Assembly: GCA_002205965.3 (NCBI GenBank)
Contig: NADL03000010.1
Span: 558,001-622,000 of the forward strand
Length of the DNA: 64,000 nucleotides
Direction: 5' to 3'
From: Kappaphycus alvarezii
Lineage: Eukaryota > Rhodophyta > Florideophyceae > Gigartinales > Solieriaceae
The stretch's first letter is position 1. Each line of letters begins with the position of its first letter. Under the pieces are notes generated by a model that did no database searches, had not been told where the DNA came from, and worked only from the letters and a program-made list of their open reading frames with translations. Below are positions 1-64,000 of the stretch, piece by piece. The translations under genes were made by a program, and so were the position numbers.

Positions 1-155
1 ACACCCCAGGATGATAGATATCCTCCTCGAACATATTCAGCTCTTCTAATCCCTCCTCACAACCTTTAAACTATTCTTCATCCTCTTCAAAGGAGTCAGA
101 AATTACAATTACTCCCTCACTCCCTCCTTCGTCCTCCACAGCAGCTTTCCTAACG

Positions 156-527
156 TTGTACGCTAGTGGCCCACACAGATATACTCATTCCTTCTCACCT
201 TCCGATCCTTCCATCTCAGGCTCAGACTACTCCTTTTTTGTCTCCTCTTCTTCTACCTCCTCTTTTTCTCTTCCTCCTCTAAGCAGTGCCGGCGGACCTA
301 CTCCCGAACACATTCCTGGTCCATTCTTCTGTAATAATCATCATAGTCAGTTGATCCAAAAGTCCATCAAGACCAGGGCGTTGAAGGGGTGGTGGGCTCT
401 GGATAAGTTGGCGGTGGTGGGGGACGGGCATAGGTTGGTCATGTTAAGGGCAAAAGGGGGGTATGTCGATGGGGTGGTTGATGGCGGAGGTTTTGCTTCA
501 ACGACTTTGAGGCCTAACTTTAAATAG
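156..527 (+). CDS. unrecognised ORF, possibly not a gene
   Basis: A 123-codon open frame with a Ser/Pro-rich first half and a more ordinary second half (RALKGWWALDKLAVVGDGHR). I do not recognise a family. It could be the tail of a gene that begins left of the window, or chance. The following 550 bases (528-1084) hold no frame, repeat or signal that I can identify. Confidence 0.2.
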   Translation: MYASGPHRYTHSFSPSDPSISGSDYSFFVSSSSTSSFSLPPLSSAGGPTPEHIPGPFFCNNHHSQLIQKSIKTRALKGWWALDKLAVVGDGHRLVMLRAKGGYVDGVVDGGGFASTTLRPNFK

Positions 528-1084
528 GGATATGTCTTTGAAAAGTTTCACGGCCTTGGGCAAAATAAAAAATGCGATGCAATGCGGCAGCATTGAATTT
601 ACACGCAATCAGGGGGAAAATAAAAAATCTGCTTGATGAAATATCGGAACTGAATTTGGAGGACGAAGCGGATCACGAGTCGAAAGATTTCTTTTTTGAA
701 ACAGGAGGACAAAAATCCTCAGAGATAAATTTTAGAATGTAGTTATACTGTGAATTTGGATTCGTAGGATGAAAGAAGTTTCAAGATTTTTTCCCTAAAA
801 GAAAACAAGTGGGAACAGTTGTTTTGAAAAATCAGAGGTCAGGGATGAAGAAGCCACAAGTTTGTGGAGAGGACAGCTTTCCTACAGAAAGGGTCGTTTT
901 ATAGCAGTCAATATACTTGTATGTAAGCCGCACGTCATCACTCCGGCGGCCAGTAATCCTTTTGCTTCAAACTATACAACGCTACGTTTATTCCTTTCCT
1001 ACGCTACCGGCACACATCCATGATTGTACATGAGTATGGTAGTTTGCGCGGCGATAGTTAATAAATTCTAAAACACGGATTCGT

Positions 1085-1698
1085 TTGCTGATTTCGCCAC
1101 TGAATCTCATCCATCTCACCTTCCCGCCTTCCCACGTTCGAACATTTGCTCAAGGCAATTTGTTCGATACGTCAACCATAGCTCCCGTTTCTCGTGCAGA
1201 GGTCAAGTTTACCATGGAAAAGATTATGAGGAAAATAAGCACTTCATCCTTTGATGACGAGCCCGCTTATTCTATCCTGAGTGCAGCAAACACTACCTTG
1301 GAGTTCTTCTCGTCGCCGACTAAACGCTCGGGATCTAGGTTAGATGCTCCGTTTCCACCCCAAGACGCTGAAGATGTCGAATGATATCTCAAGTACCCGT
1401 TTCCTCGGCGAGTTTAGTGTTTACCGATGCCTTTTTCATCATGCCGATGTTTCCGGTATCTTTTATTATTTACATTGCCTTGTTCTACGGCTTCGACTAT
1501 ATAAGCGCAGAGTTCCCAAATATTCTCATCCAGAAAGAACCAGCCAAGAACAACAAGCGCAATGAGATTTTGATCGCGGAAGTAGATATCGAGTATTTCT
1601 GGAGCCTTGTCGATAAGTTCAAGACAAAATGGGGTTTGTTAAACCCGCTTTTGAGGCCTGGAATCGAAAAAGGCACAGAAAACTGCACAAATCGCTAA
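1085..1698 (+). CDS. unrecognised two-frame locus
   Basis: Two open frames, 1085-1384 (99 codons) and 1381-1698 (105 codons), overlap by four bases (ATGA). The second begins with a hydrophobic stretch of about 30 residues that could be a membrane segment, followed by a charged tail. The layout fits one gene broken by a single frame change as well as two genes. No domain is recognised, and a transposon relic is equally possible. Confidence 0.22.
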
Positions 1699-1994
1699 CC
1701 CGTCCGTCTAAAGTCCGGCTATTCAGAGACCATATGAAGTGTGCAAATTTAGAATAGTATCATCCCTGAATATGCGTGTGCAGACTCAACAGAGCCACAA
1801 ATTTATAAGGTTTGTATATCAACGTAGGCCCAAATTCAACCAATTTCAAGCGTCGTAAACTCAATTAAATTGGCAGAATACGGAATATTCTAAAAATAGT
1901 TTCTACCCAGGAAGTAAGGGTAGTATCACAATGTTTTATCAATAAAAAAGAAGTTTGATGCATTTAGTATCTACATAGAACAATGAAAACAAAT

Positions 1995-3136
1995 TTATTG
2001 AAAAATAAACTTTATAGTCTCTTTTCGGACTTTGCCTCTTCAACTGTTGTTCACAGCCCTTAAGTATGCTACCTAGTAGATTTTTGATCAGTCTTGTATT
2101 CACTTTTGCCCATTTGCTTCGTGAGTTGCCTTTGAGCTCCTCAACAGTAGAAAAATGCCTATTTTAGCGTAAACAGTCCTTGCAAGAACTCCTTAGACGT
2201 TTTCAATGGGACTCAAATCGGAGAATCGCGCAGTTCATTACTTAACATGGGCAAAATTTCTCTGTATCTGCTGCGATGACACGTGTGAAGTGTGTGAGGT
2301 TGCATTATCCTGCATAAAAAACCATCTCAATTGCATCTTCTCGTCCGCTCAAATGTAGAACAGTACTTTAGAATTTCCTTATTTCGTTGTAAGATAGCAA
2401 GAGCAGAAAACCGTAGCCTGAAAAACAACCCCAAAAAATCACAACTCCACCTCAAATCTTTCGTTTAGATAGAACAACTTTAGTCTTGCGTATATTATGC
2501 CAGTGGTGACGAAACCCGTCTGGACCGCCTAAATTAAACTTCTTTTCATCAGATCAGACAACCAAACCCCATTCATGTGCGTATTTATTGTGGTACGAGC
2601 GGCCCCACTCTAGACAGGCAGACTTATGGACCTGGGTCAAAGGTGGTTCTCTTTTCACCTTGCAGAAAAAGAAGCTCTCTGCATCGTTCAGAAGCTGTTG
2701 GATGCGACTTTTCCCGATTGTGAGATCCAGCTCCGTCTTCATTTCTGATGATTAGGCCCCAGTATTTGATGCGATCCTCATTATTGCCCGAAACCCATTT
2801 CCGAAATTTTGGCGTTATTCTTCGCGTCTTAGTTTTTCACATAGCCTTATTGGTCCTTTCAAAATCTTTAATCAACGTTTTCTCGTACCTTTTATTGCGC
2901 TTCGCCATGGTACGGTTTCTTAGTCCTTCCCTTTATGAGCCGAACCTGATCCCTTCTTTTGTTCGCTCAGTTTCTTTCCTTTTTTCATTTTGTTGACACC
3001 CAAGTGCTGTAAGTTTTGCTCATTGTAGGTATTGGAGGTCGTTCAGACTATTTATGAAGCTTTAAAGACTGTGGTTTCATTTTTATATGCTATGAAAACT
3101 AGCGGTAGTATCCTAATTTCGCCCCCACCTGAATTT
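1995..3136 (-). mobile_element. decayed Tc1/mariner transposon, DD34E type
   Basis: The minus strand codes for a Tc1-type transposase, the DDE enzyme that cuts and pastes the element. It probably starts at the ATG whose first base is 2988. The helix-turn-helix part includes IGKSRIQQLL and VKREPPLTQVHK (about 2620-2720). The first catalytic Asp is in SDEKKFNLGGPDG (codon 2548-2550), the second in QDNATSHT (2307-2309), and the Glu in LSPIENV (2202-2204). The last two lie in one frame with 34 residues between them, which is the Tc1 spacing. GGVVIFWGCFSGYG is also typical. The copy is dead: several stops sit where the family has Trp (before SDE and after IENV), and there is at least one frame change between the first two Asp codons. 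The codon changes look like G-to-A decay. The right end (3108-3136) looks like a terminal repeat; its left partner was not found. Confidence 0.85.
3108..3136. repeat. possible right terminal repeat of the Tc1 element
   Basis: Read on the minus strand this begins CAGGTGGGGGCG and continues AAATTAGGATACTACC, which resembles the CAGTGG...GGATAC ends of Tc1/mariner elements. It lies about 120 bases upstream of the transposase start, as expected. No matching inverted copy or TA target duplication was found by eye, so it is tentative. Confidence 0.35.
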
Positions 3137-3289
3137 TGTTTAGCTTATATCATCCATTTTTCACGATGCATTTGATTTATCGTACGTCCTTTAAATGAAT
3201 TGAAGTAACGGTACGATGAACGTTCAATTATCCAGAACGGCCATATCTTTGCCATTTAACGGTAACATTTTGTGGTGGTGTATGAGATC

Positions 3290-5345
3290 CAGTGACAAGA
3301 TACTAGGATCGTCGGGAGCAAAAGTTATCCTTTAAGAGAATTTTGGGCTTCCACTCGCCTTGATCGTGATGAGCAGGCAAGAAGGCACCAAGTTCCAATC
3401 GGACTATCGGGTAACTCCGATTATCCGCGTTATACGGAACACCCCGGTTTCCAACGGGGCAGAAACAACCACGATGACTCAGGTAAAGCGAATGAAGTAC
3501 AATAGATGTTTTGAGGCTGCAATTTTCATGGGTACAACAGCCAAGACAATGCCGAAACCATCAAGTTGTACGGAATATGCTCTCGCCAGTAGCACCTCAT
3601 TCTTAATCAGAAGGATGATTTATTTTTTCACATCGTCGAAAGAGCCGCTCTAAAATTCTATTTTGAGAATTTTCGAGACGATATGAACTACGCGGATATC
3701 GTGAAGATAACGAAAGACGAGTATACATCAGATGCGAATCCACTTCATATCAAGGGAACAATTGAAACACTGCGACTGAGGTTCTTTACGCAATAAATAT
3801 ATATATCATAGATTTCGGAGTACCTGATGAAATCGGTAAGTCGTTGATATGAGCATATAAACGAGCTTGTACCTTAATACTTACCCGACTTTCGTGCTGA
3901 TGCACGCAAGATCGATTACCTAAGAAAGGTTTTCAAAGGATTTCAAAACTGCCCAAGGATTCCGATCCATAATATTATCTACCAAGGCTCTTCGTACAAG
4001 AAGTTCGTAAACATACTTCACGAGTCAATTCAGAACATTCGAACAATTCATCTCCTCACCGATTCGACAGAAGATATGCAAGAAACCTACAACTTCGAAT
4101 AGACCGATGGCAAAACTGCCTAACATGACCCACTATAGTCGCAATCCGAGACACATTACATGCCAGAGTAACTGATACGGACCCACGTAGGAAATCGGAT
4201 CCGATGACATAATAGCTCGATCGAAGCTTCACGCTGACTAAACGAATGCCACAAATTTTGTGCTCCAAACTGGAAACCAAGCAATTGCTGCCCTTCTGTG
4301 GCGACGGAAGCTCATGCTTGCCGCAGAATTAAGAATGTAGAATCCGCGACTCACATCCTAGCGTAGTTCATCAAAGGAGAAAATTTTCATCCCGTAACCT
4401 CGACAAGGACGTCAACAACGATATGGAATCTGCTGGGAAAAACGTAAAAATAGCTAAATTTTATCTAACTTCACCTGCTCCAATAAACGTGTAGAGCACG
4501 ACTAAAAGCAGATTGCGGAATAGACGTTGAATTCGCAGAATACGACATACTTCTCAGTCATATTGCCTCAGCAATGGGAGATTCCAATCATGCACCCTCG
4601 GATATTCGTCTGGGCGATGGGGGTTACAAGCGACCTCTCGTCGCCGTAAAAATGTCATTCGATCCGTCTCCAATTACGGAGTGCTCATGTGGAGAAATAT
4701 GTGTACAACTTGTATGTTGTGCAACTGAACAAGGACTCTTCCCCAAAGCGTCCAATGTGTTTTCAACGCGACACCGGGGCTCCCAATTTATTCAATGGGC
4801 GTAACGATATAAACAGCATATTTCATTCCATAGGAATACGCAAAAGGAAGGTATTCCCATCCTTCAGCATATTTAGGTTGACGATGCTTCTTACAGCTCT
4901 CTTGGTAGCTTATCGGTCCCACTCGAAACACCGCACGTCATCCCGACTATTTACGTCGACTTGGACATCGTGAATGCCGACATACCCGCCCTACTTGGAA
5001 ATGAAACCCTCGATAGTGAATCCCTGACACCTTTTACAGTCTCAAACAGACTGATTGAGCGAATAGCTCAATCTAATCCAGATTTAGGAGTCTTTTACGT
5101 CGAAAATTGATCAAAACCAATGTTTAGGTCAAGTAGCAATCATCTATACGCGAAAGTGCGACTTACCGCAGATATTCATTTAAAAGGGCTCAGCTTCCAA
5201 AGCTACACTGCAACTTCATTCATCCTTTCGTTTTGAAAACTATCAATCTAATCAAGCACTCCAGCCAAGAATAATCTACACTAGAAACGTTGAGGATCCT
5301 TAAAGACATCCCGCGGAAATGTGACCCATGCCAAAGGATTCAATG
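3290..5345 (+). mobile_element. older Copia-type element, left part (gag, protease, start of integrase)
   Basis: This is a fossil of a Ty1/Copia-type LTR retroelement. Traces in several frames look like a gag region (about 3650-4080, for example KIDYLRKVFKGF), then a protease-like region (about 4880-5000, near VDLDIVNADIPALLGNETLD), then the Cys pair of the integrase zinc-binding domain (CDPCQ near 5320). At 5345 it is interrupted by a younger Copia element and resumes at 11077. It is heavily broken, with well over ten breaks, and looks old. No LTR of its own was recognised at the left end. The region 3137-3289 holds nothing I can identify. Confidence 0.6.
5341..5345. repeat. target-site duplication, left copy (CAATG)
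   Basis: CAATG directly precedes the TG of the left LTR at 5346 and is repeated exactly after the right LTR at 11077-11081. Five base pairs is the duplication size known for Copia integrases. Confidence 0.85.
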
Positions 5346-5632
5346 TGTTGGCGCGAGTATCGGAATTTGGCTCGAAAATTGATCCAACAAGTGGTTCGAC
5401 CCTATGGTCACGCGCCACGTTGCCAGAAGGCCTAAAATTTGAATTGTGGTAGGCAGTTGAATTGATTATCTACCGAGCCGCCGACGGGCGACAGTGGTGA
5501 GAGTTCTCTGGCCGATTCAATTGGCTTGTCTAGCTCAGACCACAAGTAAAGCTATCCGACCTCCTTTTTAAGCTGCCAAAGCGTCAGTTCAGTTCCGCGT
5601 TAGCATTTGAAGAGGATCGTGGTTTCAAAACA
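5346..5632 (+). repeat. 5' LTR of nested Copia
   Basis: Begins TGTTGGCGCGAG, ends in CA, and is about 287 bp long. It matches 10794-11076 along its whole length with about a tenth of positions differing. The sequence after it (AGCCAATTGACTTCC) does not look like either of the initiator-tRNA binding sites seen in other elements of this window. Confidence 0.9.
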
Positions 5633-8600
5633 AGCCAATTGACTTCCGCGATACCTTCTCTATGGATTCGAAACAGGAAGATAAGGAGACGCGCGAACAA
5701 AAGCGCCACGACAGGACCAAGAGGCTGCCTCCCAGGCTAGCTCGGCCGATTTCCGAGGGGAGCACAAGGACCTACAAGGTTGGGTGTACGTCTACGACAA
5801 TGCAGCCCGTGCAAACCAATATGAGAAGACGACCGAGAAGATCTCCAAGTGGATCATGAAGGAAATATCGTACCCCATGGACATTTGGAAGTCCGTCAGT
5901 AACCTGGAGGAGCCGGACATGGAAAGTTGGAAATCAAAGGCTGCTAAGCCGGACGACTCTGTCGAAAAGGCGATCTTTGATGAAGCGATCAAGCCCTACC
6001 TGAGGCGTAGGGATACTTACGAGGAATACCAATGCAAAGTTTTTACTGTAGTAATTGGACAATACTGCGACCAGATGCAGGCGAAGTTGCAAGGACAGCA
6101 AAATTGGAGTAAGATACTCAACGAACACAATCCATTTAAGCTCCTTAAAAACATTAAATTGCTGATGTTGAGCCAACAGGACTCGAAGAAGCCAACCGCA
6201 AAAGCTGCCATCAATCGGCGCCTTATTCAAGACAAGGCAGAACATATACGAATCACTCGTGGATTACCGTAAACAACTCAAGGCCGTCATGGACGTACTT
6301 GAACACAACTATATAAAGCTTTGTAAAGCACTGTATGGCCTCACAAAAACAGCACTCAAAGAAGACGAGAAAGTTGAGAGAGCTGCTGCAACGAATGAAC
6401 AAATTGAGAGGGTGGAGAAGAAGCTACTGGAAGAAATGCAGGCCTTTCTTTTTATTAACTCCGCTGACAGGGCACGTTTATCAAGGTAATAACATGGCTC
6501 GAAAACACCCACCTTGCAGGCGACGATAAATACCCCAAGGACGTTGACCGCGGCATACGACATGCTCGCAAACTGGAAGCAGGACGGGAGGTCCAAGAGA
6601 GCCGTGCCAACGACGAGCTAAACTTTGTCCAAGATAGAACATTCGCAAGATCAACCGACAAGGGATCACAAGATGACAGACTAGAGCACCGAAGAACCGC
6701 GGCAAGTTAAGGTGCTATGGTTGCGGCCAGTTTGGACACATCAAGTCCGAAGGAAAATGAAAACCAGAAGACTTAGCGGCGTGGGAACAGCATGCGGCGA
6801 ATTACATGAAGGTTTCAACAAGTTCCGCACAGAATGGCGGGGAGCACGACGATACGGAATAGGAAGGTGAATATCGCGTGAATATGTGCACAACACATGA
6901 GATGCTCCAGAACAACCGAACCGATGAAGATGGAATGAGACATGGGGTCGCGTTTTGCATCTCAGAAGAGAATACGGGGCAGGCGATGAGCTCGAACAAC
7001 ACAGTAGTCGAGAGAGTTATGACGCATTCTTTCAACCAAGTTCGCGCGTACGTGATTCCCAAAGGCAGCATTGGACTGGACAGCATGTCCTCCGTAGACG
7101 TATTTGGAGATAAACGCCTACTCACTAACATTCGAACTACTGACAGTCGTATGAAGGTATTGTTCACGCAGGAGCAGTAATCGTAACGCAGATAGGTGAC
7201 TTCCAGGATATGGGCAGTATGGTACCATCCATGGGCAATAGCGAACATTTTGTCTCTTAGCAACTTGCAGAAGTACAAGGTCACGTACAGTAGCGATCGG
7301 GGAAACTTCTTCGCCGTGCAGAGGCCGGACGGCACCACCAGAATCTTTAGCCCAACAATGAAAGGTCTATATGCATCGCAGGTTCTGAGCCCAGTCGGAC
7401 ATAAAAACGATGCAATAATGATGAACACCGTGCAGGAAAACCTTAAGTCGTATACACGTCGAGAGGTGAAGGGCGCGAGGGAGGCACGTCGTCTCATGGA
7501 GGTCATCGGCAGGCCAAGTGAAGAACAGATGAGGCAAATTGTCGCTGGGTGACAGCTCCGTAACTGCGCCGTCACCGAGTAGGACATAAACGCCTGGAAG
7601 ATATTTGGTCCCGACGTGGGATCCCTCAAGGGGAAAACAACTCGTCGCAAGGAGCCGCACGTTGACCTCACCACGCTGCCGATTCTACGGGTATTATGGC
7701 GCGCCATCGAGAAGTAGTAGTATGTTTCCACGTAATTATGTCAATGGCATAGCATTCGCAGTCTCCATTGGCCGTAGCATCAAGTTCTGCACAGCAGAAG
7801 CACTGGAAGATCGAAAAGCCCAGACATTACTGACCAGCCTGGAAACAATCAAGGGGACGTACGCACGAAGAGGATTCTTTGCCACGCGGGTCGCGGCAGA
7901 CAATGAATTCAGCTCGTCGGAGGCCCCGCTATCAGGTGAGGGTATGGATCTGAACGCGGTTGCGCGTGATGAACACGTGCCTGAGATCGAAAGACACATC
8001 AGAACGCTGAAGAAGAGATGCTGCGCGACATACAACACGCTCCCATTCCGCAAATGCCAAATCGCATGGTACTAGATTTAGTATACTGCATGACGTTCTG
8101 GCTGCAAGCTTTTCCAACCCGCGACGGGATATCAGCGACAATCAGTCCGCGAGAGCTTGTCATTGGTGTCGCACTCGACGCGAACAAGCACTGCACCCTC
8201 GCATCTGGCTCATACGTACAGACTCATGAGCAGCATGATAATACGATGGAAACGCGAATATTGGTGCTATAGCCCTGCGACCGACCGGAAATGCACAAGT
8301 TGGACGCTACTTTATAAGCCTACTGACCGGGCGACGCATCAGTCGAAATTGGTGGACGGAGGTGCCGATGCCAGCTGACGTCATCGACAGGGTACAAAGC
8401 ATGGCAGAGTCGCACAACATGAATCGCCGCATCTTCGGCGACAAACGAAACGCGGAGGAAGAACAGGAAGAAGAAGCCGACGCTCAGTCGATCAGCAGTG
8501 GCTCATCCAGCTCGTCGAGCTCAGACAGCGAGCAAGATTTCGACGAAAATTTAGGTGAAGAGCTGAATACACCAGAACAAGAAGTTCCTGATGGCGCAAG

Positions 8601-10793
8601 CAGCCATAAACGGGTCAAGTTCGAGATCTAGGATGCGCCAGCTGGAGCAGTCGCGCCTGGTGAAACAAGAACCTGAGTCGAAAGCCAATGACCATGTTGG
8701 AGACGAGTCAGAGGATGATGCGTCGCTGGACACGAACGACGCGGGTACCGGAATCGCCGATAATCACACCCGGTAGAGCCCGACCCTGACTCGCAGGCGC
8801 ACAGGAGTGAGTACGCACGACTTGACACGCATCACGACGATGGACCGTCAGCCAGTCTAAGACAGAATCAATTAGAACCCGTACGAAATAAGATGTACCA
8901 GTACGGTGCCGAAGGGATAGCGGACAAAGGAGTGAGTGAACCCGTAGTGGGAGGCGAGGGAACATCTGAAAGAAGAGCGCAGACGCTCGAAGAGGAATTA
9001 GAGGAACGTTTTGGTCCAAGACATGATTGACTGAGCATGCGCTGCGTCAAGGAAAAAACCGAATTACAACAAAGAGCTGCTCGCCCAGGTACACGAAGAC
9101 TTCATACCTCCAACCTTCGATCCGGCTCGACTCAGCGGCTCAACCGTCCCTATCACCACTTTTGACGTGCTGCTAACCCAATATGGCGTCAAGAAGGGCC
9201 TCAAGATTTTTGGCCAAAGGGCGACGACGCGATGAAAGCGGAAATGCGTCAACTGCACGATCTAAACGTCATGTGCCCAAAGCCCGACGGCACTTAGCGA
9301 CAGACAGGAGCGAAGCACTTCAGTATCTAATGTTTCTGAAAAAGAAACGAGATGGGCGAATCAAGGGACGGGGCTGTGCAGATGGGCGAAAGCACATAGG
9401 AACGGAGTCAAAGGCGAAGATCACCAAACCATATCAACCGAGGCTGTTCATCATCCTTACAATAGCGGCAAAAGAAAATCGCGACGTGATGACCACGGAT
9501 GTTCAGGGGCATTCCTACAAACACACACCTCAAGGCGCGAGTGAGTTCAGGTGCGCTTCGAAGGAAGGATGGCGGAGCTCTTAGCCATGATAGACCCCCA
9601 GCTTTATCGCCCCAACATAATTACTGAGCATGGAAAACCAGTCCTTTACGCGAACTTCAGCGCGCGTTATACGGCCATGCTTCAGTCTGCTCTCCGATTT
9701 TGGGAGCAGGTCCTCGAAGACCTAAGCGAATTGTTTTTGTCGTAAATCCTTACGACTGGTGCGTTGCGAACCGCACGGTGAATGGGTCCCAGCAAACTGT
9801 CGGCTGCACGTCGACGACTTTCTCGTCACACACGTGGATGCAAGTGAACAGCAAGCTGGCGACATGGTTTGATAGAAAGTATGGGAAGCGAACGCCATTG
9901 ACTGTTCATCGTGGGAATATCCATGACTACCTGGCATGCGGATTTATTTCAGTACAGCTAACAAGGTCAAAATCACCATGGTGGAGTATATCCGCGAAAT
10001 GCTCAGCGATTCACCAGAAGAATTTTCGGGTACGGCGGTAACGCCGGCGGCGAGACACCTTTTTGACCACGACAAGGCGCCGAAACTCGACCAGACGCGC
10101 GCCGCTGTTTTTCATCATATCGTGGCGAAGTCCTCTTTCTCGCCAAGCGTGCGAGACCCGACATTCAACTTGCCGTGGCGTTCTTGTGCACTCGCGTGCA
10201 GTGCGCCGACGAGCACGACTGGAAGAAACTCGGCAGGATGCTCCAGTACTTGCGTGCAGTGAAGGGCTAGCGCTTACCCTAGAGGCTGATGATAGCCACG
10301 TGATCAAGTGGTGGTAGATGCCGCCTTCGCTGTGACGGCAGACATGAAGAGTCAGAGCGGTGGCGTGATGACGCTAGGCAAAGGTGCGGTCATAGCGCCT
10401 CGCTCCGCCAGCGCATCAATACCGAAGCTCGACGGAAGCAGAGTTGGTCGGGGCAAACGACTTCATGCCCCAGATCCTCTGGACCAGATACTTTCTCGAG
10501 AAACAGGGCTACATCGTGCGCGACAATATCCTTTACCAGGATAATCAGAGTGCGATCCTGCTCGAGAAGAACGGCAAGGCGTCGAGCGGTAAGCGCACAC
10601 GTCATATCAACATCCGGTATTTTTCATCAGCGACCGGATCAAGTCGGAGGAACTGTCTGTCAATTTCTGCCCAACTGGCGAAATGCTTGGTGACTTCTTC
10701 ACGAAACCCTTGCAGGGAGTTGCGTTCAAGGATTTCCGTGATAATAAGGTGCTCAACATTGGGGCATGATCGCAATTGCCGACCACAGGAGTG

Positions 10794-11076
10794 TGTTGGC
10801 GCGAGCATCGGAATTTGGCTCGAAAATTGATCCAACAAGTGGTTCGACCCTATGGTCACGCGCCACGTTGCCAGAAGGCCTCTACAGTTGAATTGTGGTA
10901 GGCAGTTGAATTGATTATCTACCGAGCCGCCGGCGAGCGATAGTGGTGAGAGATCTGGCCAAGTCAATCGGCTTTTCTAGCTCAGACCACAAGTAAAGCT
11001 ATCCGAACTCCTTTTAAGCTGCCAAAGCGTCAGTTCAGTTCTGCGTTAGCGTTTGACGAGGACCGTGATTTCAACA
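10794..11076 (+). repeat. 3' LTR of nested Copia
   Basis: Begins TGTTGGCGCGAG and ends CAACA; about 283 bp. It is followed at once by the CAATG target duplication (11077-11081). Confidence 0.9.
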
Positions 11077-13520
11077 CAATGTGCGCCAACAAGATTCCGT
11101 AAAACACTAGGGCCTGAGAATGTTCGCTATAACTATCAAATTCTCTCAGATATCATGTACATCGAATGAGTCCCCGTTCTACACATCGTGATGAAGGGAC
11201 TAAGTTCAAACGCAGCTCTATTCCTTAAAAGTTTTGCACGGAAGAAATATGGAAACAAATTATTCATTTCTGGGCTGCATTGTACAATTTACTGCTGAAT
11301 AGAATCTGGACGGACAAGTATCGCAACTTGGAGATAAATTCATGTATGAGCAGGGCAGAATGCATCTGCCCTGCTCACCTCGCCGATTTCAAAGCTTACA
11401 AAACAGGGACTGAGTGTCACTCTATTCTCGGACTGGTCAAGTCGTACCATGAGCCGTTGGAACGCACTTATCGAAAAAGTCATGGTGTGTCAGCCAAACA
11501 CTGACAGGAACCTACCATTAGCATGATCTGTAAAGTCCAAACGATACTCCCGGGCCATAACGACTTTTCCCCTCGGCCTTCGTATTTGGATAATTCCCGC
11601 AACTTTCCTTGGCTACAGATTCTCGACTCCTTCAGCCTTTCCTATTCGATCGAAGTCGAATTGCTGAAACTGCGAGGCAGGAGATGCCAATTCATAATTC
11701 TAATCTCAAACTCAACGGGGTTACGACAAAACATTCGCCATCTGCTGACCATGGGTACCAACCAGGTGACTAAGTACTCTTCTGGTGCGAAAAGATAGTA
11801 TCCCTTCGTATTGGAGAATGGACATGAACTTTCAATGTTTTCAACCTTAGCCCCTTCAAAAGGACGTTATTCGTGCGCAACTGTGACACTGGACAGGCAA
11901 AGCAATTCAATGTTGCCCAAGCCAAACCTTACCTCACCACCGAAAGTCCTTTTCTTCTTTCCTTGCAGATCTTAGAGAAGTTCCTTCCCAATTTAAGTCA
12001 CCCATAGATGACTTAATACAGACGCGAGGTATTGCACGAAAGAGATGATCGCGCTATGTCTCCAAAATTGAATGATGCTTATAAAAAGGAAGTAAAAGAT
12101 CCGTAGAACGAAACCTTCAAAGTAATACCTAAAGATACACCAGATGGAAACATCCAACTGAAGGCTTCGTCCTTTCAATCAATTCTTCCTTCGATGGTAA
12201 AATAAAACAAAATGCTCGCTACTTTATCTACGGCCACCGTGTAAGATGAAATTATTCTAATACATACATCTTGTACTTTCCACAACATTCTATTAGATTT
12301 TGTTAGCACTAGCGGCATTATTCTGTTTTGATGTGTGGACGGCAGATATAATTCAAGCCTAATTTGAAATTTCAGAGCCGCTTACGAGAGACATATCAAT
12401 CAAAAACCTGTGTCGCAATTCGAACTCGAACCACAGCAGTGCTTGAAACTGCTTCGCCTTTTTCACGGCCTATGTGACACGGGTTATTTTTGGCATGAAC
12501 TTTGGACAAGCATCATGTCAGGGATATGAAGATGAATCAGCTTCGAATTGACCAGTTCTTTACTTTCTCGATGTAAATGGCACGCTAATGGTACTAAGCG
12601 ATAGCTACGTAGATGACCCCCTTCGTTGTCTCTACAAGAGACAAGCATTTTAGGGAATATCTCAAAGCTCATTAACGAGGTATTAGATATGAAGAAAGAG
12701 TCATCCTTTCCGTCCGAGCTCACTGAAGTCATCCTTTATGAGAATGATATCGACTTCTACGTGAACCAAATTGGATTTTTGCACAAACTTTAATACCTAT
12801 CTCCCTCCCTAGGCATCATTTAAGAACTTTATATCGATTCGTATGCGATTTGCGTGGCTGTCTAATTCAAATTTAGGCTGTCTCTTTAAAATAGGGCAAC
12901 CGGGTCAGATTACGAAGAATATGTTCGACGCGAGTCATCAATAAATACTGAGGAGAATGAGGAAAGATTTCAAGTAAGCAGTAGATTACCAGATCCGTCT
13001 CAAGATACCCAGAATGGGACAATAATATTTGCGCATGGTCTGGTTCTTAGACTCCTCCTTTGAAAAATCAAGAACTTTCCTCACAAGTAGATCAATTCCT
13101 TTTTTTCGATGCCGATGATAACGTGGCTCCCATATCCTTCAAGTACTACAAATCCAGCGCATCACAATATCGGCAATGTCTGGAGGAGTTATATCCTTCA
13201 GAGATATGTGTGACATAGCCGCTGCCCTCTCTGCACAATTGGAAGCTGTGCTGAGTAGACCAGTCCCAGTCCGACTCCTAACCTATAGCAAAATCCTTTT
13301 CGACGTTATTTCGGATTGTTCACGGAAATCAGAGAAACCGACAAAGATAGAGACCTCTCCGCTGCAAGAGAGACTTTCCGCGCTAAATAATTTTCTACAT
13401 CTTTTTCGTTAGAAACACAAGCAACATCGCGAACGGACTCACTAAATAATTGAGCCATGAACCTCATCGAAATATCATCAAAAGCGGTCAGCTGGATGTT
13501 AAACCGGAACAGTGAATCAT
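11077..13520 (+). mobile_element. older Copia-type element, right part (integrase, reverse transcriptase, RNase H)
   Basis: This is the continuation of the element that stops at 5345. The integrase-like reading resumes at once (CAPTRF, then LGPENVRYNYQILSDI near 11110). Further traces include an integrase core and tail to about 11990, a Copia reverse-transcriptase motif near 12420 (LRLFHGLCDTGYFW), and RNase H near 13250-13450 (RLLTYSKILFDVISD, then NIANGLTK). It is broken in many places and is an old fossil. No right LTR was identified. Confidence 0.65.
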
Positions 13521-16500
13521 CAGATCAAAGCACGTAACATGAACAAGTACTTTACTTGGCATGAAGCCCAAACACCTCGGCCACGCACAACCGCTCCATC
13601 TTAGGTCTACCCCACAACCTTATCGACTCCGCATTCAAGCTGCTCGCAAACGTCTCTTCGGAGCATAACATGATTCTAGGATTGGCATGAAAACAGATGC
13701 AATGGTAGACTAGACTACTACGTTCACCAACCAAGTAAGCAATCAAAACCCAACGTGTGAAGTTGGAAATGATACTGAAAGCGCAATCATACCATTTAGC
13801 GCGAAGCACAGATCGAATAACATACCCAGGAAGACTTACCTATATCCTAAACTTGCGTACCAGCATCCCAATTTGTATGAGACTTTGGTGGTGTACTTTT
13901 GATGAATCTCACTTCTGCAACACCTATTTTGACTTCCATTTTCCTAGCAATACGCTAATGTGGTTCACTACGAACGCTTGTACGCAATCTACTCGACTAC
14001 TTATCACAAATAGCCTTTTTATACCCAACATAAGGTTTTTCATCACTTTTCTGTGAACGTTGCGGACACCTGGACCCTTAATCTTCACTGAGATCCCAGG
14101 ATAATTTCAGCAGAACCATTTGACATCCGTTAGTACCTTCTGCATGCGCTCCAGACCCCCGCTAGTCCTTGATAAGACGTTAAAAGCCAGGGTATACTGC
14201 GAATTCTCTCACTCCCACCAATGGTAAATGTGAGGAACTCCACCACGTCTCTAAAAAATGAGGAATTTCGAAAGATTCCTTGCTCTTAACTTTTTAGCAA
14301 GTAGGGTCACTGCAGTTGGCAGCGCTCGCGTACCACCCGTGGCGACAACCTTGAGCTTCCCAACTAATCCCTACTGAATAGGAGTCTTAACAGCGCATTT
14401 CATAATAAATGTTCTCGATAATCAGTTTAAGGAATGCTTTGTTGCTTCAAAGGCACTGGAAGACACTTTTTTGGCATGCATTTTCTGCATGATTAACTAA
14501 ATCAGTGCAAGTATCGTTATAAAGCTGATTTTCTTCGCTATTGGAAACCCACTTGGGCCTCTCTTCGGGAGTGCAATAATCAAGAAATGTATGTGGGGAT
14601 CAAGAAGCTAGATCATTTTCTCAAACTGCAGGGACTAAATTTCAATTTTCCTGTTGGTGAGCTCAAAATTATCCCAAAAATAGTAGACGCCCCATAAAAC
14701 GGTGCAGCACAAGTGTTCATGGATACATCGCCTTAAATTTCTTATCTTCCATACATCTTTCATATATTCTCTCTTTCCCTGCAAGGGGAAACGAATTTCG
14801 TCTATATTTGCTCTCGGCAATATTTTTTCGTGATGTAGAATTGGTTCTTGAAGAAATTTCCTATGATCTCCTGTACCTGAACTAATGGCAAGAACAACAC
14901 TGTTGGATCATTTGAGTAGATGGAGAGATACCGCGCAAATACTTTATTGTAGTTTAATTACGACATACTTCGATGATAGACGGTGCTGCTTAGCTCGCAA
15001 GGGTCGACAAAAGCATTCGTTTCTTATTTAATCATTTTGGCAAATTAGATGGAGAAATTCCCGTTAAACTTCTGTCTTTTCTAGGAAATTGCAAATGCAG
15101 TTGTGATACCCTTGTTTCTCATGGAATGGGGCACTTCTTTTGTTTAGAATTTCCTTGACGGTGATACCAGATTTTTCTACATGCGCAAGTCGGGTGCCCT
15201 AGGCGGTTGCACATAAATCAACCATTCTTGGGGTCTGATGCTGGAACTATGCAGTATTAGTCTAAACTTTTACATTAATTGAAGCGGTACTGCACGGAAT
15301 ATTTCTAACGCATACGAAAAGTCAGGAGGCTGCATCGAAAAGGGGTCGAGACGGAATTGGAGTTCGGCTATCGTACCTATGACGGTATTTTGGTTTGCAA
15401 AAAGTTTTCACGAAGCAATCATTGATTATCACTTATGCGGTAAGTTCTTAGCGCCGTAACTCGCTCAGTATTGAGTGACATATTTCCGAAATACAAAGAT
15501 AGGGCAAAGTAAATTAGAGCTTCTCTACGATGCGAAGAATATTTTTCTCATCTGGAGAATTACATAGACCATATTTCCTCTTCACCTAGCTCGGCGAGAG
15601 GAAGCGGACTTGTGTGCTTGTTTTGTCAGATTTAAAAGAAGATAGTAATGAATGGATGAGATAGACAGTTGTAGAGCCCCATCATCACCGTTCATAGTGA
15701 TGGAAGTTAAATATATTATAGCATTCATTAAAAAAGTCTGTTTATTTAGACGGGTCGCTCAAGACATGTGATGAGACGAAGCCCTCTACGGAGATTAAAT
15801 ATTCAAAATTTTCCTAGTATTTCACCGGTAGAATTAAAAAGACCATGTCAATTCTGTGGGGTGAGAAATATACTTTAAGTTGCTATTGATTTAAGAAACG
15901 TCCATTAACTTTACACATACCATTGTCTCGCGACTTTGATTTTCCTTCTCCTCTTTTGATCAATAAAAATAAAATATAAAAAAATTACCAACAAGTCCTG
16001 TAGATTTTTACGAATCTGATTGCTTCGCTCTGTTTCGTTTATCGTGCTTCGTTTTCCAGCAGACCTGTCCAATATGACTAATTTTCTTACAGTGCGTACA
16101 ATTTCGATACTATTTACCTCTTGCGGCAAGAAAGGGTAAAGCTTTCCGACTTTTAGGTACCGCTAGTTTTCTCGTCGAGGCGTTGCTCCTCCTAAAGAAG
16201 GCAACTCTTCGCAAAGCACATTTTCAGCCCATTTTCAGCAACTTTTCGCCGTCAGTAAGTCAATGGCCACTATCAAATGTTCAAATTCTGATAGGCCATA
16301 TAAACCCTCATAGCTTTTCTTCGTCAAAACCGCTACATCCATGTTTCGCAGGTCCAACGCAAGCTGACTGATTAGGTTGGTGTATATAAAGCCCGCTCGC
16401 CTCCATCATTGGCTGAGTAGTACGGTGTGCGCGAGTTTTTGAGCATAGCATGCCTCTAATACATTTATTAATGCTTTCCATGTCATCACGGGTCTTGAAA

Positions 16501-17100
16501 TAGAGAACATGGTCAAGGTGCTCGTCGCTCACCTTCAAACGACAGGACGCCTTGTCATCTTTTTTCTACCATTAAATAAAATATCTTCTTTTCGACTGGA
16601 CAATTTTAGTGATCTTATTGTCGAGTTCTCGAAATGAAATTAGATACTCTACTTTTTGCTTCTATATATAGGAGTTGGAGTCACTGATATTCTCATTATG
16701 TAAACCAACAAACCCTCTCTATTTACCTCACATGGTGTGGATCAAGAAGAGCGAGGTGTTGAAACAACCCAAAGTAGCAAATTAATGAAATCAAAGGTCT
16801 CAAAGAATTAGTGTTTTTACAGATCTTCTCAAGCTAAAACGAATGAAATTGCGGGAAGTCGGAATTCCGGCCCCTGCTAAGACTCTCCAGGTGAGACACG
16901 GTTTCCGCGGATGACTAACTTTCCCTTGCGTCAATCAAGATCCAGTGCGGCGCACCAATGTAGTGCAATGCGAGGTGCGCAGTTGTTCTATTCTAGGTAC
17001 GGAAAACCGTCAGACAATGAGAACATCAACAACACACACACAAAGAATCACAGGTTGCTCGCGGTCCCAATTTCTCTTTAAGCACTCTGCGATGCAGTAG
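13521..17100. other. gene-poor AT-rich stretch
   Basis: Only short frames occur here, none recognised. A 76-codon minus-strand frame at 16308-16538 (SDEHLDHVLYFKTRDD) has protein-like composition, and a 99-codon plus frame lies at 13757-14056; both could be transposon debris. A short hairpin (CATCATCACCG...ATGATGG type) sits near 15684. I see no tRNA, array or clear repeat. Confidence 0.5.
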
Positions 17101-18480
17101 CACAGCTCACCGACGTCGGGGAGAAGTTGGGTGGTAAAGCGGGGGTTATTACTTGGACGGCTGGATTTCATATTCTTCCTTCGGGCTTCAAGGCCGTACT
17201 GTTATCCGTGGAATGCTACAAATTAAGAAGAATCGAGTCCCAAATACCGTAGACACCAGGGGTGCAATTTTTGACAAAAAGAGATGTATTAATGTGTCAG
17301 CAGTGCTGAGTATCTCCTTCGGAGATAATGGTGTTGTCACGAACGACAACCTTGAGTTCCTATTTATTTAGACGCCTGAATACGGGGCGCCAAGTGTGGG
17401 CAAATGTCACAGACAAACAATGAAGTTGTAGTTTAATATTGGATAGAGAGGGAGAAAAGAAGGGGAACCCAGGCGGATAAACCTTGCTATAGCCAATTTT
17501 GCCGTTGGCAATTTTTCTGCAAAGGCGGAAGTTGGGAGTCAAGTTCAGCGCCAACACCGGGTGACTGTTTATTCTGGGGCCCTACTGTCCAGATAGGTAT
17601 AAACACCAGTTAGCTAGATTAGGTTTATCCACGACGGCGTGGTAAGTAAATTCAATATCAGTCAAGTACTAGAGATCCAAATTAGTGATGATTAAAGTCG
17701 GCAGTAGGACCAGTAGTTGCCTTTCACATGCGGAAATATCAGGTCCAAGTTGGGGGCCGCTTGATCCGAATACACGCCCTCGGCCCACTCGGGTGGATAT
17801 ACAGTACCAAGACTGATGGTGGTCCGTTGTCGACATAAATGCCTTACTGTACACTTTAGTACCTGTGGATGGCAGTGGTATGGCCTGTACAGAATTAGAT
17901 CAAAAAAAGTTCACCAAAATCAGCTCTGCCGGTGGCAATACAGTACGAGTGCCAATTGCACTACAACCAATACCTTGTGTGAAGTAACACTAGTATTTTG
18001 ATTCCAGGCCCCGGTAAAACTCTCCGGGTCCGTAGCGATTTTAGCAGCTTCTCTCACCTGTACAAGAACCACAAGTAGTTGCCAATGGTCCCTACAGGAC
18101 GTTAAAAGGAGACTACTATCTCCATATCGTGTTCGATCTTAGTGCCAAGCAAGTCTCTTACAGGAATTTGCGCAGCAAGTCCGCGTTTCCCCCGCTCTTG
18201 TGCAGTACGACACCACACCCCGTCCAGCAGAAAAATTAGCTTAATACCTGGTTTCAAAACAATGTCACCCTTATCTGTCCAAAAGGGCTGTTGGGAGCTT
18301 TTTAACAGTCCTACCTTTGTCTCAAGTAGCCAAGCTCGCGACCACGATATCACCGCTTCAACCGTTTGTCGCACAAGAAAACCACGTGATATTCTATGGT
18401 ACGAGTGTGACTAGGAACGTCGCTGAACGAGTCAGGCTCCACAGTTAACACACCGATGGCCAAGATCACAGGTATATTCC
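17101..18480. other. unrecognised coding-like relic
   Basis: Base composition rises toward 50% GC and several 60-90 codon frames appear on both strands: 17153-17371 plus, 17669-17854 minus, 18102-18374 minus (LKPGIKLIFLLDGVWCR) and 18142-18414 plus. The 90-codon minus frame reads most like protein. No family is recognised. This may be a decayed gene or transposon. Confidence 0.3.
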
Positions 18481-19920
18481 ATTATTTAGGTCATCAAGGT
18501 CAAAGCGACAGGTAGCATGGTATAGATAACATGTATTTTTTTGTTAAACTCAAACTGCAAGGTTATCAATCTCTGTGTACGTAGATTAATTTTGATAAGC
18601 TGGCTGTTTAATCTCCATAAGAAGGATATGTACTGAACAATACAATAAAATTTGCGGAAACGGTCATAATGATAACAAAAAAATACGAGTGAAGAAATTT
18701 CGAGAGTAATCATCCGAATTGCTAATGTAATATCTTTTCATAAGCTTGAGGATACTCTTCTCACTAGACGATTTACTTTTTTTATAATTACCATTAGACC
18801 TCTCATTTAAATTAAGTTTTCTTATGCTGAGTTTACAAACAGTCCTCGTATTGAATTGAAGAGAACTAAATTAATAAATCCTTATTGCTTGCTGAAAAAG
18901 AGGAATACTTTCGGCGACCTTACAAAAGGATCAAAATGAAGATTTCGGTTACTTCGATTCCTTACTCGTTGCTCAGGAATAACGGCAATAAAAGAGCAAC
19001 ATAACCAAATTTAGTTTAATTAAGATAAAACGTAATAAACCTTAGCCAAAAAGTGCAGAAACACTGCAATGATCTTTGTAGTAAGCCCGAGTATCTATTT
19101 CCGCACGTGATGTGCCCTCCTATCCCATTTCAGCTGAAAACTTTTCGCAATGTAACTGAATTCGAAAGACTGAGTTAATTTCTTATTAATTTAATAAAAT
19201 TAAGAACAAAGGCGGTGATTTCATACTACTGGATACGCAAACACGGACCCGTTTCAGTTCATAAGTGTTATGAAGTTTTTCATTTGATTTTCCGATCGCC
19301 TAAAAAGAACTGACTTTCTTGTGTCTAAGAAGAACTTTACTACTTCCGTGCTATTTGGAACATGATTCTAAACAGATCATATTCAGAATACTCAATATCG
19401 AGATCACCTCATTGTCCTCAACGGTGAGTGCATAACTCTGCTCACCTATGATACAAAGGACGTATTTCAACCTCGAAACGATGATTGCAGTTGCCAGAAC
19501 ACAGGTCCCTCCTCGATAATGCCGGGCCATCTTGGCTTTAGCCTTGGCAACTTTGTCTTTCAAATCCTCTTTCTCTTGTACCGTAGAGAACTTGCAGTCT
19601 TACATTCCTTGCATAATTTTTTTACTTTGTAGGACTTCATCGATAAAAACATCGATAAAAAAATAATAAGAACTCTAACTGGACATGCTCTCTATATTTG
19701 TCCCGTAGCCACTTTTGTTGCTAACACCGCTCTAATTGGATTGCCACACCGATTATTACTGCTGTCTAGCTTATTAAATGCTGAATTCAGATATACAGTG
19801 TAAGTAATAAGGGCTGAGAATTAATCCTTTAATTCTTTTCTCAAGAATGAAACATTCCGCTCAAATCTGTTTTTCATTTTTGTAGGTTTGATGACCGAAA
19901 AGGCATGACTCATAGCCGAC
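18481..19920. other. AT-rich stretch with a possible reverse-transcriptase scrap
   Basis: Mostly AT-rich with no gene. A 70-codon minus frame at 19351-19563 (KAKMARHYRGGTCVLATAII then LKYVLCIIGEQ) resembles the part after the catalytic domain in some LINE reverse transcriptases, but it is too short and diverged to call. The rest (18481-19350 and 19564-19920) shows nothing identifiable. Confidence 0.3.
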
Positions 19921-20614
19921 TTATGATTGTCATCTTCCAACTCTCTTCTCTCTCTGCTCCCGCACCCACCTACTCCATCCATCTACCTCCTGCATGCACG
20001 CCTCCGCGGTTCTCATCGCGCGCCATCGCGCGATAATGCACCCCATCACAGCCCTGCCAAAGTCATCGGGCCCTCTCTTCCGAGAAATTTTCGCCTATTC
20101 GAGAAATATGGCGGGAAAACCCTCCCGACCTCCGCTGGATTCTTCTCTTCAGCCTCATTGTCTTATTGGTTGCTTCTTTTGGCGTCCTGTGGCCTTTCTA
20201 TTGGCCATTATCTTTTTTACGTAATCTTTAGACTCCCCGCTGCCTGCCACCACGCCAAACGAACTTCGCCCGACCTGCCTCTGGGCATTCCGATACGGTT
20301 TTTTTCCCTGGCCCACGTCCATGGACTACCTTCTCAAGCGCCTCAGCATCTCCGAAGGCGTCGTCGACCTTTCCTGCCCTGTGGCCACAGATTCATTCTG
20401 TATTGCCGTCCAGAACTCCCCCGTGGCGGCCGCCCTGACCCCGTCCCTGCAGAATGATCCTCAGTTTCGTTCCTTCCTGCACATTCTGAACTCTCTTGTC
20501 GCTCCTTCATCCCCAACTTCTCCTGCTTCCGAGTTGGATACATCTCCCAATCCCGCTCCTGTGTCGCCCTCTCAATCTTATCTACGCGCGGCGACCCAGC
20601 TTCCTGTATTGAAA

Positions 20615-20843
20615 GTGTGTGTCTTTCTTTGCTACTGATGGCAGTGGTAGCGGTATCTAGCAAACCTTATATCTGAAAACCACGTAGTTACCTTCTACAA
20701 TCCATAACTAATCAATATATGTATGCTATAGCAGGTTCTATAAAAATGAGCAAATACAAACATTACATAAAACGACCATTAAACGCGGTCATTAATATTC
20801 TTCGTCAAATTGCATCAAAAAATAATATTTTCATATCCTGCAG
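20615..20843 (+). other. AT-rich intron-like insert inside copy A
   Basis: The GC-rich coding DNA is interrupted by 229 bp that start GTGTGTGTC and end TCATATCCTGCAG, much richer in A+T than either side. This has the look of a GT...AG intron with a 3' pyrimidine-poor end, or of a small insertion. Introns are unusual in non-LTR elements; joining the flanks does not give a clearly better frame, so the call is weak. Confidence 0.3.
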
Positions 20844-22460
20844 ACCTTAAGTTCCTCCTTCGTCTCCCTTTCGTGGGCCAGCAAGGCTTCACCCAGCATG
20901 GTCACCTTTCCGCTGTTCAGGCCTCCTTGAAGTTTGCTGGACGTGTCCGGTGAGCAACTCTCGGGCTGTTCGGCGATTACTACAACCGTTTCGTTGTCGT
21001 TACATCCCTTCAGACATTCCTGTACACAATCTAGCTGCTTTCCGCCGGTCTATCTCACAAATGGTTTTTCCGGCTCTTGTTCGATTATTCGCTCCTCTTT
21101 CCTTAATTTCTTCATGGTCTGCGCAGCGGAACGGTATTTAATGTCCCTTCCTACCGCCTTTACAGCCTTCTGTAATTTGGCGAAGACATCGGACAACTAT
21201 TACCCTATCGAAATCGTGTTTCCCGAGATCTTAGACCTTTCTTCAGACTTGTCTCCTTCCTAGACCCGACACGCCCTTCTTGACCTTCTACAGGAAATAT
21301 AGCGCTTTTAATCTCCATCTTGCCAGTAGTATCCGGCCTCTTCTTTTTCCCAGTCCCTCCTCGAAATGGAATTAGCAGCATATCAGACTATTTGTGCTGA
21401 TCCCGCCTTCGCCCGGGAAATTTCTCCTCTCGCAACCCGTCCCGGTCCCACTACCTACTCCCCAGAACAAATTAATGCGGATATTTTAACAGAAGTGGCA
21501 CGCCACTTCTCCTCAACGGCTGGATCTCCCGCCCACCAGATGCTGGCATTGGATTTTCTGTCCTCGAATACGTCTCGGCTCTGGAATCAATTACCAACTC
21601 TGACCAGTAGGACTGCATCCGTTCCCTCTACTGCCCTTCCTTTCCCTGTCCTTTTAGGGCTCCAATACCATTTCTTCCATACTTACCTCGCCCAGTTCAA
21701 GCGGTAATCTATGACCTCTATTTTGCCTCCCTGAGCCCGATCATCGCCGCGCCGTCTGACGCTCGTCGTCACCGTGATCTTCTCAGACTTGTTGCCCTCC
21801 CCAAACTCGTTTTTCGTCTCAATCATCCCCGCGGTCTCCATCGCTCACGCCGGACTGATCCCTGCTCCAGTCTTGCTGGCCGCATTCTTCTCGCTCCTCC
21901 TTTCTTTTCGATGATCTCTCCATTGAAGCCATCTCCCTCTTCGGGCCATCTCACATCCCTCTGACCATGCCGATTCCTCTCCGTCCACATCTCCCCTCCA
22001 GCGCAGCCGTCGTTTACTGTACCGAGTCAGTCTTTCCCGCGCTACAGCAGCCCTGCTGCACAATTTTCTTCCTGTTGTGCCCTCGCGGTAAAATCTCTCC
22101 AGGCTCAGCGCCATTTATCCCACGCCCGAGTCTCCTGTTCAGACACTACCCCGCGCTCGTCTCCCCTTTCCGTCAAGTTCTCGGTATCGGACGTCAGTAG
22201 AGCCATCCACAGCCTTGAGCCGTCCACCGCACTAGGATCCGATGTCCTTTCACCTGTTTTCTCCTTATTTTTTCACCCGGCGGGGGGAGTGCTTCAAGCT
22301 CGCAACTGTTTGCATGTATTCACAAAATTTGTTAACTTGTGTTCCAATACCGAACTACCTGAATTGTTCCCGGCCTACTTCTGCGGGGGCAGGCTTGCAG
22401 CTCTCCCTAGGCCCAACACTGGCCTTCGCCCTATCGCTGTGGGCCTTCCCCTTCGCGGCC

Positions 22461-22819
22461 TGTTAGCATATGCGGACCAACATGTGACCGTTGTTCTCGT
22501 GTCATTCTGTGTTGAAGAGGAGCCATCTTTACGAGAAAAACTTTTTGTCTCTCTATAGTTTCCGCAGACTTAAGAGAGGACAGTAGGATCCTTTAATATC
22601 ATGTAATTATTGTGGTCCGCGTCAACCGGATAACATCGCGTTGTATTTATGGCTGATAAAGGCCGATAGTATATGATGGGATTGAATGAGTAATAAAAGT
22701 ATGGTTTAGTCTCGGAGTGAACGGGAATTTCCCAACGTGCAGAGAGGCTGACAACTGTTTCATTCTAGAAAGTCTCTCTCGCCTCAAGACATCCTTCAAC
22801 ATAACCGCTATAACCTACA
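22461..22819 (+). repeat. probable Copia LTR (single copy)
   Basis: The left edge TGTTAG is set by where the host element's coding sequence stops; the right edge CA is set by the primer-binding site that follows four bases later. There is no second copy in the window, so the limits are inferred. Confidence 0.5.
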
Positions 22820-22823
22820 GAGA

Positions 22824-22832
22824 TTATGGGCC
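22824..22832 (+). promoter_or_regulatory. primer-binding site matching the initiator tRNA anticodon arm
   Basis: TTATGGGCC is complementary to the anticodon loop and stem of eukaryotic initiator tRNA-Met (GGGCCCAUAA). Drosophila copia is known to prime from such a half tRNA. The site lies four bases after the inferred LTR end. Confidence 0.6.
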
Positions 22833-25717
22833 TAGAAGAACCATGGCATCTTCAACTATGAATACAAAGTACATCATTGAAAAATTGACGGGAGAGAACT
22901 ATCTTGTGTGGGCTGCTCAACTTCAACTCGTTCTAGAAGCCTAAGGTTTATGGTAACATTTGAAGGGCAGTAAAACGCTTGCTGAATCGGCAAGCGATTC
23001 CTAGAAGAAAATATTCAATTCGGAAGGCAGGCAAGCGATGGCAGAGATAATTTTAAATATGGATTCTCGTTACGTTGCGTCAGCGATCTCTACGAATGAC
23101 CCCGAGGAGGTCTGGAACACTCTGAAGCAGATGAACTGTAGCAAAGCCTTCGCAACTTAAACAACATTGAGACGTAAATTGTTGAATTTACGGAAGAATT
23201 CGGATTATAATGTACAGGAATTCGCTAGCTCTATCACAAAATCGAGAACGAGCTGGCCGCAAGCGTCTTTGTGCTCTAAGGATTCGACAAGAAGTACGCT
23301 CTTCTGGAAGGGATACCGGAATCGTTTGATGCCCAAAAGGTAATAGTCTGTGAGCAAGAGAAGCTAAGCCTCCACCGAATTGTCGCCAAGCTCGAGGTAA
23401 GGGAAGAGGAGTTTTGTTCAACGCAAAGTAGTAACCGTAGGAGTTCGGATGACTTGAAAGCCTTTATGACTGGCGAGAACGTGAAGGCAACTAAAAGAAA
23501 CATAAAGTTCCATCTATGCGGAAAGAAAGGATAAATGCGGAGAGGTTGCTTCTAGAACCCCTCTTCTCCGAACTATAAGCCGGCCTGGACAAAAATCATG
23601 GAAAAGCTTCTGGATCTAGCAGTAAAAGCACAGATCAAGTGAATCTTGCATGTATGGCAAAGTCCGAGTCTGGGGGAGATTGCGATCCTGACCTAAGTCA
23701 AAAGTGGTTTGTGGACCGCTGTACATCGAGGCAAATGTGCAAACATCGAGTTTACTTTCAAGACTTATGGGAACTACCGAGTACTGTGGATACCAGTATG
23801 GAGGGTGACGGTGGAATGAAGAGCAAATTTGTTGGCACTGTACACCTCACATGTCGTGTTAAGGGCGTATTTACAAAAATGGTGCCGAAAGATGTAGCTT
23901 ACATACCAACAGCAAGAACTTATCTACTTGCTGTCAACGCTATGCAGAGAGGGGGATAATCTGTGGTGTTCCCTCCCTCTCCGGATAAGTTTTTTCATCA
24001 ACTTGGCGTTGGCGTAAAAAGCGGGGCTGAGGCCATTGTTCACGGTGTCCGTCGCCTCACGTAAAACCCCAGTTCCGGGACCACGTGTTGATCCAAGTCA
24101 ATGCCCACAACGCTTTCAATAGCATCTCTCGCCAACACATTCTGGACGCCGTCTTGGAATTCTCGCCTGGTATCGTACGGTGGGTTCACTACTGCTATGG
24201 GGATACCTCTTTTCTCTCATCCGGTTCATTCTCCGTATTAAGTGCTGATGTCACTCCGCAGGGCGATCCATTGGGACCTCTGCTTTTCGCTCTCGCTCTG
24301 CATTCTCTCGTTCTCAAGTTTCCGGCCCCCGCTCAACGCCTGGTATGCCGATGATAGGAATTTGTTTGTTCCCCGCTCACAGGCCCTCGCTGCGTTGCAA
24401 TTTTTCCAAACTCATGGTTCTGCCATCGGGTTCGCATTGAATATGTCCAAAAACCACGTCTACGGTCTCTCATTTACTCCTTTCTTCACTTTTTCCTGCC
24501 CCTTCTCCCCCATCAATGGTTTTACCTTTCTCGTCTCTCTCATTGATTCTGATTCCTTCGTCAGTGCCGCATTCGACATCCGTCAATCTGCAGTCGCTAG
24601 ACCTTCGACGACGCCCAGATGGCCTACTACTTACATCGTTTCTGGGCAAGCGCTTGAAAGGTTATTTATCTGCTGCGGACTATCTCCCCTCACCAATCTA
24701 CGGTTTTGGCCGTCAGCTTGACCGGAAGCAGCGGTAGGATTTCGCACAGATTCATGGTCCTTGCACCGGCTCCGAATGGGAGCAAGCCTGCCTACCTAAG
24801 TACACTCAATATAAGTAAAAAGAGTAAAAGATTCTTTCTTACGGTGGTCTCGGCCTCCTAGCTTCTGCAGTCCCTGAGTCCGCATATGCGGCTTCTTTGA
24901 TTGATATTTTCCCCCACTTTTCTGATTTATTTTCCTACTCGGGTGACCTACACCTGGAGGAAGTGCCCCGGGCTGCGAGCTCCTTATTATCCACAAGTTA
25001 TCCGTACTATCGGCTTCCCCTACGCCCACTTCTCTGTCTCTGCGATGTCGAACGCCGGTCCCTGGTGAACGCCTCCTGTCATCTATCGCGTGTGAGCTTC
25101 CCAGTTTGAATTTTGGTCGCATCTTCCGTTCATCTGCTGACCCCGATAGAGCTCGCATCCTTTCCGTTCGTGAATCGTCCTCCTGTCTCGCTTCCTCTAC
25201 TTTACCTCACCCTCACCTCGGTACCTTTCTGTCCTCCTAAGCCTGGATAGTCACTGTATCTCTAAGCCTGGGCCGGGCGCTTTTCCCTGGTCATGAGCGA
25301 TGTCCGGTCTGTGCTCGCCGTTCCAAAGACATCGCCCCGTCGCTCGATCCCCTGGGCAAGCATGCCCTCACCTGTAAGTACAGAGATGGTGAGACTCGTC
25401 GCCATAAAATATTCCGTAATGCACTGCAACGCTACTGTCAGGAGCTTGGAATTTCTGCCCTGCTTGGGCATCCGCTCCCCCCTACTCCGCCTCTTTCTTT
25501 TGCCTCGTCCGCCCTTCGCATAGATCTTTATATCCCTGGCGCATACGGCCTAGACCCGAAGGATATCACTTTGGATGTAACTGTCGCCCACCCACAGGTC
25601 AGCCCTCGCGTTTCCCAGTTGCCTCTACCGCTGAACGCGTAAAGCACACGAATAACGGTCCATTCTGCCGGACAAATTATATTCGGCTTCTTCCTGTTGG
25701 TATTGATGTGTTCGGAG

Positions 25718-25747
25718 CCCTGGGAGCCGAAGACCCTGGGAGCCGAG
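25718..25747. repeat. 15-bp tandem duplication in the endonuclease region
   Basis: CCTGGGAGCCGAAGA is followed by a near-identical copy (CCTGGGAGCCGAGGG). It falls in the FGALG region of copy A, so the element carries a five-residue repeat there. Confidence 0.6.
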
Positions 25748-25910
25748 GGTGCTACTTTCTTCCGCCGGCTTTCCACTCTCGCTGCTGATTGTCGCGGCAC
25801 CACTCCTCAACGGGAGCTACAACTCCCCCTTTCGCGCTTTTTTTTCTGCTTGCACTGGTTGCAAGCACGTCAGGTTCTTACCAGACGCTTTTCTGATTAG
25901 TTTCTCTGTT

Positions 25911-27070
25911 ACTCCCCTCCCCATGTTCTCTTACATGCTTTCTCCAAATCCCGTAAAGATTACACACACACGTTGTTTCTACAACCCGCGACACAATACT
26001 TGATGTGACTTTCACTTTTGAGATGACCTCATGGACTCATGGCTCAATTTTTTCTCAAAAGTCCTTGCTTCCGCTATTCCTTTGACAGAGGAAAAGTGAA
26101 GTGATCACTGTGCTGCATCTGCCGGTGTCAGGTAGCGTTAAAATATAATTCAAGCCTCACGGAGTCTAAAAGTACAAGGATTCGTTGAAGAGGTTTTTTT
26201 ACCGAGGCTCAGTGAATCGGCTCTGCGCGATAGGGTGAGCTCGATGCCTCTAGCCGGAGGGCACCGAAGGACTGAAGGCAGAGGTCTAAAACGAAAGTAT
26301 CTGCTCTGAGTGTTGGTAGAGATAAGGCGACCTTTGAGTCTCCGGACTTGAGCGCTGTGAATTAAAGTCAGGGACTTAATAAAATATCTCATTGTGCCGC
26401 TATGGGCTTGACGGCCGTGAGGCTCAGATTCAGATCGCCACATTAAGCTGCGAAAATAGCAGGTGTTCATAGCTGGGTTATCTGGTAGGAACAAGCTCGT
26501 CCAGGATCGTCTCTCCACGCTTGGAGGGTGGCACCCCGATGCGCCCTCCACGATCAAGGTGGAGTCACGATCGGTCGCTAGCTGAGCCGTGGACCAGAAT
26601 GCTAGGGTGAGGGCAATTTTCCTTCAACGAAACGGGGTGTTGATGGTCACCTCCAACGCGGCTGCTTGTTGACCGGGCTTCTAGCTACTTTTTCGTTGGG
26701 AGATATGCTCCGTTACTGGTACTGCAGATCTTGAATGATGGTTTATACGCAAAGTCATATGTCTCGGAAGCTTTGTGCCACTCCCAGTAAACCAACCCAA
26801 TCACTCTGTATTGTACTGTTGTCATTTCAGCCGAACGCAGCTCCGTAAGGTTGTGAGAAACTACGGTACGGCAGCGCCGGAGGGTGTGCCAAAATGTGCA
26901 TTCTCCGTGCCATTAGTTTTTCGTACAAATCCGGGTCGTTTATCTGTCTACCCTTGCTCTTTCTTACAAACTCTACGCCTTCGGGGTTTACTGTGAAGAT
27001 TTCCGAGTATTATATCTGTCTATTGTATTCACTTCCTGTTCCCCTTCGTATGCTTGGCGTTTTCTCGTCC
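25911..27070. other. no gene recognised
   Basis: This stretch follows the end of the non-LTR element. It holds a short hairpin (GGAGGG...CCCTCC, about 26522-26549) and a 16-bp sequence at 26103-26118 (GATCACTGTGCTGCAT) that recurs exactly at 27858-27873. Frames on either strand (26150-26557 minus, 26775-26996 plus) are not recognisable as proteins. Confidence 0.4.
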
Positions 27071-27081
27071 CTAGATCAACG

Positions 27082-27336
27082 TCATGTATTTGCAGCAGGA
27101 TAAACTTCTTTGGAGTTTGCAACCTGGGTATTTCCGTTTGCATGCTTTCGTTTCACTCTGTTGAGCGCTTCTTTTTTTCTCTGATCCGTTAGCTCCTGAA
27201 CTGCATTGTCGCTTGTGTCCATTGCTAGCTTTGACATTTCTGCTGCTACATTTCTCTGGTTCCATCTGCCTTTTGGGTGCAATTCTGCTCCTATGCCGTT
27301 CCCGGCTTTTGCCTTTGAACCGACCATATCTTTCAA
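27082..27336 (-). CDS. unrecognised charged ORF
   Basis: An 84-codon minus-strand frame, rich in Lys, Arg, Glu and Asn (WNQRNVAAEMSKLAMDTSDN, then QELTDQRKKEALNRVKRKHA). It looks helical and protein-like. It may be a piece of a transposon accessory or DNA-binding protein, but no family is recognised. Between it and the next gene (27337-27977) the DNA is AT-rich with repeated TACTGTA/TACAGTA words at 27505-27680. Confidence 0.3.
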   Translation of the reverse strand: MKDMVGSKAKAGNGIGAELHPKGRWNQRNVAAEMSKLAMDTSDNAVQELTDQRKKEALNRVKRKHANGNTQVANSKEVYPAANT

Positions 27337-27977
27337 ATATTAAATCAGCCCACATTTCCCCCCTTTTCATTTGCCGCCGAGAAGGCTTTCTTTCATGCTC
27401 ACTTGCGTTGCTTGAGTCAAATGTGAGGACTTACTGTATTTCATTTTCTCAACTTTGCTTACAGTTGAATTCGGTTTTCAACTGTTCAGCATCAGTTTTT
27501 CTGTACTATACTGTACTGTTCTGTAATGTAACGTGAGGTACTGTACTGTTTCAGTAACTAGAAGTGGCTTGGCTGTAGGTACAGTAAAGCATGGCAATGC
27601 AGAGAGAAAAAAGTTAAGAAAAAAAATTCAGTTGTGCACTGTTGCGTACAATACAGTACAGTAATAGAACATACTGTACCTGTTATTGCCCTTGACGAAC
27701 GTTCCGGAACGCGCGAATAGCAGTGACTGCTAAAAATTGAAACGAAAAAGGCAGGCAATGATTAGCGATGCTGGGGTTTGATTTGAGTGAAGAAAACCAA
27801 CCAGCCCATGTACCGAAGATGCCGAATTCTGGACATTAATTGGCCGCTGTCAAGGCGGATCACTGTGCTGCATTGCTGCACTTGGGGCACCTCGTCCAAC
27901 CACCAGCTTCACCTGAAAAAATATAAAAATAAAAAATAAAAATAAGGACCACCAATTTATCTTCACAACAAACCGAA

Positions 27978-29427
27978 ATGACGACCGCCAACATTCTGGC
28001 ATTACCGACACAAGCACCGTTTCTCCGGATCCATTGGCAATACCCCGACGACGTAGCCCCCCGTGCTCCCTTCTCATCTAACATTCAGCACCCCCCCCCC
28101 GACCCCCATCACAATTTCCCAAAATCCCTTATCCAACATCGAATACATGGAAACCACCGACCGCCCTCCAGCCCATCCCACCTCCCTCCACCACCCCCAA
28201 AGCCATCCCTCCCGCGCGCTGGCACCTTTCGCACCGCACGTCCCACCTCATTCACAGACGCGCGACGTCGCAACGCTACATTTATCAACCGCCCGCAATC
28301 GTTTTCTACAGCGACAGCGGACGGAAATTCACGGGTGGAATCTGAAGACTCGGTTCCGCGGTTGAGAAGGGGTTCAAGTTTCACACGTCCGCGGCCGGAC
28401 GACGACGGTGTAACTCAGGGGGGTTTGCGGCGTGGGTCAAGTTTTGTAGGCCGACAGTCTAGGGGGAGGAACCTGGACCGGTTGGAATGGTTGGGGAGAG
28501 AGTTTCGACGCTGCGACGGTCGTCTCGGGCGGGGCGATTGCCGCGGGCGGGGACATTTGCGTTTGGGAGCGAGAGGATGAAGTCGGATGGTGGGGAGTTG
28601 GGGAGATTGGAGAGGGGAGTGAGAGCAGAGGAGGACATGCGGGGAGTGGGTTCTGTGGTTCTGGAGGAGAAGGAAAGTGGTGTATGTGGGATGTGCTCTG
28701 CGTGTGGAGTTGGTTTCAAGGGGATGCCGCCATGGGCTCCGGAGCGTTTGAAAATGATGACGGAGGAGGAAAGAGCGGAAGTTTGGAGGGAGTTTCATCA
28801 TAAGGAGGAGAGAGGGAGGTTGGAAAGGGAGTTGAGAATGAAGAGGCTGAACGATACGGAGGAGATGGAGAGGAGGATGGAGAAGAGGAGGGAAAAGGGC
28901 AAGTTTGAGGATCAAGTTCAAGGGGAGCGCGCAAAAGTGGAGGCAAGGGAGATTCGGATTGGTTCGGAACCAGGAGGGGATCTTGGGGCCATGAATGAGT
29001 TGGAGAGCGTCACTTTGGGAGCAGGTGGATTGAGGAGAAGCGATTCGAAAGGGTCGAGGGGTTCACGTGTGTCGCGAAGAAGTCGTTATGAAGCAAGCGG
29101 AGAGGATATCTCGGGAGAGGCTGACAAGTACAATGGGAGAGGGGAACGGGATTGGATTCAGAGTGCGGACAGTGTAATGATTTGGAGGGGAAGGTGCGAG
29201 ATTTGGAGGAGCAGCTGGGTGTACTTGAGGAAGTTGTGACTATGTGCGGCGAAGGGGAAGAGGATGAAAAGGAAAAGAAACCAAAGACATGGAAGGATAA
29301 GGTGATGAGTGCTTACTATGGGAGTTCCGGAGGTACTGAAAAGCAGCGACTGAAGCAGGAAGTGGAGGCTCTACGGAAAGCGACCGACTTTTTGTTTCAA
29401 AAGTTGCAGGAAAGTGACACAAAGTAG
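27978..29427 (+). CDS. host gene for an Arg/Ser-rich coiled-coil protein, frame-shifted
   Basis: Three overlapping frames read as one protein of about 480 residues: 27978-28580, 28487-29239 and 29152-29427. The N-terminal part is basic and Pro/Ser-rich with near-repeats (LRRGSSFTRP, LRRGSSFVGR, and PRAGTF twice). The middle has a Cys cluster (CGMCSACGVGF, about 28690) followed by a strongly charged helical region (EEERAEVWREFHHKEERGR) and a coiled coil (CNDLEGKVRDLEEQLGVLEE). The end is TWKDKVMSAYYGSSGG with a last helix. Function is unknown. The start could be 27978 or the ATG at 28147. The frame changes near 28490 and 29200 resemble those in the neighbouring SMC3 and m-AAA genes. A 168-codon antisense frame here is a shadow. 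Confidence 0.6.
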
Positions 29428-33757
<4,330 letters not shown>

Positions 33758-35082
33758 GCAAGGACCGATCGATGAATTGTCTACCGGAATGTAACCTGGG
33801 TGCTATCACAGCATGGCAAGACATACGGTATCCAAAATCCTCAGTTGTATTCCTTGCATACTTGACTCGTTATGTAATAACCAATGTTATAACTAGGTAA
33901 TCAAGTAATCGGCAGCAAGGAAAAGATTAAAAGGGTACCGAATGTGGATACACTCAATTTATCGCGAATAGTTTTGCCGCCAATTTGCATCCACTTTGTT
34001 CATATATTGCGTCATGACGTTGCGGGTATAAGTGGTTGCGAATGGCCATGAGCCATTGCTGCCACCAGTCGGAGCACGGCGGCAAGTTACCTCCTTAGGC
34101 GCCTGTGGAAGCATCATTGACAGTCTGCCTGAAGCCTCCTATAGGAGTACGTCCGTTTCGATGTGAGTATCATAGTAGGCTACAACAAAGCGATATTAAA
34201 GACTGAACCCATCATTTTCCACGCTGCGCATGCTGAGAAGCATTGTTTGTTTCGCGGCACGAATTACCTACCCTGAAAATAAAGGAGTTGGTCTACCAGT
34301 GGCTACGTGGTTTCGTCAAAATTGAGCTCTGCGTTGTTTCGGGCTGTGATTTCTGCACTACCCGCATGGAACCATCGAAATCAAGATCTTGAAGCGAGAA
34401 GGAAAAATGTCGCAACGAACGCAGCGACTAAGTTCCATAAGTAACGGAGTGACTCTGCGGGGGAACGTGTGAAACTGTTTACATCCGGTTAGTTCTCTGC
34501 CCGATACGGTACAAGTGCAATATGTATCAGCGGAAGAGGGCGGCCAATCACCATGGTGTGCTAGCCACTGCCAGAGTACAATTTCAGTGCCATCTTGGCC
34601 GACTCGACTTTTGCGGAATACTGTAGGACCGTGTACAAAATGATTCAGCGATAATTACACCCCAGTTACAGATTTTAAAGAATTTAAAAACTATTCAGTA
34701 CTGTACATACCGTTACCATAAAATTATTGTTTAAAAGAAATAATAATGATGAATTTACAGAATAGTATGTAAATTACGTGGATTCTACTATTCCGTGCTG
34801 TATTTTCTATTTTAATTTGCGAACTAAATTTTCTATAATTTTATTGCGCTCTTCGCTGGAGGAGTTTTCGATTGCCTTAACACCACGAACGACACAGCTA
34901 CTGGTTAGCCAATTCGAACCCCATTCCAATTCTATTCGGCTAACTTTGCTATTCATAGTGCACTGACCGCCACCACCTCCCCGCTCGTCCTCATCCAAGC
35001 AATCTGATCTTAGCAAACGCTCAAAATCGGATTCGCTCTATCCAGTCGACAGTCTCTCCTGCAGACCTGATCAAACCGCTTA
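33758..35082. other. intergenic region between SMC3 and the m-AAA gene
   Basis: About 1.3 kb with no recognisable coding sequence. The 34640-34880 part is AT-rich. A 62-codon frame at 34778-34966 is not convincing. No tRNA or repeat was seen. Confidence 0.5.
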
Positions 35083-37704
35083 ATGCAGTCATTCCGAATT
35101 CTTCAAAGCTACCGCCATGCCCTGCGCATCCTAACCCGCTCTCAGCAACTGCGTCACCGCCGCATCCTTTCCTCACTAATTCCCAATGCCTCATCATCTG
35201 ATATCCGTGTAATCGCATCTACCTACAATACCCTTCAACGCGTCAACCATATTCAGCCGCCGCCCTACACCATCTACGCGCGTCTACTTTCCGAACAAAA
35301 ACAATCCTCACCGGATCCAAAGTCTCGCGGGGCATCATCCACATGTGATCCTTCCAATTCACGCCCCGATAGTAGCAAAGGTGCGGAGGATACGGGAACG
35401 GAAAGGCAGACCGTCAAAAGGGGAGAGGATAAATCGGGTGGCACTTCAGGAGTGGCGCAAAGCAGCAAGGTCCCGGTGGTAAGGAGCCCGATGAAGAGCA
35501 AGGGAATTCTTGGATGGGACAGGCTGCTCTCGCCCTGTTTGTCATGCTCGTTTGTCACTTCTCGGTTCCCGTGACCAAGGCCGCGAGATATCATTTCAGG
35601 CTTTTGTCTGGGACTTGCTTGAGCCTGGTCTTGTAGATCGTATCGAGGTGGTTAACAGAAATGTCGCACGCGTTTACTTGCGCACAGCACAGAATCCTCG
35701 TGTGCGCTCGAGAGGTGTGAACACACGAGCAATGGGAGACGGTCTGGACGAGCCTGGCTGGGGGACGGGGGTAACAACGACTTCTCTGGAAGTGATGGCC
35801 GGGAAGGGACTACCAGGTTAGATTCCAACATGGCGAATGTGAATCACGGAGAGTCCGTTTTATTTTAACATTGGAACTATTGATACGTTTGAGCGAAAGT
35901 TGGAGGCAGTGCAGGAAGACTTGGGGATTGAGCCGGATGATTTCGTCCCAGTTGTGTATACGAAAGAGAGCAGTTTGACGTCGGAGGTTTTACGGCAGCG
36001 CCGTCGATTATATTGCTTGCTATCGGTATTATGGTTCTGCGAAATGCGCTTGGGCAAATCGGTGGGATGGGTGGGGCGTAGTGGGATATTTCAAGTGGGC
36101 AGGGCGAATCCGACAGTGGTCAAGGGAGGGGACTCTGGAGCGCAGACCACGACGTTTGCCCATGTAGCTGGTCTTGATGAGGCAAAGACGGAGGTTATGG
36201 AATTTGTCGATTTCCTCAAGAATCCTGGACGCTATGAAAAGCTCGGCGCGAAGATTCCCAAAGGTGCACTGCTCGTTGGACCGCCAGGGACGGGCAAGAC
36301 TCTACTAGCAAAAGCTACAGCGGGTGAAGCGAACGTTCCGTTTTTTTCCATGAGTGGCTCCGACTTTATTGAAATGTTTGTAGGCGTAGGACCGAGTCGA
36401 GTGCGAGATCTTTTCACTCAAGCCAGGTCAAGCGCACCGTGTATTGTATTCATTGACGAAATTGATGCTATAGGAAAGGCTAGGGAAGAGGAGGTATTGC
36501 CGGTGGAAACGACGAACGGGAGAATACACTTAATGCACTGTTGGTTGAGATGGACGGATTCACCTCTAGCTCGGAGTTGTAGTGCTTGCTGGGACAAACA
36601 GGGCTGATGTACTGGATAAGGCACTACTGAGACCAGGCCGTTTCGACCGTCAAATCAGCATTGATAAGCCGGATATGAGAGGACGGTTTCAGATTTTCAT
36701 GGTTCATCTAAAGCCTTTGAAGCTGAAGGATGCTCCTGAGACGATTGCAAAGCGACTGGCAGCACTATCTCCAGGATTTGCAGGGGCAGATATTGCGAAT
36801 ATCTGCAATGAAGCGGCACTTATTGCGGCTAGGGAAGACAAGGACTACGTTGAGATGTCGACTTTGAGAAGGCCACAGACCGAGTTATTGGCGGGCTCGA
36901 GAAAAAGAACAAAGTGATTTCAAGAAAGGAGAGGGAAATTGTCGCCCATCATGAAGCTGGTCACGCTGTAGCTGGGTGGTTCTTGAAGCATGCGGACCCT
37001 CTCATCAAGGTTTCAATTATACCGCGTGGGTCTGCTGCCCTTGGTTTTGCGCAGTACTTACCAACTGACAAGTTTCTGCAATCAACGGAGCAAATGAAAC
37101 ACTTCATGATCATGGCCCTTGGGGCCGGGTATCGGAGCAGTTGTGCTTTGGAAGCATCACAACTGGAGCACAAGACGATCTGAAGCGAGTCACACGTGCT
37201 GTCTACGCGCAGATCACAAATTTTGGGATGAGCGAGAGAGTCGGTAAGATTTACTTTCCGAAAGCCGGGGAGTCTGGGAACCAGTTCTACAAACCGTATA
37301 GTGAGAAGACAGCGGAACTGATTGATGATGAGGCTATACGGATCGTAGAAGAAGCTTATCAGGAATGCGAACAACTTTTAACAGAAAAACTAGACGTGGT
37401 TAAGGCTCTGGCTGCCCGTCTCCTAGAAAAGGAGGTGATTGGCGAGGAGGATTTGATAGACGTCATGGGTCCTCGCCCGTTTGCGAAGCCTGCGACGTAT
37501 GATGAGATTGTTGGCCGCTATGAAAAAGACCGCAAGAAACGCACTGGAAAGGATAGCGAAGATCCCTCTGCCAAGGATGGGGCGACTACTCCGCCGATTC
37601 CGGTTGCAGGGGCAGAAGAGGAAACGCGCAGGGGTGGTGAATTCAAACCCGGAGAGGGTAATGTCCATACTCCGGATGACGAAACTATTCCCGAGCTAGC
37701 CTGA
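35083..37704 (+). CDS. mitochondrial m-AAA protease (FtsH/AFG3 type), frame-shifted
   Basis: An ATP-driven zinc protease of the inner mitochondrial membrane that extracts and degrades membrane proteins. The span gives about 870 codons, close to yeast Yta12. Residues 1-60 are basic and Ser-rich like a mitochondrial presequence ([20 protein letters not shown]). Then come a first membrane segment (about 35520-35560), the intermembrane domain ([31 protein letters not shown]), a second membrane segment with a Gly-rich linker (about 36000-36090), the AAA module with Walker A GPPGTGKT (36278-36301), Walker [12 protein letters not shown] (36443-36475) and the second region of homology [20 protein letters not shown], and the zinc site HEAGH (36950-36964) with the later TTGAQDDL ligand region. 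At least six small frame changes split it, as in SMC3. No introns are seen. A plastid FtsH was considered, but the intermembrane domain and Gly-rich linker fit the m-AAA type. Confidence 0.88.
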
Positions 37705-37945
37705 GCTATTGTGGATGGAAGTGAACAATAAGGACAGCATGATAGTGGTCCTACTGCAGGGCGCTATAAGTTTCTGCGTTTCAGTAAGTAGTCTTGACGG
37801 TGGGCGAATGGTGAAGACGACGACTAAGCTGCAAGTACCATGCTCGCCTGATGCTGAGAATGCCGATTGACTCTAAAGGTGCTCACCTAGGAATAAAACG
37901 ATACTCGAATTACGTAGAGATCAAAGCAAACCCGTAGCTGGATGA

Positions 37946-38185
37946 ATGCAGGGTGACACAAGCGGTAACGACGTCGAAATGGCAAAAAGCGCCAGAGAGG
38001 CTTTGCTCGCGAAAGCGTCAAAACTGAGAGGCGTAGCAGGTACAGGAGCAGTATGGGCCCTCTTCGACAAGGTACCGCCTCAAATTACGCATGGGGGAGG
38101 AACTGTTCATTTTTCAGAAAGGGACGTGCAAACTGCAAAATACTTGACAGAGGAGTTGCAATGGATTTCGAAACTTCTTGGCTAG
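37946..38185 (+). CDS. small conserved-looking hypothetical protein
   Basis: A 79-codon frame starting MQGDTSGNDVEMAKSAREAL and ending in an amphipathic helix (YLTEELQWISKLLG). It is acidic-basic mixed, has a Gly-rich turn (THGGGTVHFSERD) and reads like a genuine soluble protein, possibly the last exon or domain of something larger. I do not recognise the family. It lies 240 bp downstream of the m-AAA gene on the same strand. The following 250 bases (38186-38436) hold nothing recognised. Confidence 0.4.
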   Translation: MQGDTSGNDVEMAKSAREALLAKASKLRGVAGTGAVWALFDKVPPQITHGGGTVHFSERDVQTAKYLTEELQWISKLLG

Positions 38186-38436
38186 AAATGCGAGCGAAGA
38201 CGGCAGGGGCCGTCCCACTGTGTCGCCGTGTCACCATGGGGTCTTCTCAACCTGAGTTACCCGTAATCCTCGTATGACATTGTTTGACGACCACCCTTTA
38301 CAGAAATATACAGTGTATTCGAACTGCATCGTAGGCGACGCATTAAGTGACTAGACTCATTTCCGTCTACAAGCACGAGAGCCGCGGTGAACCTACATTA
38401 AATCCAAAGGTTTCTCGAAACGCTTTCACCTGCTGA

Positions 38437-40050
38437 ATGGCGTTCGCGACCCGCATGCAAATGTCCACATGCATTGCCTTTGTGCCTCGGCCTACATCAT
38501 GGCTCACGCTCTCCGTCTGTCCGACCACTAGCACTGAACGAGTGCTGCTTTCCAATCAACGAACTGGAAAAGCACCTCTACAAGTCCTTGAACCGCCTCA
38601 CTCTCACGGACCAAGAGTGGTCCAGGCTTACTTCCATACGTCCGGGTGTTCAAAAACCCCTAATCCGCACTTAATCCCTCTTTTCAAGCTGCTGCCACCG
38701 TCAGTATCGATCGCGCCTGCCCGGGCCCACTGCTTGTTTCTCAACACTGCTCACCTCACGGCTGCTCGGGCACCCATGCTCTACTGCCCCGGTGTCCTCC
38801 TTCCACAAGCCAAAAGTTTTACACAATCTTTCATAGGCGGTCCCCGGCTACCCGTTGTCCGTGACCTTGGCTCTTATACCCTCAAGATCTTGCCGCCTCA
38901 GCCAGTTACTACTGGGTAAAGTGAATAACTGGATGCGGCGGCAAAGATGTTGGTGAACAAAAGTACTTTCTGTATCCTAGACAGAATGCAGCAGGACGCT
39001 GCGGTGCTGGCCCGCTGGCAAGGTGATGAGTGGAGTTTCACTCCCAAACTCTTCCAACACAGTGAAACGGACATACGCCTCCGCATTCGCGAGCTCCCCG
39101 CAGCCGAAACCCTGCCGCTGGACTCCGTACCGCTCATCCCACCAACACCACTACTACCCCGCCTGCCACTGAACAGAGAACCCTCAAGCCCCACCCAGGC
39201 CTCCCGGTCTTCCCTGGGAGCCTGCCACTCACTTGCTACTGCTGCCGCAAACAGATAGATGTCTTCGGGGACCACGCTGCTGAACTCTCCCCGTCTGATT
39301 TCGGCAGACCCCACCGTTACAACTCAGCTCGTCACGCGCTTGCATTCCATGTGACCCGCAATGTCGGAAGTGACTGCCAGTCCGAGGCCCCCCTCCTCGT
39401 CCCCGGCAACGAGCTGCAACCATCAGACGTTCTCCTGCACCCCTCAGCTGCGTCCTCTTCGTCTGGCGGCCGCCCCATCACGCGTCACCATCGTGTCCCT
39501 ATTCAAATCCACACGCGCATAGAGGCGACACATGTCCTTGTTGGCGCCGCTGAGATCGCTCATCGTGACAAAAGTCGCGACTTCAAGGCGAAAACTGGCC
39601 CGCCAACCTGTCAAGCTCCCCAACGGCCCAATACCCTCCCCCAACCTCCAGCCCATCGAATTTGACACCACAAGCTGTCGATACAAAGCCTTTTGCCAGG
39701 AGCTGTCGATTGATTTCCGTCCTATTGCTTTCATAGGTATGACTCTGCAGGCCTTGGTGCGGAAAAGGGACTTTCGCTTATCGCTGCTTACCTCGCTTCC
39801 CACCGTGGAACTAACCCGGCTGCAGAACGTGCCCGCCTCTTCTGAGGTCTTAGCTACGTTATCCAGCAGAAAACTGCCCTCGCGGTTAGTCGTCGCCTAC
39901 TTGATCGTTTGCGGCCCAGTTCGTCGGTGCCTACGCCTTTGGCACGGCACCTCCCCTTTCCTTATCAAAATAAAGTCTCATATTCTCTTGACAATCTGGG
40001 CGCCCCGTCATATGCCTTCACGCGCCTCCATACAGAATTAATGCTCGCTG
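38437..40050 (+). mobile_element. RLE non-LTR retroelement, 3' part (copy B1)
   Basis: A GC-rich C-terminal half of a non-LTR element of the same broad family as copy A. About 38990-39110 reads RMQQDAAVLARWQGDEW and RLRIRELPAAETLPLDS, the spacer before the endonuclease. The zinc motif follows at about 39230-39330 (CYCCRKQIDVFGDHAA then RPHRYNSARHALAFHV), and then the nuclease core (APLLVPGNELQPSDVLLHP, about 39390-39450). ELSIDFRPIAF (about 39700) corresponds to FQPLAFDSLG of other copies, and a helical tail runs to about 40040. There is no recognisable reverse transcriptase, so the copy is 5'-truncated or too decayed. Several frame changes. Its tail differs from copies B2, C and D, so it belongs to a different subfamily. 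Confidence 0.65.
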
Positions 40051-40409
40051 TAGCCTGCTGTTTCTTTACAGGTTCAGGGATGATTCCCGCCAAGATCCAC
40101 CCACTCTTTGAGTTCATCTTTTGGTCGTCTGCAGCGATGTCTTCCTGTCCCGTGCCCCTCGCGAGCCTCTGTTGCGACAAATCTTGTCAGTTCCTAAGTG
40201 TGCGGTTAGTTCAGTGAACTCGCCTCGAAAGCCGTCAAAATAAAGCAAGAACTGACTGAACCGACTGCATATTTATGAAAAATCTGGTTCAGTTCTTACC
40301 ATATGTTCCATCTGGAAGACTTTACTCTGTCGTTACTAACGTATCGTGACAAAGAACCGGCGCTAACCAAAAACCAAACCACGCGAAAAAGAGAAGATGA
40401 TATTTGCTC

Positions 40410-40485
40410 CTTCAATACTTGGAGTGTACACCGACTGCACGACTATTCAGTTAAGAACTGACTGGATGGACCACGTCGGCCATGT
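40410..40485 (-). mobile_element. RLE retroelement 3'-end scrap (copy E)
   Basis: The minus strand reads CATGGCCGACGTGGTCCATC and continues to a TAGTCGTGCAGTCGG-like end, which aligns with the last codons and 3' end of copies C and D (ADVDH, then ATAGTCGG). Only about 75 bp are present, a strongly 5'-truncated insertion. The surrounding 40051-40409 contains short direct words (AAGAACTGACTG at about 40246 and 40453) and nothing else recognised. Confidence 0.5.
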
Positions 40486-40995
40486 TTAGTGAAATGATAA
40501 TGTGGTAGCTCAGCTAAACGGAAAAGTGATAAATAAAGGTGGGACCGCGAGCGGCACGAAGCAAGAACGGAGCTCTAGAATATACCATAGTGTAACGTCA
40601 AATACTTTACATCAAATACTTTCTATGGTGTCCACTGCAGGATCCGGCTTTAGGGCTAGAAACTAACCTGTAAAACAACGCAGCCACGGCTTGATAAGCA
40701 CGGATTCCTTTCCACGAAAACACGAATACGAAAACACGAACACGACAACATGCCGCTAGCATCATAGACGCGGCCCCGGCTCGCAAGAGATCGCCAATGT
40801 ACACCACGCAACGTTCCACCGCCCTCTTCCGTCACCGCCACCGGGGCGATAGGCCGTTTGCAGTCCGTCAGGCCTTGCCACGTTTCCGGGACTTCATGCT
40901 ATGCATCCCGGGCATCCGTACTCCGTCGATCTCGGCCCCTTTGACCCAGGCCTGCTTGCTGCCAACCAGCCAACCTCCAAACCTACCTAAGTGGT
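40486..40995. other. no gene recognised
   Basis: About 500 bp between retroelement pieces. It holds a small imperfect tandem of CGAAAACACGAA words (about 40717-40748). The frames at 40797-41066 and on the minus strand are probably shadows of the following element. Confidence 0.4.
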
Positions 40996-41885
40996 GTGCA
41001 GCAAGAGGCACAGGCAAGGGTCCACTGGCGCGACGACTCGTGGGCGACAGACCCCAACCCGGCTGACTACAGCACCGACGACGTTCGGCAGAGGATCCGT
41101 GGCCTCGCATCCCGGAACAGCCCCGCCGCCGCATTTCTCATCGCCCATCCCACAACCGCTACGGTGGTGTCCACGGCCCACTGGCAGACCATGCTCCGCC
41201 GGCATCTCGGCCTCCCCATCTATGATGACTCCCGCCTGCGCCTACTGTAACCAAGCTATGGACGCACTCGGGGACCACCCGGCGGACCTCTGCCCTGCCG
41301 GCTTCGGTCGCCCGCACCGCCACACCTCGCTACGCAACGTCTTCGCCTAACACGTTGCTCGCGCAGCGGGCCTGGACTGCCAGAACGAGGTCCCGCCCCT
41401 TGTCCCGGGAACGAATATCGGTCCTGCGGACATTCTCGTTCAACCCCCGCCCCTGTCTAATGTCCAACAGGTCCGCACCATAGTCTGTGGTCTTACCGTT
41501 TTCCGTTTTCTCCCCTTTCAAACAAGGCGTATGCACAAGGGCCACACAAATGGCCGGTGGCGCCGCCGATATCGCCCACTGAGACAAAGTCAACTCCCGC
41601 CCCCTTCGGACAGTACCCTCCAGGCACCAAACTTCAAGTTTCAGCCCCTGGCTTTCGATTCCTTGGGTGCCGCATCCCCTGCCTCCATTCTGTGCCTCAA
41701 AAAATATATCTCGCGTATCGCATAGAAGCCTAATATGACCACAGGAGTGATCCGCAGGCGTCTTTAGCAGCAAGCATGAGTTGCACACTGGGGTCTTCCA
41801 TTGCAATGGCGATTCTATCGCGAGCACCACTGCACGTGCCTGACTTCGAATATCTGGTTAGCCGTATGGTCAGATCTGCAGTGTA
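40996..41885 (+). mobile_element. RLE non-LTR retroelement, 3' part (copy B2)
   Basis: A GC-rich copy of the endonuclease end. It opens with the spacer (EAQARVHWRDDSW, YSTDDVRQRIRGLAS) and continues MLRRHLGLPIYDDS. The zinc motif is CAYCNQAMDALGDHPADLC with RPHRHTSLRNVFA (about 41237-41350), then the core VPGTNIGPADILVQPPP (about 41400-41450), FQPLAFDSLGAASP (about 41640) and a helical tail. The 3' end near 41860-41885 (GGTTAG...CTGCAG) aligns with copies C and D. It is broken by a few frame changes and stops, and has no reverse transcriptase. Confidence 0.7.
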
Positions 41886-42073
41886 CTGTACACGATAGAT
41901 ACACTAAATTGAAGTAAATTTTCTCCTGCAGGAAAATCGTTGCAAGCCGTCGGTGGCCATTCCTGGTTCCCCCAATGTTTACCAGAGATTACAGATGTAC
42001 ACGTGTAAATAACAATCTGCTCAAGCATGGTTTAATAATATATGCAACACTGTGCATCTTCAGCGCGAAATCT

Positions 42074-42178
42074 CTCTCGGTAGCTCAGTTGGTGTCAGCA
42101 CAACGCAGAGCATTCGACTGTAGTAGTCAAGCGATTTCAATCATCGAATTGTCCCTAGTTCGATTCTAGGTCGGGAGA
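42074..42178 (+). tRNA. tRNA-Tyr(GUA) with an anticodon intron and a 13-nt D-loop insertion
   Basis: The gene folds as a cloverleaf. Acceptor CTCTCGG (42074-42080) pairs with TCGGGAG (42171-42177), discriminator A at 42178. C1-G72 and A73 are the eukaryotic Tyr identity bases. D-stem GCTC (42083-42086) pairs with GAGC (42108-42111). Anticodon stem TTCGA (42113-42117) pairs with TCGAA (42144-42148); the loop is CTGTAG plus A42143, anticodon GTA at 42120-42122. The T-arm is CCTAG-TTCGATT-CTAGG (42154-42170). A 19-nt intron (42124-42142) sits at the canonical 37/38 site. In addition the D-loop holds 13 extra bases (about 42094-42106, GTCAGCACAACGC); removing them leaves a normal AGTTGGTA loop. 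Without both inserts the RNA is 73 nt. Extra D-loop introns are known in red algal nuclear tRNAs, so I read this as a second intron. Exact splice edges are inferred. Confidence 0.88.
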
Positions 42179-42189
42179 TGATCAAGAAA

Positions 42190-42193
42190 TTTT
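42190..42193 (+). terminator. possible Pol III terminator of tRNA-Tyr
   Basis: A run of four T's follows the tRNA by 11 bases, the usual place and kind of an RNA polymerase III stop. Confidence 0.5.
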
Positions 42194-42525
42194 AGTTCAT
42201 GCGGTCGTCGTAGCACTACCTACCAAATTTTGCTCGATCATGAGCGCACATGCACATGCGCTTGCGTGTCTTTTCTACTCTCTACGCATTGGTGCGAACT
42301 GACCTCGCAACGCATCCGTTCATGTTTCTTCAATTGACACTGGTAATACCACAGATGCCACTCATGGCAGCAAAGCTAAATCAGACCAGTTCCACATTTA
42401 CACGTGGGGTCATTGGACATACAGTACATATACAGTATACAGTATGTACCATAGTCCACATCGGTCGCAAGATGGCATCCGCACAGCTGCAGGGGATATC
42501 CGCATCAAATGAGAAACTTTACTGC
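42194..42525. other. no gene recognised
   Basis: Sequence between the tRNA and a microsatellite. It contains palindromic TACAGTATAC-type words (about 42420-42450). A 129-codon plus frame (42250-42639) crosses into the microsatellite and is not convincing. Confidence 0.4.
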
Positions 42526-42586
42526 ATTATTATTATTTTATTATTATTATATTATAATTTTATTATTATTATAATTATATTAATAT
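42526..42586. repeat. ATT/AAT microsatellite, apparent 3' tail of copy D
   Basis: About 60 bp of ATT, ATA and TTA repeats. On the minus strand it is (TAA)n-like and begins about 20 bases after the stop codon of copy D, where a non-LTR element would have its 3' tail. Confidence 0.75.
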
Positions 42587-43195
42587 CGAGCGTCCAGTGC
42601 AAGACCGACTATGTTACTAGCTTAGTACTAACCGGGTGATCCACGTCGGCCACGTGCACAGGTGTGCGGGACACGGTAACGTTCGCCAGCGACGACAAGA
42701 TCGTGCTACTAATGCGCCGATGGATTTTCGTCCTGATAGCGCCAGCCGATGTATGCAGCACCTCCGCGATGCGCGGGAGGAGATCCTCTATGTAGAGGAT
42801 AGTAGCGGGGGAAGGCGAACCGAGGGAATCGAAAGCCAGCGGTTGGAAATCCAAGTTGGGGCCTGTGTGGGGTTGTCGGAAGGGGGCGAAAGTCGACGCG
42901 ATAGTTTGCGTTCCAGGTTAGTGACCTTGTTGCGGTTCCTAACTGAAGCAGCACCTCCTACTTCTCGGATAGCCCTTGATCATACGTCGGCCTCGAACGG
43001 TGATACGACGGTGACGTCGCAGGCGATGGGGCGCTTCACAGTGCCGTCGGGAGCTGGCGGTGGCTGGACGAGGATGTCAGCGGGTCTTAGCTCGGTGCCT
43101 GGCACCAGGAGTGGAACCTCAAACCGGCAGTCCAGACCGGCTGCACCGGCGATACGGCCGGCAACGAATTGCACTGCTACAGTATTCAGCTCCTG
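42587..43195 (-). mobile_element. RLE non-LTR retroelement, 5'-truncated (copy D)
   Basis: The minus strand holds the last 600 bp of an RLE element. Near 43180-43100 is VAGRIAGAAGLDC, then the nuclease core RFEVPLLVPGTELRPADILV and IACDVTVVSP (about 43120-42990), whose two Asp residues fit the PD-(D/E)XK fold. MDFQPLAFDSLGSPSP begins the C-terminal part at 42854, which ends ADVDHPVSTKLVT at the stop 42609-42611. A very short 3' region and an AT-trinucleotide tail follow. One frame change separates core and tail. The 5' side meets copy C head-to-head near 43200. Confidence 0.72.
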
Positions 43196-43199
43196 TTGA

Positions 43200-45405
43200 T
43201 GCCTGGCCCCTGCTAATGCCCAACTACATGTCAACCGCTCCTCTGCCTTGATTACCCCACCCCCCGCAATTTCCACCCAGACGCCCCTCTCGCCGCTAAT
43301 GCCTCCCAGGCTGAGCCTAAGGTCGCAAGGGCGTGGTGGCACCCCGCCCGCCCACCCCCTCACCCCCGTCGTACGCATGATCCCCTTGTCCCCTACCTGC
43401 CGACCAATCCCCGTCCCTTCCACGGGAGGAGCTCAAGCTCCAATGCCCCGCATGCGCCAATCACCGCGGGCGGGGAATGACCGCATGCACACCCTCATGA
43501 CTAAGTCTCTATCGTGGGCCCCCTCGCCACCTCGAGTACCCCCCGCCACACGCTATGATGCCGCCTCCCAAGCAGCGTCTGGGACGGCACAAACAGCCAG
43601 TCCTGAGCCTGCCGAGCCGCGTCCATCGGCTACGGCAGTGGACTGCTCTGACTAGGCCCCGCCGTTGTGAACTCGCCTTCCTCCGCCATGCCTATCACAA
43701 CATCCCAGCCGACTATGCCGTGCGGTTCGCTCCTTCCTAGCCTGGAGCAACTAACCAGCACTGAGCAAGACTGACACCACCAAAAGGGCCGACGGGCCGC
43801 GCTCCAAGGTGGCATCCGGCGCCCCTTTACTGGTTCCCAATAGGGCGCCCTGTGGGCAGAAGCACTTGCCGCACACCAAGCCCGGTCTGAGTGGGTCTTG
43901 CGCCATCGCCTGTTCCTGGCTCCGGATGCAGCGCCACTCGTCGCTCCCGTCCGGCTGAAGCCCTATGCGCTGACGGCCGGTACGGTAAGGCCATGCGGTC
44001 TCCTAACAATGCACCGCTGACGGTTGTCAATGACCCTGCCACACTCAGCTCCAAGATCTGCCTCCTATGCCCAGTCACCCCAGTTACCCCATTCCCGCCG
44101 ACACCCTCCCTCCACCCCCCTCCATCGGAAGCTGCCGTCGAGCGGCCCGAACGGGGCATCCCATGAGATACAATGGCTGGCCCGTACCGAGTGCCGCAGA
44201 GATTGTTACATCTCCTTGTCAGGAGTCCTATTAGCCATGAAACCGGCATCACTGGCCTCAGTGTCCTCACAAAGCTGGTGACGCGGATCGCCAATGCAGA
44301 TCTCCCTGATTTGGCCCTCCCCACTCTCGCCGCTGCGACGCTTCTCCCGCCCCAAAAAAAGCCGGATGAGATCCACCCCATAGCCGTGGGCTCTGTCTTT
44401 CGTCGGATCGTCACTAAGACGCTGCTCCCCGCCGCCATCGACGAGTCCCGCGACATTCTCGCCCCCTTCCAAACGGCAAACGGTATCAAAGCAGCGATGG
44501 ACACCATCGTTCATGACACCAGTACGATGCTACGCCGTTTTGCCTCAGCCCGTCATGTGTTTACCGCCCTCATTTACGCACAAAACGCATTAACCTGAGT
44601 CGACCGCCAGTCCAAGCCCAGCCTTTTACCCTTATGCGCAACTAACCTCGCCCGATTCTTCCACGTGATCTATGGTCGCTCACAGTCACCGTTACTCATC
44701 CCGAGTCGTGAGGGGACTACCATTTATAGCGCTCAGGGTACCACACAGGGCTACTCGGCTAATAGTTGTCAGCATTACACGCGAAGCATGGATCCCCTTG
44801 GCGATCACGCGGCCGACCTCTGCCCCGCCGGGTTTGGCCGCACACACCGCCACAACTCCCTCCGCAACGCGCTGGCGTACCATGTCTTCCTTGCCGCTTG
44901 GCTCGCCTGTCAGTACAAAGTGCCTCTCCTCATCCCGGGCACAGAGCTTCGACCCGCGGACATCCTGGTTCACGCCCCCGCTGACCCTGGCAACGAAGAA
45001 AAGCCGCCGTCCGCACTAAGGCCACCTCGGCCACTGGCGGTGCTGCCTCATTGGCGCACCGTGGCAAGTTACAAGATCTGGAACGCAAGCTCTCGCGCCG
45101 CCCCCCTCTACCGTCCGGCACCCCGACTGTGCACTGAACTTCACTTTTCAACCAATTGCTTTTGATTCTCTCGGTGCGCCTGCCCCCTAACTATCGTATT
45201 GCTTGAAGAATTAATCCCGCGAATAGCGCGGAAGTATAGCACGACTGCAGGCGTGATACGCCGGCGTGTGTATCAGCGCCGTAGTTGCATCGTCTGGTTT
45301 GTCTATCGCTATGGCTATCTGCTTGCGCTCGCCGTTGCACGTGACCGACGTGGACCATGCGGTTAGTTTCTAGCCCTATAGTCGGACTGCAGAGGACAAT
45401 ATAGA
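43200..45405 (+). mobile_element. RLE non-LTR retroelement with internal deletion (copy C)
   Basis: A GC-rich, Pro-rich N-terminal part (43248-43655) includes CPACANH near 43445, possibly the N-terminal zinc finger usual in RLE elements. The reverse transcriptase starts at about 44250: LVTRIANADLPDLALP, EIHPIAVGSVFRRIVTKTLL, then LAPFQTANGIKAAMDT and motif A decayed to ALIYAQNAL (about 44570). It stops at TTQG of motif B (about 44745) and passes directly into the endonuclease zinc motif MDPLGDHAADLCPAGFGRTH (44790 on), so the rest of the reverse transcriptase is deleted. The nuclease core is VPLLIPGTELRPADILVHAP (44920-44980). The C-terminus ends near 45373 (DVDHAVSF), followed by TAGTCGGACTGCAG as in copy D. 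Several frame changes and stops. Confidence 0.72.
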
Positions 45406-45484
45406 AACTATTTCCTGTAAATGAATTACAAATATGCTGTTGTGCTCCTTCATGATCCAGCCGCTCACTTCTAAGATCCCTTGA

Positions 45485-45692
45485 TGGTAAGGGTTTGAAG
45501 TCCAGGGCATTTTGACTCTGTGTTCAGCCTGAGCACCGCACACCGCTTCCTTTATTGTGTTCTACTCATCGTTTGAATGTAATGATCGTGGGTAATATTG
45601 CATTGGTCCGAGAGCACATGCGCTACAACAGTAAATATTGAGTCACAATCGCTGGTGCAGTTAAGGTCGGGCTACAGTAGGCACTTCCAACA
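45485..45692 (-). repeat. 3' LTR of minus-strand Copia
   Basis: About 208 bp. On the minus strand it begins TGTTGGAAGTGCC and ends in CA. It is preceded by the purine run GAGGGGGAG (45693-45701). Confidence 0.9.
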
Positions 45693-45701
45693 CTCCCCCT
45701 C
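45693..45701 (-). promoter_or_regulatory. polypurine tract
   Basis: GAGGGGGAG on the minus strand directly abuts the start of the 3' LTR, the place where plus-strand DNA synthesis is primed. Confidence 0.8.
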
Positions 45702-48700
45702 GTCATCAACTGCCCTGTAAATCAACTCCCACACTCTTGGTGAATTGTTCATGTAAAACGCGTTGCAAGGGGTTTATGAGCTGATCCGCAACCATTTGTT
45801 GACTTTAAAGGTGCTCAATAAGACAGTACCTTTCGTAATGTGATCCCGAATGAAGTGAAACTTAACGGCAATATGTTTTGTGCGCTCATTCAATGCATCA
45901 TGCTTTCCGACATCAATGGATCCAGTGTTATCACAGAAGATGAGTAGCAGTTTGCTTACATTCTGTCGCAGCTCCACATGCAATCCATTCAGCCAGGTTG
46001 CCTCACGTACAGCAAATGAAGTCGCAATATATTCTGCTTTGACAAGAGATTGTGCGACAAAGTCCTGGATTTTAGATCACCATGAAATGACACCTGCAGC
46101 GTAAAAAAAAAGCGTAACCACTTGTTGGCTTTTGGTGCATCTTATCACCCGCATAATCTGAGTCGGTATATACCTTGAGTTCATTTCTTTCGTGAAGTTT
46201 CTTGTTACACAATTCGACATTCTCTATTGCCTGATAAGTAGCGTAGTACATGCTTGGCTGCCTCCCAATGACATTTTCTTCCATTACTCATAAAAAGGGC
46301 CAAGAATCCAACTGCAAACGATATATCAGGTCTGGTTGTGTTAGCCAAATGTATTAGGCTACCAACAAGCTCTTGGTATGGGACAGAACTACTGAGGGGT
46401 TCCCATGATCCCTTTGCATTGTTCATGAGTCGAGGAAAATCCAAAACAATTTCGGCAGCAAATGGAGTCTTTGCTGGCACGCACTGATCCATGTTGTACT
46501 TATGAGGCAACTCATTGATCATGTGTCGAATAGAGATCTTCGGAGTATGCCCCTTCCTCGCTGGTCAATAATAATCCCAAGGAACTTCGTAAAGTCTTTT
46601 TCAATTCTGAGTTCTACTTCTTCTCCGTTCTGACGAGCTATATCACGCAAACGCTCCGCACACTTGCCGGGTAGGACTATGTCATCGACGTAAATCAGAA
46701 TGCATATAGTACTTGCCGTCTAGTGTAGTATATACAAACTAGAATCAGATTGTGATTTTCTAAACCCCAATGCTAACAAAATACCACTTATTTTCTTTTG
46801 CCAGGCCGGTGAAGCTTGCTCAAGACCACAAAACGCTTTAACAAGGCGGTAAACCCAATCTGGATAGTTCATCTTCACAAACCCTTTTTGTTGTTCAATG
46901 TGTATTTTCTCTTCAAGGTCACCCTTGAGAAAAGCGGACCTGACATCAATCTATAATATTTTGAGATCCTCATCTGTTGCCATTGCCAATAAAAAGCGAG
47001 GTGTCGAATACTTTGCCATTGGAGCGAACGTTGCATTAAAGTCAATACCCTCCCGCTGGGTAAACCCTTTCGAAACCAATCTAGCCTTCCTGCGCACAAG
47101 AAAATGGTTTGAATCCATCTTGTTAGTGAATAATCACTTGCCCTTAAAAGGCTTGACCCCATCTTGCCTTGGTTCTAGAAACCATGTGCCATTGTACTCA
47201 ATCTCATCAATTTAGACCTGCATGGCCCTTCGCTATTCGTTCTCTCTTTGCACTTTACGGCATCCTCATATGTAATTGGCACACTTACATTTTCATTGCC
47301 AAAAGGAATACTCAGCGCGACGGCGACAGTGTCCCTACATCTTTCAGGAAGTTTAGTCACACGACCGGTGCGAGTTGTGGGAATATGTTCCATTTTTTCG
47401 GGTTCCACGCTTTCATCCGTAATTGGCTCCCCCTGGGCAATAGATTAATTACTGTCACTCTCATTATCACTACCAGAGTCTGACATGTTGGCATCTGGTT
47501 TCGGATGTAAGTTCTTACCATTCACATTCCCTCTTTGACTTTCGTGCTCTGCCTGTTGATAGAACTCATTTTCATCATCATAGAAATACATAGATTGAAT
47601 GTTAGTATGGTTATCACCGTGGTTTGAAGCATTGTTGTCAATATAATCACCAAGTTCATCAAATGAAACATCTCGAGAGACTACTACCTTCCCTTCATAT
47701 GTTAGATATACTTTGTAACTGTTACCGCTGGTATACCCAATCAGCACACCCACTTTAGCGCGTCTGTCATATTTTCCTTTCCGTTTCTGTTTGGGAACAT
47801 GTACGTAAGCCTTTGCTCCAAAGCGTGTTGCGTTAGAAAGGCTAGGTCTTTTGCCAGTGATAACGTCGAAAGGTGTTTTGTCTGAATCAAAACAAGCCCT
47901 GCTTTAAATACGCTTACGTAAGTAGTTTGCAGTATGAATTGTCTCTGCACAAAGTTTCTCCGCACACTTCATGCTCTTCAATTAGAGGAGCATTGTGCGG
48001 GCCATATCAAATAATGTTCTATTTAGGCGTCCCGCCCTCCCATTTGACTTTGGGGAGTAAGGAGTCGTGTTTCCATGCTTGATGTCTTTGCGTGTGAGCC
48101 ATTCCTTTAGCTTCCTGCAAATCACTTCCTTTGCGTTACCTCTTCGTAAGCTCCTTACCCTAACCATTTTAGCACTGGAGTTGAATACTTTCTCCAATTC
48201 CATAATCATTCTTGTATTTCCCCTTTGGCCTCGCTCTTTTTTTCAAGAAAAGAGCAATTGATAATCCCCTTGCATCATCATATATGGGATACAGTACTTT
48301 GAGCCTCCCAAAGAGGAAATTTTCATTGGTCCCATGAGGTCTACATGGACCAACTCGAGAGGTACTGTGACTTTGCCATCCTGACGTGGCTTTCCCGTAT
48401 CCCTTTTTGATTTAGCGGTCATGCATTAATCACAGTTCGTCAGTTTATCAGCCTTTCGTATGTCAATACCATTAGTTATTCTTATCGTCTTTTCAATGGT
48501 TTGTTTGCTAACATGTCCCAAGCGACGGTGCCAAAGCCTTTGATATTAATCTACCTGTAACACAGCATAATCTGAAATGGATTTTCCTTCAACAATATCA
48601 ATTTCATGGAGACCATCAGCGGATTCCCTTCCCTTTATGAATACCCCTCTTGTCCTTTTATTGATTACTTCACAAAAACCTTGACCATTCTCATCGCCAT

Positions 48701-49690
48701 CAAATGTAACCTTGTATCCAGCCTTGCGTAACTTACTTACTGATATGATATTAGACATCAAATATAGAATGTAAAGAGTTTCTTCCATCTGGATCGGAGT
48801 AAGTTTGTTATCATACCGTAAATTCCCCTTTACCGACCCAGATCCGTGAACATCGGCACGTCCACCATTTTCCACAGATACAGAAGTCGTTGGAACTTCT
48901 TCCTCAGACTCCATGCTGTGGAACATTTTTTGATTATTGGTCACGTGGAACGTTGCTTCAGAGTCCATAAATCATTTATGTTTCTTGGCATTAGCTGCTT
49001 TAGGATTGGATGCAAGGCATTTAGCAATGAATTTTACGTATCCTCTGCCTGTTTCTGACTTTAACTCAGACTAAGATGAGCAAGAAGCTTTCTTCCCTTT
49101 TTGTCTTTGACGATAGTCAGATCTTAATGCACTGCTTTCAGGATTGTGGAAGCAATTGCTTTTTATGTGCCTTTTACATCCGCAATGGTGACAATTGTTG
49201 TCCTTATGTTTTCCGCCTTTCGTCGTCAGAGCCGTGTCAAAGTCATGGTTCTTACTTTCAGTTGATTTGAAGGAAATTTCGTGCGTGAAAAGTAAGCCAA
49301 TAGCTTCCGCCCTGTCCTTTACCGTAGCGGTTATTACTTGTGCTTGTACTTTAAATGCATTAGTAAGGCCGCGCAGCAAAGCGCGCCTTTTCTCGTCTTT
49401 CTCTACTGGCTTCCCGATTGCCACTAGTTTGTTCTCGAGGTCCACCAATCTGTTCACGTATTCGGCTACCTTCGCTTCAGCTTTCATGTGGAGCCCCTGA
49501 TACTGCGTCAAATATGTGTTTATGGCAGCCTCTGACACGGTTTGGAACATTTTATGTAACGAATCCCATACCTCTTTATAATCACGTAAATCAATGACGG
49601 ATTCACTACACGCATTATCGATGGTCAGTAATAGCGTGCTCCACGCGATATTCTTACTACGTTGATATCTTTGCACTGCATCCCTTCGCT

Positions 49691-49790
49691 GTCTTCGCTG
49701 TCGGGTTCTTCTTCATGACCTGACAGAACGCCCCAGACATGTCTTCGCTGTCGGGTTCTTCTTCATCACCTGACACAACGCCCCAGACAC
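49691..49790. repeat. 50-bp tandem duplication in the gag region
   Basis: Two adjacent 50-bp units (49691-49740 and 49741-49790) differ at three positions. The duplication is internal to the fossil element. Confidence 0.85.
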
Positions 49791-49964
49791 CCTTTCCTCG
49801 TAAGATAACTCCGATCTTCCTAGACCACAAGAAGTAGTTACCACTATTCAGTTGATGGATGCGAAATATGCTCGCATCAACCTCAGTCTGTTCAATATTG
49901 ACACGACGACGGTTTCCAGGAACAATAAGTAAAGCGTCTAGTAGGTTTTCAGTGAGCGATGATG

Positions 49965-49974
49965 TGGGCCCATA
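49965..49974 (-). promoter_or_regulatory. primer-binding site matching the initiator tRNA anticodon arm
   Basis: On the minus strand TATGGGCCCA follows the last CA of the 5' LTR with no gap. It is complementary to the anticodon stem-loop of eukaryotic initiator tRNA-Met (UGGGCCCAUA), the half-tRNA primer known for Drosophila copia. Confidence 0.75.
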
Positions 49975-50185
49975 TGTTAAGGGTTTGAAGTCCAGGGCAT
50001 TTGTGTCTGTGTTCAGCCTGAGCACTGCACACCGCTTCCTTTATTATGTTCTACGCATCATTTGAATGTAAATTAGCGTGGGTAATATTAATGCATTGGT
50101 CCGAGAGCACATGTCTTGCAACAGTAAATATTGAGTCAACAATCTCTGGTGCAGTTAAGGTCGGGCTACAGTAGGCACTTCCACA
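49975..50185 (-). repeat. 5' LTR of minus-strand Copia
   Basis: About 211 bp. On the minus strand it begins TGTGGAAGTGCC and ends in CA at 49975, with the primer-binding site immediately after. It aligns with 45485-45692 throughout. Confidence 0.9.
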
Positions 50186-50863
50186 TCGCTGAGGGCAGTG
50201 GCGTCCAAGCGTCCAAGTTTCCTCTCGCCGAGTGCTCGCGGAACGGTTTCGACCTCCTAAGCGGATCGATAGAAAACCGGGCCTTCACGCATAACCTGCC
50301 ACGGACCAAGATTGCGGGGTGTCGACGCACCCTGGAATTCCCCAATCATTTTCAAGGATTGGACGAAGTGGTGAGCCAGCTGAGTGAGGGAGTATCGATA
50401 CCCGGGATCTGCTATAGAGAGCGTGGACTGGCGAGATGAGTATTAGGAATTCGGGAGGAAGTGGGGAGGATTGCGGAGAAAAGCAGTGCTGGACAGCTAG
50501 ATCTGGTGCGGGAGGATAGAGTAGTCGGTGAATAGGAACGCGAGATGTGAACTGCGAAACTAAATTTTGGAACAGAGCAGCTAGTCTTGAAGGTGGAAGG
50601 TTGGAGAAGGTCGAGGCAGCTCGAAGAACTCGGGCCGCTGCAGTCATAGCGCGGCGAGAATGGGGTCATTTAGAAATGATCGATACTTGTAGGTACACTG
50701 CAGAGGAGGCCCATAGTATTGATTTCCAGTCGAACGTCGGGCGTATATCGGCAGTTACACCCCCCCGTCGGGCGAAAAACAGACGTGCCAACGATCGGGC
50801 GGTATACTCCTGGAGGAAAGGTCGAACGTTGAGCGTGCATCGGCAGTTCATCTAGTCATTGGT
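50186..50863 (+). other. unrecognised coding-like relic with internal repeats
   Basis: GC-rich DNA between two Copia elements. Pieces read like protein in different frames: KFPLAECSRNGFDLLSGSIE and LPRTKIAGCRRTLEFPNHFQ (50205-50430), VLGIREEVGRIAEKSSAGQL (about 50443-50500), then ARRTRAAAVIARREWGHLEM (about 50605-50680). This could be a broken host gene or an older element. A 32-bp direct repeat (50729-50760 and 50821-50852) and a 15-bp inverted repeat (50762-50776 and 50866-50880) lie at its end. Confidence 0.35.
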
Positions 50864-50950
50864 TGTTCGCCCGACGGGGGATGAGGAGTGCGTAGCGTGG
50901 TGTGGGCTCGTTTCTAACTGGAAGATAGGGAGATAAGCGGGCACCCTATA
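50864..50950 (+). repeat. dispersed repeat, copy 1 left half
   Basis: Aligns with 56611-56700 (shared words TTCGCC, AGGAG, TCGTTTC, AAGCGGG, CCTATA). It is interrupted after CTATA by the Copia element at 50951-55040 and continues at 55046. Confidence 0.7.
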
Positions 50951-51170
50951 TGTCAATACCGCTGGTGTAAGACTGCGTCAGCTAAGTACACTAGGGACGA
51001 CGCGGTCCCACCGAGACCGAGATATGGCCCGGGAGATCACACAGCTTGGATGCGCTCACGGATGATGAAAAACTGTTATACTGAGCAGCCCGCTTGGTGC
51101 CAGGTTAATAAAGTAAACTGTTTTCAGATACCCGAGTGGGGTAGATGCAGCAAGGTTCCATTTTTTTGCA
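50951..51170 (+). repeat. 5' LTR of plus-strand Copia
   Basis: 220 bp, starts TGTCAATACC and ends TTTTTTTGCA. AATAAAGTAAA near 51107 may be a poly(A) signal. Confidence 0.9.
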
Positions 51171-51178
51171 TGGTAGCA
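51171..51178 (+). promoter_or_regulatory. primer-binding site matching the initiator tRNA 3' end
   Basis: TGGTAGCA follows the LTR with no gap and is complementary to the TGCTACCA 3' end typical of eukaryotic initiator tRNA-Met. This is the common Ty1/Copia arrangement. Confidence 0.65.
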
Positions 51179-54100
51179 TCGAATTGAGTTTCAGCACACT
51201 CAGTTTTCAAAACCTTCCCAACTTTTCTCTACGGTGCAACATCAGTTCCGAACAAGGCGTGTTGGCCAAGATCCACAAGCTCAATCACCCAAAGGACTAT
51301 TTGCACTGGCGTCAGCGCATTCATGCGTATATACGTCGCAATGATTTCGAGATGTTGGGCTTCACTAAGGACCCACAACAGGGACTACGGCTGTGTGGAA
51401 TAAGTGGTTTGAAGCCATGATTAAGGCAAAGTCAGCTATTGTGCTTAGCTTGGGCTCGGCCCGTTGGCAAAATGAAAGAGTTAGTTGTTTGATGATGACG
51501 AGTCCGCCAAGTAGCTTTGGGATGGATTGTCGAAGCTGTACAAAACTTAATATCCGCAAAAAGTTCTCAGCTTGCAGAATGAACTTGAATCACCTCGCTT
51601 TAAAGACGATGGCAATTGGGAAACCCACGTGGAGAAATTTCACAAACTTCTTGGAAAGTTGTCCGCGTATGATTCAGCAGTCATTAAAGAAGACACAGCT
51701 TCAAAGCTTCTTCGAACTTTGCCGGATTCATTCTCCGCTCTCGCAATGGTTGCCCAGACAAGTACTCTCACATTGGACCGCGTTGTAGTTGCAGTGGAAG
51801 GAGAACCATCTCGTCGCTCAAACAAAAAGGACAATGTTAAGACGACCGATATTACACGTGCAAATTCGTCTGGCAAAGTTTCGAAGGGTGGCAATGTGGC
51901 TGGCAAGAATGTAATCGATAATAAGAAGAACGTGAAATTTTATGTATGTGGAAAATTGGGACATCATGCCAGTGAGTGTTGAGAGAAGCATTTGGGTTCA
52001 AGAATGGAAATAGCAGGGGTCACTGGCGTGATAGAGGTGATCAAGGCGGTGGATTTGGTCGCGGATTCGGACATGGAGATGGAAGAGGGTTTGGAAGAGA
52101 AACTCACGACCACGGATATTTTGTCCTATATCCACCTCAAGCACCGCGTGCTGACCCAAGTTTGCAAGATTATTCCGGACAACATCAACCTCTAGCAAAC
52201 ATGCTAGGAAGCTATGGACAAACCGTCCCATCTAATCAACCACCGCAACAACCGCACAATCATGGAGGGCCAGGCTCCTATGGCTTCATGGCGAAACCAC
52301 AATTTAGCATTTCTATTGTTAAGTCCAGTAACCACAAGAGCAACGTGGCCCTAGTCGACTTCGGAGGCACAAAACACTTCTTTTTCAGCAAAGTTAGTTC
52401 TTAAACTATAATACTCTCAAGGCTTGACAAGTTTCATTCGCCTCTGGAAATTCAGTCATTGCCGGAAAAGATTCTGTCTTCATCACTCTCAATGGTGGTG
52501 TGTATGTGGAGGCGTATCATACTCCATATTTCTAAACCAACATTTTGTCGGTGGGAAAGCTGAGTGAATTCTTCAACATGCTGTTCAAAGCCGACCCCCA
52601 GCGTTGCGTAGTGTCAAGTCTTGTGTGATAATGCGTCGCCGTACAAACTCAATTTTTCGGTACGTACAATCACGAATAGATTACATTTTCTTCCTCTCGA
52701 TGACGAATAGGCTTGTCAAGTTCATGTCACTTCATGCGGAAACAAACTGAAGTACCAATTGAATTCGAACAGTCATCGCACCGAGATGGATGTGGCTTTG
52801 GAATAGCACAACCTACCTGGAAACCCACGCGCAGAGAGATACTTCACGTTTGCATCCATACTTGAGAATGTTCCGATGTTTTCAATAGATGTGCTTCGAA
52901 CGCTACTCTGTGTCCCTTGCGTAATTGCAAAAAATAAGCGTGAAAAAATCCCCAGATCTCCTGGAGTCACTTATTTACAGCTCGAGTGAATTAACGTTTG
53001 ACCTTCTCGGGCCTTTGAAACCACCTTTGATTTCTGGATGCAGTTATGCTTTGGGGATAGTGGATGCATAATCAGCCAAGTCATATATTTTCTTCTTAAA
53101 AGTGAGAAGTCAATTCACCGACCACGGTATTGCCTACCATGCCCGAGTACAACGTGTCACTGGTTTAAAGCTCCAAAATGAACGACTTGATGGAGCCGGT
53201 GAGAGCAGGAGCGAACTTATTGAGAACAACGCTCGCATCACTGGAATTCAGTTGGAGTACCCAAAAAACTATGCAACGCAGAGCAACGGAGCGGTAGAAC
53301 GATTTATGCATGAGCTTTTGCTTCGATCTCGCGCTTTGCTTGCAAGAACATAAAGAGACTGTGAAACAGTTATCCATCAGCCTTCTGTGATATTTACAAT
53401 CCCACAAATGCTTTCAGGGGTCCAAAGAGCTTAGCATCAAAACTCGCTTGTAGTCGCTGCTTGAAATAATCCATCAGCTTACCCGAGTTTTACGAAATGT
53501 TCAAATCATCCACCAAAACATTGTGGGCGGAGGCAATGAATAATGGAAACTGTTTATGCAACCGTATCCCATCCGAGGGAATTGGAGACAGCTTTCCCAT
53601 TTTGGGGTGGAAAACATCTGCCCGAGTTTCTTTTGAAGTTGTTCTTCCATTTGGTCAAACAGGATTTGCGTTTCGATACTTTGCGATTTGCGTTTCGATA
53701 CACGTCGCCAACTGTGCCTCAGAGGAAGCTTTCTGCCCGGTTAGTACTAGGACATTTCACTGGAGTGGACAATGACAACTATATTCTCCGCGCTTACGTT
53801 CCTAAGCATCATGACGTCATCGTGGTGCACCGGCAAGACTTTCGTCCGATTGAAAACTCTAAATTTCCAGGCGCAGAAGCTCTTATTGACGTTTTTCCTC
53901 ACCAATCTATGTTCGACACCGAAGAGCAGACCGACGGTACAGCTGAGGAGGGACTACACCAAGCATTGCACTCTGAACCTGTCACCGCGTGTTGTTTTAT
54001 CGTCTGCAGAAGCTGAGTTTATTTGCATCGGCATTTGCAAAGGATTTATGCTGGATTCTTCTCCTGGCATGGAATTGTGTAACCGCAGGACATTTGTTGA

Positions 54101-54811
54101 CCAAACAATATCGCCTACTCAGATGTTCGTTGACAGCACTACCGCGATCAGGATGATTGAAAAAAGAGCAAATAAGCTCTAAGGGCAAGCATATCGGGGT
54201 GAAGTTGCAACATTTTCGCCAGCTTTGCAAGGATTCAATAGTCGCCCTTTCGTATTTGCCTACCGAAGAACAGGTTGCTGACATACTGACGAAGTCTGTT
54301 CCGATTTCAACGTTGAAAAAACACCGCAGAACTCTGCATCTTGACGTAAATGCGCATTCGTAATACGCGTCGCCGATTAAGTTAAGCTGTGATGTATGTC
54401 TTGAAGCTGCACTTGGTGCATTTTGAAGTCGTTAATTTCGTTGCCTACACTTTTCAAACTCGATCCCATTCGGGCCTCTGGCGCAAGTTCCCACTTTATC
54501 CTGGATGGAACTCTCCCTTAAGGGTTCTATCACATACGATAAAGGCATGGAACTACCTTGACTAGAAACAAGCCCCACTGCGCAAATAAAGGCCGCCAAT
54601 GCATTTTTTGTCCACACGATGACGTGATGAATTACATAGTATTTTTGTCAGACTTAAGGCCTGAAGGGATTTTTTCAGTTAGGCAATTGCATTGCTGGAA
54701 AGCTCACGTGTAATAATTTTTTGGGTTAAATTTAGCGATGAGAATTTGGTTCAGTTGGGAAGTGGCCCAAGTTTGACGATAAGTTCAGGGTTCAATTTTT
54801 GACCTGATCCC

Positions 54812-54821
54812 GAGGAGGGGT
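54812..54821 (+). promoter_or_regulatory. polypurine tract
   Basis: CGAGGAGGGG lies immediately before the TG of the 3' LTR. Confidence 0.8.
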
Positions 54822-55040
54822 GTCAGTACCGATGGTGTAAGATGGCATCAGTTAAGTACAATAGGGACAACGCAGTCCCACCGAGACCGAGATATGGTCC
54901 AGGAGATCACGCAGCTCGGATGAGCTCGCGGGAAAAAGACAGACTGCTATACTGGGCAACCGGCTTGGTGCCAGGTTAATAAAGTAAACTTTTGTCAGAT
55001 ACCCGAGAGGGGTAGATGCATAAAGGTTCCATTTTTTGCA
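54822..55040 (+). repeat. 3' LTR of plus-strand Copia
   Basis: 219 bp, starts TGTCAGTACC and ends ATTTTTTGCA. It aligns with 50951-51170 along its whole length. Confidence 0.9.
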
Positions 55041-55045
55041 CTACA

Positions 55046-55120
55046 CGTGCGGGAAGCCTGGTGTTGCAGCTCTTTATTTCTTTCCGTGGCCCCCGTGGCC
55101 CACAGTGAGTGTGGGGGCCG
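55046..55120 (+). repeat. dispersed repeat, copy 1 right half
   Basis: Aligns with 56701-56769 (shared TTTATTTCTTT, GTGGC, CACAGTGAGTG). Together with 50864-50950 it forms the interrupted copy of the repeat. Confidence 0.7.
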
Positions 55121-55160
55121 TGCCCCGCGCGCTTTTAGTAACGCGGTTTTATTGGGCGTG

Positions 55161-55226
55161 GCGTGCTCGTACAATGTACAGTTCTCAGCACGCGGTACGA
55201 GCGTGAGGCACGCTCGTACAGTGTAC
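55161..55226. repeat. 19-bp direct repeat pair
   Basis: GCGTGCTCGTACAATGTAC (55161-55179) and GCACGCTCGTACAGTGTAC (55208-55226) differ at two positions and are 28 bp apart. The role is unknown. Confidence 0.6.
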
Positions 55227-55244
55227 CTTAGGCTAATATATTTT

Positions 55245-56515
55245 TCAATCTTTAAAACACCCCAATTTTCCCCCTTTAGTACCATATGCTGTAAGATCGT
55301 AGGAAGTAGGACATATCGGCGCCGTATAAAAAGGGTTTGGGTTGCCAAAGTCCGAGATAAAAAGGAGGCAAGTTCCTGTTGACCCAAGAAAGACACCAAA
55401 ATAAAGATCCGAACAAGCATTAAATGGTACTGCATCAATGACAGGCACTCCCAAAACAGCGAAAGGCTTGCATGGATCCCAGATCTGACCAACCTCTGTA
55501 TTCGTCCTTACGGAGTGATGCAATCTACTGTAATCGTGTATTGTCAAGGCATAAAACCCAGCAAGAAGGAACAAGGTCTCTTTGCGGTCGGGATCAAAAC
55601 CAAAAACTTGATGAGGAGCGAAAGAATGGGGATGCACATGGGTTTGAGCCGCTCTTAATGCGTCTTTTACGGTTGATATCGACCTTCAAAGCTCTAACGT
55701 TACTTTCATAGTATTAAAGCCACTATTTAGCTATGGAATGGGCATTTAGCTGCCAGGTAGAATCGAAGATCTAGAACCCGATGCACAAGTCTGCTTTATA
55801 ATGAAATATGGCATCGATACACGGAAAGGCCTGAAAAGAACCGAGAAAATAACGTGGATCTGTCGAAAGAACTGAGGAGAACTGGAGATGACGACCAAGG
55901 TGAGTTTGGCATAATCTGTGAACTCTTGAGACAGCGCTGATTCGACCTCCGAGCCCTAAAGAAACCCTTACCTGAGGGGAGATCAAGTGACCGTCAGGTT
56001 CTTTGGGATGGGAGAATTAGAAATCATAGAGGAATAGCTAATATCACTCTCCAGTGTAGAAATATACTGCTCGATAGGTGTGAGTGTCATCAGCACAACG
56101 AATGGTGCTAATTATCCATTCCTCTTCCTTGACCTCAATCATAGACGCGACGAAAACGTTGAGAATACGTTCAATCAAATTGAAAGGCGTCTTCTTGTGT
56201 GATTTAGTCACAAAATCAATCGGTCACGTAGTCGGTGATGTGCGTTCCGAAGAGATAAAGGAAATTTTGACGCCATACAAGATTTGGATAATTCCGACAA
56301 ACATCGTTGTGGGTACTGTAGGCGCTCTGACCTTCCCTACCGAACATGAGCAGCCTCTTCGTATCCGACCGTTCCAATAGCAGGCGCATGAGTCGCACAT
56401 GCTACTGGAGAGGGTTCGTTTGCACCACGGCCAACTCGTGCCACCTTTATAGCTATTTCATTGCTAATGCCACGAACAACCATGTTAAAATCGCTAGCTG
56501 CTCTGCCCTAACCAT
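55245..56515 (-). pseudogene. unrecognised minus-strand coding relic
   Basis: Protein-like readings run down the minus strand in several frames: MVVRGISNEIAIKVARVGRG (56480 on), ILNVFVASMIEVKEEEWIIS (about 56170-56100), ISAVSRVHRLCQTHLGRHLQ (about 55940-55870) and a 130-codon frame 55637-55245 (MHPHSFAPHQVFGFDPDRKE and LFLLAGFYALTIHDYSRLHH). I do not recognise a family. It lies between the two copies of the dispersed repeat, so it could be the inside of an unidentified element. A CAG/GTAAGG donor-like site occurs near 55972. Confidence 0.35.
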
Positions 56516-56610
56516 TTTTGATGAAAAGGAGAACGAAGTCATTGGATTTTTGTTGGGCGGTTAGGAAAGTCGCACCTCCAAGCGTATTACGGCCGTTTTC
56601 TTGCACCCCA

Positions 56611-56769
56611 GTCGTTCGCCAAACGGTGTTTAAGGAGCGCATAGCCTGTTTATGGGTTCGTTTCAGACGAAAAGATGGGAGGAAAGCGGGTCTCCTATAT
56701 ATGAGAGGGGCTGGGTGCTGGGGTCTTTTATTTCTTTTGTGGCGCCCATGACGCACAGTGAGTGAGAAA
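56611..56769 (+). repeat. dispersed repeat, copy 2 (uninterrupted)
   Basis: Matches both halves of copy 1 with the CTCCTATATATGAG region intact, so it shows the pre-insertion state of the Copia target. It includes a TATA-like word and could be a promoter-bearing end of another element. Confidence 0.65.
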
Positions 56770-57149
56770 GCGTGTCACGAGATTTTATTATGCGTAACGA
56801 TGAGCAGAGAGACCGGCAAGATCTGGGACTCGTTCGAGCCTTTCGCCTAAACAATCCCTTCTCAAGATCCCCGTGATTGTATCGGCCATAATTACTCATT
56901 CACCTCCGTTCTAGAGGTCTAGAACGCAGTGGTCGCGACTGCAGGGAAGCTTAAGAAGCGGAGTACTGGTCTTAACTGATATTTAGTCCATAGGCGCGAG
57001 CAGAAGATGAGGTAAATGAAGGAGGCAGTAGCCTTTCTCCCCAGTTACTCAAAATTCAAAGCTTCGATCATAATATTTGCGATAACTTTTCATGCTTCTC
57101 CAGTACTTATCCTTATACGTTGAATTATTCTCTGTCATCGTTTCTCAAC
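56770..57149. other. no gene recognised
   Basis: About 380 bp between the repeat and the end of the Gypsy element. It contains no recognised gene, LTR or repeat. Confidence 0.4.
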
Positions 57150-60100
57150 CTACTTGATTTCATGGTGCTACTCCTCCTGCTTCGTTGATCTTCTTGGTTT
57201 TCATTAGATGAGTAAATGGGTAGCTTCCTTCTTTTAGAAAACATTCCGGCGCGAATGGATTCCTTTCCGCGTAACGCAAACAGTCGATGAAGTGAACTTG
57301 TAGCGTGGGTGTTTTGACTAAATCACTCGGCATGGCCCATAGAGATACGAATCGAAGGATGACTACTTGCACCTCTTATCAAATGCCGGACTGTGCGATA
57401 CTAAGACCCTTTTTCCAACTTTGAACTCATTAACATTACCGTTGGCCGCACGGGGCTTGCTACAATTCTTTTACCACAGCAGCCCGTTTACAGAATCTGC
57501 AAAGGTCTATAAAAGACGATGATGGGTTGCCGCATCCCAAATATAATCTACCTAATCACTGACTAACATACTCTGAATGATTCCATACATCAGTCGGAAA
57601 TGGGAAGGTGTGTCACTTAGGTCGCGTCTGCAGTAACCATATAGGATTTTGTGGAGGGGTTGTTCCTGGTTACTTGCACCGCTCATGACCTACCTTTTGA
57701 GTGTATGCTTGATAGTTACCGCCATTATCCTCGCGCGACAGTTAGCCATCTGCGAGTTAGGAAGCACAGCCTTCCACTCTACTCCTTTCTTATTCATGTA
57801 CTCGTGCACCGACCCCTCCATAAATGCCGTCGCATTATCTGGGACATCCTCCTTGGTGATCCGAGCGGAAAAACCAGCTCTTCTTCGATGAACCTCATCA
57901 ACGTGTTGGCAGTGGAATCCGCCGTATCCCAAGCCGTGGGCCACCCGGTATTATGTTCCGCGGCGATTAAAACGAATCTCTTTCCAGACTTCGAAGATTC
58001 GTATGGTCCGGCGAATTCTATCAAGAAGGTTTGAAAGAATGCGATAACTGGAGCTCTCAGGCTTGACGGATAAGCCGTCAACCTCCTCGCCTGCTGGCAC
58101 CCATCACAACCTTGCACGTACTCAAGGACGTTACAGCACAACGCAGGCCACCAGAATCGGTCCCTCATGGACTTTCTAGTCGAACCGATGCATGAATGGC
58201 CAATAAAATCGTGAAAGGTCGCCAGTAATTCCACGTGCTGACCAGTAGGAGGCAAGACACGGAGTCCATATTTCTGGCGAAGAAAGAGGGTGTCGTTCCG
58301 GGCCATGAAATTATTGGTGCTCTGTTTGTTCGCAACCTTCTTCTTCGGGTCGGGATACAAGCACTATCACCAGCTATAAATAGCTCCAGGTTTACCAAGT
58401 GCGATCCAAAGCCTTCCAGCTTTTGGTCGGTCAGGGTCACTACAAAGCATTAAGCTATATTATTATTATTTTTCCCATACAATTTATTAGAATTCCTTCG
58501 CGAGAGAAAATTGGCGACCCCATTTGCGAGACCGGGACGACACTTAATCTCAAAGTTGTATTAGTCCATCAATTCCATCCATCTGGCCAGCCGCTCATGG
58601 ATCTCTCTCTTCTTGAACACAGTTTACAGGGCTTGGTGATCAGTATAGACCACGAACGGCTTATCAGACAAAAGTTACTCTCTGAAATGAGCTATAGTAT
58701 TACATTTTCTACGAAAAAAGAAAGAAAAAGCAGAAAGCGGCGCGATTACCGTTTTAAAACCAAAAAATTCCGATTTTCTGTCCGCAACTACCCCCATCAC
58801 TATCCCGAATAGCACCTCAGACGTCTCCTGAAACCCGCTTCTAACCACGTCTTCGATGGTCACGACTCCCATCGCCATTTACTTTACCCCTTCCGCAGCC
58901 GAAACGTCCACTCCGTCATTCTCAACCATGATCAACCCCGACCCCGCTATTATCTACCCCAACCCGCGACCGGCTCCCACAACTTTTCCGCCACTATACC
59001 GACCGCATCTACGGTCAATCTTCTCGTTAATCACGTATTAACCACGCCTTATATCATCTCCCCTCCCGCTCAAGCAGTCACTACAATGTTTTTGCAGCTT
59101 ACTCTACCACTCCTGCCGTCTCTCCAATCTCATACCCAATCCATCGGACCTCTTCCGCCATCCCCGCCGCCACTTTTCCGGACTCTCAGACCGTTCGTCT
59201 CAACTCCCCCACCGATTCCGCAGTCTATTCTGCCGTTCCGGCCGTCCCGCCCAACCCTCGCACAATCTCCCCAAGCGTCTTAAACAATGAAAATTCAGCA
59301 AATGATGACGTCACAAAATTTCGAGTTAATCCCAAAAAGGATAAGAATGGAAGCTCGGAAGCTCTCTGCCAGAAGAAGACCTTCTGCTGGTTCGGAGGTG
59401 GCCGTTGCAAAAGCCCACATTGCGACGTTCGGCATTTTGAGCAGGAAGTTCGAGTAGGCTGCGAAGAGGGCAAACAAGAACAATATACTGCGGGAACCCG
59501 TTACTAGGAAGTGTATGCAAAACAGATACAAGCGCTTAAAAAATTCCTTCGACAGGTATGATAAGCGCGATCAACTCAGGTATGGGGTTGAGGAAGAGGT
59601 CAGGAGAAAGAGGACTCACTTTTGATTTGTCGTGGTACGCATGACGATGCTAATGCGAGGAGGGGTGCTGAGATGAGGGTAGCTGAAGAGCTCGACAATG
59701 AACAACAGCCCATCTGGAGGTAGTTTCAGAGCATGGCAGCAATTCGGATAGCGTCCTATACTGATGGTTAAAGCGTTAGGGAAAGCCCAGCAGAGTCCTC
59801 CGATGGGCGTAGACGAAATCTCGACGTGTTATCGGCCCAGCAGGGGAGTTGGAACGGTTTTCGATGCATGTGAAAGATGCAGCTCTCGCACGCATTGAGT
59901 TGCATAAATCGAAGCTCGCTTTTGAACAAAAAAATTAAATTACAGATGAAACAGAAAGTTAGGGATGACGAGAAGCGGTAGGAAGATTTACAGTCCAACC
60001 AAGAGCTATAACTAGCCATCTTTTGTATGATTATCGAGTTTTTTGGAGAAGACGTTGAGTTAAACGCGAGTACTTCTATTCGGTCTCTGCACCTACCGAC

Positions 60101-62640
60101 AGGTATTCCTCTAAAGACAGTGGCCTACAACGATTGAAATTGAAATATTTTGATCTTTGTTGTGGGAAAATAAATCCCAGATGTTGTTCAACAACATTAC
60201 AGCCTGATAAATTGATCCGACTGCGGACTCCAAAACTTTCATTTTGCGCTTCAAGTCGACAGTTGTAAAGTATGCCTTGATTTCTTTGAAAATACATTCA
60301 GTACAAACTCTCCCTTTGGGAATTCCTCGATTGTAGGCTGTGTCATACGGTTGCGAAAAGCTTCATTGATAAAAAAATTCGAGATTCCAACAAAGATTGC
60401 AACGTTTACCTCCATAAATGCAATGCTTTAGAGATCGTCACAAAATTCTTCTTTTTCGGTAACGGTCAGCGTTCTGGCTTCACCACCCTATTCAACTGAC
60501 GGTAATCGACTCAGATCCGGGTTCTTTCTTCGTTGCTTCGTTGCTATCGATAACGGAGAGGACCAGGCAGACCTTGATGGCATAATAATTTCGGATTCCA
60601 ATAGTTCCTTCATCTATTTCCTTACTATGTCGTTATGATTCGGCGGCATTCGATGGACTTTCCAATGTATCGGGATCTCGTCCATCAATTTGAAAGAATG
60701 TGCCACTGGCACTTGAGCCGGCTCCAGATCGTGAGGTTCCCACTCTATCACATCTGTATCCTTGAGGGCCTTCATCAGCTTCTTTTGGATGTTCTCCTTA
60801 ACTTGTTCTAGCTTCGTAGCCAGTAAAGCAGAGCGTTCCAGATCAACCTCTTTCTCTTTGTTGATTTCAGTCTTAGCAAAGGGAGCCATATCAGGATTGC
60901 GCGGTTCCTTCTTAATGATGGGGAAGTCCAGATCTTCTTAGCTACCAGAACAATCATTGCTTTTAATAGACGATGAGTAGTTACGGAGAGTTTCCTAATG
61001 GTCTGAAATCCTGGGAGACGTAAAGTTCTCATTGTTCGTCTCAGTCTCTTTGATGTTGGATGGCTCACATGCGAATTGCAACACAATCTCTTCTTTTCCT
61101 AAGACCAAAGTAAAGTGCTGTAGGGAATAAAAGATACTCTTCTGCAGGGATAAAAGAGTCGGACTTCCAAATATATAATAAAAGGAAGCGTTTTTGACCA
61201 CGAAAAACTCCAAAAGCTCGACCATCGACCCGTAAGACACGAAGTACTCCTCAAACACATCCGAACATCTGTGCGACAGTTACTTTTTCACCTGATGATC
61301 GTTCATCGTCGTGGTGAGCGCCAGATTCTGACAGAAATCCTACGAGATGAGTTTGGTAACCGCCTAAGTATCCAGAAGGGCATGGTTTTACGATCTAAAA
61401 AATTTCACGGCTACGATCTTGAGTCGACACGTGCCCCCTCCGAAGAACTTAACATCGAGGTCTGTGTTATTGCTATCTTCTTGAATAGAAATAGCTTTAA
61501 AAAATTCCTGGCCTCCTCGCCATCCCGGCTAAATATTTGCCCGAAGTTCGTCACCGTGGCACCTGAGGCCATTTCGGCGATCTCGTTACACCTCTGTACG
61601 TAATCTTGGATCTCATTGGAATTCTTATTCGACTTTCGGATTCCTCTCTTGATTTAATTTTGACAGGAGCAAAAATAGATGGACGGACTCCAAGGGCCTT
61701 GTTTATGATGTCGCCAAGATTCTTCACATTTTCTCTTCGCTTTTTCGGAAGTGCCTTCCCGTCCGCACCTCTCTTCATAGAAGCGACAAGGTCGTCTTTG
61801 TGATATTCCTGAAAGACGGTAACCTTTTCATCATTATTCGGTTCCTTCATTTTCAACTCTTCTGCAAATTCAGACCGGGCCGTAACAACTCTGCCTCGCT
61901 CATGATCATCATGAAGGATCTTGGACCGTCATATTGCCTCCAAATGGATTCTTATCCCATAATTGGAGCATTGAGTGTCTATATACGGGTTACGCGGTGC
62001 CCTTGTCTCCCCATATCCCTTCTGATTGCAGTGGCTGCAAGAATAACTTGCTCTCGACTTTACCGGTGGCTAATTGCAGTCAAACTGTTTCTTCACAGAC
62101 AAAGATAGATCAACGAACTGAATGGCAAGCTGATCAACTTTGTTTTCTATAATTTTTGAAGTGTGTGCATCTGCCTTTGGAGGATCTTCTGTGGCGTCCC
62201 ATTCGAGGAGGATTCTTGAATAGCTTCTTCGAAAAACGCCTTATATTTAATTTAGAAGTCTATTATAGCCTTCTTGCGCCCTTAATTTCCGCCAAGACAG
62301 AAAAAATCAAGAACTGCGCCATATCTCAGCTTTCTTTAACTGCCTTCCTAAACAGGCCTACTCCAGCTGTATTATTGAAACTCTCTTATAAACAGCATTT
62401 AACTACGCTAGAGAGCTCGGTAAGCCCTTCGAGTCCACCTTGGCGTTTACAGCCTTCTGATGTTTTCTTCTGTTTTCGAGGTCCTCCCAAAACCCTACAT
62501 GAACTTGGCGTTCCCGGTCGACTAGTTCTTTTTCTCCTCCTTCAACGCTCCATCGCGCGCGAATGCCTCACAGTGACGCCCAAATGCTGCGCGCTCGAGG
62601 TGACAGAGGATCTGGAGCGCCCTTTTCTCATCACTTTTTT
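57150..62640 (-). mobile_element. Ty3/Gypsy LTR element, minus strand, broken and interrupted
   Basis: Fossil of a Gypsy-type element, read from high to low coordinates. Recognised parts: gag/protease-like region (about 62400-61000); start of the reverse transcriptase near 60700-60480 (AHSFKLMDEIPIHWKVHRMP); RNase H near 58660-58630 (KPFVVYTDHQAL); integrase zinc domain (FHDFIGHSCIGSTRKSMRDR with CDGCQ, about 58230-58095); integrase core (FAGPYESSKSGKRFVLIAAE, about 58020-57960); and a C-terminal piece to 57160. Integrase after reverse transcriptase defines Gypsy order. The element is broken in more than ten places and is old. A plus-strand segment (about 58700-60070) lies between reverse-transcriptase and RNase H traces. 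LTRs were not recognised. Confidence 0.72.
58850..60060 (+). pseudogene. plus-strand relic with a CCCH zinc finger inside the Gypsy element
   Basis: On the plus strand a Pro/Ser/Thr-rich part (58856-59283, LPPSPPPLFRTLRPFVSTPP) is followed by FRVNPKKDKNG and a CCCH finger C-X6-C-X4-C-X3-H (CWFGGGRCKSPHCDVRH, 59385-59435). A charged helical region follows (YAKQIQALKKFLRQ, ARRGAEMRVAEELDNEQQ, then LNKKIKLQMKQKVRDDEKR to about 59990). It is broken in several places. It could be the gag-like protein of another element, a retrocopy of a host RNA-binding protein, or the cargo of an unknown transposon. Ends were not defined; no terminal repeats were seen. Confidence 0.4.
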
Positions 62641-62670
62641 CTGTAGATAACTACATTTTTAGTATAGTAA

Positions 62671-63288
62671 CGCCTGTAAGGAGGAACTCGGGGTACCACT
62701 GTAATGGCGAGCGCGTGAAGCGGCCCTTATGTGGGCCCACTAAGGACCGATAGGTTTATTTTATGTAGAGATAGCTGGCTTTAACCGACTTGGGTAACGG
62801 TTGGAGCGGTAGTGGTCCATTTGTGCTATAAGAAGTAGCGTAGTACAGTAGTGTATAGTAGTGGTAACTACCTTATAAGGACCACTGTTTGGCGACAGAC
62901 GGTGTAAGTAAAGAGGGAAGCACCTTTTGGCCCCAACTTACGGTTTCAAGCCATCAACACCGACTAAGGTTTAACGCCTATGACACCTACCGTTTTATCG
63001 TCAGTTTATTGAACCTACCCCTGCGCTGTGCTTCCGCGACGCCCGTCCTCTCGGATAATTCCGTTCTCCTTTTGGTGTACAGCCCGAAGAGCTAGGTCCC
63101 TTTATTTGTTTGAGTATAGAAACACCTCACGGTTCTATACCACAAACTGTTTTCCCGACCTAGAAGGCTTTATTTTTCATCACCTGTTGTTCGAGCTGGA
63201 ATTACACCCTTTGGAGTATCGCCGTAAGAGCCCGAGGAGAATCAACCTTCCTCTCAAGTTTTTTCACCGTCTTTTGGCAATATTCAAC
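62671..63288 (+). repeat. possible LTR or leader of an element entering from the right edge
   Basis: Begins TGTAAGGAGGAAC and ends CAATATTCAACA just before an ATG. The inside has imperfect short words (GTAGTGG, TAAGGACC) and a TATAAG. With no second copy in the window this is only a candidate. Confidence 0.3.
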
Positions 63289-63998
63289 ATGTCTATGAAA
63301 AGCGGAAGATCCACAAGGAGTTCGCGGAGGGAGCCCTTGGTTCCACCCATGGCGCCCGAAGATCTTCCACGTACCCCTATTTATGGATCCTCACTGCAGG
63401 AAGATCTCGAGACCCTGTTGGTGACCACAACAACGCCCCCACCGAAGGCTGAAGGAGAGCCTAAGCTTTCGGAAACCGCCAACATTGGTTGAATAGAGAG
63501 CTGTTACCGCGCCTCACCGTTTGGTTAAATTCCTTACTCGAGATCCGGCTACCAGTTATGGTTCGCCAGTTGGTGTGACCGCACCTAGAGGAGACTCATC
63601 CCGAGACTCTGATGGGAAATGTGGTACCGATGATGGAAAGATGGATGGAAGAATGGATCACCTCAAGGGGAATGGATAGAGTCGAAAACAGGTGCTGCCA
63701 ATTTGTTCCAGATTCTGTGGTCGCCTCCTTGGCGACAACGTCACCTGCGACCCCACTTTTCACACCGTCCGCATTGGTGGACAAACGGCAGCCCACAGAA
63801 ATACCGCCATCGCCCTCACAGGTGGTATTACCCGAAACCTCACCAAAAGTTTACGTCAGTCAGGGCCATGGTAGCCCAGATGACGCCCGTCGGACTTCTC
63901 GGGTTCGGAGTCTGGCTTTGATCGCCGCAAAGGTGGTAGTCGAGGGAAACACCGTGGGAGAAGAAGTCCAAGTGGTCAAAGAGAAGAGAATAGAATGA
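63289..63998 (+). CDS. gag-like or unrecognised ORFs at the window edge
   Basis: Two frames, 63290-63492 (MSMKSGRSTRSSRREPLVPP on) and 63612-63998 (MGNVVPMMERWMEEWITSRG on), look like one Pro/Ser-rich charged protein split between frames. The composition suits the first part of a retroelement gag, but no diagnostic motif is present and the sequence runs to the window edge. Confidence 0.3.
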
Positions 63999-64000
63999 TA

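What the first reader, a model, noticed from the sequence alone, without database searches (positions are those of the whole stretch)
42074..42178. tRNA-Tyr gene with two separate insertions, one in the D-loop
Seen directly: a full cloverleaf with Tyr identity bases, a 19-nt insert at the canonical 37/38 site, and 13 extra bases (42094-42106) in the D-loop between complementary D-stem halves. Removing both gives a standard 73-nt tRNA with AGTTGGTA D-loop and CTGTAGA anticodon loop. Known: red algal nuclear tRNAs can have introns at non-canonical positions including the D-loop. Inference: this is a doubly interrupted tRNA, and the D-loop piece must be cut out by the splicing endonuclease or tolerated as an unusually long loop.
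Basis: partly seen in the sequence, partly recalled or inferred. Interest (0 to 1): 0.82.

Follow-up and report, generated by a model that had tools for sequence, protein, structure and literature searches.

The report
Doubly interrupted red-algal tRNA-Tyr gene
The six nuclear tyrosine-tRNA genes found in this red-algal genome each carry the usual short intron plus a second 13-base piece in the D-loop that very probably has to be cut out, a kind of split tRNA gene reported before from tiny algae.

Summary
Only removal of both gives a 73-nt tRNA that ARAGORN calls Tyr; ARAGORN and Rfam's gathering threshold miss the gene. The genome (336 Mb) holds six such genes; no uninterrupted nuclear one was found. 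Across the six the 73 exon positions never vary, while the D-loop insert varies at 7 of 13 positions at constant length, and the 37/38 intron in sequence and length, 13-19 nt. A tRNA-Lys(UUU) pair carries 12 nt at the same site beside intronless Lys(UUU) genes. Genes for Sen2, Sen34, Sen54 and a probable Sen15 are present. Best reading: a functional tRNA with an ectopic D-loop intron cut by the tRNA-splicing endonuclease. The kind is known from Cyanidioschyzon merolae and the Guillardia nucleomorph; excision here is inferred, not shown. A bulge-helix-bulge can be drawn, but shuffled inserts fold as well. Assembly size points to Kappaphycus alvarezii.

The parts
42074..42178 (+). tRNA-Tyr(GUA) gene, 105 nt with both inserts, 73 nt without
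   Evidence: read directly; ARAGORN on the 73-nt form calls Tyr(GTA); five relatives in the genome
42074..42093 (+). exon 1 (positions 1-20: acceptor 5' strand, D-stem 5' strand, D-loop to T20)
   Evidence: identical in six of six copies
42094..42106 (+). 13-nt D-loop insert at 20/21, probable ectopic intron
   Evidence: constant length, 7 of 13 positions vary in six copies; 12-nt insert at the same site in tRNA-Lys(UUU)
42107..42123 (+). exon 2 (A21 to position 37: D-stem 3' strand, anticodon stem 5' strand, loop with GTA)
   Evidence: identical in six of six copies
42124..42142 (+). 19-nt canonical intron at 37/38
   Evidence: 19, 19, 13, 13, 16, 16 nt in the six copies
42143..42178 (+). exon 3 (position 38 to A73)
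   Evidence: identical in six of six copies; 29 nt of it occur six times in the genome with up to 3 mismatches allowed, all six exact
42081..42092 (+). A box TAGCTCAGTTGG, undisturbed because the insert lies just 3' of it
   Evidence: read directly; that it fits the A-box consensus is recalled
42157..42167 (+). B box AGTTCGATTCT
   Evidence: read directly; that it resembles the B-box consensus is recalled
42190..42193 (+). TTTT, possible Pol III terminator; runs of 4 to 8 T lie within about 30 nt after each of the six copies
   Evidence: read directly; flanks printed

Best explanation
A functional nuclear tRNA-Tyr gene with two introns. Pol III transcribes the whole gene through an undisturbed A box and B box (inferred). 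The pre-tRNA carries a 13-nt ectopic intron at 20/21: exon bases G15-G18 can pair with intron bases 8-11 (CAAC or CAGC), leaving G19-U20^N on the 5' side and two intron bases ^A21 on the 3' side, i.e. cuts after the second base of a 3-nt stretch as in a bulge-helix-bulge. The tRNA-splicing endonuclease (Sen2, Sen34, Sen54, probable Sen15) cuts it, a ligase joins U20 to A21, and the 37/38 intron is removed, probably afterwards as reported for C. merolae. The product is a standard 73-nt tRNA. Shown: gene structure, six-copy conservation, presence of endonuclease genes. Inferred: transcription, excision, enzyme, order.
For: The six nuclear Tyr genes found all carry the insert and no uninterrupted one was found, so tyrosine decoding in the cytosol should depend on them. 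The 73 exon columns are invariant while 7 of 13 insert columns vary (Fisher p = 3e-7 taking columns as independent), and the 37/38 intron varies too. In other multi-copy tRNAs parsed, D-loops are identical between copies: Thr(AGT) 7 of 7, Asn 7 of 7, Trp 5 of 5, Arg(CCT) 4 of 4 (the parse admitted loops of at most 12 nt). Two Lys(UUU) genes have a 12-nt insert at the same site and otherwise match the intronless Lys(UUU) genes of the same two contigs except T17 to C. T runs follow all six Tyr genes. The Sen34, Sen2 and Sen54 frames match solved subunits of those names and Sen15 passes the Pfam cut-off. Excision of comparable introns is reported for the Guillardia nucleomorph (RT-PCR) and processing for C. 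merolae, as told in reviews PMC4090602 (passages and section 5) and PMC3978253 (passages and section 7).
Against: No RNA evidence. The D-arm with the insert is no more stable than with shuffled inserts (p 0.27-0.43) or random ones (p 0.18-0.33). The six Tyr copies show no change on both sides of the helix; with Lys added there is one, but 76 of 500 shuffles reach it and C17 also occurs in uninterrupted Lys(CUU) genes. The predicted fold extends the helix by G19:C26 and U20:G25 (or A25), which would bury the 5' cut site. In free folding of the whole gene five of six copies form this D-arm and one (C54) does not. The 37/38 intron arm folds weakly (-1.5 to -5.2 kcal/mol). The insert keeps its length in all six copies, unlike the 37/38 intron. 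The six copies are not independent: two pairs are 87-89% identical duplicates.
Confidence: 0.8

Rival explanations
1. The 13 bases stay in the mature tRNA as a 21-nt D-loop that folds into a small hairpin on the D-arm.
For: Constant insert length in six copies; the isolated D-arms of all six fold into one hairpin and that of tRNA-Lys into a similar one; every changed base of the helix still pairs in the six copies.
Against: The insert varies at 7 of 13 positions where the 73 other positions never vary. The predicted helix pairs G18 and G19, which mature tRNAs use for the contact with the T-loop (recalled). An intronless Lys(UUU) isoacceptor has the ordinary 8-nt D-loop.
Confidence: 0.09
2. The copies are tRNA pseudogenes or parts of a tRNA-derived repeat.
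For: A review notes that D- or T-arm insertions in eukaryotes mostly sit in one of many synonymous genes and are supposed pseudogenes (PMC4090602, section 5). SINE-like tRNA-derived sequences and truncated tRNA-Lys pieces exist here.
Against: All six Tyr copies found have it, exons are identical, and no other nuclear Tyr gene was found. The six lie in four different flanking contexts, so the unit that is kept is the gene and not a longer repeat.
Confidence: 0.03
3. The D-loop piece is removed, but by a nuclease other than the splicing endonuclease.
For: The bulge-helix-bulge is not distinctive; how very short non-canonical introns of the Guillardia nucleomorph are spliced is called unknown in PMC4090602 (section 5).
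Against: Cut sites inferred from the mature sequence alone fall after the second base of a 3-nt stretch on both sides of a possible 4-bp helix in six of six copies (pairs counted), as the endonuclease rule asks; but one fixed register pairs by chance about 1 time in 16 (own estimate, wobble allowed), so this is weak.
Confidence: 0.08

Closest known systems
[quoted passage not shown] 2007, 2013; seen only through reviews PMC3978253 and PMC4090602)
   Same: Red alga, nuclear genes, introns outside 37/38 including the D-loop, several introns in one gene, bulge-helix-bulge proposed; a permuted Leu gene is broken at the same 20/21 site
   Different: Here a 336-Mb genome, probably of a florideophyte seaweed; multi-copy genes all alike; a probable Sen15 gene present (reported as not found in C. 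merolae); excision not tested; permuted genes not looked for
Non-canonical introns in tRNA genes of the Guillardia theta nucleomorph (Kawach et al. 2005; via PMC4090602)
   Same: Short inserts (3-24 nt) in the D and T arms, sometimes with further introns in the gene, excision shown by RT-PCR
   Different: That is a reduced endosymbiont genome; here a free-living nuclear genome
Canonical 37/38 tRNA introns of eukaryotes
   Same: The second insert, 42124-42142, is one
   Different: Does not cover the D-loop insert

Membership tests
Eukaryotic tRNA genes with ectopic (non-37/38) introns | Removing the insert restores a canonical tRNA | tested here: met
   ARAGORN on four forms of the window gene
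Eukaryotic tRNA genes with ectopic (non-37/38) introns | Insert evolves unlike the mature body | tested here: met
   7 of 13 against 0 of 73 variable columns in six copies
Eukaryotic tRNA genes with ectopic (non-37/38) introns | Not a lone disrupted copy among intact ones | tested here: met
   six of six nuclear copies found, no uninterrupted one; that they are expressed is not shown
Eukaryotic tRNA genes with ectopic (non-37/38) introns | Bulge-helix-bulge or relaxed form at the junctions | tested here: inconclusive
   4-bp helix with a 3-nt 3' bulge can be drawn in six of six but shuffled inserts fold as well and there is no covariation
Eukaryotic tRNA genes with ectopic (non-37/38) introns | tRNA-splicing endonuclease encoded | tested here: met
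   Sen2, Sen34, Sen54 and a probable Sen15 (Sen15 has no PDB relative)
Eukaryotic tRNA genes with ectopic (non-37/38) introns | Excision seen in RNA | not testable with these tools
   no reads held

The most novel reading that the evidence does not exclude
The nuclear tRNA-Tyr of this alga keeps its 13 extra bases and works with a 21-nt, hairpin-bearing D-loop, so that the tRNA elbow is formed in a way not known (to my recollection) from nuclear tRNAs.
Probability: 0.08. Interest if true: 0.8.

Novelty: new member of a known kind. Interest (0 to 1): 0.45.

Why it matters
If excision is confirmed, it extends ectopic D-loop tRNA introns to a large-genome red alga, where a whole isoacceptor family would depend on removing two introns. 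It also bears on the suggestion in review PMC4090602 that the apparent lack of Sen15 in C. merolae may be related to such introns: here a probable Sen15 coexists with them. And the tRNA finders tried here (ARAGORN, Rfam at gathering score) missed or misnamed all six genes they were given or would cover, so tRNA-Tyr counts of such genomes may be wrong.

Tried and rejected
Rejected: lone pseudogene (six copies alike); longer tRNA-derived repeat (four different flanking contexts); plastid or bacterial origin (the only other Tyr gene met, on C556, is an 86-nt tRNA in a Thr-Gly-Tyr-Thr cluster that looks bacterial). Strong thermodynamic support for a bulge-helix-bulge was looked for and not found. 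The apparent compensatory change U17:A29 to C17:G29 in Lys was discounted because uninterrupted Lys(CUU) genes also have C17.

Census of other interrupted tRNAs: partial only. The gapped pattern covers A boxes of one form and gave 52 hits against 26 for the reversed control: six Tyr, two Lys, ten tRNA-like repeats, three of another tRNA-like kind, and C533 and C534; the other 29 were judged by eye or not followed. RF00005 scored 63 of 11601 first-look candidates, so it is not a full tRNA list. Of its 63 matches 60 lie in the 59 loci given to (three of the four C802 copies were not fetched); 55 loci were parsed and four not (L051, because of my own position filter, L069, L072, L073). The parse admitted D-loops of at most 12 nt, so it could not have shown further long D-loops. 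Mature sequences of other tRNAs are not always identical between copies (Thr(AGT) 3 distinct among 7, Asn 3 among 7, Trp 2 among 5); it is their D-loops that are.

The confidences of the best explanation and of the third rival were lowered (0.86 to 0.80, 0.10 to 0.08) on checking, only because the set summed to more than 1: both include removal of the insert.

Full report
What is there. Window 42074-42178 (+) is a tRNA-Tyr(GUA) gene. Its D-loop is 21 nt, AGTTGGT + 13 nt + A; its anticodon loop carries 19 nt at 37/38. Without both inserts the 73-nt sequence is called tRNA-Tyr(GUA) by ARAGORN; with the D-loop insert left in, no tRNA is called; with only the D-loop insert taken out, a wrong Leu(UAG) is called. 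The window scan by ARAGORN gives 0 genes and Rfam 0 matches at gathering score; in a relaxed search the tRNA model reaches 21 bits, below its cut-off of 29, starting inside the insert. With introns allowed, ARAGORN calls nothing for three of the six genomic copies and Arg, Ser and Ser for the other three.

The genome. The window lies in an assembly of 336,021,096 bases in 884 contigs. A review table, seen as a passage, lists Kappaphycus alvarezii at 336,721,358 bases, GCA_002205965 (PMC7073580); the near match of size, not an identity test, is my ground for the name. A light-harvesting protein of the genome has as best solved relative a chain of 7y5e, which I recall as the red alga Porphyridium; cryptophyte-type names follow. 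Some contigs look bacterial by their tRNAs.

Six genes. DNA search with the gene gives six places. A 29-nt piece of the last exon occurs six times, all exact, with up to 3 mismatches allowed: C10 (window), C54, C701, C762, C722, C515. All six have both inserts. A D-arm pattern with 8 to 30 free bases gave these six and three places that by eye are not tRNAs; reversed control 1. Exons: 73 of 73 columns invariant. D-loop insert: 13 nt in all six, 7 of 13 columns variable. 37/38 intron: 19, 19, 13, 13, 16, 16 nt. Fisher test of 7 of 13 against 0 of 73: p = 3e-7, treating columns as independent and ignoring that the copies are related. C10/C54 and C701/C762 are duplicates at 87-89% over their alignable flanks; apart from these two pairs no copies align beyond the gene's near neighbourhood except a 42-nt hit between C54 and C515, so there are four flanking contexts. 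Each copy is followed within about 30 nt by a run of 4 to 8 T.

Control within the genome. In multi-copy tRNAs parsed the D-loop is identical between copies: Thr(AGT) 7 of 7, Asn 7 of 7, Trp 5 of 5, Arg(CCT) 4 of 4, Lys(CTT) 7 of 8 (the eighth lies on C562, which looks bacterial). Limits: the parse admitted loops of at most 12 nt, took 59 loci holding 60 of the 63 matches, and failed on four. Other positions do differ between some copies (Thr 3 distinct sequences among 7, Asn 3 among 7). Still, a D-loop that differs between copies is not what the standard tRNAs parsed here show.

A second isoacceptor. Two identical tRNA-Lys(UUU) genes (C586, C600) have 12 nt inserted at the same 20/21 site and no anticodon intron; apart from T17 to C they equal the intronless Lys(UUU) genes on the same two contigs. 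A degraded, truncated copy on C715 also carries a similar insert, and a 3' fragment lies on C23. Other isotypes were screened only in part.

Structure. In all six Tyr genes G15-G18 can pair with insert bases 8-11, and the inferred cuts then fall after the second base of a 3-nt stretch on each side, as in the bulge-helix-bulge described in PMC3978253 (two 3-nt bulges separated by a 4-bp stem; passage; that the cut follows the second bulge base is recalled). In Lys three of these four pairs form. Against it: shuffled inserts fold as well in 27-43% of trials and random ones in 18-33%; the six copies show only one-sided changes; adding Lys gives one both-sided change that 76 of 500 shuffles also reach; RNAfold extends the helix over G19 and U20, which would hide the 5' cut; the 37/38 intron arms fold weakly; and of the six whole genes folded freely one, C54, does not form the D-arm. 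Sliding the helix by 1 to 3 columns lowers pairing from 100% to at most 67%, but the structure was drawn from these sequences. The fold is compatible with a bulge-helix-bulge and does not prove it.

Machinery. PF01974 gives five places over its cut-off: C5 (two), C697, C33, C782. The frame on C697 matches solved Sen34 chains and that on C33 solved Sen2 chains; the C5 and C782 places were only read as ORF lists for one C5 place and C782 and look like second copies. Sen54 N-domain: C608 and C645 over the cut-off, the C608 frame matches solved Sen54 chains. Sen15: one place, C530, 35 bits in the genome search and 33 in Pfam against a cut-off of 22, no PDB relative; probable only. That the best solved chains are human is recalled.

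Mechanism and rank of explanations. The simplest account is an ectopic intron removed by the splicing endonuclease. In C. merolae the 37/38 motif is always the last to be processed (PMC3978253 section 7); the same order is expected here. Retention as a long D-loop is not excluded without RNA data, but the varying insert and the pairing of G18 and G19 speak against it.

Known or new. Ectopic introns, D-loop ones included, are known in C. merolae and in the Guillardia nucleomorph; Soma et al. 2013 itself is not held and was seen only through reviews. Eight of my ten paper searches bore on tRNA introns in red algae; I noticed no report of such introns in a florideophyte nuclear genome among the papers they listed. 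That is a weak negative: the library is open-access papers only, most lists were capped (for example 20 of 686, 10 of 206), and I judged by titles and starts of abstracts. I file it as a new member of a known kind.

Noticed in passing
G000 C802 (305, 6010, 11709, 17404) and C388 (L051: 2431, 8130): tRNA-Thr(AGU) genes in tandem about every 5.7 kb; no rRNA family at gathering score in the 9.5 kb of C388 searched, so the unit is not a recognised rDNA repeat.
   Followed up: partly
L091, L094, L096, L097, L099, L102, L103, L092, L093, L101: Ten tRNA-like sequences with A-box- and B-box-like stretches and no good cloverleaf, several with a shared downstream stretch: probably tRNA-derived SINEs.
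   Followed up: partly
L090, L100, L104: Three near-identical tRNA-like sequences (TGGCCCAGAGGGG ... GGGTTCGAGTCC) without a convincing cloverleaf.
   Followed up: no
L109 (C23:169616-169669) and L110 (C715:752031-752076): Pieces of tRNA-Lys(UUU): one 3' piece beginning about at the D-stem, one 5' piece with a D-loop insert like that of the interrupted Lys genes.
   Followed up: partly
G000 C556, C581, C533, C571, C562: Contigs whose tRNAs look bacterial, possibly contamination of the assembly.
   Followed up: no
L071 (C41): tRNA with anticodon TCA, called tRNA-SeC by ARAGORN; of ordinary length, so it may instead be a UGA-reading Trp-like tRNA, perhaps of mitochondrial origin (inference).
   Followed up: no
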